The notes under the pieces are model-generated. The model was not told the origin of the DNA. It saw nothing but the letters and a program-made list of their open reading frames with translations, and did no database searches. From assembly GCF_008271465.1 (NCBI RefSeq), contig NZ_VMDU01000001.1, positions 248,001 through 312,000 on the forward strand: DNA of 64,000 nucleotides. Reading direction: 5' to 3'. Positions 1-64,000 of the stretch are shown here, in pieces (positions within the stretch are counted from its first letter, which is position 1; the number at the start of each line of letters is the position of its first letter). The position numbers and the translations under genes were made by a program. The DNA is from Tabrizicola flagellatus. Its GTDB lineage: Bacteria > Pseudomonadota > Alphaproteobacteria > Rhodobacterales > Rhodobacteraceae.

Positions 1-1
1 C

Positions 2-475
2 ATCATCCACCCCGAGAGCCTGATCCATTCCATGGTCGGCTACCGCGACGGGGCGATCATGGCGCATATGGGGGCGCCGGACATGCGCCATTCCATCGGC
101 TATGCGCTGAACTGGCCCGAGCGGGCGCCGCTGCCGGTGGCGCGGCTGGACCTGGCCCGGATCGGCCAGCTGACCTTCCGCGCGCCGGACCTTCAGCGCT
201 ATCCCGCGCTGCGGCTGGCCCGTGAGGTCATGGCGCGGCGCGGACTGGCAGGGGCGGCCTTCAACGCGGCCAAGGAGGTGGCGCTCGACCATTTCCTGGC
301 CGGCGGGATCGGATTCATGGACATGGGCTGCGTGGTCGAGGCGGTGCTCGAGGTGCTGGACCCCGAGCTTGGCCGCGAAAACGACAGAATGACCCTTGAG
401 GATGTGCAGGCCGTGGACCATCTGGCACGGCAAAGGGCAGGTGAGATCGTGCGCCGGCAGGCAGGAGAGCGGTGA
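2..475 (+). CDS. dxr: 1-deoxy-D-xylulose 5-phosphate reductoisomerase, C-terminal part
   Basis: This is the 3' end of a gene that begins before the window; the open frame runs from base 2 to the TGA at 473-475. DXR (IspC) converts DXP to MEP with NADPH and a divalent metal in the non-mevalonate isoprenoid pathway, in the cytoplasm. The visible part carries the segment HPESLIHSMVGYRDG, the motif MGAPDMRHSIGYAL and the C-terminal helical domain with FNAAKEVALDHFL, all typical of the family. Its stop overlaps the rseP start (TGATG), so the two are translationally coupled. The order dxr-rseP-bamA is common in proteobacteria. The active-site N-terminal half cannot be seen. Confidence 0.93.
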   Translation: MIHPESLIHSMVGYRDGAIMAHMGAPDMRHSIGYALNWPERAPLPVARLDLARIGQLTFRAPDLQRYPALRLAREVMARRGLAGAAFNAAKEVALDHFLAGGIGFMDMGCVVEAVLEVLDPELGRENDRMTLEDVQAVDHLARQRAGEIVRRQAGER

Positions 476-1803
476 TGGAAGCGATTGTGGCGGCGCTTGG
501 CGGCACGGCCTGGACGGTGGTGTTCTTCGTGATCGCGCTGTCGGTGATCGTCTTCGTGCACGAATACGGCCATTACATCGTCGGCCGCTGGTCGGGGATC
601 CATTCCGAGGTCTTCTCCATCGGCTTCGGCCCGGTCCTGTTCAGCCGCACCGACCGGCGCGGCACGAAATGGCAGGTCGCGGCGATTCCCTTCGGCGGCT
701 ATGTGAAGTTCCTCGGCGATGTGGATGCGTCCTCGGTGCGGTCGGCCGATGTCTCGGGGCTGTCGGCCGAGGAGCGGCGGCATACGATGGCGGGCGCTCC
801 GCTCTGGGCGCGGGCGGCCACGGTGGCGGCGGGGCCGGTGTTCAACTTCATACTGACCTTCGTGCTTCTTGCGGGGCTGGCGCTGGCGGTGGGCGTTCCG
901 CGCGAGGAACCGACGGTGGGCGCGCTGCGGGCCTTTCCGTACGAGGGGCCGTCGCTGGTCGAGGGCGACGTGATCCTGGCGGTGGACGGCCAGCCGACGC
1001 CGGACTGGGCGACCTTCAACCAGGTGGTGGACACAGTGCAGGACCGGACCGTGCTGACCTACCGGGTGCGCCGGGGGGGCGAGGAGCTGGAGGTCGAAGG
1101 CCCGCATCCGCGCGCGCCCGTGGTGGGCGAGGTGCAGATCCGGTCCGCCGCGATGGACGCGGGCCTCCGCGAGGGCGACGTGATCCTGAGGGCGGACGGC
1201 AAGGATGTCCGCTTCTTCGCCGAACTGCCCGAGATCGTCGCGGCCGGCAAGGGCCAGCCGGTGGCGCTGACCGTCTGGCGCGACGGCCGGACCTTCGAGC
1301 TGTCGCTGACCCCGCGCATCCGCACGGTGGACGACGGCAGCGGCGGCTTCACGGAACGCTACCTGCTGGGGCTTTATTCCGGCATGTTCTTCGAGCCTGC
1401 CGTGCGCAGTGTGGGCCCCTGGGAGGCGGTGACGGGCGCGGCGCAGAGCATGTGGCTGATGACGACGACGACCTTCTCGGGCCTGTGGCACATGATCCAG
1501 GGGGCCATCAGCAGCTGCAATCTGTCGGGCGCGATCGGGATGGCGGAAACGGCAGGTGACGCCGCGCGCAACGGGGCGGAGAGCTTCGTCGGCATGCTGG
1601 CGATCCTGTCGCTGGGCGTGGGCATCCTGAACCTGTTCCCGATCCCGGTCCTGGATGGCGGTCATCTGGTGTTCCACGCCTACGAGGCGGTGACGCGGCG
1701 CAAGCCCTCGGAGCGGGCGCTGCGGATCCTGATGACGGTGGGTCTGACGCTGGTGCTGTCGATCATGCTGTTCGGGCTGAGCCGCGACCTTCTGTGCCAC
1801 TGA
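475..1803 (+). CDS. rseP: RseP-type site-2 zinc metalloprotease (M50)
   Basis: A 442-residue intramembrane protease of the inner membrane. The zinc motif HEYGH lies at about residues 29-33 in the first membrane helix, and the partner motif PVLDGGHL supplies the third ligand at about residue 394 in a late helix. Two PDZ-like segments lie between them (about 110-290). The family cleaves membrane-anchored anti-sigma factors and remnant signal peptides; no anti-sigma or sigma gene is in this window, so the substrate is unknown here. I chose ATG 475, which overlaps the dxr stop; a GTG one codon upstream (472) is possible. It sits just before bamA, as in many proteobacteria, which fits a role in envelope stress. 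Confidence 0.93.
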   Translation: MEAIVAALGGTAWTVVFFVIALSVIVFVHEYGHYIVGRWSGIHSEVFSIGFGPVLFSRTDRRGTKWQVAAIPFGGYVKFLGDVDASSVRSADVSGLSAEERRHTMAGAPLWARAATVAAGPVFNFILTFVLLAGLALAVGVPREEPTVGALRAFPYEGPSLVEGDVILAVDGQPTPDWATFNQVVDTVQDRTVLTYRVRRGGEELEVEGPHPRAPVVGEVQIRSAAMDAGLREGDVILRADGKDVRFFAELPEIVAAGKGQPVALTVWRDGRTFELSLTPRIRTVDDGSGGFTERYLLGLYSGMFFEPAVRSVGPWEAVTGAAQSMWLMTTTTFSGLWHMIQGAISSCNLSGAIGMAETAGDAARNGAESFVGMLAILSLGVGILNLFPIPVLDGGHLVFHAYEAVTRRKPSERALRILMTVGLTLVLSIMLFGLSRDLLCH

Positions 1804-1903
1804 CAGCGCCGGCACGGTCTGCGCCCTGATCGGCAGGGCGCTGCGCGGCCATTGCCCTTCTACCACAACATCTTGCAAAGTTATCCACAGGGACCGCAGG
1901 CTT

Positions 1904-1932
1904 TTGACAAAGCTGCGCTTTCCCGCTAGTCA
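1904..1932 (+). promoter_or_regulatory. Candidate promoter of bamA
   Basis: A perfect TTGACA -35 box lies at 1904-1909 in the 162-bp gap before bamA. The -10 position 17 bp downstream (TAGTCA, 1927-1932) is poor. It is the only good -35 box in the gap and would drive the bamA-lpxB run. Weak evidence from sequence alone. Confidence 0.35.
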
Positions 1933-1965
1933 ATCCCGTAACAATAAATTCGGCGAGGATGCAAA

Positions 1966-4311
1966 ATGCGGATGACCCAATGCGCGGCCCAGGGGCAGCC
2001 TGCCCGGGCAAGGTCCAGGGCTCGTCTGCTGGCCACGGCTGTTTTCTTCGGTGCCGCAACGGCTTCGCAGCCGTTTCTCCAGCCCGCGTTCGCGCAGGTC
2101 TATTCCTTTTCGAACGTGACCATCGAGGGCAATGAGCGTGTCGATGCCGCAACCATCCTGAATTATGCCGGAATCAGGCGCGGGCAGGAGGTTTCCGCCG
2201 CGGCCCTGAACGATGCCTACCAGCGCATTCTCAACTCGAACCTGTTCGAGACGGTCGAACTGGTGCCGCAAGGTTCGACCCTGGTGATCCGGGTAAAGGA
2301 ATACCCGATCGTCAACGTGATCTCGATCGAGGGCAACAAGCGGCTGAAGGACGAGAAGCTGGCCGAGCTGATCAAGTCGCAGCCGCGGCGGGTCTATTCT
2401 CCGGCCCAGGCCGAGGCGGACGCCGCCGCCATCGCCGAGGCCTACCGCGTCGGCGGGCGTCTGGCCGCGACGGTGACGCCCAAGATCATCCGCCGCAGCG
2501 ACAACCGGGTCGATCTGGTATTCGAGATCACCGAGGGTCGCGTGGTCGAGAACGAGCGGATCACCTTCGTCGGCAACAAGGCCTTCTCCGACCGCCGTCT
2601 GCGCCAGGTGCTGGAAACCAAGCAGGCGGGCTTTCTGCGCACCCTGATCCAGCGCGACACCTTTGTCGCCGAGCGGCTGGACCTGGACCGCAAGATGCTG
2701 ACCGACTTCTACCAGTCGCGCGGCTACATCGACTTCCAGGTTGTCGATGCCAGCGCCGAGGTGAGCCGTGAACGCGATGCGACCTTCGTCACCTTCACCG
2801 TGCGCGAGGGGCTGTCCTACAAGATCGGCAAGATCTCGACCGTGTCCGAGGTCGAAGGACTGGACGCGGCCGAGTTCGAGGCGGTGCAGCGGATCCGCAC
2901 CGGCCAGACCTACAGCCCGCTTCTGATCGACAACAACATCACCCGGATGGAAACGCTGGCCCTGAAGAAGGGGCTGAACTTCGTCCGTGTGGAGCCGCGC
3001 ATCACCCGCGACAACCGCAACCAGGCGGTCGACATCGAGTTCGCCATCGTCCGCGGCGAGCGCATCTTCGTCGAGCGCATCGACATCGAGGGCAACACGA
3101 CCACGCTGGATCAGGTGATCCGCCGCCAGTTCCGCACCAGCGAGGGCGACCCCTTCAATCCGCGCGAGATCCGCCAGGCCGCGGAACGGATCCGCGCGCT
3201 TGGGTTCTTTTCCGACGCTCAGGTCAACGCCGACCAGGGCTCGGCACCGGACCAGGTCGTGGTGAAGGTCGGCGTCGAGGAACAGCCGACCGGCTCGCTG
3301 AACTTCGGCGTCAGCTATTCGGTGGCGAACGGCACCGGCTTCAACATCGGCTTTTCCGAGACCAACTTCCTCGGTCGCGGTCAGCGGCTTTCGGTGTCGA
3401 TCTCGACCGCCTCGGACAACCAGAACTCCAGCTTCAGCTTCACCGAGCCGGCTTTCCTGGGCAGGGATCTGCGCTTTTCGATCGGCGCCTATTACCGGAC
3501 TTCCGAATCGGATTACTCGGCCTATGACACGCGCAGCGTCGGGTTCAGCACCAGCCTGGGCTTCCCGGTCGGCGAGCAGTCCAGCCTGGATCTGAGGATC
3601 GGGGTCGCCGAGGACAGGCTGTTCAACTACACGGGCGACTCGCCGATCATCATTGCCGAGGAGGCGGAAGGCGCGCGCCGGTCCACCTCGGTGGGATACA
3701 CCTACGAGTTCGACAACCGGATCACGGGTCTGAATCCGAAGGGCGGTGTCCTGTTGCGTTTTGGCCAGGACTTCGCTGGTCTGGGGGGCGACAACAGCTA
3801 TATCAAGACCACGGCGCTGGCCCTGGCCGAGACCAAGGTCCTGAACGAGGAGGTGACGCTGCGCGCCATCTTCGAGGGTGGCGCGATCACTTCGCTGGGC
3901 GGAAACGTCACCCGGGTGACGGATCGTTTCTTCGGCAACGGCAAGATCCGGGGCTTCGAGCCGAACGGGATCGGGCCGCGCGATCTGGGCGCCACGGATC
4001 AGGATGCGCTTGGCGGCAACATGTTCGCGGTCGCACGTTTCGAGGCCGACTTCCCGTTGGGCCTGCCCGAGGAATACGGCATCACCGGCGGCGCCTTCTT
4101 CGACGTGGGCTCGGTCTGGAGCCTCGACAACACGTCCGGGTTCGGCGGCGCCGAGGTGGACGACGGCTTCAACCCGCGTGCCAGCGTGGGCCTGTCGCTG
4201 TTCTGGACCACGCCGATCGGTCCGCTGCGGTTCAACTTCAGCAAGGCGATCGTCAAGGAAGACTACGACAGGGAACAGAGCTTCGACCTGACGATCCAGA
4301 CCCGGTTCTGA
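1966..4311 (+). CDS. bamA: Outer membrane protein assembly factor BamA
   Basis: A 781-residue Omp85 protein, the core of the BAM complex that folds beta-barrel proteins into the outer membrane. A signal peptide ends near AFAQ (about residue 43). Repeated POTRA domains follow to about residue 415, recognisable by segments such as IEGNERVDAATI, ISIEGNKRLKDEKL and IDIEGNTTTLDQVI. The C-terminal half is a 16-strand barrel that ends in phenylalanine (TIQTRF), the usual BAM recognition end. The barrel has the conserved family segments GNGKIRGFEPNGIGPRD and GPLRFNFSKAI. Length is normal. It has its own upstream gap, and its stop overlaps the skp start by 1 nt. Confidence 0.97.
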   Translation: MRMTQCAAQGQPARARSRARLLATAVFFGAATASQPFLQPAFAQVYSFSNVTIEGNERVDAATILNYAGIRRGQEVSAAALNDAYQRILNSNLFETVELVPQGSTLVIRVKEYPIVNVISIEGNKRLKDEKLAELIKSQPRRVYSPAQAEADAAAIAEAYRVGGRLAATVTPKIIRRSDNRVDLVFEITEGRVVENERITFVGNKAFSDRRLRQVLETKQAGFLRTLIQRDTFVAERLDLDRKMLTDFYQSRGYIDFQVVDASAEVSRERDATFVTFTVREGLSYKIGKISTVSEVEGLDAAEFEAVQRIRTGQTYSPLLIDNNITRMETLALKKGLNFVRVEPRITRDNRNQAVDIEFAIVRGERIFVERIDIEGNTTTLDQVIRRQFRTSEGDPFNPREIRQAAERIRALGFFSDAQVNADQGSAPDQVVVKVGVEEQPTGSLNFGVSYSVANGTGFNIGFSETNFLGRGQRLSVSISTASDNQNSSFSFTEPAFLGRDLRFSIGAYYRTSESDYSAYDTRSVGFSTSLGFPVGEQSSLDLRIGVAEDRLFNYTGDSPIIIAEEAEGARRSTSVGYTYEFDNRITGLNPKGGVLLRFGQDFAGLGGDNSYIKTTALALAETKVLNEEVTLRAIFEGGAITSLGGNVTRVTDRFFGNGKIRGFEPNGIGPRDLGATDQDALGGNMFAVARFEADFPLGLPEEYGITGGAFFDVGSVWSLDNTSGFGGAEVDDGFNPRASVGLSLFWTTPIGPLRFNFSKAIVKEDYDREQSFDLTIQTRF

Positions 4312-4880
4312 TGGTGGCCTGGCGGCGCGGATCCCGGCGCCTGGGGCTGCGAAGCCTGATTCTGGCCGGGCTGATGCTGGTGGGCGTGGCGGCTTCGGCG
4401 CAGGAGACCCCGGAGCCTGCGCCGATTCTGACGCTGGACCAGGACCGCCTGTTCCTGGAATCGGACTTCGGCAAGGCGGTGGTGGCGCGAGAGAGGGCCG
4501 ACACGGCCGCGCTGGAGCAGGAGAACCGCCGCATCGAGGCGGAACTGGTGGCGGAAGAACAGGCGCTGACCGACCTGCGGGCCACGCTTGCGGCCGAAGA
4601 GTTTTCGGCGCGGGCAGAAGCCTTCGATGCCAAGGTCGAACGGATCCGGGCCGAACAGGATGCCAAGGCCCGGCGTCTTACCGAGCGGCGCGACGCCGAC
4701 CGCAAGGCCTTTCTCGAGGTGGTCGTGCCAGTGCTGGGCGCCCTGCTTGGCGACCGGGGGGCAACGGCGATCCTGGACAAGAACATGGTCATCCTGTCCC
4801 TGTCGGCGGTGGATGTGACCGATGAGGCCATCGCCAGGGTCAATGCCGCACTCGCCAAGCCGCAGGCGCCTGCCCCCTGA
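4311..4880 (+). CDS. skp: OmpH/Skp family periplasmic chaperone
   Basis: A 189-residue secreted protein with a signal peptide ending near VAASAQ (about residue 30). A long charged helix at about 55-130 (rich in Glu, Ala and Arg) is predicted to form the coiled-coil tentacles of Skp, which hold unfolded outer-membrane proteins in the periplasm. It lies directly after bamA with a 1-nt stop/start overlap, the standard neighbourhood. The end of the protein ([22 protein letters not shown]) matches the conserved core strand of the family, where a hydrophobic ILDKN-like segment is usual. The name rests on architecture and position. Confidence 0.88.
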
Positions 4881-4977
4881 TCCGGCCCGGCCTTCCGCGA
4901 CAACTTGTGCCGTCCTGCGCGACTTGCTAGCTAGACCGCAACTGCGTGCGGGCTTCTTCGGACGAAAGGGTGCCAGG

Positions 4978-5439
4978 ATGGATGGAACTGCCGTGACACA
5001 TGCCGATCTGGACCTGATCCAGCGGATCATTCCGCACCGGTATCCGTTCCTCCTGATCGACAAGGTGCGCGACATCGTACTCAACGACAGTTGCGTCGGC
5101 ATCAAGTGCATCACCCTGAACGAGCCGCAGTTCCAGGGCCATTTCCCCGGCATGCCGATCTTTCCCGGCGTGATGATCATCGAGGCCATGGCCCAGACCT
5201 CGGGCGTGCTGGTCGGGCTGTCGATGGATCTGGTGGACCGGAACGCCAAGGTGTTCTTCATGGGCGTGGACGGGGTGAAGTTCCGGCGCAAGGTGGTGCC
5301 GGGCGACGTGCTGGAACTGCATGTGAAGGCGCTGCGCGGGGGCGGCCGGGTCTGGAAGTTCGAGGGCCGCGCCATGGTCGAGGGCGAGCTGGCCTGCGAG
5401 GCCACCTTCATGGCGATGTTCGACGTGGCGAAGGCCTGA
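4978..5439 (+). CDS. fabZ: 3-hydroxyacyl-ACP dehydratase FabZ
   Basis: A 153-residue hot-dog-fold enzyme that removes water from 3-hydroxyacyl-ACP in fatty acid elongation. The catalytic pair is visible as His55 in [10 protein letters not shown] and Glu69 in [11 protein letters not shown]. The [13 protein letters not shown] segment near the N-terminus is diagnostic. The frame is open further upstream, but ATG 4978 gives the normal family length and has a purine-rich stretch before it. It shares 3-hydroxyacyl-ACP substrate with LpxA next door. A gap of 97 bp separates it from skp. lpxD, which often sits between skp and fabZ, is absent. Confidence 0.96.
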
Positions 5440-5447
5440 GCCGGGGC

Positions 5448-6254
5448 ATGACCATTCACCCTTCCGCCCAGGTCCACCCTTCGGCCATCGTCGAGCCCGG
5501 CGCCGTGATCGGTGAGGGCTGCGTGATCGGTCCGTTCTCGATCGTCGGGCCCGAGGTGGTGCTGGGCGCCCGCGTGGTGCTGAAGTCGCATGCCGTGGTG
5601 ACGGGCTGGACCGAGATCGGCGCGGACACGGTGATCTTTCCCTTCGCTACCGTCGGCGAGGTTCCGCAAGACCTGAAATACCAGGGCGAGCGCACGCGGC
5701 TGATCGTCGGCGCCCGCTGCCGCATCCGCGAGGGCGCGACGCTGAACACCGGGACGGAGGGCGGCGGCGGGGTGACGCGGGTCGGCGATGACGTGCTGAT
5801 CATGACCGGCGCCCATGTCGGCCATGATGCGCAGATCGGCAACCGGGTGATCCTGGTGAACAACGTGGCCATTGCCGGTCATGTGGTGCTGGGCGATGAC
5901 GTGATCGTGGGCGGCCTGTCGGGCGTGCACCAATGGGTGCGCGTCGGCCAGGGCGCGATCATCGGAGCGGTGACGATGGTCACCAATGACGTGATCCCCT
6001 ATGGCCTGGTGCAGGCGCCGCGGGGCGAGCTGGATGGGCTGAACCTCGTGGGCCTGAAACGGCGGGGCGTGGACCGGGCGGGGATCACCGCGCTGCGCGC
6101 CGCCTATCAGACGCTGGCGCAGGAGGACGGCAGTTTCCTCGACCGGGCGCGGAAGCTGGCCGAGGAAAGCGACAATCCCCTGGTGCGCGAGATCGCCGAT
6201 TTCATCCTGTCGAAGTCGGACCGCAGCTTCCTGACCCCCAAGGGCGGGCGCTGA
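5448..6254 (+). CDS. lpxA: UDP-N-acetylglucosamine acyltransferase LpxA
   Basis: A 268-residue left-handed beta-helix enzyme that transfers a 3-hydroxyacyl chain from ACP to UDP-GlcNAc, the first step of lipid A synthesis in the cytoplasm. Hexapeptide repeats begin at once (IHPSAQVHPSAIVEPGAVIG) and run to about residue 190, followed by a helical C-terminal domain. The catalytic His is in GHDAQIGN (His126). The GEVPQDLKYQGE loop is an LpxA hallmark and separates it from LpxD. The start lies 8 bp after the fabZ stop, in an operon with lpxI and lpxB. Confidence 0.97.
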   Translation: MTIHPSAQVHPSAIVEPGAVIGEGCVIGPFSIVGPEVVLGARVVLKSHAVVTGWTEIGADTVIFPFATVGEVPQDLKYQGERTRLIVGARCRIREGATLNTGTEGGGGVTRVGDDVLIMTGAHVGHDAQIGNRVILVNNVAIAGHVVLGDDVIVGGLSGVHQWVRVGQGAIIGAVTMVTNDVIPYGLVQAPRGELDGLNLVGLKRRGVDRAGITALRAAYQTLAQEDGSFLDRARKLAEESDNPLVREIADFILSKSDRSFLTPKGGR

Positions 6255-6257
6255 CCC

Positions 6258-7061
6258 ATGCGGACGGCGATCATCGCCGGGCGGGGACGGCTGCCGGCCG
6301 AACTGGCCGCGGCGATGGCCGAGCCGCCGCTGGTCGCCGCGCTGGACGGTTTCGCGCCCGAAGGCATCACGGTGGACCTGACCTTCCGGGTCGAGCGGCT
6401 GGTCCCCTTCCTGCGGGCGCTGGAACGGGACGGGGTGGACCGGGTGATCTTTGCCGGAGCCGTCACCCGCCCGCGCCTCGACCCCGGCCTGATCGACGAG
6501 GGCACCGCCGCGCTTCTGCCGCGGCTGATGCAGGCGATGGCGGCGGGGGACGACGCGACGCTGCGGGTGGTGATCGAGCTGTTCGAGGAGTCGGGCTTCA
6601 CTGTCGCCGGGGTGGAAGAGGTGGCCCCGGCGCTGCTGCCGGGCGCGGGGGTGCTGGCCGGATCGGTCGGTCCTCAGGATGAGGCCGATGCGGCGCGGGC
6701 CGCGGCGATCGTCGCCGCCCTGGGGGCGGTGGATGTGGGGCAGGGCGCGGTGGTGGCGCAGGGTCTGTGCCTCGGGGTCGAGGCGCTGCCGGGGACGGAT
6801 GCGCTTCTGGCGCAGGTGGCGGGCGTCGGCGCCTTGCGCCCCGACCCGGCCCGGGGGCGCGGGGTGTTCTACAAGGCCGCGAAGCCCGGGCAGGACCGGC
6901 GCATCGACCTGCCGACGCTGGGACCGGAGACCTTGCGCGGCGCGGCGGCGGCGGGGCTGGGCGGGGTGGCCTTCGAGGCGGGATCGGTGATCTGCCTCGA
7001 CCTGCCGGGGATGCGGCAGCTGGCCGACGAACTGGGTCTGTTCCTCTGGGCGCGCGCATGA
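6258..7061 (+). CDS. lpxI: UDP-2,3-diacylglucosamine pyrophosphatase LpxI
   Basis: A 267-residue protein of the LpxI (DUF1009) family, the alphaproteobacterial replacement for LpxH. It hydrolyses UDP-2,3-diacylglucosamine to lipid X and UMP, feeding LpxB. The N-terminal AIIAGRGRLPAELA and the segments VFYKAAKPGQDRRIDLPTLG and CLDLPGMRQLADELGLFLW are characteristic. It starts 3 bp after the lpxA stop and precedes lpxB, so three consecutive lipid A steps are linked. No LpxH-type metallophosphatase is seen in the window. Confidence 0.95.
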   Translation: MRTAIIAGRGRLPAELAAAMAEPPLVAALDGFAPEGITVDLTFRVERLVPFLRALERDGVDRVIFAGAVTRPRLDPGLIDEGTAALLPRLMQAMAAGDDATLRVVIELFEESGFTVAGVEEVAPALLPGAGVLAGSVGPQDEADAARAAAIVAALGAVDVGQGAVVAQGLCLGVEALPGTDALLAQVAGVGALRPDPARGRGVFYKAAKPGQDRRIDLPTLGPETLRGAAAAGLGGVAFEAGSVICLDLPGMRQLADELGLFLWARA

Positions 7062-7070
7062 CTGCCGCGG

Positions 7071-7143
7071 GCTCATCGCTTGCTGCGCGGCGCTCTTCGC
7101 CGGGCGACGCGCAGCGAAGAGCGGGCGCAGCCGAGCGATGAGC
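7071..7143. repeat. Long intergenic palindrome (element A) between lpxI and lpxB
   Basis: Three nested perfect stems are visible: GCTCATCGCT (7071-7080) with AGCGATGAGC (7134-7143); GCTGCGC (7082-7088) with GCGCAGC (7125-7131); GCTCTTCGC (7092-7100) with GCGAAGAGC (7114-7122). It resembles elements at 23418-23495 and 57682-57752, so it belongs to a dispersed REP-like family. The lpxB start codon (7138-7140) lies inside the right outer arm. Confidence 0.85.
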
Positions 7144-8268
7144 GGGCCGGTGAAGCTGTTCCTGATCGCGGGCGAGCCCTCGGGGGACCGCCTGGGCGCG
7201 GCGCTGATGGCGGGGCTCAGGTCACTTGTGCCGGTGGAGTTCTCCGGGGTCGGCGGGCCGCTGATGCAGGCCGAAGGGATGGCGAGCCTTTTCCCGATGG
7301 AGGAGCTGTCGGTGATGGGCATCGCCGAGGTGCTGCCGAAATACCTGCACCTCAAGCGCCGGATCCGCGAGACGGCCGAGGCGGCCCTGGCCTCGGGCGC
7401 GGTGGCGCTGGTGACCATCGACTCGCCCGATTTCTGTCTGCGCGTCGCGGCGCTGGTCAAGGCGCGGCGGCCGCAGATGCGCACCATCCACTATGTCGCG
7501 CCCTCGGTCTGGGCCTGGCGGCCGGGTCGCGCGGCGAAGATGGCGCGGGTCATCGACCATGTGCTGGCGCTTCTGCCCTTCGAGCCGCCCTACATGACGG
7601 CGGCCGGCATGACATGCGATTTCGTGGGGCATCCGGTGGTGGCCGAGCCGCTGGCCACGGAGGCCGAACGCGCCGCCTTCGCGGGGCCGGGTCCGCTCCT
7701 CCTGGCGCTGCCGGGGTCGCGGCGGGGCGAGGTCGCGCGGCTGGCGCCGGTTTTCGGGGCGGTGGTCGGGCGGCTGAAGGCGCGGCACCCGGACCTGCGC
7801 GTGGCGTTGCCCACGGTGCGCGGTGTGGCAGACCTGGTCCGCGCGCTGACCGCGGACTGGCCGGTGGCACCGCAGATCATCGAGGATGCAGCCGGCAAAC
7901 GCGGCGCCTTTGCCGCCGCCGATGTGGCGCTGGCGGCCTCGGGGACGGTCTCGCTGGAATTGGCTGCCAACGCCTGCCCGATGGTCATCGCCTATGACAT
8001 GCACCCGCTGACACTGTGGCTCATGCGCCGCGCGGCGCTGGTCGATACGGTGACGCTGGTCAACCTGGTCAGCGAGACCCGCGCGGTGCCCGAGTTCATC
8101 GGCCCGGACTGCCGCGCCGAGCGGATCGCCCCGGCGCTGGAGGCGGTGCTGGCCGACCCCGGCGCGCAAAGGGCCGCCATGGCGCTGACGATGCAGCGGC
8201 TGGGCCGGGGCGGAGAGCCGCCTGGTCTCAGGGCTGCGCGGTCGGTGCTGGCGGCGCTTCGCCGTTGA
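7138..8268 (+). CDS. lpxB: Lipid-A-disaccharide synthase LpxB
   Basis: A 376-residue GT19 glycosyltransferase that joins lipid X and UDP-diacylglucosamine into the lipid A disaccharide at the inner membrane surface. Family motifs include LIAGEPSGDRLGAAL at the N-terminus, HYVAPSVWAWRPGRAAKM near residue 125, and AASGTVSLELA near residue 265. The ATG at 7138 is set by the N-terminal motif but sits inside the arm of a palindromic repeat with no clear Shine-Dalgarno sequence, so initiation may depend on RNA folding. The last 41 bp overlap the convergent DUF2059 gene. Confidence 0.96.
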   Translation: MSGPVKLFLIAGEPSGDRLGAALMAGLRSLVPVEFSGVGGPLMQAEGMASLFPMEELSVMGIAEVLPKYLHLKRRIRETAEAALASGAVALVTIDSPDFCLRVAALVKARRPQMRTIHYVAPSVWAWRPGRAAKMARVIDHVLALLPFEPPYMTAAGMTCDFVGHPVVAEPLATEAERAAFAGPGPLLLALPGSRRGEVARLAPVFGAVVGRLKARHPDLRVALPTVRGVADLVRALTADWPVAPQIIEDAAGKRGAFAAADVALAASGTVSLELAANACPMVIAYDMHPLTLWLMRRAALVDTVTLVNLVSETRAVPEFIGPDCRAERIAPALEAVLADPGAQRAAMALTMQRLGRGGEPPGLRAARSVLAALRR

Positions 8269-8722
8269 CGATCGCCAGGACCTGCGGCATCAGCCCGTCC
8301 ATCTTCTCGTTGATGAGCTTCATCATCCCCGGCTGCTGCGCCGCGGTCAGCTGGGGCAGCTTGGCCATCACCGACCGTCCCTCGGGCGTGGCGTAGAAGT
8401 CGCGCAGCGCCGTGATCTCTGCCAGGGTGAACATGTCGGCCATGATACCGGCCTGGTCGCGCATCAGCCGGGTCATCGGTTCGGTGAAGGTGTCGAGATA
8501 AAGCTGGCGGATCTTGCCGATCTGCTCCTCGCCGAGAGTCTGCCCCCCGGCCGCGACCTGCTGCAGGATCGGCTGATACATCGTCTCGATCAGCGCATTC
8601 ATGTCGAAGCCCTGCAGGGCCAGTTCGACATATTCGGCGGCCACGGCCAGCCGCTCCTCGCGGGTTTCGGCGAGGGCGGGCAGGGGCAGCGCCAGAAGCG
8701 CCGCAAGAAGCAGGGATTTCAA
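8228..8722 (-). CDS. DUF2059-family exported protein
   Basis: A 164-residue secreted protein with a clear signal peptide (KSLLLAALLALPLPALA, cleavage near residue 18-19). The body is helical and contains the DUF2059 pattern of two helices around a MADMFTLAEITALRDFYATP segment (about residues 93-112), a region in this family where a peptide TxxExxxxxxFY is conserved. Function is unknown; the family is periplasmic. It begins 5 bp after the mnmA stop on the same strand, so it is probably co-transcribed with mnmA, and its 3' end overlaps lpxB tail to tail. Confidence 0.8.
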   Translation of the reverse strand: MKSLLLAALLALPLPALAETREERLAVAAEYVELALQGFDMNALIETMYQPILQQVAAGGQTLGEEQIGKIRQLYLDTFTEPMTRLMRDQAGIMADMFTLAEITALRDFYATPEGRSVMAKLPQLTAAQQPGMMKLINEKMDGLMPQVLAIVNGEAPPAPTAQP

Positions 8723-8726
8723 CGGA

Positions 8727-9863
8727 TCATCCTTTCCAGATCCAGCCGCCGCCGAAGATGCGGCTGCCTTCGGGGGCGTAGAAGACGCAGGCCTGCCCGG
8801 CGCTGACGCCGTCCTCGGGGGCGAGGAGTTCCACCTCGGCCGTGGTCGGGCCGGTGGGGCGGATCACCGCCTCGGCCGGAGGGCGGGTGGAGCGGACCTT
8901 GACCTTCAGATGCCAGTCCGGGCGGCTGTCGAAGGGGGCATCGCCCAGCCAGTTGATCTCGCGCACCGGGATGATGCGGGTGGACAGCGCCGCCTTGGGG
9001 CCGACGATCACGCGGCGGGTGTCGGGGTCGAGCTTCACCACATAGAGCGGCTCGCCGAGGCCGCCGATGCCGAGGCCCTTGCGCTGGCCCACGGTGTAGT
9101 GGATCACGCCGCGGTGCTGGCCGAGGGTGTTGCCGTCGAGGTCCACGATCTCGCCCGGATCGGCGGCGCCGGGGCGCAGCTTCTCGATCACCGCGGCGTA
9201 GTTGCCGTTCGGGACAAAGCAGATGTCCTGGCTGTCGGGCTTGTCGGCCACCGGCAGCCCGTATTTCGCCGCAAGCGCACGGGTTTCGGCCTTGGAGGCG
9301 AGGTGCCCCAGGGGGAAGCGCAGGTAGGAGAGCTGTTCCGGCGTGGTCGAGAACAGGAAATAGGACTGGTCGCGCGCGGGATCGGCGGCCTGGTGCAGTT
9401 CCGGCCCGGACGGCCCAAGCTTGCGCTGGATGTAGTGCCCCGTGGCCATGCAGTCGGCGTCGAGGTCCCTGGCCGTGGCCAGCAGGTCCTTGAACTTCAC
9501 CCGTTCGTTGCAGCGGATGCAGGGCACCGGGGTTGCGCCGGAGAGGTAGGCGTCGGCGAATTCCTCGATCACCGCCTCGCGGAAGGTGTTCTCGTAGTCA
9601 AGGACGTAGTGCGGAAAGCCCATGGTTTCCGCCACCCGCCGCGCGTCGTGGATGTCGCGGCCCGCGCAGCAGGCCCCCTTCTTTGCGAGCGCCGCGCCAT
9701 GGTCGTAGAGCTGGAGCGTGACGCCGACGACGTCGTAACCTTCCTCGGCCAGCATCGCTGCAACGACGCTGCTGTCCACGCCTCCGGACATGGCGACGAC
9801 GACCCGCGTCTCGGACGGGGGTTTGGGCAGGCCGAGGGAGTTGAGCGCCAGGTCGCGCGGCAT
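8727..9863 (-). CDS. mnmA: tRNA 2-thiouridine(34) synthase MnmA
   Basis: A 378-residue ATP-dependent thiolase that places sulfur on U34 of Lys, Glu and Gln tRNAs. The PP-loop [15 protein letters not shown] begins near residue 24. Catalytic cysteines are in [16 protein letters not shown] (about 68-69) and in [10 protein letters not shown] (about 214). [14 protein letters not shown] and ATGHY are further signatures. Length is normal. It is divergent from sciP across about 120 bp. Confidence 0.96.
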
Positions 9864-9986
9864 GGGATTGTCCGGGGTCAGGGAATGATGGGGAATATAT
9901 GAAAATGCTGTGCAGTCTCAATCCCCAGTTTCAGCATTGATTAAGCCTGTTGCGGCATCCTCTGCCGAAACGGAGAGGGATCGGCG

Positions 9987-10265
9987 ATGTTTCTCAAGCG
10001 TATCGATGGACCCAGACAGGTGACGCTACCGGATGGCAGTTTCCTCACGCGGGCGGATCTGCCGCCGGTGGACACCCGGCGCTGGGTGGCCAGTCGCAAG
10101 GCAGTGGTGGTGAAGGCGGTGGTCTACGGCCTGATTTCCGAGAAGGAGGCGCTGGAGCGCTATGCCCTGTCCGAGGAAGAGTTCGCCCTGTGGCGCACGG
10201 CCGCGCTGAAGCATGGCGAGGACGGGCTGAAGGTCACGTCGATCCGGAAATACAGACAACTTTAA
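9987..10265 (+). CDS. sciP: CtrA inhibitor SciP (DUF1153)
   Basis: A 92-residue helix-turn-helix protein. The family pattern is intact: FLKRIDGPRQVTLPDG at the N-terminus, RWVASRKAVVVKAV in the middle, GLISEKEALERYALSEEEF as the helix-turn-helix, and FALWRTAALKHGEDGLKVT near the end. In Caulobacter SciP binds CtrA and blocks its activation of target promoters. Here it lies directly upstream of ctrA in the same direction, so regulator and inhibitor are neighbours. The start has a fair purine-rich stretch (ggagaggga) upstream. Confidence 0.93.
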   Translation: MFLKRIDGPRQVTLPDGSFLTRADLPPVDTRRWVASRKAVVVKAVVYGLISEKEALERYALSEEEFALWRTAALKHGEDGLKVTSIRKYRQL

Positions 10266-10292
10266 GTGGATTCACTTTCTCCCTCTGGCATA

Positions 10293-10330
10293 GTAACCGA
10301 CAGTTAACCATTTGGCGGCAAGGTCGTTAA
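10293..10330 (+). promoter_or_regulatory. CtrA-type binding site before ctrA
   Basis: GTAA-N7-TTAACC at 10293-10309 matches the CtrA consensus TTAA-N7-TTAAC with one mismatch. The second half extends to TTAACCAT (10304-10311), the preferred half-site form. A further TTAA core lies at 10327-10330. The cluster is 33-70 bp upstream of the ctrA start, so autoregulation is inferred from position and from known CtrA biology. Confidence 0.7.
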
Positions 10331-10362
10331 CGAAGACCCACCTGAGCGGAGTTATTTGGATC

Positions 10363-11073
10363 ATGCGTATTCTGCTTGTCGAGGATGACCCCACGACCTC
10401 GCGCAGCATCGAGCTGATGCTGACCCATGCCAACCTGAACGTCTACTGCACCGACATGGGCGAGGACGGAATCGACCTCGCGAAACTCTACGACTACGAC
10501 CTGATCCTGCTGGACCTCAACCTGCCGGACATGAGCGGGCACGAGGTGCTGCGCCAGGTGCGCCAGGCCAAGGTGGAAACGCCGATCCTGATCCTGTCGG
10601 GCGCGGACGATACCGAAAACAAGCTGAAAGGTTTCGGTTTCGGCGCCGACGACTACCTGACCAAGCCCTTCCACCGCGAGGAACTGGTCGCCCGCATCCA
10701 TGCCATCATCCGCCGGTCGAAGGGACACAGCCAGTCGGTCATCCGGACCGGGCGGATCTCGGTGAACCTTGACGCAAAGACCGTCGATGTGGACGGCAAG
10801 GCGGTGCATCTGACCGGCAAGGAATACCAGATGCTGGAGCTTCTTTCCCTGCGCAAGGGGACGACGCTGACCAAGGAGATGTTCCTCAACCATCTCTATG
10901 GCGGGATGGACGAGCCGGAGCTGAAGATCATCGACGTCTTCATCTGCAAGCTGCGCAAGAAACTGGCCGAGGCCACGGGTGGCGACAACTACATCGAAAC
11001 CGTCTGGGGCAGGGGCTATGTCCTGCGAGACCCGGCTGCCGGTGCCGGGGTCAGGCTGGCGGCAAGCGCCTGA
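10363..11073 (+). CDS. ctrA: Cell cycle response regulator CtrA
   Basis: A 236-residue OmpR-type response regulator. The receiver domain (1-120) has the acidic pair in LVEDDP, the phospho-acceptor Asp51 in [15 protein letters not shown], and TKPFHREEL with the conserved Lys. The winged-helix domain (about 130-225) ends in [14 protein letters not shown]. Asp51 and the [14 protein letters not shown] segment are the CtrA signature. In Rhodobacterales CtrA mainly controls motility, gene transfer agents and similar traits rather than being essential. I chose ATG 10363 because it gives the canonical start MRILLVEDD; upstream codons in frame belong to the promoter region with the CtrA box. Confidence 0.97.
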
Positions 11074-11130
11074 TCTTTACCTCGCCCGGCGCCCCGCCTA
11101 ACCTCCAAAGAGGAGCGGGAAGCGGCATAG

Positions 11131-15344
<4,214 letters not shown>

Positions 15345-15374
15345 GTCGCGGCTTGTTCCGATCTGTTCGCGAAT

Positions 15375-15389
15375 GTTCTTAAAAAGTTC
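15375..15389 (+). promoter_or_regulatory. LexA (SOS) box, GTTC-N7-GTTC
   Basis: GTTCTTAAAAAGTTC is an exact match to the direct-repeat SOS box of Rhodobacterales and other alphaproteobacteria (GTTC-N7-GTTC). Two more GTTC words lie upstream at 15355 and 15365. The box ends where a candidate -35 (TTTACA, 15390-15395) begins, with a weak -10 (AACAAT, 15414-15419) 18 bp on. A repressor bound here would block this promoter. Confidence 0.8.
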
Positions 15390-15444
15390 TTTACATGGCA
15401 TTGCCGATGTGAGAACAATGCAGCAACAGATCATGGAGGACGCC

Positions 15445-15567
15445 GTGAAAGACACCATGAAGACCCTGCTGAGCCACACCCCGAAAGGCGCGATGGAGGA
15501 CCTCGTCGGTGTTGCCTCGCTGTTCGTGATCCTGTTTGCCGTGCTGTCGTTGCCCGGCCTGCACTGA
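15445..15567 (+). CDS. Small single-pass membrane protein under probable SOS control
   Basis: A 40-residue protein: a short charged N-terminus (KDTMKTLLSHTPKGAMED) and one hydrophobic helix (about residues 20-36, LVGVASLFVILFAVLSL), ending LPGLH. I chose GTG 15445 because GGAGGA stands at 15436-15441 at good spacing. ATG 15418 falls in the predicted -10 box and ATG 15433 has no ribosome site, so longer versions are less likely. A terminator-like stem follows. I do not recognise the family. Size, topology and the SOS box recall the SOS-induced inner-membrane division inhibitors of Caulobacter (SidA), but I see no sequence proof of that role. Confidence 0.65.
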   Translation: MKDTMKTLLSHTPKGAMEDLVGVASLFVILFAVLSLPGLH

Positions 15568-15645
15568 GCTTTCTGCCCCGCGCTCTGTCCCCTGAAATGT
15601 GACGGTCCGCCTCGCCTGGCCCGCCGTCCATCCAGAAGCGCCACT

Positions 15646-15682
15646 GCCGCCGCCGTCCCATGGGATGCGCGGCGGCTTTTTG
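15646..15682 (+). terminator. Rho-independent terminator after the SOS microprotein
   Basis: A GCCGCCG...CGGCGGC stem with an inner TCCCA/TGGGA pair is followed by TTTTT at about 15678-15682. It lies about 80 bp after the microprotein stop and would end that transcript before the convergent scaffold gene. Confidence 0.65.
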
Positions 15683-15694
15683 TGCTGCGTCCGG

Positions 15695-16138
15695 CTAGGC
15701 AGCGGCCTGCGCGGCCTCCATCGCTTCGCAGACGGCTTCCAGGGCCAAGAGGATCGAGGCGTGCCGGTTCTTGTAGTCGCGGGCGGGAAGCAGGACTTCA
15801 TAACCCTGGAAGGGGGCCGCCGGCACGGGGCCGCCCTCCTTCAGCATGGCGCGCAAGGCATCTCTTGCGGCTTGCAGTTCGGGCAGGCTGCGCCCGAGGA
15901 CGACCTGACCCAGCACCGCGGCCGAAGCCTGGCCCAGCGCGCAGGCCTTCACGTCCTGGGCGAACTCGGCGACCCTGCCGTCCTGCACCACCACATCCGC
16001 CGTGACGGTCGAGCCGCAGAGGGGCGAGCGGCGCCGGGCGGTGCCCTGCGGGGCGGGCAGGCGGCCGAGATGCGGGATGTCGGCGGCGAGCCCGAGGATG
16101 CGGGCGGAGTAGAGCTTGATGAGGTCGCTGTCGCTCAT
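15695..16138 (-). CDS. IscU/SufU-like iron-sulfur scaffold family protein
   Basis: A 147-residue protein of the IscU/NifU-N fold. Two of the three expected cluster cysteines are visible: Cys41 in SPLCGSTVTADV and Cys66 in DVKACALGQASAAV. At the third site, where IscU has a His-Cys-Ser motif near the C-terminus, this protein has NRHASILLALEA, so the cysteine is replaced by alanine. It is divergent from hisI with about 60 bp between them, and no other isc or suf gene is in the window. It may be an atypical carrier or a regulator of assembly rather than a full scaffold; the fold assignment is firm, the role is not. Confidence 0.8.
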   Translation of the reverse strand: MSDSDLIKLYSARILGLAADIPHLGRLPAPQGTARRRSPLCGSTVTADVVVQDGRVAEFAQDVKACALGQASAAVLGQVVLGRSLPELQAARDALRAMLKEGGPVPAAPFQGYEVLLPARDYKNRHASILLALEAVCEAMEAAQAAA

Positions 16139-16199
16139 GGTAATCCCTCGGCTGACCCCTTATGTAGACCTGCGCCGCCTGACTGCCAAGGAGAAGCCC

Positions 16200-16571
16200 A
16201 TGTCCTTCGACCCGGCCACACTAAAGTATGATGCCGCGGGGCTGCTGCCTTGCGTGGCGCAGGACGCGGTGTCGGGCGAGGTGCTGATGGTCGCGTGGAT
16301 GAACGCCGCCGCCGTGACGCGGACGCTGGAGACGGGGAAGGTCACCTACTGGTCGCGCTCGCGGGGGACGTTCTGGGTGAAGGGCGAGACCTCGGGGCAC
16401 CATCAGCGGCTGGTCGAGCTGCGGGTGGACTGCGACCGGGACTGCCTGCTGGCGCTGGTCGAACAGGAGGGGCCGGCCTGTCACACGAACCGGCGGTCGT
16501 GCTTCTATACGGCGGTGCGGGACGGGGAAGAGGTGGTCTTCCTTGATCCTGTCCACGGTGGACATTCCTGA
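16200..16571 (+). CDS. hisI: Phosphoribosyl-AMP cyclohydrolase HisI
   Basis: A 123-residue enzyme of histidine synthesis that opens the purine ring of PR-AMP. The signature segments are VAWMNAAAVTRTLETGKVTYWSR, the metal-binding region VDCDRDCLLALV, and GPACHTNRRSCFY with the two further cysteines. ATG 16200 gives the normal length; the frame is open upstream but overlaps the divergent gene. It stands alone without hisE or other his genes, and is convergent with gluQRS. Confidence 0.95.
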   Translation: MSFDPATLKYDAAGLLPCVAQDAVSGEVLMVAWMNAAAVTRTLETGKVTYWSRSRGTFWVKGETSGHHQRLVELRVDCDRDCLLALVEQEGPACHTNRRSCFYTAVRDGEEVVFLDPVHGGHS

Positions 16572-16606
16572 TCCTTCCTTTGCAATCAATGACTTGGTCG
16601 CGGGCG

Positions 16607-17455
16607 TTAAGGATTTGGCAATCCGACAATCCTGCGGATGTCGGCGGGGGTCGCGCCCTCGGCCCGGTATTTGGAAAGCGCCCGCGCGTCGTCGCGTTTG
16701 GCGAGCCGCTTGCCAGCTTCGTCCCGGATCAGGCGGTGGTGGTGGTAGATCGGTGTCGGCAGGCCGAAGAGATGTTGCAGGATCACCTGGACGGGCGTGA
16801 AGTCGAACAGATCCTCGCCCCGGATGACATGGGTGATGCCCTGGTCGGCATCGTCGAAGGCGGAGGCGAGAAAATAGGCGACGATGCCCACTCCCTTCCG
16901 CGACAGGACCACGTCGCCGATCTCGGCCAGAGCGCGAGCGGGGTCGATGCAGTGCCGTCCGGCATGGGCGGGGCCGGTTTCGGTGAAGGCGAGGTCGGCG
17001 CCCGACAACTGGTCGAGCGCGGCGGCGAGGTTCAGCCGCAGGGCGTCGCCCGGACGTCGGTCGGACATCGGGCGGTGGCGGCAGGTGCCGGGATAGACGG
17101 CGAAGGCCACGCCTTCCTGCGGGGCGGCAAGGGCCGCCCGGATGTCGGCGCGGGTGCAGGAGCAGGGATAGAGAAGTCCTGTATCGGCAAGGGCTTCGAG
17201 GCGGATGTTGTAGTCCTCGATCCGCGTGGACTGGCGCAGGATCGGGCCGTCCCAGGCAAGGCCGAGCCAGCGGAGATCCTCCTGGATCAGGGCGTCCCAC
17301 TCCGGGCGGCAGCGGTCGAGGTCGGTATCCTCCATCCGCAACAGGAACCGGCCGCCCTCGGCGCGGGCCATGTCATGGGCGAGGATCGCAGAATAGGCGT
17401 GGCCAAGATGCAGCGGGCCGGTCGGGCTGGGGGCGAAGCGGGTTACGAAAGCCAT
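16607..17455 (-). CDS. gluQ: Glutamyl-Q tRNA(Asp) synthetase GluQRS
   Basis: A 282-residue truncated paralogue of glutamyl-tRNA synthetase that attaches glutamate to queuosine at position 34 of tRNA-Asp. The class I HIGH-like motif is [17 protein letters not shown] at the N-terminus, and the KMSKS counterpart is KRLAKRDDA near residue 245. The zinc-site cysteines are in [10 protein letters not shown] and YPGTCRHR. No anticodon-binding domain is present, as expected. Its start overlaps the end of trmFO by 13 bp, so two tRNA modification genes are coupled. Confidence 0.95.
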
Positions 17456-18771
17456 TCCGTGAACGCCTGCTTCGCCCGGTCGGTATAGGCCTTGTAGCGG
17501 TCATGACGACCCCGGCGGCCCCCCCGCGCCTCGATGGGCGGGAAGAGGCCGAAGTTGACGTTCATCGGCTGGAAGGTCTTCGCCTCGGCCCCGCCGGTGA
17601 TGTGGGTGACAAGCGCCCCCATCGCGGTTTCCGGGGGCGGCGGGGGAAGCATACGCCCGAGGATCTCATGCGCGGCCATGCGGCCCGCCAGGAGGCCCAT
17701 GGCAGCGGATTCGACATAGCCCTCGACCCCGGTGATCTGCCCGGCAAAGCGTAGATACGGGCGCGATTTCAGCCGCATCTGCGCGTCCAAGAGCGTGGGC
17801 GAGTTGATGAAGGTGTTGCGGTGGATGCCGCCGAGACGGGCGAAGCTGGCATTTTCCAGTCCCGGAATCATCCGGAAAACAGAGGTTTGCGCGCCGTATT
17901 TCATCTTGGTCTGGAAGCCGACGATGTTGTGCAGCGTGCCGAGCTTGTTGTCGCGGCGGAGCTGGACCACGGCATAAGGCTTTTCCTCCGGGCGATGCGC
18001 GTTGGTCAGGCCGACCGGTTTCATCGGGCCGTGGCGCAAGGTGTCGCGGCCGCGTTCGGCCATCACCTCGATCGGCAGGCAGCCGTCGAAATAGCCGGCG
18101 GTTTCACCTTCGTGGAACTCGGTCTTCTCGGCGGCGAGGAGGGCGTCGATGAAGGCTTCGTACTGGTCGCGGTTCATCGGGCAGTTGATGTAGGCCTTCT
18201 TCTCGTCCTCGCTTTCGCCCTTGTCGTAGCGGCTTTGCATCCAGGCGACGGACATGTCGATCGACTCTGTATATACGATCGGAGCGATCGCGTCGAAGAA
18301 GGCCAGCGCCTCGGCGCCCGTGGCGAAACGGATGCTTTCCGCCAGGGCCGGGCTGGTAAGCGGGCCGGTCGCGATGATCCAGTGCCCGGATGAAGGAAGC
18401 TGGGTAACTTCCTCATACGACGTGGAAATCAGCGGGTGGGCCTTGAGCCGTTCGGTCACGGCGCGGGCAAAGGGGTCGCGGTCCACGGCCAGAGCGCCGC
18501 CGGCCGGCAGGCGATGGCGGTCGGCCATTTCCATCACCAGGCTGCCGGCGGCGCGCATTTCCCAGTGGATCAGGCCCACGGCATTGCGTTCGTGGTCGTC
18601 GGAGCGGAAGGAGTTCGAGCAGACCATCTCGGCGAAATCGCCGGTCCGGTGGGCGAAGGTGGCAACCTTGGGGCGCATCTCGTGGATCACCACCGGGACG
18701 CCGAGGTTCGCGGCGGCCCAGGCGGCCTCGGATCCGGCCATGCCGCCGCCGATGATGTGCAGGGGTTCCAT
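17443..18771 (-). CDS. trmFO: Folate-dependent tRNA (uracil-54-C5)-methyltransferase TrmFO
   Basis: A 442-residue flavoprotein that makes T54 in tRNA using methylenetetrahydrofolate and FADH2. The FAD-binding motif [13 protein letters not shown] is at the N-terminus, followed by VIHEMRP and CSNSFRSDD. The [13 protein letters not shown] segment carries the cysteine involved in catalysis, and [19 protein letters not shown] is the C-terminal signature. I chose ATG 18771; the longer frame upstream reads through the repeat-like GC-rich leader. It is upstream of gluQRS on the same strand. Confidence 0.96.
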
Positions 18772-18843
18772 GCGGGCGGATGTAGCGGTGCGGGGCAGGC
18801 GTTGCAAGCAGGGGCGCTGCCCCTCTGGGCCCTTCGGGCCCAT

Positions 18844-18874
18844 TCACCCCGGGATATTTGCGGACAGATGAAGG
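18844..18874. repeat. Short intergenic repeat-like element with the core GGATATTTGCGGACAG
   Basis: The stretch CCCCGGGATATTTGCGGACAGATGAAG resembles the element at 45174-45206 (core GGGAGTATTTGCGAAAG). Both lie at gene ends on the minus-strand side. Here it encodes the last residues (LSANIPG) and stop codon of the small gene at 18844-19155. Assignment as a repeat rests on two copies in this window. Confidence 0.4.
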
Positions 18875-19144
18875 GCGTGGCGTTCGGCCAGGGTGAAGCT
18901 TTGCGGGTCAGAGGCAGGGCGGCCGAGGGCGGCTGCCTTGAGGAAGAAGCCGGGGGCGGGCAGATGGTCGGGTGACAGGCGCTGGCGGAGGAGGGCGGCG
19001 CGGAAGGGGCGACCGGCGGCGGCGTCCTCCTCCATCAGGGCTTCGAGCCGCGCCGTGAGCTCCGCCATGCGCAGACCGAGATCGCGGGCAAGTTCGCCGT
19101 AGGTGATGGTCTGCCCCGCGGCGGCCAGCGCCGCGAGGCGGTCC

Positions 19145-19155
<11 letters not shown>
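18844..19155 (-). CDS. Conserved small protein after gyrA, function unknown
   Basis: A 103-residue cytoplasmic protein. The N-terminal half ([38 protein letters not shown]) looks like a winged-helix or helix-turn-helix segment; the wording [11 protein letters not shown] recalls the DNA-binding motif of alkyltransferase-like proteins, but no catalytic PCHR motif is present. The second half has [18 protein letters not shown] 19155 overlaps the gyrA stop by 11 bp, so it is probably coupled to gyrA. The C-terminus runs into a repeat-like element. I do not assign a function. Confidence 0.65.
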
Positions 19156-21859
<2,704 letters not shown>

Positions 21860-22051
21860 GAGGGCGCGCGCCTTCCTTGCGGTATCAACATCTAGCAGGC
21901 GGCAGGATACACCATCCAAGCTATGGGGTGCAATGGCGGGTTGCCGTCGGGCTGGCAGCCATCAAGGATGAGTGACAACATACTGTTTTCATTGATTTTT
22001 AAGCTGGCCTTGTCATGATTCCGTCATGGACCACCAGAAAGGAGGATCCGC

Positions 22052-22321
22052 ATGGTCGGACGCGAGACGGAGCTGATGCTGAAGGGCTATGGGCTGACCA
22101 CGGCCGAGCTTTACTACCGGATGCCGGATTATCGCAACGTTCTCAACAGCTTCATCTGGCAGGAATACGATCTGGCGCCGGATTATCCCGCGCTCTTCAA
22201 GTTCATCGAATTCTGGCAGGAAAAGATCGAGGGGCCGCTGCATTCGGTGCGCTTCACCCATCGCAAGCTGATCGCTCCGGGGGAATGGCGCAACGTGGTG
22301 GGCGAGTTCCGGCTGCATTGA
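22052..22321 (+). CDS. usg: Usg family protein
   Basis: An 89-residue protein of the Usg family, found widely in alphaproteobacteria and historically noted near tryptophan genes. The sequence is recognisable by LKGYGLTTAELYYRMPDY, SFIWQEYDLAPDYP and LKFIEFWQ-like FKFIEFWQEKIEGPLHSVRF. Molecular function is not established. It is preceded by an AGGAGGATCC-like ribosome site (GGAGGATCCGC) and sits 55 bp before the aminomutase-like gene. No trp gene is in the window. Confidence 0.88.
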   Translation: MVGRETELMLKGYGLTTAELYYRMPDYRNVLNSFIWQEYDLAPDYPALFKFIEFWQEKIEGPLHSVRFTHRKLIAPGEWRNVVGEFRLH

Positions 22322-22376
22322 GGCCGGGGCCGGAAGGGGTTGCGTGGGGCGGGCACAGCAGCTAGGCCCGCGCGGC

Positions 22377-23411
22377 ATGACCGCACGCCCGACCACTCCC
22401 GCCGCATTGACCAGCCTCGAGGCCATGGAACGGGTAGGGCTGACCGATCCGGCCGACCGCGCGATGCTGGCGCAGGTGGCAGAGAGCTTCCGGGTGCGGA
22501 TCAGCCCGGCCATGGCGGGGACAGCCGCCGAGGGAGTGCGGGCCCAGTTCCGTCCCGATGCGCGCGAGTTGCAGATCCGCCCCGAAGAGCTGGCCGATCC
22601 CATCGGCGACGATGCGCATCGCCCGGTGCCGGGGCTGACCCATCGCTATCCCGACCGCGCGATCCTGCATGCGACCCAGGCCTGCGAGGTCTATTGCCGC
22701 TTCTGTTTCCGACGCGAGACGGTGGGCAGCGCGGGTGCCCTGTCCGAGGCGGAGTTCCGCCAGGTGCTGGACTATCTGCGCGCCACCCCGGCGGTGCGCG
22801 AGGTGATCTTTACCGGGGGCGATCCGCTGGTGTTGTCGGCGCGGCGGCTGGGCGGGATGCTCGACCGGCTTCAGGCGCTGGGGACGCTGGATCTGGTGCG
22901 GTTCCACAGCCGCGTGCCGGTGGTGGCGCCGGAGCGCGTGACCGAGGCGCTGGCCGGGGTTCTGGACCGGGCGTTGCCGGTCTGGATGGTGGTGCATGTC
23001 AACCATCCCGAAGAGATCACCGAGGCGGCGGCGGCGGCCCTGCGTCGGCTGACCCGGGCCGGGGTGCCGCTTCTGTCGCAGACGGTGCTGTTGCGCGGGA
23101 TCAATGCCGACCCGGAGGTGCTGGAGGCGCTGTTCCGCAAGCTGCTCCGCCATCGGGTGAAGCCCTATTACCTGCATCATCCCGATCTGGCGAAGGGCAC
23201 GGGCCACTTCCGCCTGACGCTGGAGGAGGGGCAGGCGATCATGGCGGCACTGCGGGGGCGGCTGACCGGGATCGCCCAGCCGACCTATGTGCTGGACATT
23301 CCCGGCGGGCACGGCAAGGTGCCGGTCGGGCCTGAGTATCTGCGGCGCGCGGGCGACAGTTGGGTCGTGACCGATCCGCAGGGACGAGAGCACCTGTATC
23401 GGGACCTCTGA
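22377..23411 (+). CDS. Lysine 2,3-aminomutase-like radical SAM protein (KamA/EpmB family)
   Basis: A 344-residue radical SAM and PLP enzyme. The cluster cysteines are Cys103, Cys107 and Cys110 in ACEVYCRFCFRRE. The PLP lysine is Lys314 in DIPGGHGKVPVG, and the substrate-binding aspartates of the family appear in HHPDLAKGTGHFR and LDIPGG. Length fits EpmB (EF-P lysine modification) as well as short aminomutases; clostridial KamA is longer. No epmA or efp gene is nearby, so the substrate is open. ATG 22377 is preferred; GTG 22344 would add 11 residues. Confidence 0.88.
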   Translation: MTARPTTPAALTSLEAMERVGLTDPADRAMLAQVAESFRVRISPAMAGTAAEGVRAQFRPDARELQIRPEELADPIGDDAHRPVPGLTHRYPDRAILHATQACEVYCRFCFRRETVGSAGALSEAEFRQVLDYLRATPAVREVIFTGGDPLVLSARRLGGMLDRLQALGTLDLVRFHSRVPVVAPERVTEALAGVLDRALPVWMVVHVNHPEEITEAAAAALRRLTRAGVPLLSQTVLLRGINADPEVLEALFRKLLRHRVKPYYLHHPDLAKGTGHFRLTLEEGQAIMAALRGRLTGIAQPTYVLDIPGGHGKVPVGPEYLRRAGDSWVVTDPQGREHLYRDL

Positions 23412-23417
23412 CGGGCC

Positions 23418-23495
23418 GCTCATCGCTTCCTTCGGTCGCTCTTCGCCGGGTGCGCCCCGGGCCAGCGAAGACTGCCCGCAAGGGCGGGATGAGCG
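23418..23495. repeat. Long intergenic palindrome (element B)
   Basis: Outer stem CGCTCATC (23418-23425) pairs with GATGAGCG (23488-23495); inner stem TCTTCGC (23440-23446) pairs with GCGAAGA (23465-23471). It fills the gap between two convergent genes and may act as a bidirectional terminator. It shares the GCTCATCGCTT and CGCTCTTCGCCGGG words with element A at 7071. Confidence 0.8.
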
Positions 23496-24419
23496 TCACT
23501 TGGCCCGCGTCGGGCGGTCGAACACCTTCTTGCCCATCAGCGATCCTACGAGATCGACCATCAGCCGCGCGGTCATGCCGCGGTCGTCGAGGAAGGGGTT
23601 CAGTTCCACCAGATCGAGCGAGGTGACGAGCCCGGATTCGTGGAGGAGTTCCATCACCAGATGCGCTTCGCGGAAGGTGGCGCCGCCGGGAACGGTGGTA
23701 CCGACGGCCGGGGCGATCGAGGGGTCGAGGAAATCGACATCGAGCGAGACGTGCAGCATGCCGGATTCGCGGCGCACGAGGTCGAGGAATTCGCGCAAGG
23801 GGGCGACGAGGCCGCGTTCGTCGATCACCCGCATGTCGTTCACGAAGATGTCACGTTCCTGCATGGCGGCCTTCTCCGCCGGATCGACCGAGCGGATGCC
23901 GAACATGCAGATCCGGTGCGCGGGCACGGGGGCGGGGAAGGGTGGGAAGGCGTCGAAGCCGTCGCGGCCAGCGATATAGGCGAGCGGCGTGCCGTGGAGG
24001 TTGCCCGAGGTGGTGGTGAGCGGTGTGTGAAAGTCGGAATGGGCGTCGAGCCACAACAGGAACAGCGGGCGGTTCTGCCGCTTGGCATAGGCCGCGGCCC
24101 CGGCGGCCGAGCCGAGGGCAAGCGAGTGGTCTCCGCCCATGATGATCGGGAAGCCGCCCTCGGACAGCGCGTCGTCCACCCGGTCCATCAGGATTTCCGC
24201 CCAGCCCACGGTTTCGGCGAGGTCGTGCACGACCGGGTTCGGGCAGGAGACCTCGCGCAGTTCGGGCAGAGCGAGATCGCCCCAGTCTTCGACCCCGTGG
24301 CCTTCGGCGGCAATCTCGCGGGCGATGCCCGCAACCCGGTAGGCGGCGGGGCCCATCAGGCAGCCGGGGCGTTTCTGGCCCGTGTCGATGGGGGCGCCGA
24401 TCAGGATGGTCTTGGGCAT
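23496..24419 (-). CDS. rocF: Arginase
   Basis: A 307-residue ureohydrolase that splits arginine into ornithine and urea with two manganese ions. The metal motifs are complete: GGDHSLALG, LDAHSDFH and SLDVDFLDP. LIGAPIDTGQKRPGCLMGP at the N-terminus matches arginase rather than agmatinase. I chose ATG 24419, in front of MPKTILIGAP; the longer frame upstream is an antisense artefact. It stands alone, convergent with the aminomutase-like gene and back to back with ccmF. Confidence 0.92.
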   Translation of the reverse strand: MPKTILIGAPIDTGQKRPGCLMGPAAYRVAGIAREIAAEGHGVEDWGDLALPELREVSCPNPVVHDLAETVGWAEILMDRVDDALSEGGFPIIMGGDHSLALGSAAGAAAYAKRQNRPLFLLWLDAHSDFHTPLTTTSGNLHGTPLAYIAGRDGFDAFPPFPAPVPAHRICMFGIRSVDPAEKAAMQERDIFVNDMRVIDERGLVAPLREFLDLVRRESGMLHVSLDVDFLDPSIAPAVGTTVPGGATFREAHLVMELLHESGLVTSLDLVELNPFLDDRGMTARLMVDLVGSLMGKKVFDRPTRAK

Positions 24420-24595
24420 GGGAACCTCCGCTTCAGGACGGATGTAGCGGGGCGGTCGGCCGGCTGGCAACCGGCAAATCGGCGGCTTGCGGCCACCGAC
24501 CCGGTCATTCTGCCGACAGAGCGCGGCGGAAGGGCGCAGGGCTTTCGCCCGGGGCCGGGGCGGCCTATCATTGCGCAAACGACAGGAGCATCCGC

Positions 24596-26569
24596 ATGAT
24601 CGTCGAGCTTGGACATTTCGCGCTGATCCTGGCGCTGATGGTGGCGCTGGTGCAGTCCACGCTGCCCCTGTGGGGCGCGCATCGGGGCGATGCGCGGCTG
24701 ATGGCGCTGGCGGGGCCGGCGGCGGGCATGCAGCTGCTTCTGGTCGGCTGGTCCTTCGCGGCGCTGACCTGGGCCTTCGTCACGTCCGACTTCTCGCTGG
24801 CCGTGGTGGTGTCGAATTCGCACACGCTGAAGCCGATGCTCTACAAGATTTCCGGTGTCTGGGGGAACCACGAGGGCTCGCTGCTCCTTTGGGTGCTGAT
24901 CCTGGCGGTCTATGGCGCGGCGGTGGCGGCCTTCGGCGGCAACCTGCCCGTGCGGCTGAAGGCGCGCGTGCTGGCGGTGCAGGGGCTGATCGGGGTGGCC
25001 TTCATGCTGTTCCTGCTTCTGACCTCGAACCCGTTCTGGCGGCTGGCGGCGCCGCCGCTGGACGGGCAGGACCTGAACCCGCTGTTGCAGGACCCGGGCC
25101 TCGCCTTTCATCCGCCCTTCCTCTACCTCGGCTATGTCGGCCTCAGCATGGCCTTCAGCTTTGCCGTCGCCGCCCTGATCGAGGGCCGGGTCGATGCCGC
25201 CTGGGGGCGCTGGGTGCGGCCCTGGACGCTGGCGGCCTGGGTCTTCCTGACCATCGGCATCGCGCTGGGGTCGTGGTGGGCCTATTACGAGCTTGGCTGG
25301 GGCGGGTTCTGGTTCTGGGACCCGGTGGAGAACGCCAGTTTCATGCCCTGGCTGCTGGCCGCGGCGCTGCTGCATTCCTCGATCGTGGTGGAAAAGCGTG
25401 AAAGCCTGAAGGCCTGGACGATCCTTCTGGCGATCATGGCCTTCGGCTTCAGCCTGATCGGCACCTTCCTCGTGCGGTCGGGCGTCATCACCAGCGTGCA
25501 TGCCTTCGCCAACGACCCGGAGCGCGGGGTCTTCATCCTGCTGATCCTGGGCGTCTTCACCGGTGGGGCCCTGATCCTGTTCGCGCTGCGCGCCGGAGTG
25601 ATGGAGGCGCGCGGGGTCTTCAGCCTGGTCAGCCGCGAAAGCGCGCTGGTGGCCAACAATATCCTGCTGACGGTCGCGGCCTTTGTCGTCTTCGTGGGGA
25701 CGATCTGGCCGCTTGTCGGCACAATGTTGCTGGGCCGTGACCTTTCGGTGGGCGAGCCCTTCTTCAATGCGGCCTTCAGCCCCTTCATGGTGGCGCTGGC
25801 GCTGATCCTGCCGCCCGGGGCGATGCTGGCGTGGAAGCGCGGGTCCATCGCGCGGTCGCTTCGGTCGCTGGCCCCGGCGGCGGTGCTGGCTCTGGCGCTG
25901 GCGGCATTGGCATGGGCCATGCAGACCGGGCGGACGGCGCTGGGTCCGGTCGGGCTGATGCTGGGGGCCTGGGTCGCCTTCGGCGCGCTGACCGACCTCT
26001 GGGCGCGGACGGGGCGCGAGGACGTCGGCGCGCGCTTTGCCCGTCTGGCGCGTCTGCCGCGGGCCGACTGGGGCAAGGCCACGGCGCATTTCGGGCTGGG
26101 AGTCACGATCTTTGCCGTCTCGGCCATGCTGGCCTGGAAGATCGAGGACATCCGCGTGGTGCAGGAGGGCGAAAGCTTCCCGCTGGGCAGCTACACGGTG
26201 CGGCTGGACAAAGTGGAAGAGGTCGAGGGGCCGAACTACAGCTCGACCATGGGCACGATGACGGTGGCGAAGGGCGGCGTGCCCATCGCGGTGCTGAACC
26301 CCGAAAAGCGGTTCTACCCCGTGGCGCAGATGCCCACGACCGAGGCCGCGATCGACTATGGCTTCACGCGCGACCTCTATCTGGTGCTGGGCGACCGGCA
26401 GAAAAGCGGCGGCTGGGCGGTACGCAGCTATATCGAGCCCTTCGCCAACTGGCTCTGGGGCGGGGCGATCCTGATGGCGTTTGGCGGCATCCTCAGCCTG
26501 TCCGACCGGCGCTATCGTGTCGCGGCGGGTGCCCGGCGGCAGGATCTGGCGGGAGTGCCGGCGGAATGA
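24596..26569 (+). CDS. ccmF: Cytochrome c heme lyase subunit CcmF
   Basis: A 657-residue polytopic inner-membrane protein that, with CcmH, attaches heme to apocytochrome c in the periplasm. The tryptophan-rich WWD motif (GWGGFWFWDPVENASFMPWL) lies at about residues 234-253. The periplasmic histidines of the family are in GNHEGSLLLWVL and VRSGVITSVHAFANDP. About 13-15 membrane segments are visible. It is the first gene of the pair in this window; ccmE and the ABC genes are not nearby. Its stop overlaps ccmH (ATGA). Confidence 0.97.
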   Translation: MIVELGHFALILALMVALVQSTLPLWGAHRGDARLMALAGPAAGMQLLLVGWSFAALTWAFVTSDFSLAVVVSNSHTLKPMLYKISGVWGNHEGSLLLWVLILAVYGAAVAAFGGNLPVRLKARVLAVQGLIGVAFMLFLLLTSNPFWRLAAPPLDGQDLNPLLQDPGLAFHPPFLYLGYVGLSMAFSFAVAALIEGRVDAAWGRWVRPWTLAAWVFLTIGIALGSWWAYYELGWGGFWFWDPVENASFMPWLLAAALLHSSIVVEKRESLKAWTILLAIMAFGFSLIGTFLVRSGVITSVHAFANDPERGVFILLILGVFTGGALILFALRAGVMEARGVFSLVSRESALVANNILLTVAAFVVFVGTIWPLVGTMLLGRDLSVGEPFFNAAFSPFMVALALILPPGAMLAWKRGSIARSLRSLAPAAVLALALAALAWAMQTGRTALGPVGLMLGAWVAFGALTDLWARTGREDVGARFARLARLPRADWGKATAHFGLGVTIFAVSAMLAWKIEDIRVVQEGESFPLGSYTVRLDKVEEVEGPNYSSTMGTMTVAKGGVPIAVLNPEKRFYPVAQMPTTEAAIDYGFTRDLYLVLGDRQKSGGWAVRSYIEPFANWLWGGAILMAFGGILSLSDRRYRVAAGARRQDLAGVPAE

Positions 26570-27036
26570 CATCGCTCAAGTCGCGGTGGGGTGGAACCCC
26601 ACCCTACATCCTTGCCCTGTTCCTGATGCTCAGCCCCGCATGGGCGGTGCAGCCCGACGAGATGCTGGCCGACCCCGCGCTGGAAGCCCGCGCCCGGGCG
26701 ATCAGCCGCGAGATCCGCTGCCCGGTCTGCCAGGGCGAGACGATCGACGATTCCAATGCTCCGATCAGCCGGGACCTGCGGCTGATCATCCGCGAGCGGC
26801 TGGTGGCGGGCGACAGCGACACGGAAGTGGTGGATTTCATCGTCGCCCGCTATGGCGAGGGGGTGCTGTTCAAGCCCCGGGCCGAAGGGGTGAACCTGGT
26901 CCTGTGGCTGGCCGGTCCGGCGCTGCTGATCGCCGGGATCGCGGTTGCGGTCGCCGCAGGACGGCGGCGCGCAAGCACCGAGGCCACGCTGAGCGCCGAG
27001 GAAGAGGCGCGGCTGCGCGAAATCCTGAAACAGTGA
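26566..27036 (+). CDS. ccmH: Cytochrome c maturation thioreductase CcmH (Ccl2/CycL)
   Basis: A 156-residue periplasmic thiol-disulfide protein anchored by one C-terminal helix (about 108-128). The redox motif is RCPVCQGETIDDSNA, with Cys52 and Cys55. It reduces the apocytochrome CXXCH for CcmF. The signal peptide is unusual: residues 5-14 (KSRWGGTPPY) are encoded by a palindromic repeat, GGTGGGGT-GGA-ACCCCACC, a sequence of a type I recall as dispersed in related genomes. No separate CcmI (TPR) gene follows. Confidence 0.93.
   Translation: MTSLKSRWGGTPPYILALFLMLSPAWAVQPDEMLADPALEARARAISREIRCPVCQGETIDDSNAPISRDLRLIIRERLVAGDSDTEVVDFIVARYGEGVLFKPRAEGVNLVLWLAGPALLIAGIAVAVAAGRRRASTEATLSAEEEARLREILKQ
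26585..26607. repeat. Palindromic repeat inside the ccmH signal sequence
   Basis: GGTGGGGT (26585-26592) and ACCCCACC (26596-26603) form an 8-bp stem with a 3-nt loop, followed by CTAC. The reverse complement reads GTAGGGTGGGGTTCCACC, a motif I recall as an abundant alphaproteobacterial repeat. Only one copy is in this window. Confidence 0.55.
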
Positions 27037-27095
27037 CGCCGCGTCGGGCTTTGGCCCGGGGCGTCGGTCGGGCTATCGAGGTGCGGGGCGCGGGA

Positions 27096-27153
27096 GGGGC
27101 GCTCGGCCCCCCACCCCCATCCCCTCCCCACGGAGGGGGAGGGGAGGCGCCCC
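27096..27153. repeat. GC-rich intergenic hairpin between ccmH and the hydratase gene
   Basis: Outer stem GGGGCGC (27096-27102) pairs with GCGCCCC (27147-27153); inner stem CCCCTCCCC (27121-27129) pairs with GGGGAGGGG (27136-27144). There is no T-run, so it looks like a dispersed palindromic repeat more than a terminator. It separates ccmH from the enoyl-CoA hydratase gene. Confidence 0.6.
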
Positions 27154-27171
27154 TGAACGAGGGAGGAGCGG

Positions 27172-27942
27172 ATGGCAGGGCTTGTGCAGGTCGAACGGGA
27201 AGGGGACATCTGCCGGATCACGCTGAACCGGCCCGAGGTGATGAACGCGCTGAACCGCGCGTTGCGGCGGGAACTGACCGCCGCGCTTCTGGAGGGGCAC
27301 GGGGCGCGGGTGATCGTGCTGACCGGGGCGGGGCGGGGGTTCTGTTCCGGGCAGGACCTGAGCGATGCCTCGGGTCTGGACGCGGCCGGGTTCGAGGCGG
27401 TGCTGAACGGCGAATATGTGCCGATGATCCGGGCGATCACCGAGGCTCCGGTGCCGGTCATCGCGGCAGTGAACGGGGTGGCGGCAGGGGCGGGGGCGAA
27501 CCTGGCGTTGGCCTGCGACCTGGTGATCGCGGCGGAAAGCGCGGTCTTCATCCAGGCCTTCACCCGGATCGGGCTGATCCCGGATGCGGGCGGCACCAGT
27601 TTCCTGCCGCGCCGGGTGGGGTTGCAGCGCGCGATGGGCGCGGCGCTTCTGGCCGAGCCGGTGCCCGCGCGGCAGGCGGCGGACTGGGGGATGATCTGGG
27701 AGGCGGTGCCGGACGAGCGGCTCGCCGAGGTGGTGGCGGCGCGGGCGGCGAAGCTTGCCGCTGGCCCGACCGGGGCCTATGCCGCGCTGAAACAGGCGCT
27801 GCGCGGAGCCTTTGACCAGAGCCTCGAGGCGCAGCTCGCCGTGGAGGCGCGGCTGCAAGGCATCTGCGGGCAGTCTGAGGATTTCCGCGAAGGCGTGGCG
27901 GCCTTCCAGGAAAAGCGCGCGCCGCGGTTCACGGGGCGGTAG
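27172..27942 (+). CDS. Enoyl-CoA hydratase/isomerase, PaaG-like
   Basis: A 256-residue crotonase-fold enzyme. The oxyanion-hole segments are GAGRGFCSGQDLSD (about 52-65) and AVNGVAAGAGANLALACD (about 98-115). The acid residue Asp in IGLIPDAGGTSFLPRR is at the position used by PaaG-type isomerases, and the second glutamate of classical hydratases is not present. PaaG isomerises the epoxide of phenylacetyl-CoA, but no paa gene is nearby, so the substrate is uncertain. A GAGGGAGGAGCGG ribosome site precedes the ATG. Confidence 0.85.
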   Translation: MAGLVQVEREGDICRITLNRPEVMNALNRALRRELTAALLEGHGARVIVLTGAGRGFCSGQDLSDASGLDAAGFEAVLNGEYVPMIRAITEAPVPVIAAVNGVAAGAGANLALACDLVIAAESAVFIQAFTRIGLIPDAGGTSFLPRRVGLQRAMGAALLAEPVPARQAADWGMIWEAVPDERLAEVVAARAAKLAAGPTGAYAALKQALRGAFDQSLEAQLAVEARLQGICGQSEDFREGVAAFQEKRAPRFTGR

Positions 27943-27947
27943 GCCCT

Positions 27948-27968
27948 AGAATTTTCGGCGAAAATTCT
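27948..27968. terminator. Bidirectional hairpin between convergent genes
   Basis: AGAATTTT (27948-27955) and AAAATTCT (27961-27968) form a perfect 8-bp stem, flanked by GGCCC and GGGCC that extend it. A-rich and T-rich arms let it act as a weak terminator on either strand between the hydratase and ilvH genes. Confidence 0.6.
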
Positions 27969-27980
27969 TGGGGGGCCACG

Positions 27981-28541
27981 TCAGAAGCCGCGTTTCAGTG
28001 CGGCCACGCCGGTCCGGGCGATCTCGACCAGGCCAAGGGGGCGCATCAGGTCGGCGAAGGCGTCGATCTTTTCCGGTGTGCCGGTCATCTCGAACACGAA
28101 GCTTTCCAGCGTGGAATCGACCACGTTCGCGCGGAAGATCTCGGCCAGCCGCAGCGCCTCGATCCGGTGCTCGCCCTTGCCCCTGACCTTGACCAGGGCC
28201 AGTTCGCGCTGGACCGAGGGGCCGTCCATCGTCAGGTCGTGGACGGCGTGGACCGGGACCATGCGGGAGAGCTGCGCCTCGATCTGGTCGATGACGGCGG
28301 GGGTGCCGCGGGTGACGATGGTGATGCGCGAGCGGTGGCCGGTGTGGTCCACCTCGGCCACGGTCAGGCTGTCGATGTTGTAGCCGCGCCCCGAGAAGAG
28401 GCCGATCACGCGGGCCAGGACGCCGGGTTCGTTTTCCACGATGACGGCGAGGGTGTGGGATTCCTCGACCTCGGAATTGGCCGAACGGAGGTCATAGGCG
28501 GAATGGCTGGTCGAGCCTTTCTTGATGTTCAGTGCGGACAC
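27981..28541 (-). CDS. ilvH: Acetolactate synthase regulatory subunit IlvH
   Basis: A 186-residue regulatory subunit that gives valine feedback control to the synthase. The ACT domain (about 28-105) begins with HTLAVIVENEPGVLARVIGLFSGRGYNI, and the C-terminal domain carries ELALVKV and FVFEMTG. It is the last gene of the ilv operon on the minus strand. It is separated from ilvI by an acyltransferase gene, an unusual arrangement because the two subunits are normally adjacent. Confidence 0.96.
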   Translation of the reverse strand: MSALNIKKGSTSHSAYDLRSANSEVEESHTLAVIVENEPGVLARVIGLFSGRGYNIDSLTVAEVDHTGHRSRITIVTRGTPAVIDQIEAQLSRMVPVHAVHDLTMDGPSVQRELALVKVRGKGEHRIEALRLAEIFRANVVDSTLESFVFEMTGTPEKIDAFADLMRPLGLVEIARTGVAALKRGF

Positions 28542-28576
28542 GGGGGATTACCTTCCGTTGAGGGGTGGCATGGGGT

Positions 28577-29578
28577 CTAGAAGCCGATCCAGGCCGGGCG
28601 GCCGATGCGGCGGATGACGGCATAGATCAGGAGCGGGCCGATGATCCCGGCCAGCGTTCCGGCGATCATGTGCAGGGACAGGTCCAGCGTGAAGCGCGAG
28701 AGCACCGCGCGGGTGCCGGCGGAAAAGATGGTGTGGGCGAGATAGATCCCCATCGAGGAGACGCCGAGCCAGGCGAAAAGGCGCAAGAGGCGCCCACTGC
28801 GCGCCGCGGTGAGCGCATGGATCACCGCCAGCGCGGCGAGCGAGAGCGCGATGCCGAGGAGTTGGGTGGTCAGCAGCGTCTCGGGCAGTCGGAAGCTGAG
28901 CACCTGCAAACCGATGAAGGCCAGGGCGGCGATGACCAGCGCCGTAAGGCCTTCCGGCCGGACGCTCGTCTGGCCGAGCGCGAGGCCGGTCAGGAAGGCC
29001 CCGGCATAGGTCAGCGCACCGAAGGTCCAGGGGGTCAGGCCGTAAGGGGTGAAGCTGGAGCCCAGCACCATCAGCGCGGCTAGCATCGCCCAGGCTGGCG
29101 CGGGCAGAGGGCCGGTGACGAGGCGGATCAGGCCAAGCACGGCGAGGTGCTGGAGGAACAGCGCCCAGAGGAACCAGAAATGGTCGCGCGGCGGCAGGGG
29201 CCAGAAGGCCAGGCTCTGCCAGCCGCTCAGTTGGGTATTGGCGGCATCCCCGGCGGCGAGGCGCGCGGCGGCGAAGAGGTAGGTCCAGAGGACCAGCGGC
29301 CAGATCAGCCGGGTCAGGCGGCTGCTCGCGGCCTCGGCCAGCGGGCGGCGGAGCGCCCAGGCCTGGAAGGTCATGCCGGAGAGGATGAAGAACATCGGCA
29401 TGTGGAAGTTGTAGATCAGCCGGTCGATCAGGCGGAACAGGTCGGGGTTGCCGATCATGCCCGCCGAGTCGAGGCCGCGCCAGGCATGGCCGATGACGAC
29501 CAAGAGGATGCCGACGCCCTTGGCGACATCCAGCGACAGGTCGCGGGTCTGGGCGCGGGACTCGGCGGGAAGGGTCAT
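28577..29578 (-). CDS. Acyltransferase family 3 membrane protein
   Basis: A 333-residue polytopic protein with about ten membrane segments. The N-terminal SLDVAKGVGILLVVIGHAW holds the His of acyltransferase 3 (OafA/NodX/YrhL type), and the next motif FHMPMFFILSGMTF is the conserved second signature. These enzymes move acetyl or other acyl groups onto surface sugars or lipids. It lies between ilvI and ilvH with gaps of 60 and 35 bp, so it is probably transcribed with them. Target unknown; the nearest relatives act on exopolysaccharide or LPS. Confidence 0.85.
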   Translation of the reverse strand: MTLPAESRAQTRDLSLDVAKGVGILLVVIGHAWRGLDSAGMIGNPDLFRLIDRLIYNFHMPMFFILSGMTFQAWALRRPLAEAASSRLTRLIWPLVLWTYLFAAARLAAGDAANTQLSGWQSLAFWPLPPRDHFWFLWALFLQHLAVLGLIRLVTGPLPAPAWAMLAALMVLGSSFTPYGLTPWTFGALTYAGAFLTGLALGQTSVRPEGLTALVIAALAFIGLQVLSFRLPETLLTTQLLGIALSLAALAVIHALTAARSGRLLRLFAWLGVSSMGIYLAHTIFSAGTRAVLSRFTLDLSLHMIAGTLAGIIGPLLIYAVIRRIGRPAWIGF

Positions 29579-29638
29579 CTGTGATCTGCCTGCGGCTGGT
29601 CGGCCGGACCCCGGACCGAACTCCGGGGTCCGGGCGCA

Positions 29639-31384
29639 TCACACCAGCACCGCCCCCGACCGGAACGCCTCGGCGTCGGCGGAGAGCAGCATCTCGTTGT
29701 GCGGCTTGCCCGAGGGGATCATCGGGAAGCAGTTTTCGTGCTTTTCCACCAGGCAGTCGAAGATCACCGGCCCGTCGTGGCGGATCATCTCCATGACCGC
29801 GTCGTCGAGGTCCTTCGGGTCGTCGCACTTGATGCCCTTGCAGCCGAAGGCCTCGGCCAGCTTGACGAAATCGGGCAGGCTTTCCGACCACGAGGAGGAA
29901 TAGCGTTCGCCGTGCAGCAGTTCCTGCCACTGGCGCACCATGCCGAGCCGTTCGTTGTTCAGGATGAACTGCTTGACCGGCGCCCGGAACTGCATCGCGG
30001 TGCCCATTTCCTGCATGTTCATCAGCCACGACGCCTCGCCGGCCACGTTGATGACCAGCGCCTCGGGATGGGCGATCTGCACGCCGATGCTGGCGGGCAG
30101 GCCGTAGCCCATGGTGCCGAGGCCGCCGGAAGTCATCCAGCGGTTCGGCTCCTCGAACCCCAGGAACTGCGCGGCCCACATCTGGTGCTGGCCGACCTCG
30201 GTGGTGATGTAGCGGTCCATGCCCTTGGTCAGCGCCTCCAGCCGTTCCAGCGCGTATTGCGGCTTGATCGTGCTGGTCGAGGGCTTGTAGGCGAGGCACT
30301 TTACCGCGCGCCACTCGTCGATCTGCTTCCACCATTTCGCGAGGCCCGCCTTGTCGGTCCGCGACCCGCGCGCGCGCCATTGGCGCAGAAGCTCTTCCAG
30401 CACCTTCGCCACGTCGCCGAGGATTGGCACATCGACATGGATGACCTTGTTGATCGAAGAGGGATCGATGTCGATATGCGCCTTCTTCGAGCGCGGGCTG
30501 AAATCCTTGACCCGGCCGGTGATCCGGTCGTCGAAGCGGGCACCGATGTTGATCATCAGGTCGCAGCCGTGCATGGCAAGGTTGGCCTCGTAAAGCCCGT
30601 GCATCCCCAGCATGCCGATCCAGCTCTTGCCGCTTGCGGGATAGGCGCCGAGGCCCATCAGGGTGGAGGTCACGGGAAAGCCCGTCTCGTTGGCCAGTTC
30701 GCGCAAGAGCTGGCTTGCGCGCGGGCCCGAGTTGATGACGCCGCCGCCGGTGTAGAGGATCGGACGCTCGGCGGTTTCCATCATCTCGACCAGGCGGGCG
30801 ATCTGGTTGGGGTCGCCCTCGGTGCGGGGCTGGTAATGCGAGATCTTGGCCTTCTCGGCAGGGGTGTAGTCGGCGGTGGCGAACTGCACGTCCTTTGGAA
30901 TGTCGATCAAGACCGGGCCGGGGCGGCCGTGGGTGGCGACGTGGAAGGCCTGGTGGATGGTTTCCGACAGCTTTGCGGTGTCCTTCACGAGCCAGTTCAT
31001 CTTGGTGCAGGGCCGGGTGATGCCCACCGTGTCGGCCTCCTGGAAGCCGTCGGTGCCGATCATGAAGGTTGGGACCTGGCCGGTCAGCACCACGATCGGG
31101 ATCGAATCCATCAGCGCGTCGGTGAGGCCGGTCACGGCATTGGTCGCGCCGGGGCCGGAAGTCACCAGCGCCACGCCCGGCTTGCCGGTGGAGCGCGCAT
31201 AGCCTTCGGCCATGTGGACCGCGCCCTGTTCGTGGCGGACGAGGATGTGGCGGATGTCGTTCTGCAGGAACAGCTCGTCATAGATCGGAAGCACCGCGCC
31301 GCCGGGATAGCCGAAGACGACCTCGACGCCCTGATCCTTCAGCGCCTGGACCACCATCTTCGCACCGGTCATCTGCTTCGACAT
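29639..31384 (-). CDS. ilvI: Acetolactate synthase catalytic subunit (biosynthetic)
   Basis: A 581-residue ThDP and FAD enzyme that condenses pyruvate to acetolactate or acetohydroxybutyrate, the first shared step for Val, Leu and Ile. The catalytic glutamate of the ThDP fold is in RHEQGAVHMAEG. Other marks are VVFGYPGGAVLPIYDEL, TSGPGATNAVTGL and the ThDP-Mg motif around INVAGEASWLMNMQE (a Gly-Asp is expected at the position of GE, see findings). It follows an attenuator leader. It is the first gene of ilvI-acyltransferase-ilvH. Confidence 0.95.
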   Translation of the reverse strand: MSKQMTGAKMVVQALKDQGVEVVFGYPGGAVLPIYDELFLQNDIRHILVRHEQGAVHMAEGYARSTGKPGVALVTSGPGATNAVTGLTDALMDSIPIVVLTGQVPTFMIGTDGFQEADTVGITRPCTKMNWLVKDTAKLSETIHQAFHVATHGRPGPVLIDIPKDVQFATADYTPAEKAKISHYQPRTEGDPNQIARLVEMMETAERPILYTGGGVINSGPRASQLLRELANETGFPVTSTLMGLGAYPASGKSWIGMLGMHGLYEANLAMHGCDLMINIGARFDDRITGRVKDFSPRSKKAHIDIDPSSINKVIHVDVPILGDVAKVLEELLRQWRARGSRTDKAGLAKWWKQIDEWRAVKCLAYKPSTSTIKPQYALERLEALTKGMDRYITTEVGQHQMWAAQFLGFEEPNRWMTSGGLGTMGYGLPASIGVQIAHPEALVINVAGEASWLMNMQEMGTAMQFRAPVKQFILNNERLGMVRQWQELLHGERYSSSWSESLPDFVKLAEAFGCKGIKCDDPKDLDDAVMEMIRHDGPVIFDCLVEKHENCFPMIPSGKPHNEMLLSADAEAFRSGAVLV

Positions 31385-31410
31385 TTACCGCGTCTCCGTT
31401 CTCGCGCAAC

Positions 31411-31439
31411 AAAAAGCCCCCGAGGTTTCCTTCGGGGGC
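31411..31439 (-). terminator. ilv attenuator terminator
   Basis: On the minus strand a GC-rich stem GCCCCCGAAGG / CCTCGGGGGC (31416-31439, one bulge) is followed by five U (31411-31415). It lies 27 bp before the ilvI start and downstream of the leader peptide, so it is placed to stop transcription before ilvI when branched-chain aminoacyl-tRNA is plentiful. Confidence 0.85.
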
Positions 31440-31480
31440 GCATGGGAACCGTTATGGTCAACCGTCACCGGCCCATGCGC
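31438..31480 (-). promoter_or_regulatory. ilv antiterminator stem, alternative to the terminator
   Basis: On the minus strand GCGCATGGG, inside the leader peptide gene (31472-31480), is exactly complementary to CCCATGCGC (31438-31446), which overlaps the 5' side of the terminator stem. The two structures exclude each other, as in classical attenuators. Basis: sequence complementarity. Confidence 0.75.
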
Positions 31481-31512
31481 GTCCTTCCTACGATGACAAG
31501 AAGTCTGGCCAT
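31465..31512 (-). CDS. ilvL: ilv leader peptide
   Basis: A 15-residue open frame, MARLLVIVGRTRMGR, then TGA. Five consecutive codons are Leu-Leu-Val-Ile-Val, the amino acids made by this pathway. It lies upstream of a terminator and an exclusive antiterminator stem, so ribosome stalling on these codons would free the antiterminator and let ilvI be transcribed. An AAGGGGAT stretch a few bases upstream may serve as the ribosome site. An in-frame longer reading from 31647 is possible but lacks family support. Confidence 0.82.
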   Translation of the reverse strand: MARLLVIVGRTRMGR

Positions 31513-31707
31513 GGGCCCATCCCCTTCACGTTCGGTCGGAACAGTAGGGGGCGATATGCCGGTCGTCAACGGGATTTGCAATACGAAAATGTCGCGTAAC
31601 GCCGTGGATATTGAACTTTTCTTGCGACTGAGCATTGTGCCGCGCAACTTTCCGAACGGCCATGGGGGCGGCCGCGTGCATGCCGCCCGAACGGGCCGAA
31701 ACGGCGG

Positions 31708-32622
31708 TCAGCCGATGAAGGCCAGATAGGCCCCGTAGGCGGCAAGCAGCCCCGCCCCGGCAATCCGCGGCAGGCCGCCCAGCACGAAGGCCACCGCGGC
31801 AAGACCCACCGACGAGCCCGCGACCCACCACATGTCAACGGCGGCAAAGCGGGCCTCGGCCGGGATCGGGGCGACAAGGGCGGTGATCCCCAGGATGCCG
31901 AAGATGTTGAAGATGTTCGACCCCACGATGTTGCCGACCGCGATTTCGGTATGCTTGCGGAAGGCGGCGATGACGCTGGTCGCCATTTCCGGCAACGAGG
32001 TGCCGACGGCGACGATGGTCAGGCCGATCACCGCCTCGGAGATCCCGAAATCTCGGGCGATGGTGGTGGCGCTGTCGACCAGAAGGCGCGCGCCGATCAC
32101 AAGTCCCGCAAGTCCCGCGCCGGTCATGATCCAGGGCCTCCAGTTCGGGCCGATGGTCTCGGTCCCCGGCTCGGGGGGGTGACCGCTGCCGGCGATCACC
32201 GCCGTGGTCAGGAAGGCGGCGAGACCTGCGAGAAGGATCAGCCCGTCGGTGCGGGTGATCTGCCCGTCCAGAAGCAGGAACCAGACGATCGCGGTTGCGC
32301 CCAGCATGAAGGCCAGGTCGCGCCAGAGCTTGCGGCCGGGGATGATGAGGGGGGCGATCAGGGCCGAGATGCCAAGGATCAACAGCACGTTCGAGATGTT
32401 CGATCCGATCACGTTGCCGATGGCGATTCCGGGTTGGCCGGCCAGCGCCGCCTGGACCGAGACGATCATCTCGGGGGCAGAGGTGCCGAAGCCGACGATG
32501 GTCAGGCCGATCAGCAGCGGCGACAGGTGGAAGGCGCGGGCGATGGCCGATGCGCCGCGCACAAGCGCCTCACCGCCCGCCACAAGAATACCGAGGCCGA
32601 CAACGAACAGAAGATAGGTCAC
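31708..32622 (-). CDS. Calcium/sodium antiporter (CaCA family, YrbG-like)
   Basis: A 304-residue inner-membrane exchanger with about ten helices in two inverted repeats. The two ion-binding alpha-repeats are visible: GFGTSAPEMIVSVQA with GNVIGSNISN, and AVGTSLPEMATSV with GNIVGSNIFN. The acidic residues of PEM in each repeat bind Ca2+. The family uses the sodium gradient to move calcium. It is a single gene next to a VOC protein on the same strand. Confidence 0.9.
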   Translation of the reverse strand: MTYLLFVVGLGILVAGGEALVRGASAIARAFHLSPLLIGLTIVGFGTSAPEMIVSVQAALAGQPGIAIGNVIGSNISNVLLILGISALIAPLIIPGRKLWRDLAFMLGATAIVWFLLLDGQITRTDGLILLAGLAAFLTTAVIAGSGHPPEPGTETIGPNWRPWIMTGAGLAGLVIGARLLVDSATTIARDFGISEAVIGLTIVAVGTSLPEMATSVIAAFRKHTEIAVGNIVGSNIFNIFGILGITALVAPIPAEARFAAVDMWWVAGSSVGLAAVAFVLGGLPRIAGAGLLAAYGAYLAFIG

Positions 32623-32725
32623 GAGATCTCACCCTGCTGGTTTCGGGCACAAGGTTGGCGTGCGCTGCGCGAATACAAGGGGCCGCGCCGGAAATTCGGC
32701 AGCGCCGGCGCAGATTTGCCTGCGG

Positions 32726-33130
32726 CTAGTGCGTGGCCGTGTCGGGCAGGTAACAGACCGCGTTCAGCTTGTTGCCGTCCGGGTCGCGGACATAGGCGGC
32801 ATAGAAGTTCGGGCCATACTGCGGGCGCAGTCCCGGGGCGCCCTCGTCGGTGCCGCCATGGGCCAGCGCCGCGGCGTGGAAGGCATCCACCGCCGCGCGC
32901 GAGGGCGCAAGGAAGCTGACCATCACCCCGTTTCCCGGTGTGGCCGGTGCGCCGTCGAAGGGTTGGGTCACCCACAGATGCGGCCCCGGATCGTCCAGCC
33001 CCCAGGCGGCCGAGCGGTCCTCGGGGTCGTAGTCCTCGAGACGGGAATGGCCGAGCGGCGCGAGGACCGCGTCGTAGAAGGGCAGGGCGCGGGCAAGATC
33101 GCGGGTGCCGAGCGAGACGTAACTGAACAT
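32726..33130 (-). CDS. VOC (glyoxalase-fold) family protein
   Basis: A 134-residue protein with two beta-alpha-beta-beta-beta modules. SYVSLGTRDLARALPFYDAVL starts the first module and FYAAYVRDPDGNKLNAVCY ends the second, with the metal-binding glutamate position of the superfamily replaced by Asn or less clear residues. The fold covers glyoxalases, dioxygenases and resistance proteins, so no reaction can be named. I chose ATG 33130; the upstream frame overlaps the TRAP regulatory region. It is divergent from the TRAP binding protein gene. Confidence 0.8.
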   Translation of the reverse strand: MFSYVSLGTRDLARALPFYDAVLAPLGHSRLEDYDPEDRSAAWGLDDPGPHLWVTQPFDGAPATPGNGVMVSFLAPSRAAVDAFHAAALAHGGTDEGAPGLRPQYGPNFYAAYVRDPDGNKLNAVCYLPDTATH

Positions 33131-33233
33131 GGGGCTGGCTCTTTCGCGGCAGGTGATTCTCGATTCACGCGCAAGATTTGCCCGGTCGGCAGGCAGTTGT
33201 CTGCCCCCTGGGCCCCCCGCCGGCAGATGATAG

Positions 33234-34520
<1,287 letters not shown>

Positions 34521-34543
34521 GGCATCCAGAGCCACGAAAGGCG

Positions 34544-34572
34544 AAAGGCCCCGGATCGCTCCGGGGCCTTTT
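34544..34572. terminator. Bidirectional terminator between dctP and dctM
   Basis: AAAGGCCCCGG (34544-34554) and CCGGGGCCTTTT (34561-34572) form a strong stem with a 6-nt loop, flanked by A and T runs on both sides. It ends transcription from both convergent TRAP units. Confidence 0.9.
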
Positions 34573-34616
34573 GTCATTGCCGCTGCGGCACAGGCTGACC
34601 GGCCCGATCGCTCTGG

Positions 34617-36407
34617 TCAGGGCGTGATCACAGGTGCGCCCAGCCGTGGCAGGCCGCCCGGCGCCGGGGCAGCGCCCTGCGGCGCGGGCGTCGGCGCCCC
34701 GCCCAGGTTCGGCGCGCCGAGCGTCGGGGCGCCCGGCAGGCCCGGCAGCCCCCCCGGCGCGGCAGGCGCGGTGCCCTGTCCCCCCGGGGCCATCGGCTGG
34801 AAGCCAGGCACCTTGATCTCGATCGTCGAGGGATCCACGGTGGGGCCCTTGTAGTGCATCACCATCTGCGGGAACAGCACGACGGCGAAGATCATCAGCA
34901 CCTGGATCGCGATGAAGGGGATGGCGCCCCGGTAGATCTGTCCGGTCGTGATCGCGTCCATCTTCTTGCCCGTGACCTTGTCGAGATAGGGCACCCGCGC
35001 CGCGACCGAGCGCAGGTAGAACAGGGCAAAGCCGAAGGGCGGGGTCAGGAAGCTGGTCTGGAGGTTCACCCCGATGATGACACCCAGCCAGATCAGGTCG
35101 ATCCCCAGCGTCTGCGCCGGCGCGATCAGAAGCGGGATCAGGATGAAGGCGATCTCGAAGAAGTCGAGGAAGAAGCCCAGGATGAAGATGATCAGGTTCA
35201 CCACGAAGAGGAAGCCGTACTGGCCCCCCGGCACGGCGGTGAGCAGTTCCTCGACCCAGATATGGCCGTTAACGCCATAGAAGGTCAGGCTGAACATCCG
35301 CGCGCCGATCAGGACGAAGAGCACGAAGGCGGACAGCCGCGTAGTGGCCGCCAGCGCCGACTGCACCATCGGGAAGGTGAAGCGTCCCTTCGCGAAGGCG
35401 AGCACCATCGCGCCGACCGCACCCATCGCGCCGCCCTCGGTGGGTGTGGCGAGCCCGATGAAGATGGTGCCGAGCACGAGGAAGATCAGCGCAAGCGGCG
35501 GGATCAGCACCATGATGACCTGCTGCGCGAGCCTGGACAGAAGATTCAGGCCCGCATAGCGATCGGCCAGGGCGTAGAGATAGATCGCCACCGTTCCGAT
35601 CGTCGCCCCGAGCACGTCGGCATTGGCACCCCAGTCGGCATAGGCCCAAAGATGCGCGCCATAGCCGATGCCGGCCGCTACGGCGAGCGCGACGAGCAGC
35701 GAGGTCACCCCTCCGCCCAGCGTCCGGGCCTCGGGCGGCAGCGCCGGCACCTTGTGCGGCTGGAAGATCGCGATCATCGCGATGTATCCCAGATACATGC
35801 CGGTGAGCACCAGACCCGGGATCAGCGCGCCCTTGTACATGTCGCCGACCGACCGGCCCAGCTGATCGGCCAGGATGATGAGCACGAGGCTGGGCGGAAT
35901 GATCTGTGCCAGCGTCCCCGAGGCCGCGATCACCCCGGTCGCCGTGCGCCGGTCGTAGCCGTAGCGCAGCATGATCGGCAGCGAGATCAGGCCCATGGCG
36001 ATCACCGAGGCCGCGACCACGCCGGTCGTGGCCGCCAGCAGGGCGCCGACCAGGACCACGGCAAAGGCCAGGCCCCCGCGGATCGGTCCGAAGAGCTGGC
36101 CGATCGTGTCGAGAAGGTCCTCGGCCATGCCGCTTCGTTCGAGCACGATCCCCATGAAGGTGAAGAAGGGAATGGCCAGCAGCGTTTCGTTGGACAGGAT
36201 GCCCCACAATCGCTGCGGCATCGTGCCGAGCAGCGGCCAGCCCAGGGTGATCTCGCCGTTGGAATAAGGCGCGAGCCAGACGCCGATGACGAAGAAGATC
36301 AGCCCGTTCGCCGCCAGCGAGAAGGCAACGGGGTAGCCCAGCAGCAGGAAGACGACGAGGCTGGCGAAGATGATCGGCGCCATGTTGTGCGCGAGGATCT
36401 CGATCAT
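34617..36407 (-). CDS. TRAP transporter large permease subunit (DctM)
   Basis: A 596-residue polytopic protein, longer than the usual 430 for DctM, which fits the enlarged TakM-like type. Conserved TRAP text includes ETLLAIPFFTFMGIVLERSGMAEDLLDTI, GVVAASVIAMGLISLPIML, SGTLAQIIPPSLVLIILAD and LATPTEGGAMGAVGAMVLAFAKGR. After the last membrane helix (about residue 530) comes a 65-residue Pro/Gly/Ala-rich tail of low complexity (PGGLPGLPGAPTLGAPN-type), unlike ordinary DctM. It couples sodium entry to substrate uptake with DctQ and the binding protein. Starts in an ATGA overlap with dctQ. Confidence 0.93.
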   Translation of the reverse strand: MIEILAHNMAPIIFASLVVFLLLGYPVAFSLAANGLIFFVIGVWLAPYSNGEITLGWPLLGTMPQRLWGILSNETLLAIPFFTFMGIVLERSGMAEDLLDTIGQLFGPIRGGLAFAVVLVGALLAATTGVVAASVIAMGLISLPIMLRYGYDRRTATGVIAASGTLAQIIPPSLVLIILADQLGRSVGDMYKGALIPGLVLTGMYLGYIAMIAIFQPHKVPALPPEARTLGGGVTSLLVALAVAAGIGYGAHLWAYADWGANADVLGATIGTVAIYLYALADRYAGLNLLSRLAQQVIMVLIPPLALIFLVLGTIFIGLATPTEGGAMGAVGAMVLAFAKGRFTFPMVQSALAATTRLSAFVLFVLIGARMFSLTFYGVNGHIWVEELLTAVPGGQYGFLFVVNLIIFILGFFLDFFEIAFILIPLLIAPAQTLGIDLIWLGVIIGVNLQTSFLTPPFGFALFYLRSVAARVPYLDKVTGKKMDAITTGQIYRGAIPFIAIQVLMIFAVVLFPQMVMHYKGPTVDPSTIEIKVPGFQPMAPGGQGTAPAAPGGLPGLPGAPTLGAPNLGGAPTPAPQGAAPAPGGLPRLGAPVITP

Positions 36408-37009
36408 TTGCGCACCTCTTCGGTCTGGGACTGCACTTCGGCCTTGAGCTCTTCGACCTCCTGCAGGGCGTGGTCCTGGGCCGAGACGAAGGGATGGGGG
36501 TCATCGATCAGTCCGCGCATCACGGCGATCTTCTTGACGATCTCGGCCAGCGCCTGTGCCACAAGTAGCAGGAAGCCCGCCAGCAGGATCGCCCGCGCCG
36601 GCCAGATGATGAGACCGCCCGCGTTGGTCGAGACCTGGCCCGAGTTGTAGGCCTGCATGGTGTAGGGCCAGAGATACCAGGCCATGAGTGCGGCGAAGGG
36701 CAAAAGGAAGAAGATGTGCCCGAAGAGGTCGATCCAGTGCTGGGTGCGGCGCGAGCGCGTGGCGTAGAACACGTCGATGCGGATGTGTTCGTTCTGTTGC
36801 AGGGTGTAGGCCGCTGCCCCCATGAAAGCCGCTCCGAACAGATACCATTGCAGTTCGAGCCAGGCATTCGAGGACAGGTTGAACAGCTTGCGGCTTACCG
36901 CGTTTCCCGCGCTGACCAGAACGGCCAGCAGGATGAGCCACATGACGAACTTGCCGATGAGCTCGGTCACGCGATCGACGCCCCGAGACAGGGCCAGCAG
37001 GACCTGCAT
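36404..37009 (-). CDS. TRAP transporter small permease subunit (DctQ)
   Basis: A 201-residue membrane protein with four helices, as expected for DctQ. Recognisable parts are RVTELIGKFVMWLILLAVLVSAGNAVSRKLF, NAWLELQWYLFGAAFMGAAAYTLQQNEHIRIDVFY and TNAGGLIIWPARAILLAGF. The C-terminal tail is charged (about 165-201). ATG 37009 is chosen over an upstream start that would read through the operator. It pairs with DctM and is presumably the partner of TakP-like protein across the convergent terminator. Confidence 0.93.
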   Translation of the reverse strand: MQVLLALSRGVDRVTELIGKFVMWLILLAVLVSAGNAVSRKLFNLSSNAWLELQWYLFGAAFMGAAAYTLQQNEHIRIDVFYATRSRRTQHWIDLFGHIFFLLPFAALMAWYLWPYTMQAYNSGQVSTNAGGLIIWPARAILLAGFLLLVAQALAEIVKKIAVMRGLIDDPHPFVSAQDHALQEVEELKAEVQSQTEEVRK

Positions 37010-37051
37010 GAATTGGGTTCCTCCCCTGGATCGCCACCGGTTTCTCCGATG

Positions 37052-37085
37052 GACCAATTATCTGGTAAATTAATCTGACCAATTA
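37052..37085 (-). promoter_or_regulatory. Operator-like element before dctQ, shared with dctP
   Basis: TGGTAAATTAATCTGACCA at 37063-37081 matches the dctP element at 33271. It is also bracketed by a 9-bp direct repeat GACCAATTA at 37052-37060 and 37077-37085. It lies 43-76 bp upstream of the dctQ start. A GntR-type regulator is inferred, not seen. Confidence 0.6.
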
Positions 37086-37128
37086 GCGCAATTCATGCCC
37101 GCGGGTCAAGCCCGTTGGGGTGCACCGG

Positions 37129-37479
37129 TCACTCCAGGGTCGCGACGCGGTCCTTGAGCCGCTGCCCGACCTCGGCGATGGCGCGGATGACGGGCATGAA
37201 TTCGCGCCCCAAGTCCGTCAGCGCGTATTCGACCGAGGGCGGAGAGGTTTCCATCACGGACCGTGTCAGGATGCCCCGGTCTTCCAGTTCGCGCAAGCGC
37301 TGGGTCAGGACCTTGGCCGAAACGAGGGGAATATCCCCCCGCAATTCGGAAAAACGCCGGGGACCGGAGGACAGATACCAGATGATGTTCGGCGTCCAGG
37401 CCCCGCCGATGAAGGCCATGCAGTCGGACAATGGGCACATCGGATGCGGCGTGCGGTTCTTGCGGCGGATCAGGGCCAT
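37129..37479 (-). CDS. HxlR family transcriptional regulator
   Basis: A 116-residue winged-helix regulator. The HxlR core is clear: FIGGAWTPNIIWYLSSGPRRFSELRGDIP, then VLTQRLRELEDRGILTRS and VEYALTDLGREFMPVI. It carries a cysteine pair, Cys15 and Cys20, in MCPLSDCM near the N-terminus, where YodB/HypR-type members sense quinones, aldehydes or hypochlorite. It is divergent from a glutathione S-transferase operon, which makes it the likely local sensor for that operon. A tandem TTAC run lies in the gap between them. Confidence 0.88.
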   Translation of the reverse strand: MALIRRKNRTPHPMCPLSDCMAFIGGAWTPNIIWYLSSGPRRFSELRGDIPLVSAKVLTQRLRELEDRGILTRSVMETSPPSVEYALTDLGREFMPVIRAIAEVGQRLKDRVATLE

Positions 37480-37524
37480 CGCGGATCTCCGGGCGGTTAC
37501 CGGGCGGATACCTCATTCTGGAGA

Positions 37525-37556
37525 TTACCGCAAGTTACTCTGTTACCTTTGGTTAT
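37525..37556. promoter_or_regulatory. Tandem TTAC motifs in the HxlR/GST divergent gap
   Basis: TTAC or TTAT words begin at 37525, 37535, 37543 and 37553, spaced 8 to 10 bp. HxlR regulators often bind tandem or inverted TTAC-type motifs, so this is the likely operator. The exact layout cannot be set from one sequence. Confidence 0.45.
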
Positions 37557-37599
37557 CATGTGCGCTAGCCATGTCGCACCGACAACCAAGGAGACGACG

Positions 37600-38208
37600 A
37601 TGAAACTCTACATCAAGCCCGGCGCCTGCTCGATGGCCTCGCATATCATCCTGGCCGAAATCGGCGGCGATTTCGCGGTTGAGATCGTGGACACCGCGAA
37701 TGGCGAGACCGCAAGCGGGGCGAACTACCGCGACATCAATCCCAAGGGCAAGGTTCCGGCACTCGAGGTCGAAGGCGAAGTGCTGACCGAAGGCCCGGCG
37801 ATCCTGCAGTTCCTGGGCGACCGGGCGCCGGGCAGGGGGCTGGCCCCGGCGGGTGGCACGATGGCGCGGGCGCGGGTGAACGAGGTGCTGAACTTCACCG
37901 GGACCGAACTGCATGTCGCTTTCGGACCGCTGTTCAGTCCCTCCGCGACCGAGGCGCAGAAGGAAGCCGCCCGGCAGGCGGTGGCGGGCAGGCTCGACTG
38001 GCTGGAAGGCCGGCTGGCCGACGGGCGGGCGCATCTGACCGGCGACGCCTTCACCATCGCCGATGCCTATGCCTTCGTCGTCGCCAACTGGGCGAATTTC
38101 ACCGGGATCGCCCTGTCGCGCTGGCCTCGCCTGTCCGCCTTCATGGCGCGCGTGGCGGCCCGCCCTGCGGTGCAGCGCGTGCTGCAGGCCGAGGGACTCG
38201 CGGCATGA
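37600..38208 (+). CDS. Beta-class glutathione S-transferase
   Basis: A 202-residue cytoplasmic enzyme with an N-terminal thioredoxin fold (1-80) and helical C-terminal domain. MKLYIKPGACSMASHIILAE carries Cys10, the beta-class residue that can form a mixed disulfide with glutathione. INPKGKVPALEVEGEVLTEGPAILQFLGD is the glutathione-binding site. LTGDAFTIADAYAFVVANW is the C-terminal capping motif. It starts a four-gene operon under an HxlR regulator. Confidence 0.93.
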   Translation: MKLYIKPGACSMASHIILAEIGGDFAVEIVDTANGETASGANYRDINPKGKVPALEVEGEVLTEGPAILQFLGDRAPGRGLAPAGGTMARARVNEVLNFTGTELHVAFGPLFSPSATEAQKEAARQAVAGRLDWLEGRLADGRAHLTGDAFTIADAYAFVVANWANFTGIALSRWPRLSAFMARVAARPAVQRVLQAEGLAA

Positions 38209-38588
38209 GCGGCGCGGCAGGGGACTTCGCAGGGGTGGCGGCCGTGGTCGTTACCTATTTCGACGGGCTGCATTTCAGCGACACCGCCCGCTTGCGGCAG
38301 GTGTTCCACCCGAAGGCGCAATATGTCTGCGCGACCGACGGCACGCTGCTCTACCGCGACATGGACACCTATTTTCCGGTGGTCGATGCCAGGCCCTCGC
38401 CGGCCTCGCGCGGCGAGCCGCGGCGCGACGAGATCGTCTCGATCGACTTTGCCGGGCCAGTGACGGCGCGGGCCGTCCTGCGCTGTTCCATCGGGACGCG
38501 GCGGTTCACCGACTTCCTGACCCTGATCCGGCTGGAGGGCCGCTGGCAGGTGATCTCCAAGGTGTTCCACTACGAAGAGGAGGCCTGA
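38205..38588 (+). CDS. NTF2-like (lumazine-binding type) protein
   Basis: A 127-residue alpha+beta-barrel protein of the NTF2/SnoaL superfamily; the wording FDGLHFSDTARLRQVFHPKAQY, TYFPVVDARPSPA and GRWQVISKVFHYEEE fits the putative lumazine-binding subfamily. These small proteins bind or isomerise hydrophobic compounds; none of the residues here shows a reaction. It overlaps the GST stop (ATGA) and is followed 2 bp later by a tautomerase gene, so the operon looks like a small xenobiotic or electrophile-handling unit. Confidence 0.8.
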   Translation: MSGAAGDFAGVAAVVVTYFDGLHFSDTARLRQVFHPKAQYVCATDGTLLYRDMDTYFPVVDARPSPASRGEPRRDEIVSIDFAGPVTARAVLRCSIGTRRFTDFLTLIRLEGRWQVISKVFHYEEEA

Positions 38589-38590
38589 GC

Positions 38591-38803
38591 ATGCCCTATG
38601 TGAACATCAGGATCACCCCCGAGGGTGCGACGCCGGCCCGCAAGGCCGAACTGATCGCCGGGGTGACCGATCTGCTGGTCCGGGTGCTGGACAAGTCGCC
38701 GGCGACGACCTTCGTCGTGATCGACGAGGTCGCCCTGGAGGACTGGGGCATCGGCGGCTTGCCGGTCGAGGCCTACCGGGCGCGAGTTCGCTCCGATGGG
38801 TGA
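38591..38803 (+). CDS. 4-oxalocrotonate tautomerase family protein
   Basis: A 70-residue tautomerase-superfamily protein. The catalytic proline follows the start methionine (MPYVNIRITPEG), and the middle (LIAGVTDLLVRVLDKSPATTFVVIDEV) has the 4-OT fold pattern. Family members shift double bonds in keto-enol acids or dehalogenate. The product is formed in the same operon as a GST and an NTF2-like protein. Two base pairs separate it from the previous gene and it overlaps the next by 8 bp. Confidence 0.87.
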   Translation: MPYVNIRITPEGATPARKAELIAGVTDLLVRVLDKSPATTFVVIDEVALEDWGIGGLPVEAYRARVRSDG

Positions 38804-39242
38804 GGGCCTGCGCGATGCCGCCCTGATGGTCGCGGCGGGGATCGGCATTCCGGTCCTCGCTGCGCTGAACGCGGCCCTGGGCCAGCGGATCGGCTCGGCC
38901 AATGCGGCCGCCGTGGTGCTGTTTGCCGTGGCGCTGGCGGCGGCGCTGGCGGTGCTGGCCACCACCGGAGAGGGCAGGGCGCTTGGCCGGGTCGCCGGAC
39001 AACCGCCGGTCCTCTTGCTCGCGGGCTGCCTTGTGGCCTTCTACATCCTGTCGATCACCCATGTCGCGCCCCGTTTCGGCCTTGCGCGGGCGATCCAGTG
39101 CGTGCTGCTGGGTCAACTGGTCAGCGCGGCACTGATCGACGCGACCGGGTTTGCGGGGCTGGCATCGCGGCCGGTCAGCGGCGAAAGGATGCTCGGGCTC
39201 GGCCTGATGGCGGCGGGCGTGCTGCTCAGCCAGCGCGGCTAG
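38796..39242 (+). CDS. YdcZ (DUF606)-type DMT superfamily membrane protein
   Basis: A 148-residue protein with five hydrophobic helices, as in the DUF606/YdcZ branch of the drug/metabolite transporter superfamily. AALNAALGQRIGSANAAAVVLFAVALAAAL and GQLVSAALIDATGFAGLASRPVSGERMLGLGLMAAGVLL are typical. It is the last gene of the GST operon, so it may export a product of the upstream enzymes. Substrate unknown. Confidence 0.85.
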   Translation: MGEGLRDAALMVAAGIGIPVLAALNAALGQRIGSANAAAVVLFAVALAAALAVLATTGEGRALGRVAGQPPVLLLAGCLVAFYILSITHVAPRFGLARAIQCVLLGQLVSAALIDATGFAGLASRPVSGERMLGLGLMAAGVLLSQRG

Positions 39243-39275
39243 GCAGGGGCGAGAGGCGCGGTAGGGCCGGTCGTG

Positions 39276-40103
39276 CTATTTCCGGGTATCCGGCAGGCTG
39301 ATCCGGGCCACCTGTTCGGCGATGGGATCCACCGAGAGCGGATGCAGGTCGGCGCCGTGGCTGGCCGGGTCGCCCAACGGCACCCACTCCCCGCCCTTGT
39401 AGATCTCCAGGGCTGAGAAGCCCGCCTTGTAGCCCATCTTGCGGCTGCCTGGCACCCAGTAGCCGAGATAGACATAGGGCAGCCCCGCCTCCCGCGCGAT
39501 CGCGATGTGGTCGAGGATGACATGGGTCCCGAGGCTGAGCCCGGGCAGGTCGGGATCGTAGAAGCTGTAGACCATGCTCAGCCCGTCGTCGAACACGTCG
39601 GTCAGGCAGACTGCGGCAAGAGGCGTGCCGCGTTCCCCCGGGTTCGGCGGACGGGTGTATTCGATGACCCGGGACTTGATCGGCGTCTCCTCGATCATCG
39701 CGGCGAACTCGAAGATGTCCATGTCGGCCATGCCCCCGTCGGCGTGGCGATGGTCTAGATAGCGGCGGAACAGCGCGAACTGGTCCTCGGTCGCCCAGGG
39801 CGAGGTGGCATTGCGGCGCAGGTGCGCCGTGCGTTTCAGGATCCGCCTTTGCGTCCGCGTGGGCCGGAAATCCGCCACCCGGATCCGGGCGGACAGGCAG
39901 GCCGAGCATTCCGCGCAGGATGGGCGGTAAAGCACGTTCTGGCTGCGTCGGAAGCCCTGCTTGGACAGGGTATCGTTCAGCTTCTGCGCGTGTTCCCCCT
40001 GCAGCGCGGTGAACAGCTTGCGCTCCATCCGCCCGGGCAGGTAGGGGCAGGGTTGCGGCGCCGTCACATAGAACTGGGGCGTCAAGGGAAGGGAATGGCG
40101 CAT
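39276..40103 (-). CDS. bpt: Aspartate/glutamate leucyltransferase Bpt
   Basis: A 275-residue aminoacyl-tRNA-protein transferase that adds leucine to N-terminal Asp or Glu of proteins, marking them for ClpS/ClpAP (N-end rule). The family features are [34 protein letters not shown] with four cysteines in the first half, and [19 protein letters not shown] near the end. The ATG at 40103 is preferred to the long upstream frame, which runs through antisense sequence. It is alone on this strand. Confidence 0.94.
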
Positions 40104-40233
40104 AGGCTTCGGTTCGGGGGATGGAGACGCGCAGAGCCTAGCAAGCGAAATCGTTTCCGCCAAGCGTCCCCTTGCGGAAATGCCTGCCCCGCCCGCTCGC
40201 AGGCGCGGGCGGGCGGGGCAGGTCGCCAGGCGG

Positions 40234-40710
40234 TCAGTACTCGCTGGGACGGGCACCGGGTTCGGGACGGGCTTCGGTCTGGGCGACATCCTGCGCGGCC
40301 GTGGCGCGGGCGCGTTCCTCCATGAAACTGTCGAACTCGGTCTTGTCCTTCGAGGCGCGCAGGCGCTCGAGGAAGGCCTCGAAGGCCTCCTGCTCTTCTT
40401 CCAGACGCCGCAGCGCCTCGGCCTTGTAGTCATCGAAGGCGCGGTTGCCGGTCGGCTGGCCGGCACGCATCGCATGGCGGCCCCAACTGTGGTCGTGGGC
40501 ATGGCGGCGCTGGCCGCAGGAACGTGCAAACATCTGTTTTCCCCAGATCAGATAGGCCAGGATGGCAAGGCCGAGGAAGGGGTTGATGACGAAGCCCAGG
40601 ACCGTGAAGGCGATCCAGGCCCATTTCCCCTTGGCATCGAGCCAGGCTTCGCCCCGGCGAAGGCTGTTGCGGAAGCCGCCTTGCGGGGCGGTGTTCGTCG
40701 TGCTGTGCAT
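40234..40710 (-). CDS. DUF2852-family membrane protein
   Basis: A 158-residue protein with one hydrophobic hairpin (about 31-57, [30 protein letters not shown]) and a charged C-terminal helix with coiled-coil character ([32 protein letters not shown]). The DUF2852 core is the [16 protein letters not shown] segment. Function unknown; in alphaproteobacteria the family is membrane-associated. It is preceded by two exact 7-5-7 palindromes, so it is probably tightly controlled by one repressor or activator. Confidence 0.85.
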
Positions 40711-40726
40711 GGCGGTCTCCTGTTTT

Positions 40727-40745
40727 ATGTGAACGTCTTTCACAT
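40727..40745 (-). promoter_or_regulatory. Palindrome ATGTGAA-N5-TTCACAT, copy 1
   Basis: ATGTGAACGTCTTTCACAT is a perfect 7-bp inverted repeat with a 5-bp centre, 17 bp upstream of the DUF2852 start. An identical arrangement lies 59 bp further (40786). The shape is a dimer-bound operator; the cognate regulator is not identified. Confidence 0.75.
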
Positions 40746-40785
40746 TGGGGAAGATGGGCCTGGTCCCGCAGCTTCGCAAGTGGCA

Positions 40786-40804
40786 ATGTGAAGTATTTTC
40801 ACAT
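40786..40804 (-). promoter_or_regulatory. Palindrome ATGTGAA-N5-TTCACAT, copy 2
   Basis: ATGTGAAGTATTTTCACAT has the same arms as copy 1 and a different 5-bp centre. Centres are 59 bp apart, a distance that would allow looping or cooperative binding. It ends 25 bp from the stop of the ybaK-like gene, which is upstream on the same strand. Confidence 0.75.
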
Positions 40805-40829
40805 CCCGGAGTCGCGGGCGCTTTTCCGC

Positions 40830-41294
40830 CTATCCGGTGAAGTCCGTCACGCGTGCGCCCGTTGCCCGCACCAGATCCTCTGGCGCGATCCGAAACATGT
40901 GGCGCGGCGTGCCGGCCGCCGCCCAGACCTCGGCAAAGTCCAGAAGCCGGGGGTCAAGGAAGGTCGGCAGAGGGGTCAGGTGCCCCAAGGGTGCCACACC
41001 GCCGATGGCAAAGCCCGTGACTTCACGCACCAGCTCGATCTCGGCCCGCGACAGCGCTTCCCCGGCCAGTGCGGCCGCCTTGGCCGGATCGACCCGGTTG
41101 CCTCCTGCGGTCAGGAACAGGAACAGCCCGCCTTCGCCCCGGAACAGAATCGACTTGACGATCTGATCCACCGCCACACCCGCGTCCGCCGCCGCCGCCT
41201 CGGCCGTGCGGATCTCGCCCTTCGCCTCGACCGGCACACTGTCCAGCCCCGCCGCCCGCAAGGCCGCGGCCACCCGCGCCAGCGATTTCGACAT
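40830..41294 (-). CDS. YbaK/EbsC-type aminoacyl-tRNA deacylase
   Basis: A 154-residue trans-editing protein that clears mischarged tRNAs (ProRS INS-domain fold). Family features are QIVKSILFRGEGGLFLFLTAGGNRVD with the conserved lysine, and IGGVAPLGH with the Gly-Gly-x-x-Pro signature. Which tRNA is edited cannot be told. ATG 41294 gives normal length. It lies back to back with glnE. Confidence 0.9.
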   Translation of the reverse strand: MSKSLARVAAALRAAGLDSVPVEAKGEIRTAEAAAADAGVAVDQIVKSILFRGEGGLFLFLTAGGNRVDPAKAAALAGEALSRAEIELVREVTGFAIGGVAPLGHLTPLPTFLDPRLLDFAEVWAAAGTPRHMFRIAPEDLVRATGARVTDFTG

Positions 41295-41382
41295 CGCGAT
41301 CCTCCGTTTCTTGGCAGCTAACCGGCGCAACGCCGGGCGGTCAACCGTTGACCCTGCCGCCTCGCCGCCGCAAGGTCGCCCC

Positions 41383-44169
41383 ATGACCCTTGCCGCCCGC
41401 ATCACCCGCCTGCCCATCCCCTTCGACCCCGCCGCCGCTGCCGACCTGCGCGCCGAACTGTCCGGCTTCGCGCCCGAGGTGATGGACCTGATGGCGGCGA
41501 CAGCGGCCTGCAGCCCTTATCTGCGCGGATTGATGCAGCGGGAGGCCGACTGGCTGCGTGGGGCGGTCGAGAACCCAGAAGCGGCCCTTGATGCAACTCT
41601 CCTGTCCGCCACCCACCTGACCGCCGACGCCCTCCCGCTTGGGCTTCGCGAAGCCAAACGCCGCGTCGCCCTTCTTGCCGCGCTGTGCGACCTTGGCGGC
41701 GCGTGGCCGCTGGAAGTGGTTACAGGCGCACTGACCCGACTTGCCGACACCGCCGTCCACCTGTCGCTCACCGCCCTCGTTGCCGAGGAGATCCGGCGCG
41801 GCAAGCTTCCCGGAGCGACCCTCGAGGATGCCGCAACGGCGGGTGGCATGGTGGCGCTGGCAATGGGCAAAATGGGGGCGGGGGAACTCAACTATTCCTC
41901 CGACATCGACCTCATCTGCCTGTTCGACGAAACCCGCTATCCGGGCGAAGAGCAGGAGGCCCGCGCGAGCTTCATCAAGGTCACCCGGCGGATGACGGCG
42001 ATCCTTTCGGATGCGACCGACGGTTATGTGTTCCGCTCCGACCTGCGCCTGCGCCCCGACGCGTCCGTCACCCCCGTCTGCCTGTCGATGGCCGCGGCCG
42101 AGGCCTATTACGAAGCCGAGGGGCGCACCTGGGAACGCGCCGCCTACATCAAGGCGCGGCCCTGCGGCGGGGATATCGCGGCGGGGGAACGCTTCCTCAA
42201 GGCCCTGACTCCCTTCGTCTGGCGCAAGCACCTCGATTTCGTGGCGATCCAGGATGCCCACGACATGCGTCTGCGCATCCGCGACCACCGCGGCCTGCAC
42301 GGGCCGATCACGGTGGAAGGCCACAACATGAAACTCGGTGCGGGCGGGATCCGCGAGATCGAATTCTTCACCCAGACCCGCCAGCTCATCGCCGGGGGGC
42401 GCGACCCCTCGTTGCGAGACCGCACCACGGTGGGCGGTCTGGCCGCACTTGCCGCCAAGGGCTGGGTTCCGACGGAGGTCGCAGACGAACTGACCACCCT
42501 CTACCGCGCGCACCGCGAGGTGGAGCACCGGCTCCAAATGGTGAACGACGCCCAGACCCATTCGATACCGACCAGCGCCGAGGGCGTGGCCCGCATCGCT
42601 GCCTTCTGTGGCCAGAGCGAAGCCGAGTTCAGGGCCGGTCTCCTGGATCGCCTGACCCGGACCGACCGCCTGACCGAGGGCTTCTTCTCTCCTGGCGAGG
42701 TCGAGGACGGGCCGGAGCTTTCGGACAAGGCGCGCGAGATCACGAGGGGTTGGGAAAACTATCCGGCGCTGCGATCGGACCGGGCGCAGGCGATCTTCCG
42801 GCGTCTGCGCCCACGCTTCCTCAAGGGCCTGGCCCGGGCTGCCAACCCGGACGAGGCGCTGAGCGCGCTTGACGGGTTCCTCGCGAAACTGCCGGCCGGG
42901 GTGCAGATATTCGCGCTGTTCGAGGCGAATCCGACGCTGATCGACCTCATCATCGACATCGCCGGATCGGCCCCGGCTCTAGCGCAGTATCTCGCGCGCA
43001 ACGCGGCCGTGCTCGACGGGGTGATCGGTGGCAGCTTCTGGGGCGAGTGGCCGGGGACGGCGGCGTTGCGCGCCGAGCTTCAGGCGCGTCTTGCCCCGGC
43101 GCCCGACTACGAGGGCCGGCTCGACATGGCGCGGCGCTGGATGAAGGAATGGCACTTCCGCGTCGGCGTCCACCACCTGCGCGGGCTGATCGACGGGTTC
43201 GAGGCCGGAAAGCAGTACGCCGACCTCGCCGAGGCCGTGGTGCAGGTGATCTGGAGCGAAGCCACCGCCGACTTCGTCCGCAAGCACGGGGCGATGCCGG
43301 GGCGCGGCGCGGTGGTGGTCGGCATGGGGTCGATGGGGGCCGCCCGTCTGAATGCCGGGTCGGACCTGGATCTGATCGTGATCTACGACGATCAGGGGGT
43401 CGAGGGCTCGGACGGCCCCCGGCCGCTGGCGACGCGCCCCTATTACGCGCGTCTGACCCAGGCCCTGGTCACGGCGCTGACCGCCCAGATGCCGGAGGGC
43501 CGGCTTTACGAGGTGGACATGCGGCTGCGACCCTCGGGCCGGGCGGGTCCGGTGGCGACGAGCCTGCACAGCTTCACCACCTACCAGGAGACCGAGGCCT
43601 GGACCTGGGAACATCTTGCCCTGACCCGCGCCCGGGTGCTGGCGGGCGAGCCGACGCTGGCCGGCGAGGTCGAAGCCTTCCGCCGCGAACTCCTGGCCCG
43701 AAAGGGGAAGGGAGACCGGGTCAGGCGCGACGTGGCCGAGATGCGGGCGCGGCTTGCCGCGGCAAAACCGGCGCAAGGGGCCTGGGACGCCAAGAACGGC
43801 CCAGGCCGGATCATGGACATCGAGCTTGCCGCGCAGACCGTGGCGCTGATCGCGGGCAGCCCCGCCCGCGGGGTGGAACGCCAGTTGGCGGCGGCGGGCC
43901 GGATCATGCCGGATTCGGACGTGCAACTGCTGACCTCAGCCTACAGGCTTCTGTGGCGACTGCATGCTGGGGCGCGGCTTCTCAGCGAGAGGGCGCTCGA
44001 CTGGCAAAGCCTGGGCGAGGGCGGCCGGGCCTTCCTGTTGCGGGAGACCGGGGCGGCGGACGCGGCGGCTCTGGCCGAAGCCCTGGCGCGGGCGGTGTCG
44101 GATGCGGAGGCGGCGGTGACGCGACTGGTGGGGACGTCGGATGGGGAGACGGGCGATGGAACTGGCTGA
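41383..44169 (+). CDS. glnE: Bifunctional glutamine synthetase adenylyltransferase/adenylyl-removing enzyme GlnE
   Basis: A 928-residue enzyme that adds and removes AMP on glutamine synthetase in response to PII, tuning nitrogen assimilation. It has two nucleotidyltransferase domains: the removing domain has MGKMGAGELNYSSDIDLICLFD (about 164-185), and the adenylyl-transferase domain has GMGSMGAARLNAGSDLDLIVIYD (about 646-668). Helical regulatory segments lie between and after. Length is close to the 940-950 of E. coli. The start codon is set by the conserved length and by a good position after the divergent gene. Confidence 0.96.
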   Translation: MTLAARITRLPIPFDPAAAADLRAELSGFAPEVMDLMAATAACSPYLRGLMQREADWLRGAVENPEAALDATLLSATHLTADALPLGLREAKRRVALLAALCDLGGAWPLEVVTGALTRLADTAVHLSLTALVAEEIRRGKLPGATLEDAATAGGMVALAMGKMGAGELNYSSDIDLICLFDETRYPGEEQEARASFIKVTRRMTAILSDATDGYVFRSDLRLRPDASVTPVCLSMAAAEAYYEAEGRTWERAAYIKARPCGGDIAAGERFLKALTPFVWRKHLDFVAIQDAHDMRLRIRDHRGLHGPITVEGHNMKLGAGGIREIEFFTQTRQLIAGGRDPSLRDRTTVGGLAALAAKGWVPTEVADELTTLYRAHREVEHRLQMVNDAQTHSIPTSAEGVARIAAFCGQSEAEFRAGLLDRLTRTDRLTEGFFSPGEVEDGPELSDKAREITRGWENYPALRSDRAQAIFRRLRPRFLKGLARAANPDEALSALDGFLAKLPAGVQIFALFEANPTLIDLIIDIAGSAPALAQYLARNAAVLDGVIGGSFWGEWPGTAALRAELQARLAPAPDYEGRLDMARRWMKEWHFRVGVHHLRGLIDGFEAGKQYADLAEAVVQVIWSEATADFVRKHGAMPGRGAVVVGMGSMGAARLNAGSDLDLIVIYDDQGVEGSDGPRPLATRPYYARLTQALVTALTAQMPEGRLYEVDMRLRPSGRAGPVATSLHSFTTYQETEAWTWEHLALTRARVLAGEPTLAGEVEAFRRELLARKGKGDRVRRDVAEMRARLAAAKPAQGAWDAKNGPGRIMDIELAAQTVALIAGSPARGVERQLAAAGRIMPDSDVQLLTSAYRLLWRLHAGARLLSERALDWQSLGEGGRAFLLRETGAADAAALAEALARAVSDAEAAVTRLVGTSDGETGDGTG

Positions 44170-44431
44170 GGCGGACCCGAAGGGGCTGGTCCGGGAAAGC
44201 TACCGGATCGAAGGGATCACGGCCGGGGAATGTCGCTCGATCTTCATGGACTGGGCGCTGTCGATCCCGGTCGGAGCGCCGGTCCCGGACGCCGTGCGGA
44301 CCCTGATTGCGACCTACGCCACGGCTCATCCCGACCACCCTATGACAGCCGTTCTCCGCCAGGCACTGACGGCACCCGACGTTCCCCGCCGCCGAGGGGG
44401 GCGCACCGGGCGCCTCGGCGCCGGCGCCTGA
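44156..44431 (+). CDS. Conserved small protein coupled to glnE, function unknown
   Basis: A 91-residue protein. The first 70 residues are well formed (LVRESYRIEGITAGECRSIFMDWALSIPVG, DAVRTLIATYATAHPDHPM), the end is basic and of low complexity. It starts 14 bp inside the glnE end, so translation is probably linked. I do not recognise a domain. ATG 44156 is preferred over 44141 because it follows a purine-rich stretch. Confidence 0.7.
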   Translation: MELAEADPKGLVRESYRIEGITAGECRSIFMDWALSIPVGAPVPDAVRTLIATYATAHPDHPMTAVLRQALTAPDVPRRRGGRTGRLGAGA

Positions 44432-44473
44432 CCGCGAACCGGCGGCGGCGCCATCGGTTCTCGCGGCGGATGT

Positions 44474-45121
44474 TCAGGTGCTGCGGGGCAGGGCGGCGGC
44501 TTCCCGGGCAAGCGTCGTGATCGCCGCCCAATCGCCCCTGGCCATGGCCTCCTTCGGCGCGACCCAGCTGCCCCCGACGCAGAGGATGTTCCCGAGGCCG
44601 AGGTAGTCCGGCGCGATCTTCAGGCTGATCCCGCCCGTCGGACAGAATTTCACCTGCGGAATGGGCGAGCCGATCGACTTGAGATAGGCTGCGCCGCCCG
44701 CCTGTTCGGCCGGGAAGAATTTCTGCACGGTGTAGCCCTTCTCCAGCAGAGCCATGATCTCGCTGGCGGTCGCTGCGCCCGGAAGAAGCGGCAGCCCCTC
44801 GTCCTCGCAGGCCGCGATGAGGCGGTCGGTCGCACCCGGCGAAACCCCGAAGGTCGCCCCTGCCGCCTTGGCCGCCGTCACATCGGCAGGCGTCAGCAGC
44901 GTGCCGGCGCCCACGACACCGCCCGCGACCTCGGCCATCGCCCGGATCGCATCCAGGGCGCAAGGCGTGCGCAACGTCACCTCGAGCGCCGGCAGGCCAC
45001 CGGCGACCAGCGCCTCGGCCAGAGGTCTGGCATGGGCAAGATCCTCGATCACCAGAACGGGGACAACGGGGGCGAGGCGGCAGATCTCTGCGGCTTTCGC
45101 GGATTGCAGGGAGGGGGTCAT
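44474..45121 (-). CDS. eda: 2-dehydro-3-deoxy-phosphogluconate aldolase (KDPG aldolase)
   Basis: A 215-residue class I aldolase that splits KDPG into pyruvate and glyceraldehyde-3-phosphate. The Schiff-base lysine is in [12 protein letters not shown], and CPTGGIS is the C-terminal phosphate-binding motif. [14 protein letters not shown] with [12 protein letters not shown] complete the barrel. It is downstream of edd, so the Entner-Doudoroff pathway is complete as a two-gene unit. A gap of about 150 bp with a repeat-like element separates them. Confidence 0.95.
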
Positions 45122-45173
45122 TGTCTTGGCTCCTTCGGGCCCCGGCGTCGGTGCGGGGTGGGCGGCAGGGTCG

Positions 45174-45206
45174 CCTCCGGCGGGAGTATTTGCGAAAGGG
45201 CAAATG
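45174..45206. repeat. Short intergenic repeat-like element between edd and eda
   Basis: CCTCCGGCGGGAGTATTTGCGAAAGG resembles the element at 18844 (core GGGATATTTGCGGACAG). The sequence fills part of the edd-eda gap and has a short palindrome CCTCCGGCGGG. Whether it is a dispersed repeat needs a genome-wide count. Confidence 0.4.
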
Positions 45207-45275
45207 CGGGTGCTGCACCTGCGCGTTTCGGTCTTCTCCCGCCGGCGGCAGTGGCAGATCGACCGGGCGAGCCGG

Positions 45276-47081
45276 TCAGATGACGAGGGCCCCGCCGGTG
45301 TCGGCGGAGCCGGCATGGCGGCGGAAGGCGGCAAAGAGTTCGCGGCCGATACCGTATTCGTTGGCGGAGAGGTCGGCCTCTGCCGGGCTGCGGCTGTCGA
45401 AATCGGGCGCCAGCACCGACAACGTCCCGGCCACCGCGTCGAGGCGAACGATGTCGCCGTCGCGCAACCGGGCGAGCGGACCGCCGGCGGCCGCCTCGGG
45501 GGCGACATGGATTGCCGCCGGCACCTTGCCGCTCGCGCCCGACATCCGGCCATCGGTCACCAGCGCGACCTTCAGCCCGCGGTCCTGCAGCACCGAAAGC
45601 GTCGGGGTCAGCGAGTGCAACTCCGGCATGCCGTTGGCCTTCGGTCCCTGGAAACGGACCACCACCACCGTGTCGGAGGTGAACTCGCCTGCCTTGAAGG
45701 CGGCCTTCACCGCATCCTGGCTGTGAAACACCCGCGCGGGTGCCTCGATGACTTGGCGCTCGGGCGCCACGGCGGAAATCTTGATGACGCCACGCCCGAG
45801 GTTGCCGCCGAGCAGCCTCAGTCCGCCCTGCGGCGCGAAGGGGTCGGCCACCGGACGGACGATCCGGTCGTTCAGGCTGGCGGTCGGACCGTCGCGCCAC
45901 GCGAGGCGCCCGCCCTCCAGCACCGGCTCCTGCCGGTAGGCGGCGAGCCCCTCGCCGGCGACGGTTTTCGCATCGGGATGCAGGAGGCCCGCATCCAGAA
46001 GCTGTCCGATAAGGAACTGAAGCCCCCCGGCCGCATGGAAGTGGTTCACGTCCGCCAGGCCGTTGGGATAGACCTTGGCCAGCAGCGGCACGGCCTCCGA
46101 CAGCTCGGCGAAGTCTTCCAGGTCGAGGATCACGCCCGACGCGCGGGCCATGGCGGGAAGGTGCAGGACCAGATTGGTGGACCCGCCCGTCGCCATCAGC
46201 CCGACGATGCCGTTGACATAGGCGCGCTCGTCCAGGATCTCGCCAACCGGGCGAAAATCGTTGCCGAGGGCGGTGATCGCCGCCGCCCGCTCGACGGCGG
46301 CGACCGTCAGGGCCTCACGCAGGGGGGTGCCGGGGTTGACAAAGCTCGCGCCGGGCAGGTGGAGCCCCATGATCTCCATCAGCATCTGGTTGGTGTTGGC
46401 GGTGCCGTAGAAGGTGCAGGTTCCAGGGCCGTGATAGCTGGCCATTTCGGCCGCCATCAGTTCTGCCCGCGTGGCCCGGCCCTCGGCATAGGCGTTGCGG
46501 ACGGCGGATTTCTGGTCATTCGGAATCCCGCTCGTCATCGGGCCGGCGGGGACGAAGACCGCGGGGACATGGCCGAAGGTCGCGGCGGCGATGACGAGGC
46601 CGGGCACGATCTTGTCGCAAACGCCGAGATAGAGTGCTGCGTCAAAGCAGTTGTGGCTCATCGCCACCCCTGCGGCCAGCGCGATGACGTCGCGGCTGAA
46701 CAGCGACAGCTCCATCCCCGGCTGGCCTTGCGTGACCCCGTCGCACATTGCCGGCACCCCGCCGGCCACCTGGGCCGTGACGCCCGCCTTCGCCGCCGCC
46801 GCCCGGATGATGTCGGGATAGCGCTCGAAGGGCTGGTGCGCGGACAGCATGTCGTTGTAGGCCGTGACGATCCCGATGTTGGGCACCTTGGCCGCCGCGA
46901 GCGCTTCCCTGGCCGGTCCCATCGCGGCATAGGCATGGGCCTGGTTGCCGCAGCTGAGATGAGCGCGCACCGGCCCGTCCGAGACGGCCCGGCGCATGCG
47001 CTCGAGATACAGTCCCCTGGCTTCTGCGGATCGGGCGCGGATGCGGTCGGTCACGCGGGCGATGGTGGGGTGCATTGTCAT
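45276..47081 (-). CDS. edd: Phosphogluconate dehydratase Edd
   Basis: A 601-residue 4Fe-4S dehydratase that turns 6-phosphogluconate into KDPG, the entry step of the Entner-Doudoroff pathway. It belongs to the IlvD/Edd superfamily; [38 protein letters not shown] and [23 protein letters not shown] are characteristic, and the cysteines of these motifs bind the cluster. The start ATG 47081 is set by the motif [17 protein letters not shown]. It is preceded by a perfect palindromic operator in its promoter. Confidence 0.96.
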
Positions 47082-47128
47082 GTCGGCTTCCGGTTTGGGG
47101 CAGTTCGCTTGCGGGCAGTTCGGTCTCG

Positions 47129-47157
47129 TCTATAGCAGCATCTGTTAGCGCTAACAA
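47129..47157 (-). promoter_or_regulatory. edd-eda promoter with CceR-type operator
   Basis: On the minus strand TTGTTA (47152-47157) and TATAGA (47129-47134) are separated by exactly 17 bp. The -35 box overlaps the perfect palindrome TGTTAGCGCTAACA (47143-47156), a LacI-family type site. In Rhodobacter sphaeroides the LacI-family regulator CceR controls the same pathway through closely similar TGTTA-CG-TAACA sites, as I recall. CceR itself is not in the window. Confidence 0.8.
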
Positions 47158-47335
47158 TCGCTATTGGACCCGATCCGGCATCATTCTGCGCCCGTCGTTG
47201 TGTTTGCTGACCAGCGGTCTGCAATCTGCACATAAATGCCCGATTGTCAGCGGAATCTTTACCCGCACTGGTCAAAAAGCCAACAAACAAACGTGGGATC
47301 GACGGGTATCACCCGGAACCAGGAGACATCCCGCC

Positions 47336-47614
47336 ATGAAAACGATGAAGATCCTCGCTGCCGTCGCGGTTTCGCCCGTGCTGCTTTCCGCCGTTGTGTT
47401 CGCGTCGACCACCAATGTCGAGACGAAGGGCAAACCCGCCGTGGCCCCCAACCGGGCCGAGATCTTTGCCCAGGCCGAATGCGGCGCGTCGGCGTTCCGG
47501 GTCGCGGGCGAAGTCCAGAGCTGGCAGGACGCGTTGGCGGCCAGGCGGCTGCACGACCGCAGCGTCACGCTGGCTGCCGCCCAGTCCGGCGACTGCGCCG
47601 AGACCGACCGCTGA
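47336..47614 (+). CDS. Small exported protein, function unknown
   Basis: A 92-residue protein with a signal peptide (MKTMKILAAVAVSPVLLSAVVFA) likely cleaved near residue 23. The mature part is short, with one cysteine in QAECGASAFRVAG and a second near the end (DCAETD), so a disulfide is possible. AGGAGACATCCCGCC precedes the ATG. I do not recognise the family. It lies divergent from edd and before an RlmI-like gene. Confidence 0.65.
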   Translation: MKTMKILAAVAVSPVLLSAVVFASTTNVETKGKPAVAPNRAEIFAQAECGASAFRVAGEVQSWQDALAARRLHDRSVTLAAAQSGDCAETDR

Positions 47615-47724
47615 TCCGCGACCGGGCCGGGTGACACAGCCGGGCCCGGATACGCCCTTCCCGTGGTCGGGCAAACCGGCTAAGCGGATGCTGGATTGAC
47701 ACAGCGGAGGCGCGGGGGCGCCGG

Positions 47725-48942
47725 ATGACAGACGAGACAAGCTCGCCACGCGCGCGTCCGGTGGTGCGACTGAAGCCCCGGGCCGAGGCCCGGGCGATCC
47801 GGCATGGCTTTCCCTGGGTCTATGCCGATGAACTGGTGACGGACCGGCGCACCATGGCGCTGTCGCCTGGCGCTCTGGCCGTGCTGGAAGACGGCGAGAG
47901 GCGGCCCCTCGGCCTCGTGACCGTCAATCCGAGATCCAAGATCATCGCACGCATGCTGGACCGCGACCCGGCGGCCAGGATCGACCAGGCCTGGTTCGAG
48001 GCGCGCCTTGCACGCGCCGCAGCCCTGCGTAACCGCCTGTTCGACGCGCCCTTCTACCGACTGGCGCATGCCGAGGCGGACGGGTTGCCCGGCATCGTCA
48101 TCGACCGCTTCGGCGAGGTCGCGGTGGTCCAGCCCAATGCGGCCTGGGCCGAGGCCGCGCTGCCCGATCTCGTCGCCGCGCTGGTCGCGGTGAGCGGGGT
48201 GCGAACGGTCGTCAAGAACGGCCAGGGCCGGGCGCGGGGGCTGGAAGGGCTGGCCGAAGAGATGGCGGTGGTCCACGGGCCGGCGCCGCAGGGTCCGGTG
48301 CCGGTGCCGATGAACGGGGCAACCTACATGGCCGACCTGATGGGTGGGCAGAAGACCGGCCTGTTCTATGACCAGCGACCGAACCATGCCTTCGCGGCCA
48401 GGCTGGCGCGCGGGGCGCGCGTGCTGGACGTGTTTTCCCATGTCGGCGGGTTCGCTTTGGCCACTCTCGCCGGCGGTGCGGAAAGCGCGCTGGCCGTCGA
48501 TGCCTCGGCCCCCGCCCTTGCGCTGGCGGGGCAGGGAGCCTCAGCCTCGGGTTTCGGCGAGCGGCTGGCGACCCGGCAGGGCGATGCCTTCGAGGTGCTG
48601 GAGGCGCTGGGGGCCGAAGGCGCGCGTTTCGACCTGGTGATCTGCGATCCACCGGCCTTTGCGCCGGCGAAACCCGCGCTGGAGGCCGGCCTGCGCGCCT
48701 ATGAGCGGATCGCGCGGCTGGCCGCGCCGCTGGTCGCACCTGGGGGCTATCTGGTCCTGTGTTCCTGCTCGCATGCCGCCGATCTTCAGGCCTTCCGCAA
48801 CGCCAGCGCCCGGGGCATCGGGCGGGGCGGGCGGCGGGGGCAGATCACCCACACCGGCTTTGCCGGGCCGGACCATCCGGTCCTGCCGCAACTGGCGGAG
48901 AGCTCCTACCTCAAGGCCCTGGTCTTCCGGCTGGACGGCTGA
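47725..48942 (+). CDS. RlmI-like 23S rRNA (cytosine-C5) methyltransferase
   Basis: A 405-residue SAM-dependent methyltransferase. The N-terminal PUA domain (about 13-90) opens with VVRLKPRAEARAIRHGFPWVY. The Rossmann domain has MADLMGGQKTGLFYDQRPNHAF, VLDVFSHVGGFALATLAGGA and the catalytic IV motif ICDPPAFAP, with the active-site region CSCSHAADLQAF. RlmI methylates C1962 of 23S rRNA in E. coli; the same position is likely but not proven here. Its stop shares a base with the next gene start (TGATG). Confidence 0.9.
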   Translation: MTDETSSPRARPVVRLKPRAEARAIRHGFPWVYADELVTDRRTMALSPGALAVLEDGERRPLGLVTVNPRSKIIARMLDRDPAARIDQAWFEARLARAAALRNRLFDAPFYRLAHAEADGLPGIVIDRFGEVAVVQPNAAWAEAALPDLVAALVAVSGVRTVVKNGQGRARGLEGLAEEMAVVHGPAPQGPVPVPMNGATYMADLMGGQKTGLFYDQRPNHAFAARLARGARVLDVFSHVGGFALATLAGGAESALAVDASAPALALAGQGASASGFGERLATRQGDAFEVLEALGAEGARFDLVICDPPAFAPAKPALEAGLRAYERIARLAAPLVAPGGYLVLCSCSHAADLQAFRNASARGIGRGGRRGQITHTGFAGPDHPVLPQLAESSYLKALVFRLDG

Positions 48943-49484
48943 TGAAGGCGGTCCTCGACGCCTGTGTCCTGTATCCCACGGTGCTGCGCGAGATCCTGCA
49001 GGGCGCGGGGGAGGCGGGGCTGTTCCAGCCGGTCTTTTCCGAACGGATCCTGCGCGAATGGGTGCTGGCGACGGCGAAGCTCGGGCCCGAGGCGCCGGCG
49101 ATCGCGGCGGGCGAAGCGGCGGCCTTCCGCGCAGCCTTCCCGCGCGGGCTGGTCCGCGACCATCCCGAAATCGAGGCGCGGCTGCTCCTGCCCGACCCGA
49201 ACGACCGGCATGTGCTGGCCACTGCAATCGCCAGCGGCGCCGATGCCATCGTCACCTTCAACGCGCAGGACTTCCCCGGCCATGTGCTGGCCGCCGAGGG
49301 CGTCGCCCGCCGCGATCCGGACGGTTTCCTGTGGGAATTGCAGTCCCGCCACCCCGAGGCGATGGCTGCCATCGTCGAGACGGTGCGCGCGAAGGCCGAG
49401 GCGATCTCGGGCCAGCCGGTCGGGCTGAAGGCCCTCTTGAAACGTGCCCGTCTTTACCGGCTGGCCAAGGCGATGGCTGCCTAG
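48942..49484 (+). CDS. PIN domain protein
   Basis: A 180-residue PIN-fold protein. The start AVLDACVLYPTVLREIL carries the first acidic residue, the second acid is in the following helix, and LLPDPNDRHVLATAIASGADAIVTFNAQDF contains the C-terminal acidic cluster, so the metal site looks complete. This resembles a family I know from Rhodobacter annotations rather than VapC. There is no antitoxin gene next to it; it is coupled to an RlmI-like gene instead, so it may act on RNA in a maintenance role. Its stop and the pdxA stop share one CTAG. Confidence 0.82.
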   Translation: MKAVLDACVLYPTVLREILQGAGEAGLFQPVFSERILREWVLATAKLGPEAPAIAAGEAAAFRAAFPRGLVRDHPEIEARLLLPDPNDRHVLATAIASGADAIVTFNAQDFPGHVLAAEGVARRDPDGFLWELQSRHPEAMAAIVETVRAKAEAISGQPVGLKALLKRARLYRLAKAMAA

Positions 49485-50434
49485 GCTCGGCGCGCGACGG
49501 CCATTTCCCGGGCGAGGCGCAGGGCGGCGATCAGGCTGGAGGGATCGGCCCGACCCTGTCCGGCGATGTCATAGGCGGTGCCGTGGTCGGGCGAAGTGCG
49601 CACGAAGGGCAGGCCCAGCGTCACGTTCACCCCGCCGGCAAAGTCGATGGTCTTGATCGGGATCAGCGCCTGGTCGTGATAGGTGCAGACCGCCGCATCA
49701 TAGCGGGCGCGGGCGGCAGCGTGGAACATCGTGTCGGCCGGCCATGGCCCGGTCACCTCCAGCCCCTCGGCCGCAAGGCGCGCAACAAGCGGACGGATCA
49801 TCCGCTCTTCCTCCCAGCCCATCGCGCCGCCTTCGCCGGCATGAGGGTTCAATCCGGCCACCGCGATGCGCGGGGACGGCAGCCCGAAATCGCGGACCAG
49901 CCCGGCATGGGTGATGCGGATCGTCTCTTCCAGAAGCGCCTCGGTCAGCGCTCCTGGCACCTCGGACAGGGGAATGTGGATCGTGGCCGGCACCACCCTG
50001 AGTCCGGGGCAAGCCAGCATCATCACCACCCGGCCCACCCCGGCGAGATGCGCAAGGAACTCGGTATGGCCCGGGAAGGCGAAGCCGGCGCCGTCCTTAA
50101 GCGCCTTCTTGTTGATCGGCGCGGTGCAGATCGCTCCGGCCATGCCGGCCGAGACGAGACGCACGGCGCGCTCGATTGCGGCAATGACACCGGCGGCATT
50201 GGCCGGGTCTGGACGGCCGGGCCGGGCCTCGGCGGCAAAATCCAGCCGGAGGACCGCAAGCGGCCCTTCACACGGTGCCTCACCTTCCTGGATCTCGCAC
50301 CAGGCTGTGCCGGGGGGCAGATGCCGGGGATCGCCGATCCACACGAACCTTTCGCCCGTGGCCCAAGCCTTGGCAGCGATCTCGGGGCCGATGCCGGCCG
50401 GATCGCCGCAGGTCACAAGGACGGTGTCGCTCAC
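49481..50434 (-). CDS. pdxA: 4-hydroxythreonine-4-phosphate dehydrogenase PdxA
   Basis: A 317-residue enzyme of pyridoxal phosphate synthesis. VTCGDPAGIGPEIAAKAW, ICTAPINKKAL, FPGHTEFLAHL and CTYHDQALIPIKTIDFAGGVNVTLGLPFVRTSPDHGTA are the family signatures, with the metal-binding histidines in HTEF, YHDQ and SPDHGT. The start is a GTG (50432-50434) in a GTGA overlap with the surA stop, chosen because it begins SDTVLVTCGD. rsmA, the usual next gene in proteobacteria, is not here; the gene is convergent with the PIN gene. Confidence 0.95.
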   Translation of the reverse strand: MSDTVLVTCGDPAGIGPEIAAKAWATGERFVWIGDPRHLPPGTAWCEIQEGEAPCEGPLAVLRLDFAAEARPGRPDPANAAGVIAAIERAVRLVSAGMAGAICTAPINKKALKDGAGFAFPGHTEFLAHLAGVGRVVMMLACPGLRVVPATIHIPLSEVPGALTEALLEETIRITHAGLVRDFGLPSPRIAVAGLNPHAGEGGAMGWEEERMIRPLVARLAAEGLEVTGPWPADTMFHAAARARYDAAVCTYHDQALIPIKTIDFAGGVNVTLGLPFVRTSPDHGTAYDIAGQGRADPSSLIAALRLAREMAVARRA

Positions 50435-51645
50435 GGCTCGCGGATGATTGCGGCGGAGCGCAGTTCTTCCATGTAGCCCTCGGCCAGGCCTTCGAGCTTC
50501 TGGTTGATGACCTGCTCGCGGATCTGATCGCGGGTTGGCGGCGGTTCCACCACCTGCTCGCGGCCGCACAGCATCAGCAGCCGCCGGTAACCGCCGCGGG
50601 TCAGCGCCGTCGAGATCTCGCCACGGTCGAGCCGAGCCAGTTCCAGCGCCACGTCCCCCGGCACCTGGTCGATCCCGGCCTTGGTGACGGTCAGCCGATC
50701 CTCGGGCAGGCCTTTCGCCTGTGTGTAGAGATCGGTGCAACTGTCGGCCGCAGCGCGGATCCTCGCGATCTCGGCGGCATCGTCCGGCACCAGGAATTCC
50801 GCCCATTCCACGCTGACCGAAAGCGGTTCGGCCTTGGTGTCCATGGCGACGTCGCGCAACAGGAACAGCACAACCGCCCCCGGAACCGCGATGGGATCGG
50901 ACACCTCGCCGGTGTCGAGAGCGAGGATCTTCTGGGCGATCGCCGCGGGCAGGTTCGCCAGCGGCAGCCAGTCGAGCCGCCCGCCGGCCCCGGCCGTGGG
51001 CGCGGCCGAAAAACGCCGCGCGGCCGAGGCGAAGGCGGCCTCGCCGCTGAGGGTATCCGACAGTTCCTGCGCGCGGGCCATGGCGGCATCCTCCTGGCCT
51101 TCGGGCGCGGGGATCACCAGTTCGCTGGCCAGAACCTGCAAGGCGCGCGGGCGGGCCGAAGCCTCCAGCGCGCGGTCCACGTCGACTTCGCTGATCGGCA
51201 CTTGCCCAAGGAAACGCGCCCGCACTGCCTGACGCCACAAGAGGCCGGCCGCGACGAAATCGCGGAAGGTTTCGGCGGCGATCCCGGCTTTTTCCAGTTC
51301 GGCCACGAACTGCTCTGCGGTCAGGTTCGCGCGCGAGGCGAACTCGTTCATGCCGCGCATCAGGTCCTCGTCCGAAAGCGTCAGCCCGAGGCGTTCGGCC
51401 TCGGTCTGGCGCAGACGGTCCTCGGTCAACGCCTTCAGCGCCTCTTCCTCGGGATTGCCGGGGGCGCGCAGGACGCGCAGGAACAGGGCGCGCTGCGCCA
51501 CCTCGTAGTTGGTGATGACCCGGTCGTTGACATAGAGCCGGGGAGTGAAAAGGTCCTGGGCCGAGACCGGAAGGGCCAGAACCAAGCCAATGGCGACTGC
51601 CACTGCCCGACGTTTCAGAACCGAAATACCCATCGTTTCCGCCAC
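50431..51645 (-). CDS. surA: SurA-like periplasmic chaperone/peptidyl-prolyl isomerase
   Basis: A 404-residue secreted protein; the signal peptide ends near ALPVSAQD (about residue 30). The N-terminal region (VNDRVITNYEVAQRALFLRVL) is the SurA N domain; at least one parvulin-like domain follows (about 165-270, with APTAGAGGRLDWLPLANLP) and a second degenerate one (about 275-370). It helps outer-membrane proteins cross the periplasm. It lies between lptD and pdxA as in E. coli. The start may be MGISVLKRR at 51633. Confidence 0.93.
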   Translation of the reverse strand: MAETMGISVLKRRAVAVAIGLVLALPVSAQDLFTPRLYVNDRVITNYEVAQRALFLRVLRAPGNPEEEALKALTEDRLRQTEAERLGLTLSDEDLMRGMNEFASRANLTAEQFVAELEKAGIAAETFRDFVAAGLLWRQAVRARFLGQVPISEVDVDRALEASARPRALQVLASELVIPAPEGQEDAAMARAQELSDTLSGEAAFASAARRFSAAPTAGAGGRLDWLPLANLPAAIAQKILALDTGEVSDPIAVPGAVVLFLLRDVAMDTKAEPLSVSVEWAEFLVPDDAAEIARIRAAADSCTDLYTQAKGLPEDRLTVTKAGIDQVPGDVALELARLDRGEISTALTRGGYRRLLMLCGREQVVEPPPTRDQIREQVINQKLEGLAEGYMEELRSAAIIREP

Positions 51646-51704
51646 TCTTCCTCAATCACGCGGGTCTCGGGCCCGCCGTTTCTTCCGCCGCGATCCATCC
51701 GCAT

Positions 51705-53846
51705 CTATTTCCGGCAAGTCCGCGCGGGGCCTGCGCTGACGCCACTGCCGAAGCCGACCAGATCCACAGACAGCTCGAAGTCGGTCGTCGGCTTCACACT
51801 AGTCGAGGACGTGAACCGACGCGAGAGGGAAACATCAAGGCGCACACATTCGTTCTGGAAGCCCAGACCCATGCCCGCGACGGTGCCGCGATCGGCCACG
51901 AAATCGTAGCGCCCCGAGAAATTTGCTGTCCAGTTCGGGGTTACCTTGCGTCGCGCATCGAAAGTGATCTCGCGGGTCGGTTCAGGCCGGTTCTCCAGAG
52001 GATCGGCAACCGCCCAGATCAGCGAGGTGGACAACGCGGTCTTCGGGCCGTTCAGCGCCAGGCGCGCCTCGGCCTTGGTCAGGTCGAGGTCGTCGTCCAG
52101 CACCAGCCGCCCGGTCAGCGCAAGGCCGTCGGCCAGGGTGAAGTTGGCCGCCGCCAGCCAGTCGGAGCGCATCCCGGCAAGGCCTGATCCGGGTCCGAAC
52201 TGCCCCAGGTCGGCCTCGCGGATCACCCGGCCAAGGGTCACGCCCATCGACCAACCCGCAGGGTCGTGCCGGGTCCAGCCGATCCCGATGTTGGCGCGCG
52301 CGCCACGCTCCACCGCATCCGAACCCGGAAAGCGGTCGAGCGCGAACAGGTTGCCCTCGTCGAACTCCACCAGCGCGGAATCCTCGTTCGGGATGGAATC
52401 CGCGGACTCGGAGGCATACAGCAGCTGCACCACCGGCTCGATCACATGCGTCGCACCACCGGCGCCGACCTTCACCCAGGGCCAGCGCAGCTCCACCCCG
52501 GCGGCACCGTGTGTGCGCGTGGTGCTGCCTGCGTAAACCGCATCATCGGTGATCGTATAGGCGTCCGCCGTCAGCTCGCCCAGCACCGAGGCCTCGATTC
52601 CCGCCGGCAGAATGAAGCTGCGCCGCCAGTCGATCCGGGCCGAGATCCGACCGATATCGCGACCATCCGGGATGCCGTCGCTGTCCGGCCCGTCGAGGGG
52701 GCTGGAGGACGAGCGATACTGGTTGTGGGTCTGAAGTCTGAGCCCGCCTTCACCGCCCAGCGGGCCAAGCGAGAAGCGCCGGTGGAAGGTCAGGTCCGCC
52801 ACCAGCGAGGGAATCGAACTGTCGGTCTCGTCCTCGCGCAGGGTCTGGAAGCTGATGATCCGCGCGGCAATATGCTCGTTCCTGCGGGTGCGCTTGATCT
52901 CCATCCGGCTGTCCAGACGGTCGGCGTTGCCCAGACCGTAATCCAGCATGTAGGCCGGATCGGTCACCGTCTGGCCATCGAAGGTCAGCTGGAAGTTCCG
53001 CGGCAGGGCAAAGGCCCCTTGCAGCCGCAGATAGCCCCGGGTCTCACCCGGAAGCAGCCTGTCGCGCGTGATCCATCCCGAAGCCTCGACCAGGCCGGTC
53101 GCGAAGGCCTGGCGGTAGCGCAGGCCAAGCGTCTGGGACTTGCGGGCGGTCAGGTAGGGCGTCAGCGTCAGGTCGGCGGATTTGCCGATCACGATGAAAT
53201 AGGGAAGCTTGATCCCGGTGCCGAGGTCAGAGGTCGTGCGGATCCCCGGCATCAGGAAGCCCGTGGCGCGCTTCAGCGTCGGGTCGGGCATCCGCAGGCG
53301 CGGGATGTAGAACACGGGCACCCCGGCCACACGAAACTGGGCACGATCGAAGTAGATCTGCCGTTCCACCTGGTCATGCACCACACGGCGGGCGCGGATT
53401 TCCCACAGGGGAGTCGGGTCGCCCTCGCAGACCTTGCAGGACGAGGCTGCGACGCTCTGCAACGCGGTGTAGCGGCCCGAGACCCGGAGCATCCGGTTCG
53501 CCGCCAGTTGCAGCTGCTGGTTCAGCACCAGCCGCGCGCTGGACAGGATGCCTTCCGAAAGGTCGGCGGCAAGCTCGGCCTGACTGGCCAGGATCAGCGT
53601 GGCGCCGCTTTCCTCGGTCAGGACGATGGGGCCCGAGATCTCGAGCCGGTCCGTCGCCTGGTCAAACACGATGCGGCTGGCCTTCAGGCGGCGACCCTTG
53701 AAGAACACCTCGACATTGCCGTCCGCAATCAGCCGGGTGTCCCCGGTGATCCGGAGGCTGTCGGAAACCAGGGTTGCCTGATCCTGCGCAAGCGCGGGGC
53801 TCGTCAGGGTCAGGATCGCAGCGATCAGCATCAGGAGGCGGCGCAT
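51705..53846 (-). CDS. lptD: LPS assembly protein LptD
   Basis: A 713-residue outer-membrane protein that inserts LPS into the outer leaflet together with LptE. A signal peptide (MRRLLMLIAAILTLTSPALAQ) is followed by the LptA-like jellyroll (about 28-140, with DTRLIADGNVEVFFKGRRLKASRI) and a large barrel. VCEGDPTPLWEIRARRVVHD is a conserved barrel-start motif. The protein is shorter than E. coli LptD, typical of alphaproteobacteria. ATG 53846 is preferred; the upstream frame is antisense. Gap of about 60 bp to surA. Confidence 0.95.
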   Translation of the reverse strand: MRRLLMLIAAILTLTSPALAQDQATLVSDSLRITGDTRLIADGNVEVFFKGRRLKASRIVFDQATDRLEISGPIVLTEESGATLILASQAELAADLSEGILSSARLVLNQQLQLAANRMLRVSGRYTALQSVAASSCKVCEGDPTPLWEIRARRVVHDQVERQIYFDRAQFRVAGVPVFYIPRLRMPDPTLKRATGFLMPGIRTTSDLGTGIKLPYFIVIGKSADLTLTPYLTARKSQTLGLRYRQAFATGLVEASGWITRDRLLPGETRGYLRLQGAFALPRNFQLTFDGQTVTDPAYMLDYGLGNADRLDSRMEIKRTRRNEHIAARIISFQTLREDETDSSIPSLVADLTFHRRFSLGPLGGEGGLRLQTHNQYRSSSSPLDGPDSDGIPDGRDIGRISARIDWRRSFILPAGIEASVLGELTADAYTITDDAVYAGSTTRTHGAAGVELRWPWVKVGAGGATHVIEPVVQLLYASESADSIPNEDSALVEFDEGNLFALDRFPGSDAVERGARANIGIGWTRHDPAGWSMGVTLGRVIREADLGQFGPGSGLAGMRSDWLAAANFTLADGLALTGRLVLDDDLDLTKAEARLALNGPKTALSTSLIWAVADPLENRPEPTREITFDARRKVTPNWTANFSGRYDFVADRGTVAGMGLGFQNECVRLDVSLSRRFTSSTSVKPTTDFELSVDLVGFGSGVSAGPARTCRK

Positions 53847-53847
53847 G

Positions 53848-54945
53848 TCAGCCCTCCTCGAGATGCAGCAAGAGGCCGAGCGAAAGCATGGCCGCCGCGA
53901 CCGGCGGGCTCCAGGCGGCCAGTGGAATCGGGATCTGCCCGCTGTCACCAAGCGCCTGCGCGAAGTTCCGCAGGAAGTAGAAGCCGAACCCGGCCAGGAG
54001 GGCATAAAGCACCATCCGCCCGGTGCCGCCAAAGCGGACATGGCGCATGGTGAAGCCGGCCGCCACCAGCACCATCGCCGCCATCAGGAGGGGCAGGGCA
54101 AGTTCCATCTGGTACCAGAGCTTGTAGGCCTGCGCCGAAAATCCCGCGCGCTCGAGGTCGGCAATGTAGTCAGGCAGATCCCAGAAGGCGATCGCGGAGG
54201 GCGTGCCGAAGCTGTCGCGGATCCGTTCGGGCGTCAGGTCCGAAGGCAGGGCGACCGGCCCCGGATCGACCACCGCCGTCAGTTCCGGGTTCGGGCTGGC
54301 GAGATCCCAGCTCTTGGTGCCCGTCAGCTCCCAGGCGCCCTCGACCAGCCTTGCGGTCTCGGCCTCGACCCGCTTGCCGGGCGTGCCGTCGACGCCGAAG
54401 CCGACGAAGGTGACCCCGAACAGTTCGGTCCCGTCGAGGTTCGACCTTGCGGCCTGGATCACCGTCTGGCCATCCTCGGACCCCTGGCGCAACCACAGAC
54501 CCGTATCGGCAACCGAAAGGACCGAGCTCCCGCCCTGGCTGAGCTCGGAGCGCCTGTCATCGTAGGCCTTCGAGGTCGCGGCGACCAACGGGTTGAACAG
54601 TGCGACCGCCAGCAGGCCAAGCGCGACCGACACCAGAAGCGGGGTCATCAGGAAATGCAGCCCCGACCGCCCGGCCGCACGCACGACCACGAGTTCCGAG
54701 GATCTGGCAAGTCCGAGGAAATTGGCGATCGCCCCCATCACCATGATCAGCGGCAGGATGCGGTACAGCGTCGCGGGAACGCTGAGCAGCGACATTTCTG
54801 CCGCCCCGGACAGCCCGATCCCCGCGTCCGAGAACCGGCGCAGCTGCTCGATGATGTCGATCAGGAACAGGATGGCGAAAAAGATCAGGAACACGCGGCC
54901 GACGGTGCCCAGAAAGCGGCGCGCGATGTAGAGGTTCAGCGTCAT
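53848..54945 (-). CDS. lptG: LPS export ABC transporter permease LptG
   Basis: A 365-residue inner-membrane protein with six helices and a periplasmic beta-jellyroll between helices 3 and 4. LNLYIARRFLGTVGRVFLIFFAILFLIDIIEQLRR opens the protein and IPIPLAAWSPPVAAAMLSLGLLLHLEEG closes it, both typical. With LptF and the ATPase LptB it extracts LPS from the inner membrane. It starts in an ATGA overlap with lptF and ends 1 bp before lptD. lptB is not in the window. Confidence 0.95.
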   Translation of the reverse strand: MTLNLYIARRFLGTVGRVFLIFFAILFLIDIIEQLRRFSDAGIGLSGAAEMSLLSVPATLYRILPLIMVMGAIANFLGLARSSELVVVRAAGRSGLHFLMTPLLVSVALGLLAVALFNPLVAATSKAYDDRRSELSQGGSSVLSVADTGLWLRQGSEDGQTVIQAARSNLDGTELFGVTFVGFGVDGTPGKRVEAETARLVEGAWELTGTKSWDLASPNPELTAVVDPGPVALPSDLTPERIRDSFGTPSAIAFWDLPDYIADLERAGFSAQAYKLWYQMELALPLLMAAMVLVAAGFTMRHVRFGGTGRMVLYALLAGFGFYFLRNFAQALGDSGQIPIPLAAWSPPVAAAMLSLGLLLHLEEG

Positions 54946-56054
54946 GTGGCTGCCCTCTGCCGTCTCGGGCGCTGCGCATGCCAAAGCAGGCCCGCAGCCG
55001 TTGCCAGTCCGGCAAGCGGTGCAAGATAGAGCGCGGGCCAGACCCTGACCGAGGCGATCGCCGCCGATCCGGCCCAGGTCCAGACCAGTTGCAGCACGAT
55101 CAGAAGGCCCACCGCCAGCGCCATCTGCCGCCAGAGCCCGAAGCGCGAGAAACTGCCCAGCATCAGCGCGGCAAATCCGATCAGCGGGGCAGCCACCGCC
55201 AGCAGGGGCGCAGCCAGGCGGGAGTGACCCTCCTCCAGCATCTGCGCAATGCTCGCCCCGGTGGCCGCCTGGGCCTCGGGTGCGGCTTCCAGCAGGAGGC
55301 GCGTCGGAACGGAATTCAGCGCGATCTGTCCGGCGGCACCGACCGGAACCAGCCCGGCGAGGTCCAGGGTGAAATCGGCGAACCGCGTCACGGCCATCCG
55401 TGCGCCCTCGCGAGTCAGCGTCTGGGTCGAGCCATCGACCATCACCAGTTTCGGCGCCGTCTCGCCGCGCACGAGGAAAGCCTTGCGCGCCGAATGGATC
55501 GCGCGCTCGGTGGGCGAGCGTTCGTCGGACAGGAAGAGGTCGAGAAGCTCGCCGTTCGGGGTGATCTCGCGGATGTACAGCGTGACCCCCGGTGCGGGGT
55601 GCATGAACTGCCCGGCATTCAGGAAGCGCGAGGTCACGTTGCGGGAAATCTCGGCCGAGCGTTCGTTCAGCATCCGCTGGCTGGCGGGCACGAGCACGTT
55701 GGTCAGCACCAGTTGCATTATCATGACCGTCAGCCCGAAATACAGCACCGGACGCGCAAGGCGGAACGCGGAAAAGCCGGTGGCCTGCATCACGACAAGT
55801 TCGCTTTCCTGCATCAGCCGGTTGGTTGCATAGACCGTCGCGGCGAAGGCCGCCACCGGCATGACCAGCCGGATCGCGTTCGGCAGGGTCAGGATCGAGA
55901 ATTCCAGGAACACCAGGGCCGACTGCCCGTCGCCGATCAGCTGGTCGAACAGCCCGACCGCCCGGTTCACCCAGTAGACCGCGACCAGCACCAGGGCGAA
56001 AAAGCCAAACAGCGCGAGGAGTTGCGACAAGATATATCTGTCGAATCTAGACAC
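54942..56054 (-). CDS. lptF: LPS export ABC transporter permease LptF
   Basis: A 370-residue partner of LptG, again six helices with a periplasmic domain. FDRYILSQLLALFGFFALVLVAVYWVNRAVGLFDQLI is the usual start and the periplasmic domain is about 110-260. LVVMQATGFSAFRLARPVL carries the coupling helix that meets LptB. It is first of the lptF-lptG-lptD-surA-pdxA run on the minus strand and divergent from pepA, the classical arrangement. Confidence 0.95.
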   Translation of the reverse strand: MSRFDRYILSQLLALFGFFALVLVAVYWVNRAVGLFDQLIGDGQSALVFLEFSILTLPNAIRLVMPVAAFAATVYATNRLMQESELVVMQATGFSAFRLARPVLYFGLTVMIMQLVLTNVLVPASQRMLNERSAEISRNVTSRFLNAGQFMHPAPGVTLYIREITPNGELLDLFLSDERSPTERAIHSARKAFLVRGETAPKLVMVDGSTQTLTREGARMAVTRFADFTLDLAGLVPVGAAGQIALNSVPTRLLLEAAPEAQAATGASIAQMLEEGHSRLAAPLLAVAAPLIGFAALMLGSFSRFGLWRQMALAVGLLIVLQLVWTWAGSAAIASVRVWPALYLAPLAGLATAAGLLWHAQRPRRQRAAT

Positions 56055-56201
56055 GCCCGACCCGGCCCCTACTACATCTGGGTCGGACCCTAGCGGAATT
56101 CACCAGCGGCGAAAACTGCTATCTGGCCAACGGTCATGACCGGTTGTAGCCTCCCGGCAAGCCGCCGCCGAGGCTGCCGACCCACCCTGACGAAAGAGCG
56201 C

Positions 56202-57674
56202 ATGATGCCGAAACCCCTGCCGATCCAGTTCCAGGCCACGAACCTCGACGCCCTCGCCAGCGAGAAGGGCCGCATCGCGGTGCTGGCCGATGTCGGCCTG
56301 CCGACCAGCCCCGGCTTTCGCCGCCTCGACCGCCTGACGAAGGGCGCCCTGTCGCGCGCCTTCGGGTCGGAAGCCTTTTCCAAGCTCAAGCCGGGCGAGG
56401 CGCTGGACCTGGCCTTCCCGCCGGGTCTGGAAGCAGAGGCGGTGCAACTGGTCCGGTTGCCGAAGAAGGCCGATCTGGCGGAGGCGCGCAAGGCCGGCGC
56501 GGCCATCGGGCGGGCGCATGGGACGGCGGGCTCGCTGGTCCTTGCCGAAGCACATGCGCGTGCCGCCGACATCGCCTTCGGTCTGGCGTTGAGGGCCTAT
56601 GACTTCGACAGCCACAAGACCGGCGACAGGAAGGTGCCGGGCCCGGTCACGCTGATGGCGGCGAACCCCGAGGCGGTCGCCAAGGCCGCGGCTCCGATGG
56701 CTGCGGTGGCGGAAGGCGTCTTCTTCACCCGCGACCTGGTGAACGAACCTGCCAACGTCCTGACCACGCATGACTTCGCCGCGCGCCTAGCGGCGATGCA
56801 GGAGATCGGTCTGGATGTCGAGATCCTGGAGGAAGAGGATCTGACAAAGCTGGGCATGTTCGCGCTTCTCGGTGTGGGGCAGGGGTCGGAAAGCCCGTCG
56901 AAGGTTGTGGTCATGCAGTGGCACGGCGGCAAGAAGGGCGATGCGCCCTTCGCGCTGATCGGCAAGGGCGTCGTCTTCGACACCGGCGGCATCTCGATCA
57001 AGCCGGCCGCCGGCATGGAGGAGATGACGATGGACATGGGCGGCGCGGGCGTCGTCGCCGGCGTCATGCGGACGCTGGCGCTGCGCAAGGCCAAGGCCAA
57101 TGTCGTGGGCCTGGTGGGTCTGGTCGAGAACATGCCGGACGGCCGCGCGCAGCGTCCCGGCGATGTCGTGAAGTCGATGAAGGGCGACACGATCGAGGTC
57201 ATCAACACCGACGCCGAAGGGCGCCTGGTCCTGGCCGACGTGCTCTGGTATGCTCAGGAAAGGTTCAAGCCTACCGGCATGATCGATCTGGCGACGCTGA
57301 CGGGCGCGATCATCATCGCCCTCGGCCACGAGAACACGGGTGTCTTTTCCAACAATGACGAGCTGTGCAACGCCTTCCTCGCGGCCGCGAAGGCGGAAGG
57401 CGAGGGGGCCTGGCGCATGCCGATGGGGGATGCCTACGACGCCAAGCTGAAATCGCGGATTGCCGACATGATGAACGTGGGCGGCCGCGACGGGGGGGCG
57501 ATCACGGCGGCGCAGTTCCTGCAACGCTTCGTCAAGCCGGAGGTGCCGTGGTGCCATCTCGACATCGCCGGGACCGCGCTGCTGAAATCCGACGCAACGC
57601 TTGCCCCGAAGGGCGCAAGCGGCTGGGGCGTGATGGCGCTCGATCGCCTGATCCGCGACCGGTTCGAGAAGTGA
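56202..57674 (+). CDS. pepA: Leucyl aminopeptidase PepA
   Basis: A 490-residue M17 aminopeptidase with two metal ions per subunit, a hexamer in the cytoplasm. The metal and active sites are in GKGVVFDTGGISIKPAAGMEEMTMDM (about 275-300) and INTDAEGRLVLADVLWYA (about 352-370), the signature NTDAEGRL being exact. It trims peptides and in some bacteria binds DNA for Xer recombination. Two ATG codons are possible (56202, 56205). It is divergent from lptF and followed by a palindromic repeat, then holC. Confidence 0.96.
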   Translation: MMPKPLPIQFQATNLDALASEKGRIAVLADVGLPTSPGFRRLDRLTKGALSRAFGSEAFSKLKPGEALDLAFPPGLEAEAVQLVRLPKKADLAEARKAGAAIGRAHGTAGSLVLAEAHARAADIAFGLALRAYDFDSHKTGDRKVPGPVTLMAANPEAVAKAAAPMAAVAEGVFFTRDLVNEPANVLTTHDFAARLAAMQEIGLDVEILEEEDLTKLGMFALLGVGQGSESPSKVVVMQWHGGKKGDAPFALIGKGVVFDTGGISIKPAAGMEEMTMDMGGAGVVAGVMRTLALRKAKANVVGLVGLVENMPDGRAQRPGDVVKSMKGDTIEVINTDAEGRLVLADVLWYAQERFKPTGMIDLATLTGAIIIALGHENTGVFSNNDELCNAFLAAAKAEGEGAWRMPMGDAYDAKLKSRIADMMNVGGRDGGAITAAQFLQRFVKPEVPWCHLDIAGTALLKSDATLAPKGASGWGVMALDRLIRDRFEK

Positions 57675-57681
57675 GGCTCCT

Positions 57682-57752
57682 CGCTCGCGTTCCGCATCGC
57701 TCCTCGCGGGGCGGTGTCGGCGCGAGGAGAAGTCGCAGACGCACGACGAGCG
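57682..57752. repeat. Long intergenic palindrome (element C) between pepA and holC
   Basis: Inner stem CTCCTCGCG (57700-57708) pairs exactly with CGCGAGGAG (57721-57729); outer CGCTCG (57682-57687) pairs with CGAGCG (57747-57752). Word order and inner motif (CGCTC-TCGC) resemble elements A and B, with weaker middle pairing. It lies 7 bp after the pepA stop. Confidence 0.7.
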
Positions 57753-57759
57753 GACCCAG

Positions 57760-58227
57760 ATGGGCACGGTGATGTTCTTCCACCTGATGCGGTCGGCCCC
57801 GGCCGATACGCTTGCCGTAAACGCTCCGCGCGCACTGGCGCAGGGCTGGCGCGTCATGGTGCGCGGCACAGACCCGGCGGCGCTGGAGCGGCTGGACGCG
57901 GCACTCTGGCTCAAGGGCGGCGACGAGAGCTTTCTGCCGCACGGGCTGGAGGGTGGCCCTCAGGATGCCGACCAGCCGGTTCTGCTGGGCCTCGGCGCAC
58001 CGGTGAACGGGGCAAGGGTTCTGGCCCTCGTCGATGGGGCCATGGCGACGGATGCCGAGATCGCGGCGATGGAGCGGGTCTGGATCCTGTTCGACGGCAA
58101 CGACCCCGACCGGCTTCAGGCCGCGCGCCAGCAATGGAAGGCGACCGTCGCCGCCGGCCACGCCGCGCAGTACTGGTCCGAGGAAGCGGGCCGCTGGGAG
58201 AAGAAGGCCGAAAGCCCCGCGCGTTAG
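57760..58227 (+). CDS. holC: DNA polymerase III subunit chi
   Basis: A 155-residue subunit of the clamp loader that links the replicase to single-strand binding protein. The start FFHLMRSAPADTLAVNAPRALAQGWRVMVRG and the middle LDAALWLKGGDESFLPHGLEGG, with WILFDGNDPDRLQAARQQWK, match the family. As in E. coli it follows pepA, here with a repeat between. Probably co-transcribed with pepA. Confidence 0.93.
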   Translation: MGTVMFFHLMRSAPADTLAVNAPRALAQGWRVMVRGTDPAALERLDAALWLKGGDESFLPHGLEGGPQDADQPVLLGLGAPVNGARVLALVDGAMATDAEIAAMERVWILFDGNDPDRLQAARQQWKATVAAGHAAQYWSEEAGRWEKKAESPAR

Positions 58228-58240
58228 GTGCGTCGCCCGG

Positions 58241-59891
<1,651 letters not shown>

Positions 59892-59908
59892 CCCGTCGTC
59901 CGGAACCG

Positions 59909-62900
59909 ATGACAGCCGAACGCATCCTGATAGGCGGAGCGCCTGAGGGCTTCGACGCCCGGATCCTGGTCCGCGAACTGTCGCGCGGCCAGCCGGTCGT
60001 CCATGTTGCGCGCGACGACAAGCGGGCCGAGGCGATGCGGGCGGCGCTGGCGGTGATGGCGCCCGAGGTCGCGGTCCTCGACTTCCCGGCCTGGGACTGC
60101 CTGCCTTTCGACCGCGTCAGTCCCAACCCCGAGATTTCCGCCCGTCGCATGGCGACACTGGCCGCGCTTGCGGACGGCCTGCCGGGGCCTTTCGTGCTGC
60201 TGACCACGCTGAACGCCGCCACGCAGAAGGTGCCGACGCGCGAGGTTGTGCGCGCGGCCTCCTTCCGGGCCTCGATCGGCGAACGGGTGGACGAGGCCCG
60301 GCTGAAGGGGTTCCTCGCGCGGATGGGCTTTACCCCTGTATCTACAGTGGCCGAGCCGGGGGACTACGCGCTGCGCGGCGGGATCGTGGACATCTTCCCG
60401 CCCGGGCGCGGCGGCCCGATCCGGCTGGATTTCTTCGGCGATGTGCTCGACGGCGCGCGGCGGTTCGATCCCGAGACGCAGCGAACCACGGAAAAGCTGA
60501 AGAAGGTCGAGTTTTCAGCCGTTTCCGAGGTGATCCTCGACGAGGCGGCCATTGCCCGCTTCCGGCAGAACTACCGGATCGCCTTCGGCGCGGCGGGCAC
60601 CGACGATCCCCTCTACGAAGCCGTCAGCGCCGGGCGGAAGCACCAGGGGATGGAGCATTGGCTGCCCTTCTTCCACGAACGGCTGGAGACGATCTTCGAC
60701 TATCTCCCGGGCGCCTCGGTGGTGCTGGACGACCAGGTGACGGCGGCGCGGCTGGCGCGGTGGGAGGCAACCCTCGACAGCTACGACGCCCGGCATGAGG
60801 CGATGGGCGCGAAGGGCCGGCTCGACACGGTCTACAAGCCTGTGCCGGCAGAGGACCTCTATCTGGACGACGCGGCCTGGGAGACGGCTTTGTCCAGCTT
60901 CCGGGTGGTGCAGCTGTCGCCCTTGCCGCAGTCGCCCGGGCCGGGGGTGCTGGACGCAGGCGCGCGCGCCGGTCGCAACTTCGCGCCGGAACGGCAGCAA
61001 GAGAAGATCAATCTTTTCGGTGCTTTGGCAGATCATGTTCAAGCCCTGTCCAGGGCGGGCCAGGTGGTCATCGCCTCGTGGTCCGAGGGCGCGCGCGAGC
61101 GGTTGAAGGGGTTGCTCGCCGACAACGGCGTGACAGGCGCGATGGAGATCGCCGATTTCCGCGACGTGCCGGATGGCAAGGGCGGACTATTCCTCGTGGT
61201 CTGGCCGCTGGAGGCGGGGTTCGTCGCGCCCGGTCTGGCGGTCATCTCGGAACAGGACGTGCTGGGCGAGAGGCTGACGGCCAAGCCACGCCGTAAGCGC
61301 AAGGCCGACAACTTCCTGCGCGAGGTCGATACGCTTTCGCCGGGCGACCTGGTGGTGCATGTCGAACACGGGGTCGGGCGCTACCTCGGGATCGAGACGA
61401 TCACCGCGCTCGGGGCGCCGCATGCCTGCGTCATGCTCGAATATGCCGATAACGCGAAACTTTACCTGCCGGTAGAGAACATCGAGCTGCTCAGTCGCTA
61501 TGGCCATGAGGAGGGTTTGCTGGACCGTCTCGGCAGCGGGGCCTGGCAGGCGAAGAAGGCCAAGCTGAAAGAGCGGATCAAGGAGATTGCCGACCGCCTG
61601 ATGCGGGTCGCGGCGGAACGCGCGCTGCGCCATGCGCCGATCCTGGAAGCGCCGCATTCGATCTGGGAGGCCTTCGCGGCGCGGTTTCCCTATCAGGAGA
61701 CCGACGACCAGCTGGCGGCGATCGCCGATGTGGTCGCGGACCTGGCGAAGGGCTCGCCCATGGATCGGCTGATTGTCGGCGACGTGGGCTTCGGCAAGAC
61801 CGAGGTCGCGATGCGGGCGGCCTTCGTCGCGGCCCTGTCGGGGATGCAGGTCGCGGTGATCTGCCCGACGACGCTCCTGGCGCGCCAGCACTACCGCAGC
61901 TTTGCCGAGCGATTCCGGGGATTTCCCATATCGGTCAGGCCCTTGTCGCGCTTTGTTCCAGCGAAGGAAGCCAATGCGACACGGGCGGCGATGGCGGACG
62001 GGTCGGTGGACATCGTCGTCGGTACCCATGCGCTTCTGGCGAAGGGGGTGACGTTCAAGAAGCTCGGCCTGCTCATCATCGACGAAGAGCAGCATTTCGG
62101 CGTCGTGCACAAGGAACGGCTGAAGGAAATGCGGTCCGAGGTGCATGTGCTGACCCTGACCGCGACGCCGATTCCGCGGACCCTGCAACTGTCGCTGGCC
62201 GGGGTGCGGGACCTGTCGATCATCGCCACGCCCCCGGTCGACCGTCTGGCGATCCGCACCTACGTTTCCGAATTCGACACAATCACGATCCGCGAGGCGA
62301 TCCTGCGCGAACGCTATCGCGGCGGGCAGACCTTCTATGTCGTCCCCCGCATCGCCGACCTGCCGGAAATCGAGGATTTCCTGAAGACCCATGTGCCGGA
62401 AGCCTCCTACGTCATCGCGCACGGGCAACTGGCGGCCGGGGAACTCGACGACCGGATGAACCAGTTCTACGACGGCAAGTACGACGTGCTGCTGGCGACG
62501 ACGATTGTTGAAAGCGGTTTGGATATTCCCACGGCCAACACGATGATTGTTCACCGGGCGGACATGTTCGGCCTGTCGCAGCTCTACCAGATCCGGGGAC
62601 GGGTCGGGCGGTCCAAGACCCGCGCCTATTGCTACCTGACGACGAAGCCCCGCGCGCCGCTGACGCCGCAGGCGACGAAACGGCTCCGCCTGCTCGGCAG
62701 CCTCGACTCGCTGGGGGCGGGGTTCAACCTGGCCTCGCACGACCTGGACCTGCGCGGGGCGGGGAACCTTCTCGGCGAGGAGCAGTCGGGCCACATCCGC
62801 GAGGTAGGCTATGAGCTCTACCAGCACATGCTTGAGGAAACGATCGCCAGGATCAAGTCGGGCGAGTTGCAGGGGCTGGCGAACATCGACGACGACTGGT

Positions 62901-63355
62901 CGCCGCAGCTGAACCTGGGCGTGCCGGTGATGATCCCCGAAAGCTACATCCCCGACCTCGATATCCGGCTGGGGCTGTATCGGCGGCTGTCCTCGCTGAC
63001 CACGAAGGTCGAGCTTGAGGGCTTTGCGGCGGAGCTGATCGACAGGTTCGGGCCGCTGCCGAAAGAGGTCAACACGCTGATGCTGATCGTGCGGATCAAG
63101 GCGATGGCAAAGCGGGCGGGGATCTCGCGGCTGGACGCGGGGCCGAAAGGGGCGACGATCCAGTTCCACAACGACAAGTTCGCCAATCCCGCGGGGCTGG
63201 TGGACTTCCTGAAGGCGCAAGGCGGCGCGGCACGGGTGAACGGCAACCGGATCGTCCTGACCGGCGAGATGAAGACGGAAGCCGACCGGATCAAGGGTGC
63301 CTTCAACATCGCGCGCGATCTGGCCGAAGTGGTTAAGGCGGGGCGGAAGGCCTAG
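59909..63355 (+). CDS. mfd: Transcription-repair coupling factor Mfd
   Basis: A 1148-residue translocase that removes stalled RNA polymerase and recruits UvrA. UvrB-like modules at the N-terminus (GDYALRGGIVDIFPPG) are followed by an RNA polymerase-interaction domain (LSPGDLVVHVEHGVGRYLGIE, about 475-540) and the RecG-like helicase with GDVGFGKTEVAM (about 622-633), DEEQHFG (about 727), TATPIPRTLQ and LYQIRGRVGRS. The C-terminal TRCF domain is present. Length is normal. Its stop shares CTAG with the next gene on the other strand. Confidence 0.97.
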   Translation: MTAERILIGGAPEGFDARILVRELSRGQPVVHVARDDKRAEAMRAALAVMAPEVAVLDFPAWDCLPFDRVSPNPEISARRMATLAALADGLPGPFVLLTTLNAATQKVPTREVVRAASFRASIGERVDEARLKGFLARMGFTPVSTVAEPGDYALRGGIVDIFPPGRGGPIRLDFFGDVLDGARRFDPETQRTTEKLKKVEFSAVSEVILDEAAIARFRQNYRIAFGAAGTDDPLYEAVSAGRKHQGMEHWLPFFHERLETIFDYLPGASVVLDDQVTAARLARWEATLDSYDARHEAMGAKGRLDTVYKPVPAEDLYLDDAAWETALSSFRVVQLSPLPQSPGPGVLDAGARAGRNFAPERQQEKINLFGALADHVQALSRAGQVVIASWSEGARERLKGLLADNGVTGAMEIADFRDVPDGKGGLFLVVWPLEAGFVAPGLAVISEQDVLGERLTAKPRRKRKADNFLREVDTLSPGDLVVHVEHGVGRYLGIETITALGAPHACVMLEYADNAKLYLPVENIELLSRYGHEEGLLDRLGSGAWQAKKAKLKERIKEIADRLMRVAAERALRHAPILEAPHSIWEAFAARFPYQETDDQLAAIADVVADLAKGSPMDRLIVGDVGFGKTEVAMRAAFVAALSGMQVAVICPTTLLARQHYRSFAERFRGFPISVRPLSRFVPAKEANATRAAMADGSVDIVVGTHALLAKGVTFKKLGLLIIDEEQHFGVVHKERLKEMRSEVHVLTLTATPIPRTLQLSLAGVRDLSIIATPPVDRLAIRTYVSEFDTITIREAILRERYRGGQTFYVVPRIADLPEIEDFLKTHVPEASYVIAHGQLAAGELDDRMNQFYDGKYDVLLATTIVESGLDIPTANTMIVHRADMFGLSQLYQIRGRVGRSKTRAYCYLTTKPRAPLTPQATKRLRLLGSLDSLGAGFNLASHDLDLRGAGNLLGEEQSGHIREVGYELYQHMLEETIARIKSGELQGLANIDDDWSPQLNLGVPVMIPESYIPDLDIRLGLYRRLSSLTTKVELEGFAAELIDRFGPLPKEVNTLMLIVRIKAMAKRAGISRLDAGPKGATIQFHNDKFANPAGLVDFLKAQGGAARVNGNRIVLTGEMKTEADRIKGAFNIARDLAEVVKAGRKA

Positions 63356-64000
63356 TTTCGCGGCTCGCCCAGGGTATTCAGCGACAGGACCAGGTTCAGC
63401 GCCGCAAGCACGGTGACGCCCAGGATCAGCGGCGTCGAGGTGCCGTTGAAGGCAAGGCCGATGGGGATGGCCAGCACCACCGAGCCGACGGTGGCGAGCG
63501 AGGAGATCACGCTGGCGGCGAGGCCGGCGATGTGGCCGACGGGCTCCATCGCAAGTGCGTTGAGGTTGCCCATCGTCAGGCCCATCATTGCGAAAAGCCC
63601 AATGCACCAAAGCATTTGCACGGCGAAGCTGAGGTTGCCGTGCAGAAGGCCGGTGCCGAGGGTGGCCAAGGCCAGCAGCGACAGGACCAGGACCCCGGCA
63701 TAGGTCCGCTGGACGACACGGCGCATGCCGAGGGTCATCACGATGCGCGAGTTCAGAAGGCTGCCGCCCATCGAGGCGACCGCGATCAGGGCGAACCAGA
63801 GCGGGAAGGTCTCGGCCCGGTCGAACTGGCGCTCGAAGATGCCTTGCAGCGAGGACAGGGTCGCGAAGAGGCAGGCGAGGGTGAGGGTCTGGAGAAGCGT
63901 GGAGACCAGGACGATGCGGTGGGTGAAAAGCTCCCTCGTGCCGGTCCAGAGCGTGCCGAGGTGGAGCGGGCGGCGGTTTTCGGGCGGAAGCGTCTCGGGC
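63352..64000 (-). CDS. Bcr/CflA-type MFS multidrug exporter, C-terminal part
   Basis: The frame stays open to the window edge, so the first half is missing; 215 residues are visible. PETLPPENRRPL near the window edge is the loop seen in Bcr/CflA drug exporters, followed by helices (RIVLVSTLLQTLTLACLF, TYAGVLVLSLLALATLG, MLWCIGLFAMMGLTMGNLNALAM, AGLAASVISSLATVGSVVLAI). Six transmembrane helices fit the second half of a 12-helix antiporter. Its substrate is unknown. It is convergent with mfd. Confidence 0.88.
   Translation of the reverse strand, partial: PETLPPENRRPLHLGTLWTGTRELFTHRIVLVSTLLQTLTLACLFATLSSLQGIFERQFDRAETFPLWFALIAVASMGGSLLNSRIVMTLGMRRVVQRTYAGVLVLSLLALATLGTGLLHGNLSFAVQMLWCIGLFAMMGLTMGNLNALAMEPVGHIAGLAASVISSLATVGSVVLAIPIGLAFNGTSTPLILGVTVLAALNLVLSLNTLGEPRN

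Follow-up and report, generated by a model that had tools for sequence, protein, structure and literature searches.

The locus behind recG

What is made from the short interval between recG and the gene that converges on it, and what might its product do when DNA is damaged? The interval lies in the window, by which we mean the whole 64-kb stretch of DNA that was analysed, part of a genome of 3.6 Mb; it is bounded by the end of recG at 15344 (RecG identity by NCBIfam NF008164) and by a convergent NifU_N-like gene. A first-pass annotation had described, just 3' of recG, a LexA-type box, a TTTACA hexamer, a ribosome-binding site, a 40-codon frame and a terminator, and each of these elements can be read directly in the sequence.

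All of them are on the forward strand. GTTC words start at 15355, 15365, 15375 and 15386 (spacings of 10, 10 and 11 bp), so that the two extra words reported upstream of the box are indeed present; the first three (15355-15378) run at 10-bp spacing into the exact GTTC-N7-GTTC box GTTCTTAAAAAGTTC (15375-15389), and of these the one starting 10 bp ahead of the box is kept at 95 of 110 promoter-selected loci. The box abuts the -35 element of a promoter, TTTACA-N18-AACAAT (15390-15419; -35 at 15390-15395, -10 at 15414-15419), which agrees with sigma-70 at 9 of 12 positions and was the one site found by a promoter scan, against a mean of 0.0 in shuffles. A second LexA-like site, GAAC-N7-CAAC (15413-15427), one base off, lies over the -10 and is included in the strict promoter pattern followed across the family below. 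The ribosome-binding site GGAGG (15435-15439) precedes the microprotein gene (15445-15567), with a GTG start at 15445 and a TGA stop at 15565-15567. Behind it come a 3' UTR RNA region (15568-15642) and an intrinsic terminator, GCCGCCGCC...GGCGGC-TTTTT (15646-15681), composed of a GC hairpin (15646-15676) that is visible in folds and a T5 run (15677-15681) that is kept in the genus alignment; a terminator scan of 15300-15760 returned no sites and missed this hairpin. The convergent gene, running from 16138 down to 15695, has a weak NifU_N match (PF01592, 23.7 bits with a cut-off of 22) and ends 14 bases past the T run.

The same arrangement recurs in relatives, with recG directly upstream of the promoter at 76 of the 80 named loci examined; two of the four loci where it was not found begin less than 100 bp from the locus edge. 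The recG, UTR and RNA analyses covered the first 80 of at least 118 named stretches, and the other 38 were checked for the frame only.

A family-wide microprotein gene

The 40-codon frame, which is easy to overlook, is almost certainly a real microprotein gene found throughout the family. The 40-residue query matched 30 of the 31 other genomes of the genus, the sole genome without a match being 59% complete. At the position aligned with 15445, 29 of the 30 genus loci have ATG and the window alone has GTG; all 30 loci, the window included, hold a 40-residue frame from that aligned start. Over 435 pairs, the median dN/dS was 0.205 in the microprotein frame, the other two frames giving 1.03 and 3.8, and third codon positions hold most of the variation. 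Loss of the frame or the box in relatives, or a ratio near 1, had been named in advance as grounds in the sequence for giving up the gene; the frame and the box proved to be conserved and the ratio far below 1. Longer in-frame starts, such as ATG at 15433 or 15373, which many relatives also have, are disfavoured because the genus loci share the start at the 15445 position and the family frames centre on 40 residues.

Our family set of 248 genomes represents the Rhodobacteraceae, going by named relatives. A profile of 67 diverse members (A2), built from the window and promoter-selected loci, matched 217 of these genomes at E 0.001 (189 of the 215 of good quality), with a single match in each except two; the total is slightly generous because at this threshold the profile still takes in weak matches (8e-4, 1e-3). 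The remaining 31 of the 248 gave no match with this profile. An earlier profile (A1; 140 of 248 at E 0.1) had chance hits among its matches and was dropped in favour of A2. Among 289 genomes drawn from the class, five matched, four of them inside the family; the only match in the 285 genomes outside it was weak, lay within a 332-aa frame and is probably due to chance. From the family-wide matches and this near absence elsewhere in the class, the gene is an ancient one, close to fixation in the Rhodobacteraceae and seemingly confined to them. This spread, like the conserved 3' RNA described below, is an addition to the original observation.

Loci selected by the promoter lead to the same frame, which was found behind the strict pattern at 110 of 110 loci (107 distinct proteins) and at 37 of the 38 further named loci. 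Its length at the 110 loci was exactly 40 residues in 77 and 39 in 16, counted from the start giving the length nearest 40 where a locus offered several in frame. In Paracoccus saliphilus (L172) and P. amoyensis (L191) the promoter is kept, but the best frames behind it reach only 34 and 32 residues, have diverged and end in LWLPAILQA, which suggests fast change of the microprotein in Paracoccus.

A promoter with a LexA-type box

Our reading of the promoter sequences makes LexA control very likely, because the box is conserved when loci are selected either by protein or by promoter, is shared with recA and lexA, and matches the LexA consensus of Caulobacter, which is the same GTTC-N7-GTTC (PMC12700426; also PMC4211646). 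The evidence is this conservation and not the box by itself: the window contains one exact box and shuffles give a mean of 1.25, so the box alone was rejected as uninformative. The whole genome of the window has 91 exact boxes, versus 39 for a backward control.

The first-pass annotation had proposed a search for box and frame together across relatives, and this search placed a GTTC-N7-GTTC within 160 bp upstream of 27 of 28 loci selected with one protein profile and 30 of 30 selected with a second (57 of 58, from 54 genomes; about 0.1% in shuffles), the second profile having been derived from the window and from members selected by promoter. The strict promoter pattern occurred in 133 of the 248 family genomes, with none for the backward control and no genome carrying two copies among the matches listed. 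It was found in two of the 289 genomes of the class sample, both in the family, and a scan of named genomes returned at least 118 stretches, which are titled Rhodobacterales or Rhodobacteraceae, or are MAGs labelled only Alphaproteobacteria or Pseudomonadota.

The motif had been taken for the LexA box of Rhodobacterales, an identification that the recA and lexA controls support: a box with identical half-sites and spacing lies upstream of recA in 29 of 30 genomes and upstream of lexA in all 28 examined (less than 1% in shuffles), and also upstream of both genes in the window's own genome. These controls used 30 hand-chosen genomes, 29 of them with the strict promoter; lexA was matched in 29 of the 30, and a truncated match and a spurious one do not enter the count. 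A promoter box of the kind that recA and lexA also carry is the feature by which the microprotein gene would be placed in the Rhodobacteraceae LexA/SOS regulon. In an in-silico LexA survey of Dinoroseobacter, recG is absent from the main text (PMC6473078).

The seven spacer bases upstream of recA and lexA differ from gene to gene and are conserved in part (recA often AAGAGGC, lexA often ATGCGTA), a conservation that exceeds the need of half-site recognition. Upstream of lexA we also observed two to three overlapping GAAC-N7-GAAC copies in an 11-bp phase (L290, about 217-239 bp before the match; also L275, L277, L282, L284 and L286). The microprotein promoter is likewise more invariant than LexA half-sites need, and therefore LexA bound at more than one site, or a different factor, may act there.

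A putative single-span membrane protein and its possible target

The claim that the product has one membrane helix agrees with the structure prediction, in which helices span residues 2-11 and 13-35, and with the lack of charge after residue 19. The AlphaFold2 model has a mean pLDDT of 79.5 and a pTM of 0.43, with a pLDDT of 96 over residues 21-30, and the long helix is followed by only about five residues. Among 100 distinct members, taken from those of exactly 40 residues only, D19 (99%), G22 (100%), A/S25 (99%), L26 (97%), L34 (99%) and P37 (96%) are conserved, and K, R, D and E are absent from all of them beyond residue 19; residues 1-18 carry a net charge that averages +1.3. Conservation on one helical face was weak to borderline (permutation p of 0.06 for residues 18-38 and 0.03 for residues 5-38). 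These features fit a single-span inner-membrane protein that would have its N-terminus inside and a small-residue contact motif. Searches of Pfam and NCBIfam gave no model over cut-off for the microprotein (the best Pfam model was DUF3149, 12.7 bits versus a cut-off of 23.2), and PHROGs, a PDB profile search and plasmid tblastn gave nothing over threshold.

The nearest parallel in role and size is SidA of Caulobacter crescentus, a LexA-controlled inner-membrane protein of 29 residues that acts on FtsW (PMC4211646), and filamentation of lexA-deleted Caulobacter is owing to sidA (PMC12700426). The microprotein resembles SidA as a tiny, putatively LexA-controlled inner-membrane protein behind the same GTTC-N7-GTTC consensus, but it has 40 residues instead of 29 and is likened to SidA by role and size only, such that at best it would work like SidA, with no claim of membership in the SidA family. 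The available parts of the two Caulobacter papers mention no 3' RNA for SidA (PMC4211646, PMC12700426), whereas in relatives of the window an RNA is present behind the microprotein. A second small damage-induced membrane division inhibitor of Caulobacter, DidA, is induced by DriD rather than LexA (PMC4211646), unlike the microprotein, which stands behind a LexA-type box.

Search of the 248 family genomes for SulA (PF03846) gave no match over the Pfam cut-off, with two genomes having matches below it that contain stop codons; among 14 control genomes, E. coli alone was matched. YneA and SosA have a single membrane span plus a larger outside part, and by this description are set apart from the protein here, with its few residues after the helix. 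Both are SOS-induced division inhibitors of Gram-positive bacteria (PMC13396833, PMC6851548).

Given the SidA precedent, the sidA-dependent filamentation and the lack of a SulA over cut-off, we put the chance that the microprotein inhibits division, by analogy, at even or a little under. A damage-inducible microprotein might also act away from the divisome, on a transporter, a protease, a respiratory complex or the gene-transfer-agent/CtrA circuitry. Transporter modulation is known for many small membrane proteins, a general pattern that would be consistent with such a target. So would the observation that production of the gene transfer agent in R. capsulatus needs LexA (PMC9638019). We found nothing that speaks directly against a target of this kind; a checkpoint role is, however, the best precedent for such regulation, and we regard a non-divisome target as unlikely but still credible.

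A structured RNA behind the stop codon

The stretch from stop codon to terminator is a conserved RNA region rather than plain spacer. Within 150 nt past the stop, CTGCCTG occurs at 55 of 77 named loci (3.2 in shuffled sequences; median position of the first copy 9) and CTGTCCC at 49 of 77 (3.6 shuffled; median position 46), 77 of the 80 UTRs being long enough and 60 of those 77 suited to automatic cutting. Single-sequence folds, judged by eye, give a closing stem, P1, two to four hairpins and the terminator, with the two words mostly in loops. Folding energies were low (mean MFE z of -2.8, and below -2 in 47 of 60 loci), and UGYCY words were both frequent (4.08 versus 1.47 shuffled copies per RNA) and mostly unpaired (0.69 versus 0.45 in shuffles).

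The structure was obtained with an iterated covariance model. A first model from six sequences gave 31 matches in 81 sources (688,909 bases), and the rebuilt model, R2, gave 46 in 100 sources (748,150 bases), which included the 80 named loci; at 46 of these 80 loci there is thus a structured RNA that shows covariation and has CUGYCY in its loops, and 34 gave no R2 match. All 46 matches sit behind a microprotein stop, at a median distance of 3 nt (range -2 to 90), and in the same 100 sources no match away from such a stop passed E 0.05. In the R2 alignment, which is fitted to the model, 87.2% of cells pair, versus 66.2 when shuffled and 37-42 when slid; all 31 modelled pairs vary on both sides, with 248 double-change cells versus 71 in shuffles in this same fitted alignment. 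Because a covariance-model alignment leans to its structure, P1 was also tested free of alignment: own arms out-paired swapped arms with none of 2000 permutations reaching the observed total over 60 loci, though in only 20 of the 60 did they outdo 95% or more of the foreign arms. MAFFT with RNAalifold, applied to those UTRs that have CTGCC early on (65 of 77), returned no structure. For many relatives, a conserved RNA structure is hardly in doubt.

The window itself carries a shortened form of this RNA that is missed by R2, which likewise left all 19 genus loci searched without a match. It consists of UUUCUGCCCC followed by P1, formed by GCGCUCUG (15580-15587) with CAGA-A-GCGC (15633-15641). 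Both UUUCUGCCCC and P1 are near-invariant over 29 genus loci, and all 30 genus loci are predicted to form P1, with a pair probability above 0.5; in the window this stem appears in the best fold if the sequence is cut at the T run and is absent if the fold runs 11 bases further. Since P1 hardly varies within the genus, the RNA is without covariation support there.

Searches of Rfam at gathering score gave no matches in the window or in the loci of the 10 relatives given. The 3' RNA and terminator of L171 (6280-6387) weakly matched the Xanthomonas sRNA sX13 (20.2 bits versus a gathering score of 50, E 0.058). Both sX13 and the Cuckoo RNAs are sRNAs with C-rich loops, and sX13 resembles the RNA described here in its several hairpins and C-rich loops; it differs in that the match is far under the Rfam threshold and the RNA here has a CUGYCY motif and sits immediately behind an SOS-type microprotein gene.

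We consider it somewhat probable that the RNA has a function beyond termination or stability, and it may be either a second output of the transcript or a stability or control element. Pairing of the leader with the 3' RNA in cis was no better for own than for swapped pairs, which therefore speaks against simple cis repression.

The RNA could even be the main product, an SOS-induced sRNA with C-rich loops that would hit G-rich mRNAs or titrate an RNA-binding protein, with the microprotein secondary or in the same pathway. Changes on both sides of every modelled pair in the fitted alignment, the excess of unpaired UGYCY, the outcome of the alignment-free test and the constant position just behind the stop would all be consistent with this. 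On the other side, the microprotein is itself under strong purifying selection, pairing of the loops with the plain Shine-Dalgarno word is weak, own leaders and RNAs pair no better than swapped ones, and many named loci are without an R2 match; an RNA as main product is therefore unlikely in our judgement.

A proposed mechanism

We propose, with about equal weight for and against, that an SOS-induced transcript gives rise to an inner-membrane microprotein, probably a SidA-like division inhibitor, together with a regulatory RNA in its 3' UTR. A short transcript of about 260 nt from promoter to terminator would start just past recG. LexA, bound at 15375-15389 where it would touch the -35, and probably over the -10 as well, would keep the promoter off until DNA damage led to RecA-stimulated cleavage of LexA, freeing the promoter for a burst of short mRNA. 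The 40-residue product would enter the inner membrane as a single helix with its N-terminus inside, where the conserved D19, G22, A/S25, L26, L34 and P37 would contact a membrane partner. The likeliest partner would be the late divisome (FtsW/FtsI/FtsN), and division would be delayed as it is by SidA in Caulobacter. The RNA of the 3' UTR, which has several hairpins in many relatives and a shortened form in the genus of the window, would show CUGYCY in its loops and may act as a second, RNA-level output or in control of the mRNA.

The fullest version of this scheme, one LexA-controlled transcript near-universal in the family with two damage outputs, a checkpoint protein and a modular CUGYCY-loop 3' UTR RNA, is tentative, and we give it clearly less than an even chance. 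If true, DNA damage would switch division and the translation of other mRNAs together.

An alternative for the protein is a membrane toxin of the TisB kind, which would depolarise the membrane and promote dormancy. LexA-type control, a length of about 40 residues and a single helix would suit such a toxin, but the TisB helix is amphipathic and charged, whereas all 100 members here are uncharged after residue 19, and conservation of specific residues suggests a protein partner. TisB is an SOS-induced short membrane peptide of E. coli (PMC8145889), and we judge a toxin of its kind improbable. Least probable, and in our view very doubtful, is that a regulator other than LexA binds the repeated-GTTC promoter: near-invariance past the half-sites, the third direct GTTC at most loci and the single strict copy per genome among the matches listed would agree with one, but the half-sites and 11-bp spacing are those of the recA and lexA boxes of the same genomes, which likewise have gene-specific, partly conserved spacers.

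Implications for the Rhodobacteraceae

Our literature search, which covered open-licence papers, returned no paper on the microprotein gene or its RNA and nothing on how Rhodobacteraceae hold division during DNA damage. The Rhodobacteraceae are a large family of marine and soil bacteria with laboratory models, and the occurrence of one gene family behind a LexA-type box, matched in 217 of 248 genomes, puts the control of division at times of DNA damage within reach of a direct test. The covarying RNA behind the gene would count as a new family of RNA, possibly forming part of a dual-function SOS transcript. Together, the microprotein and its RNA may constitute a damage-response module of this large family that has so far escaped study.
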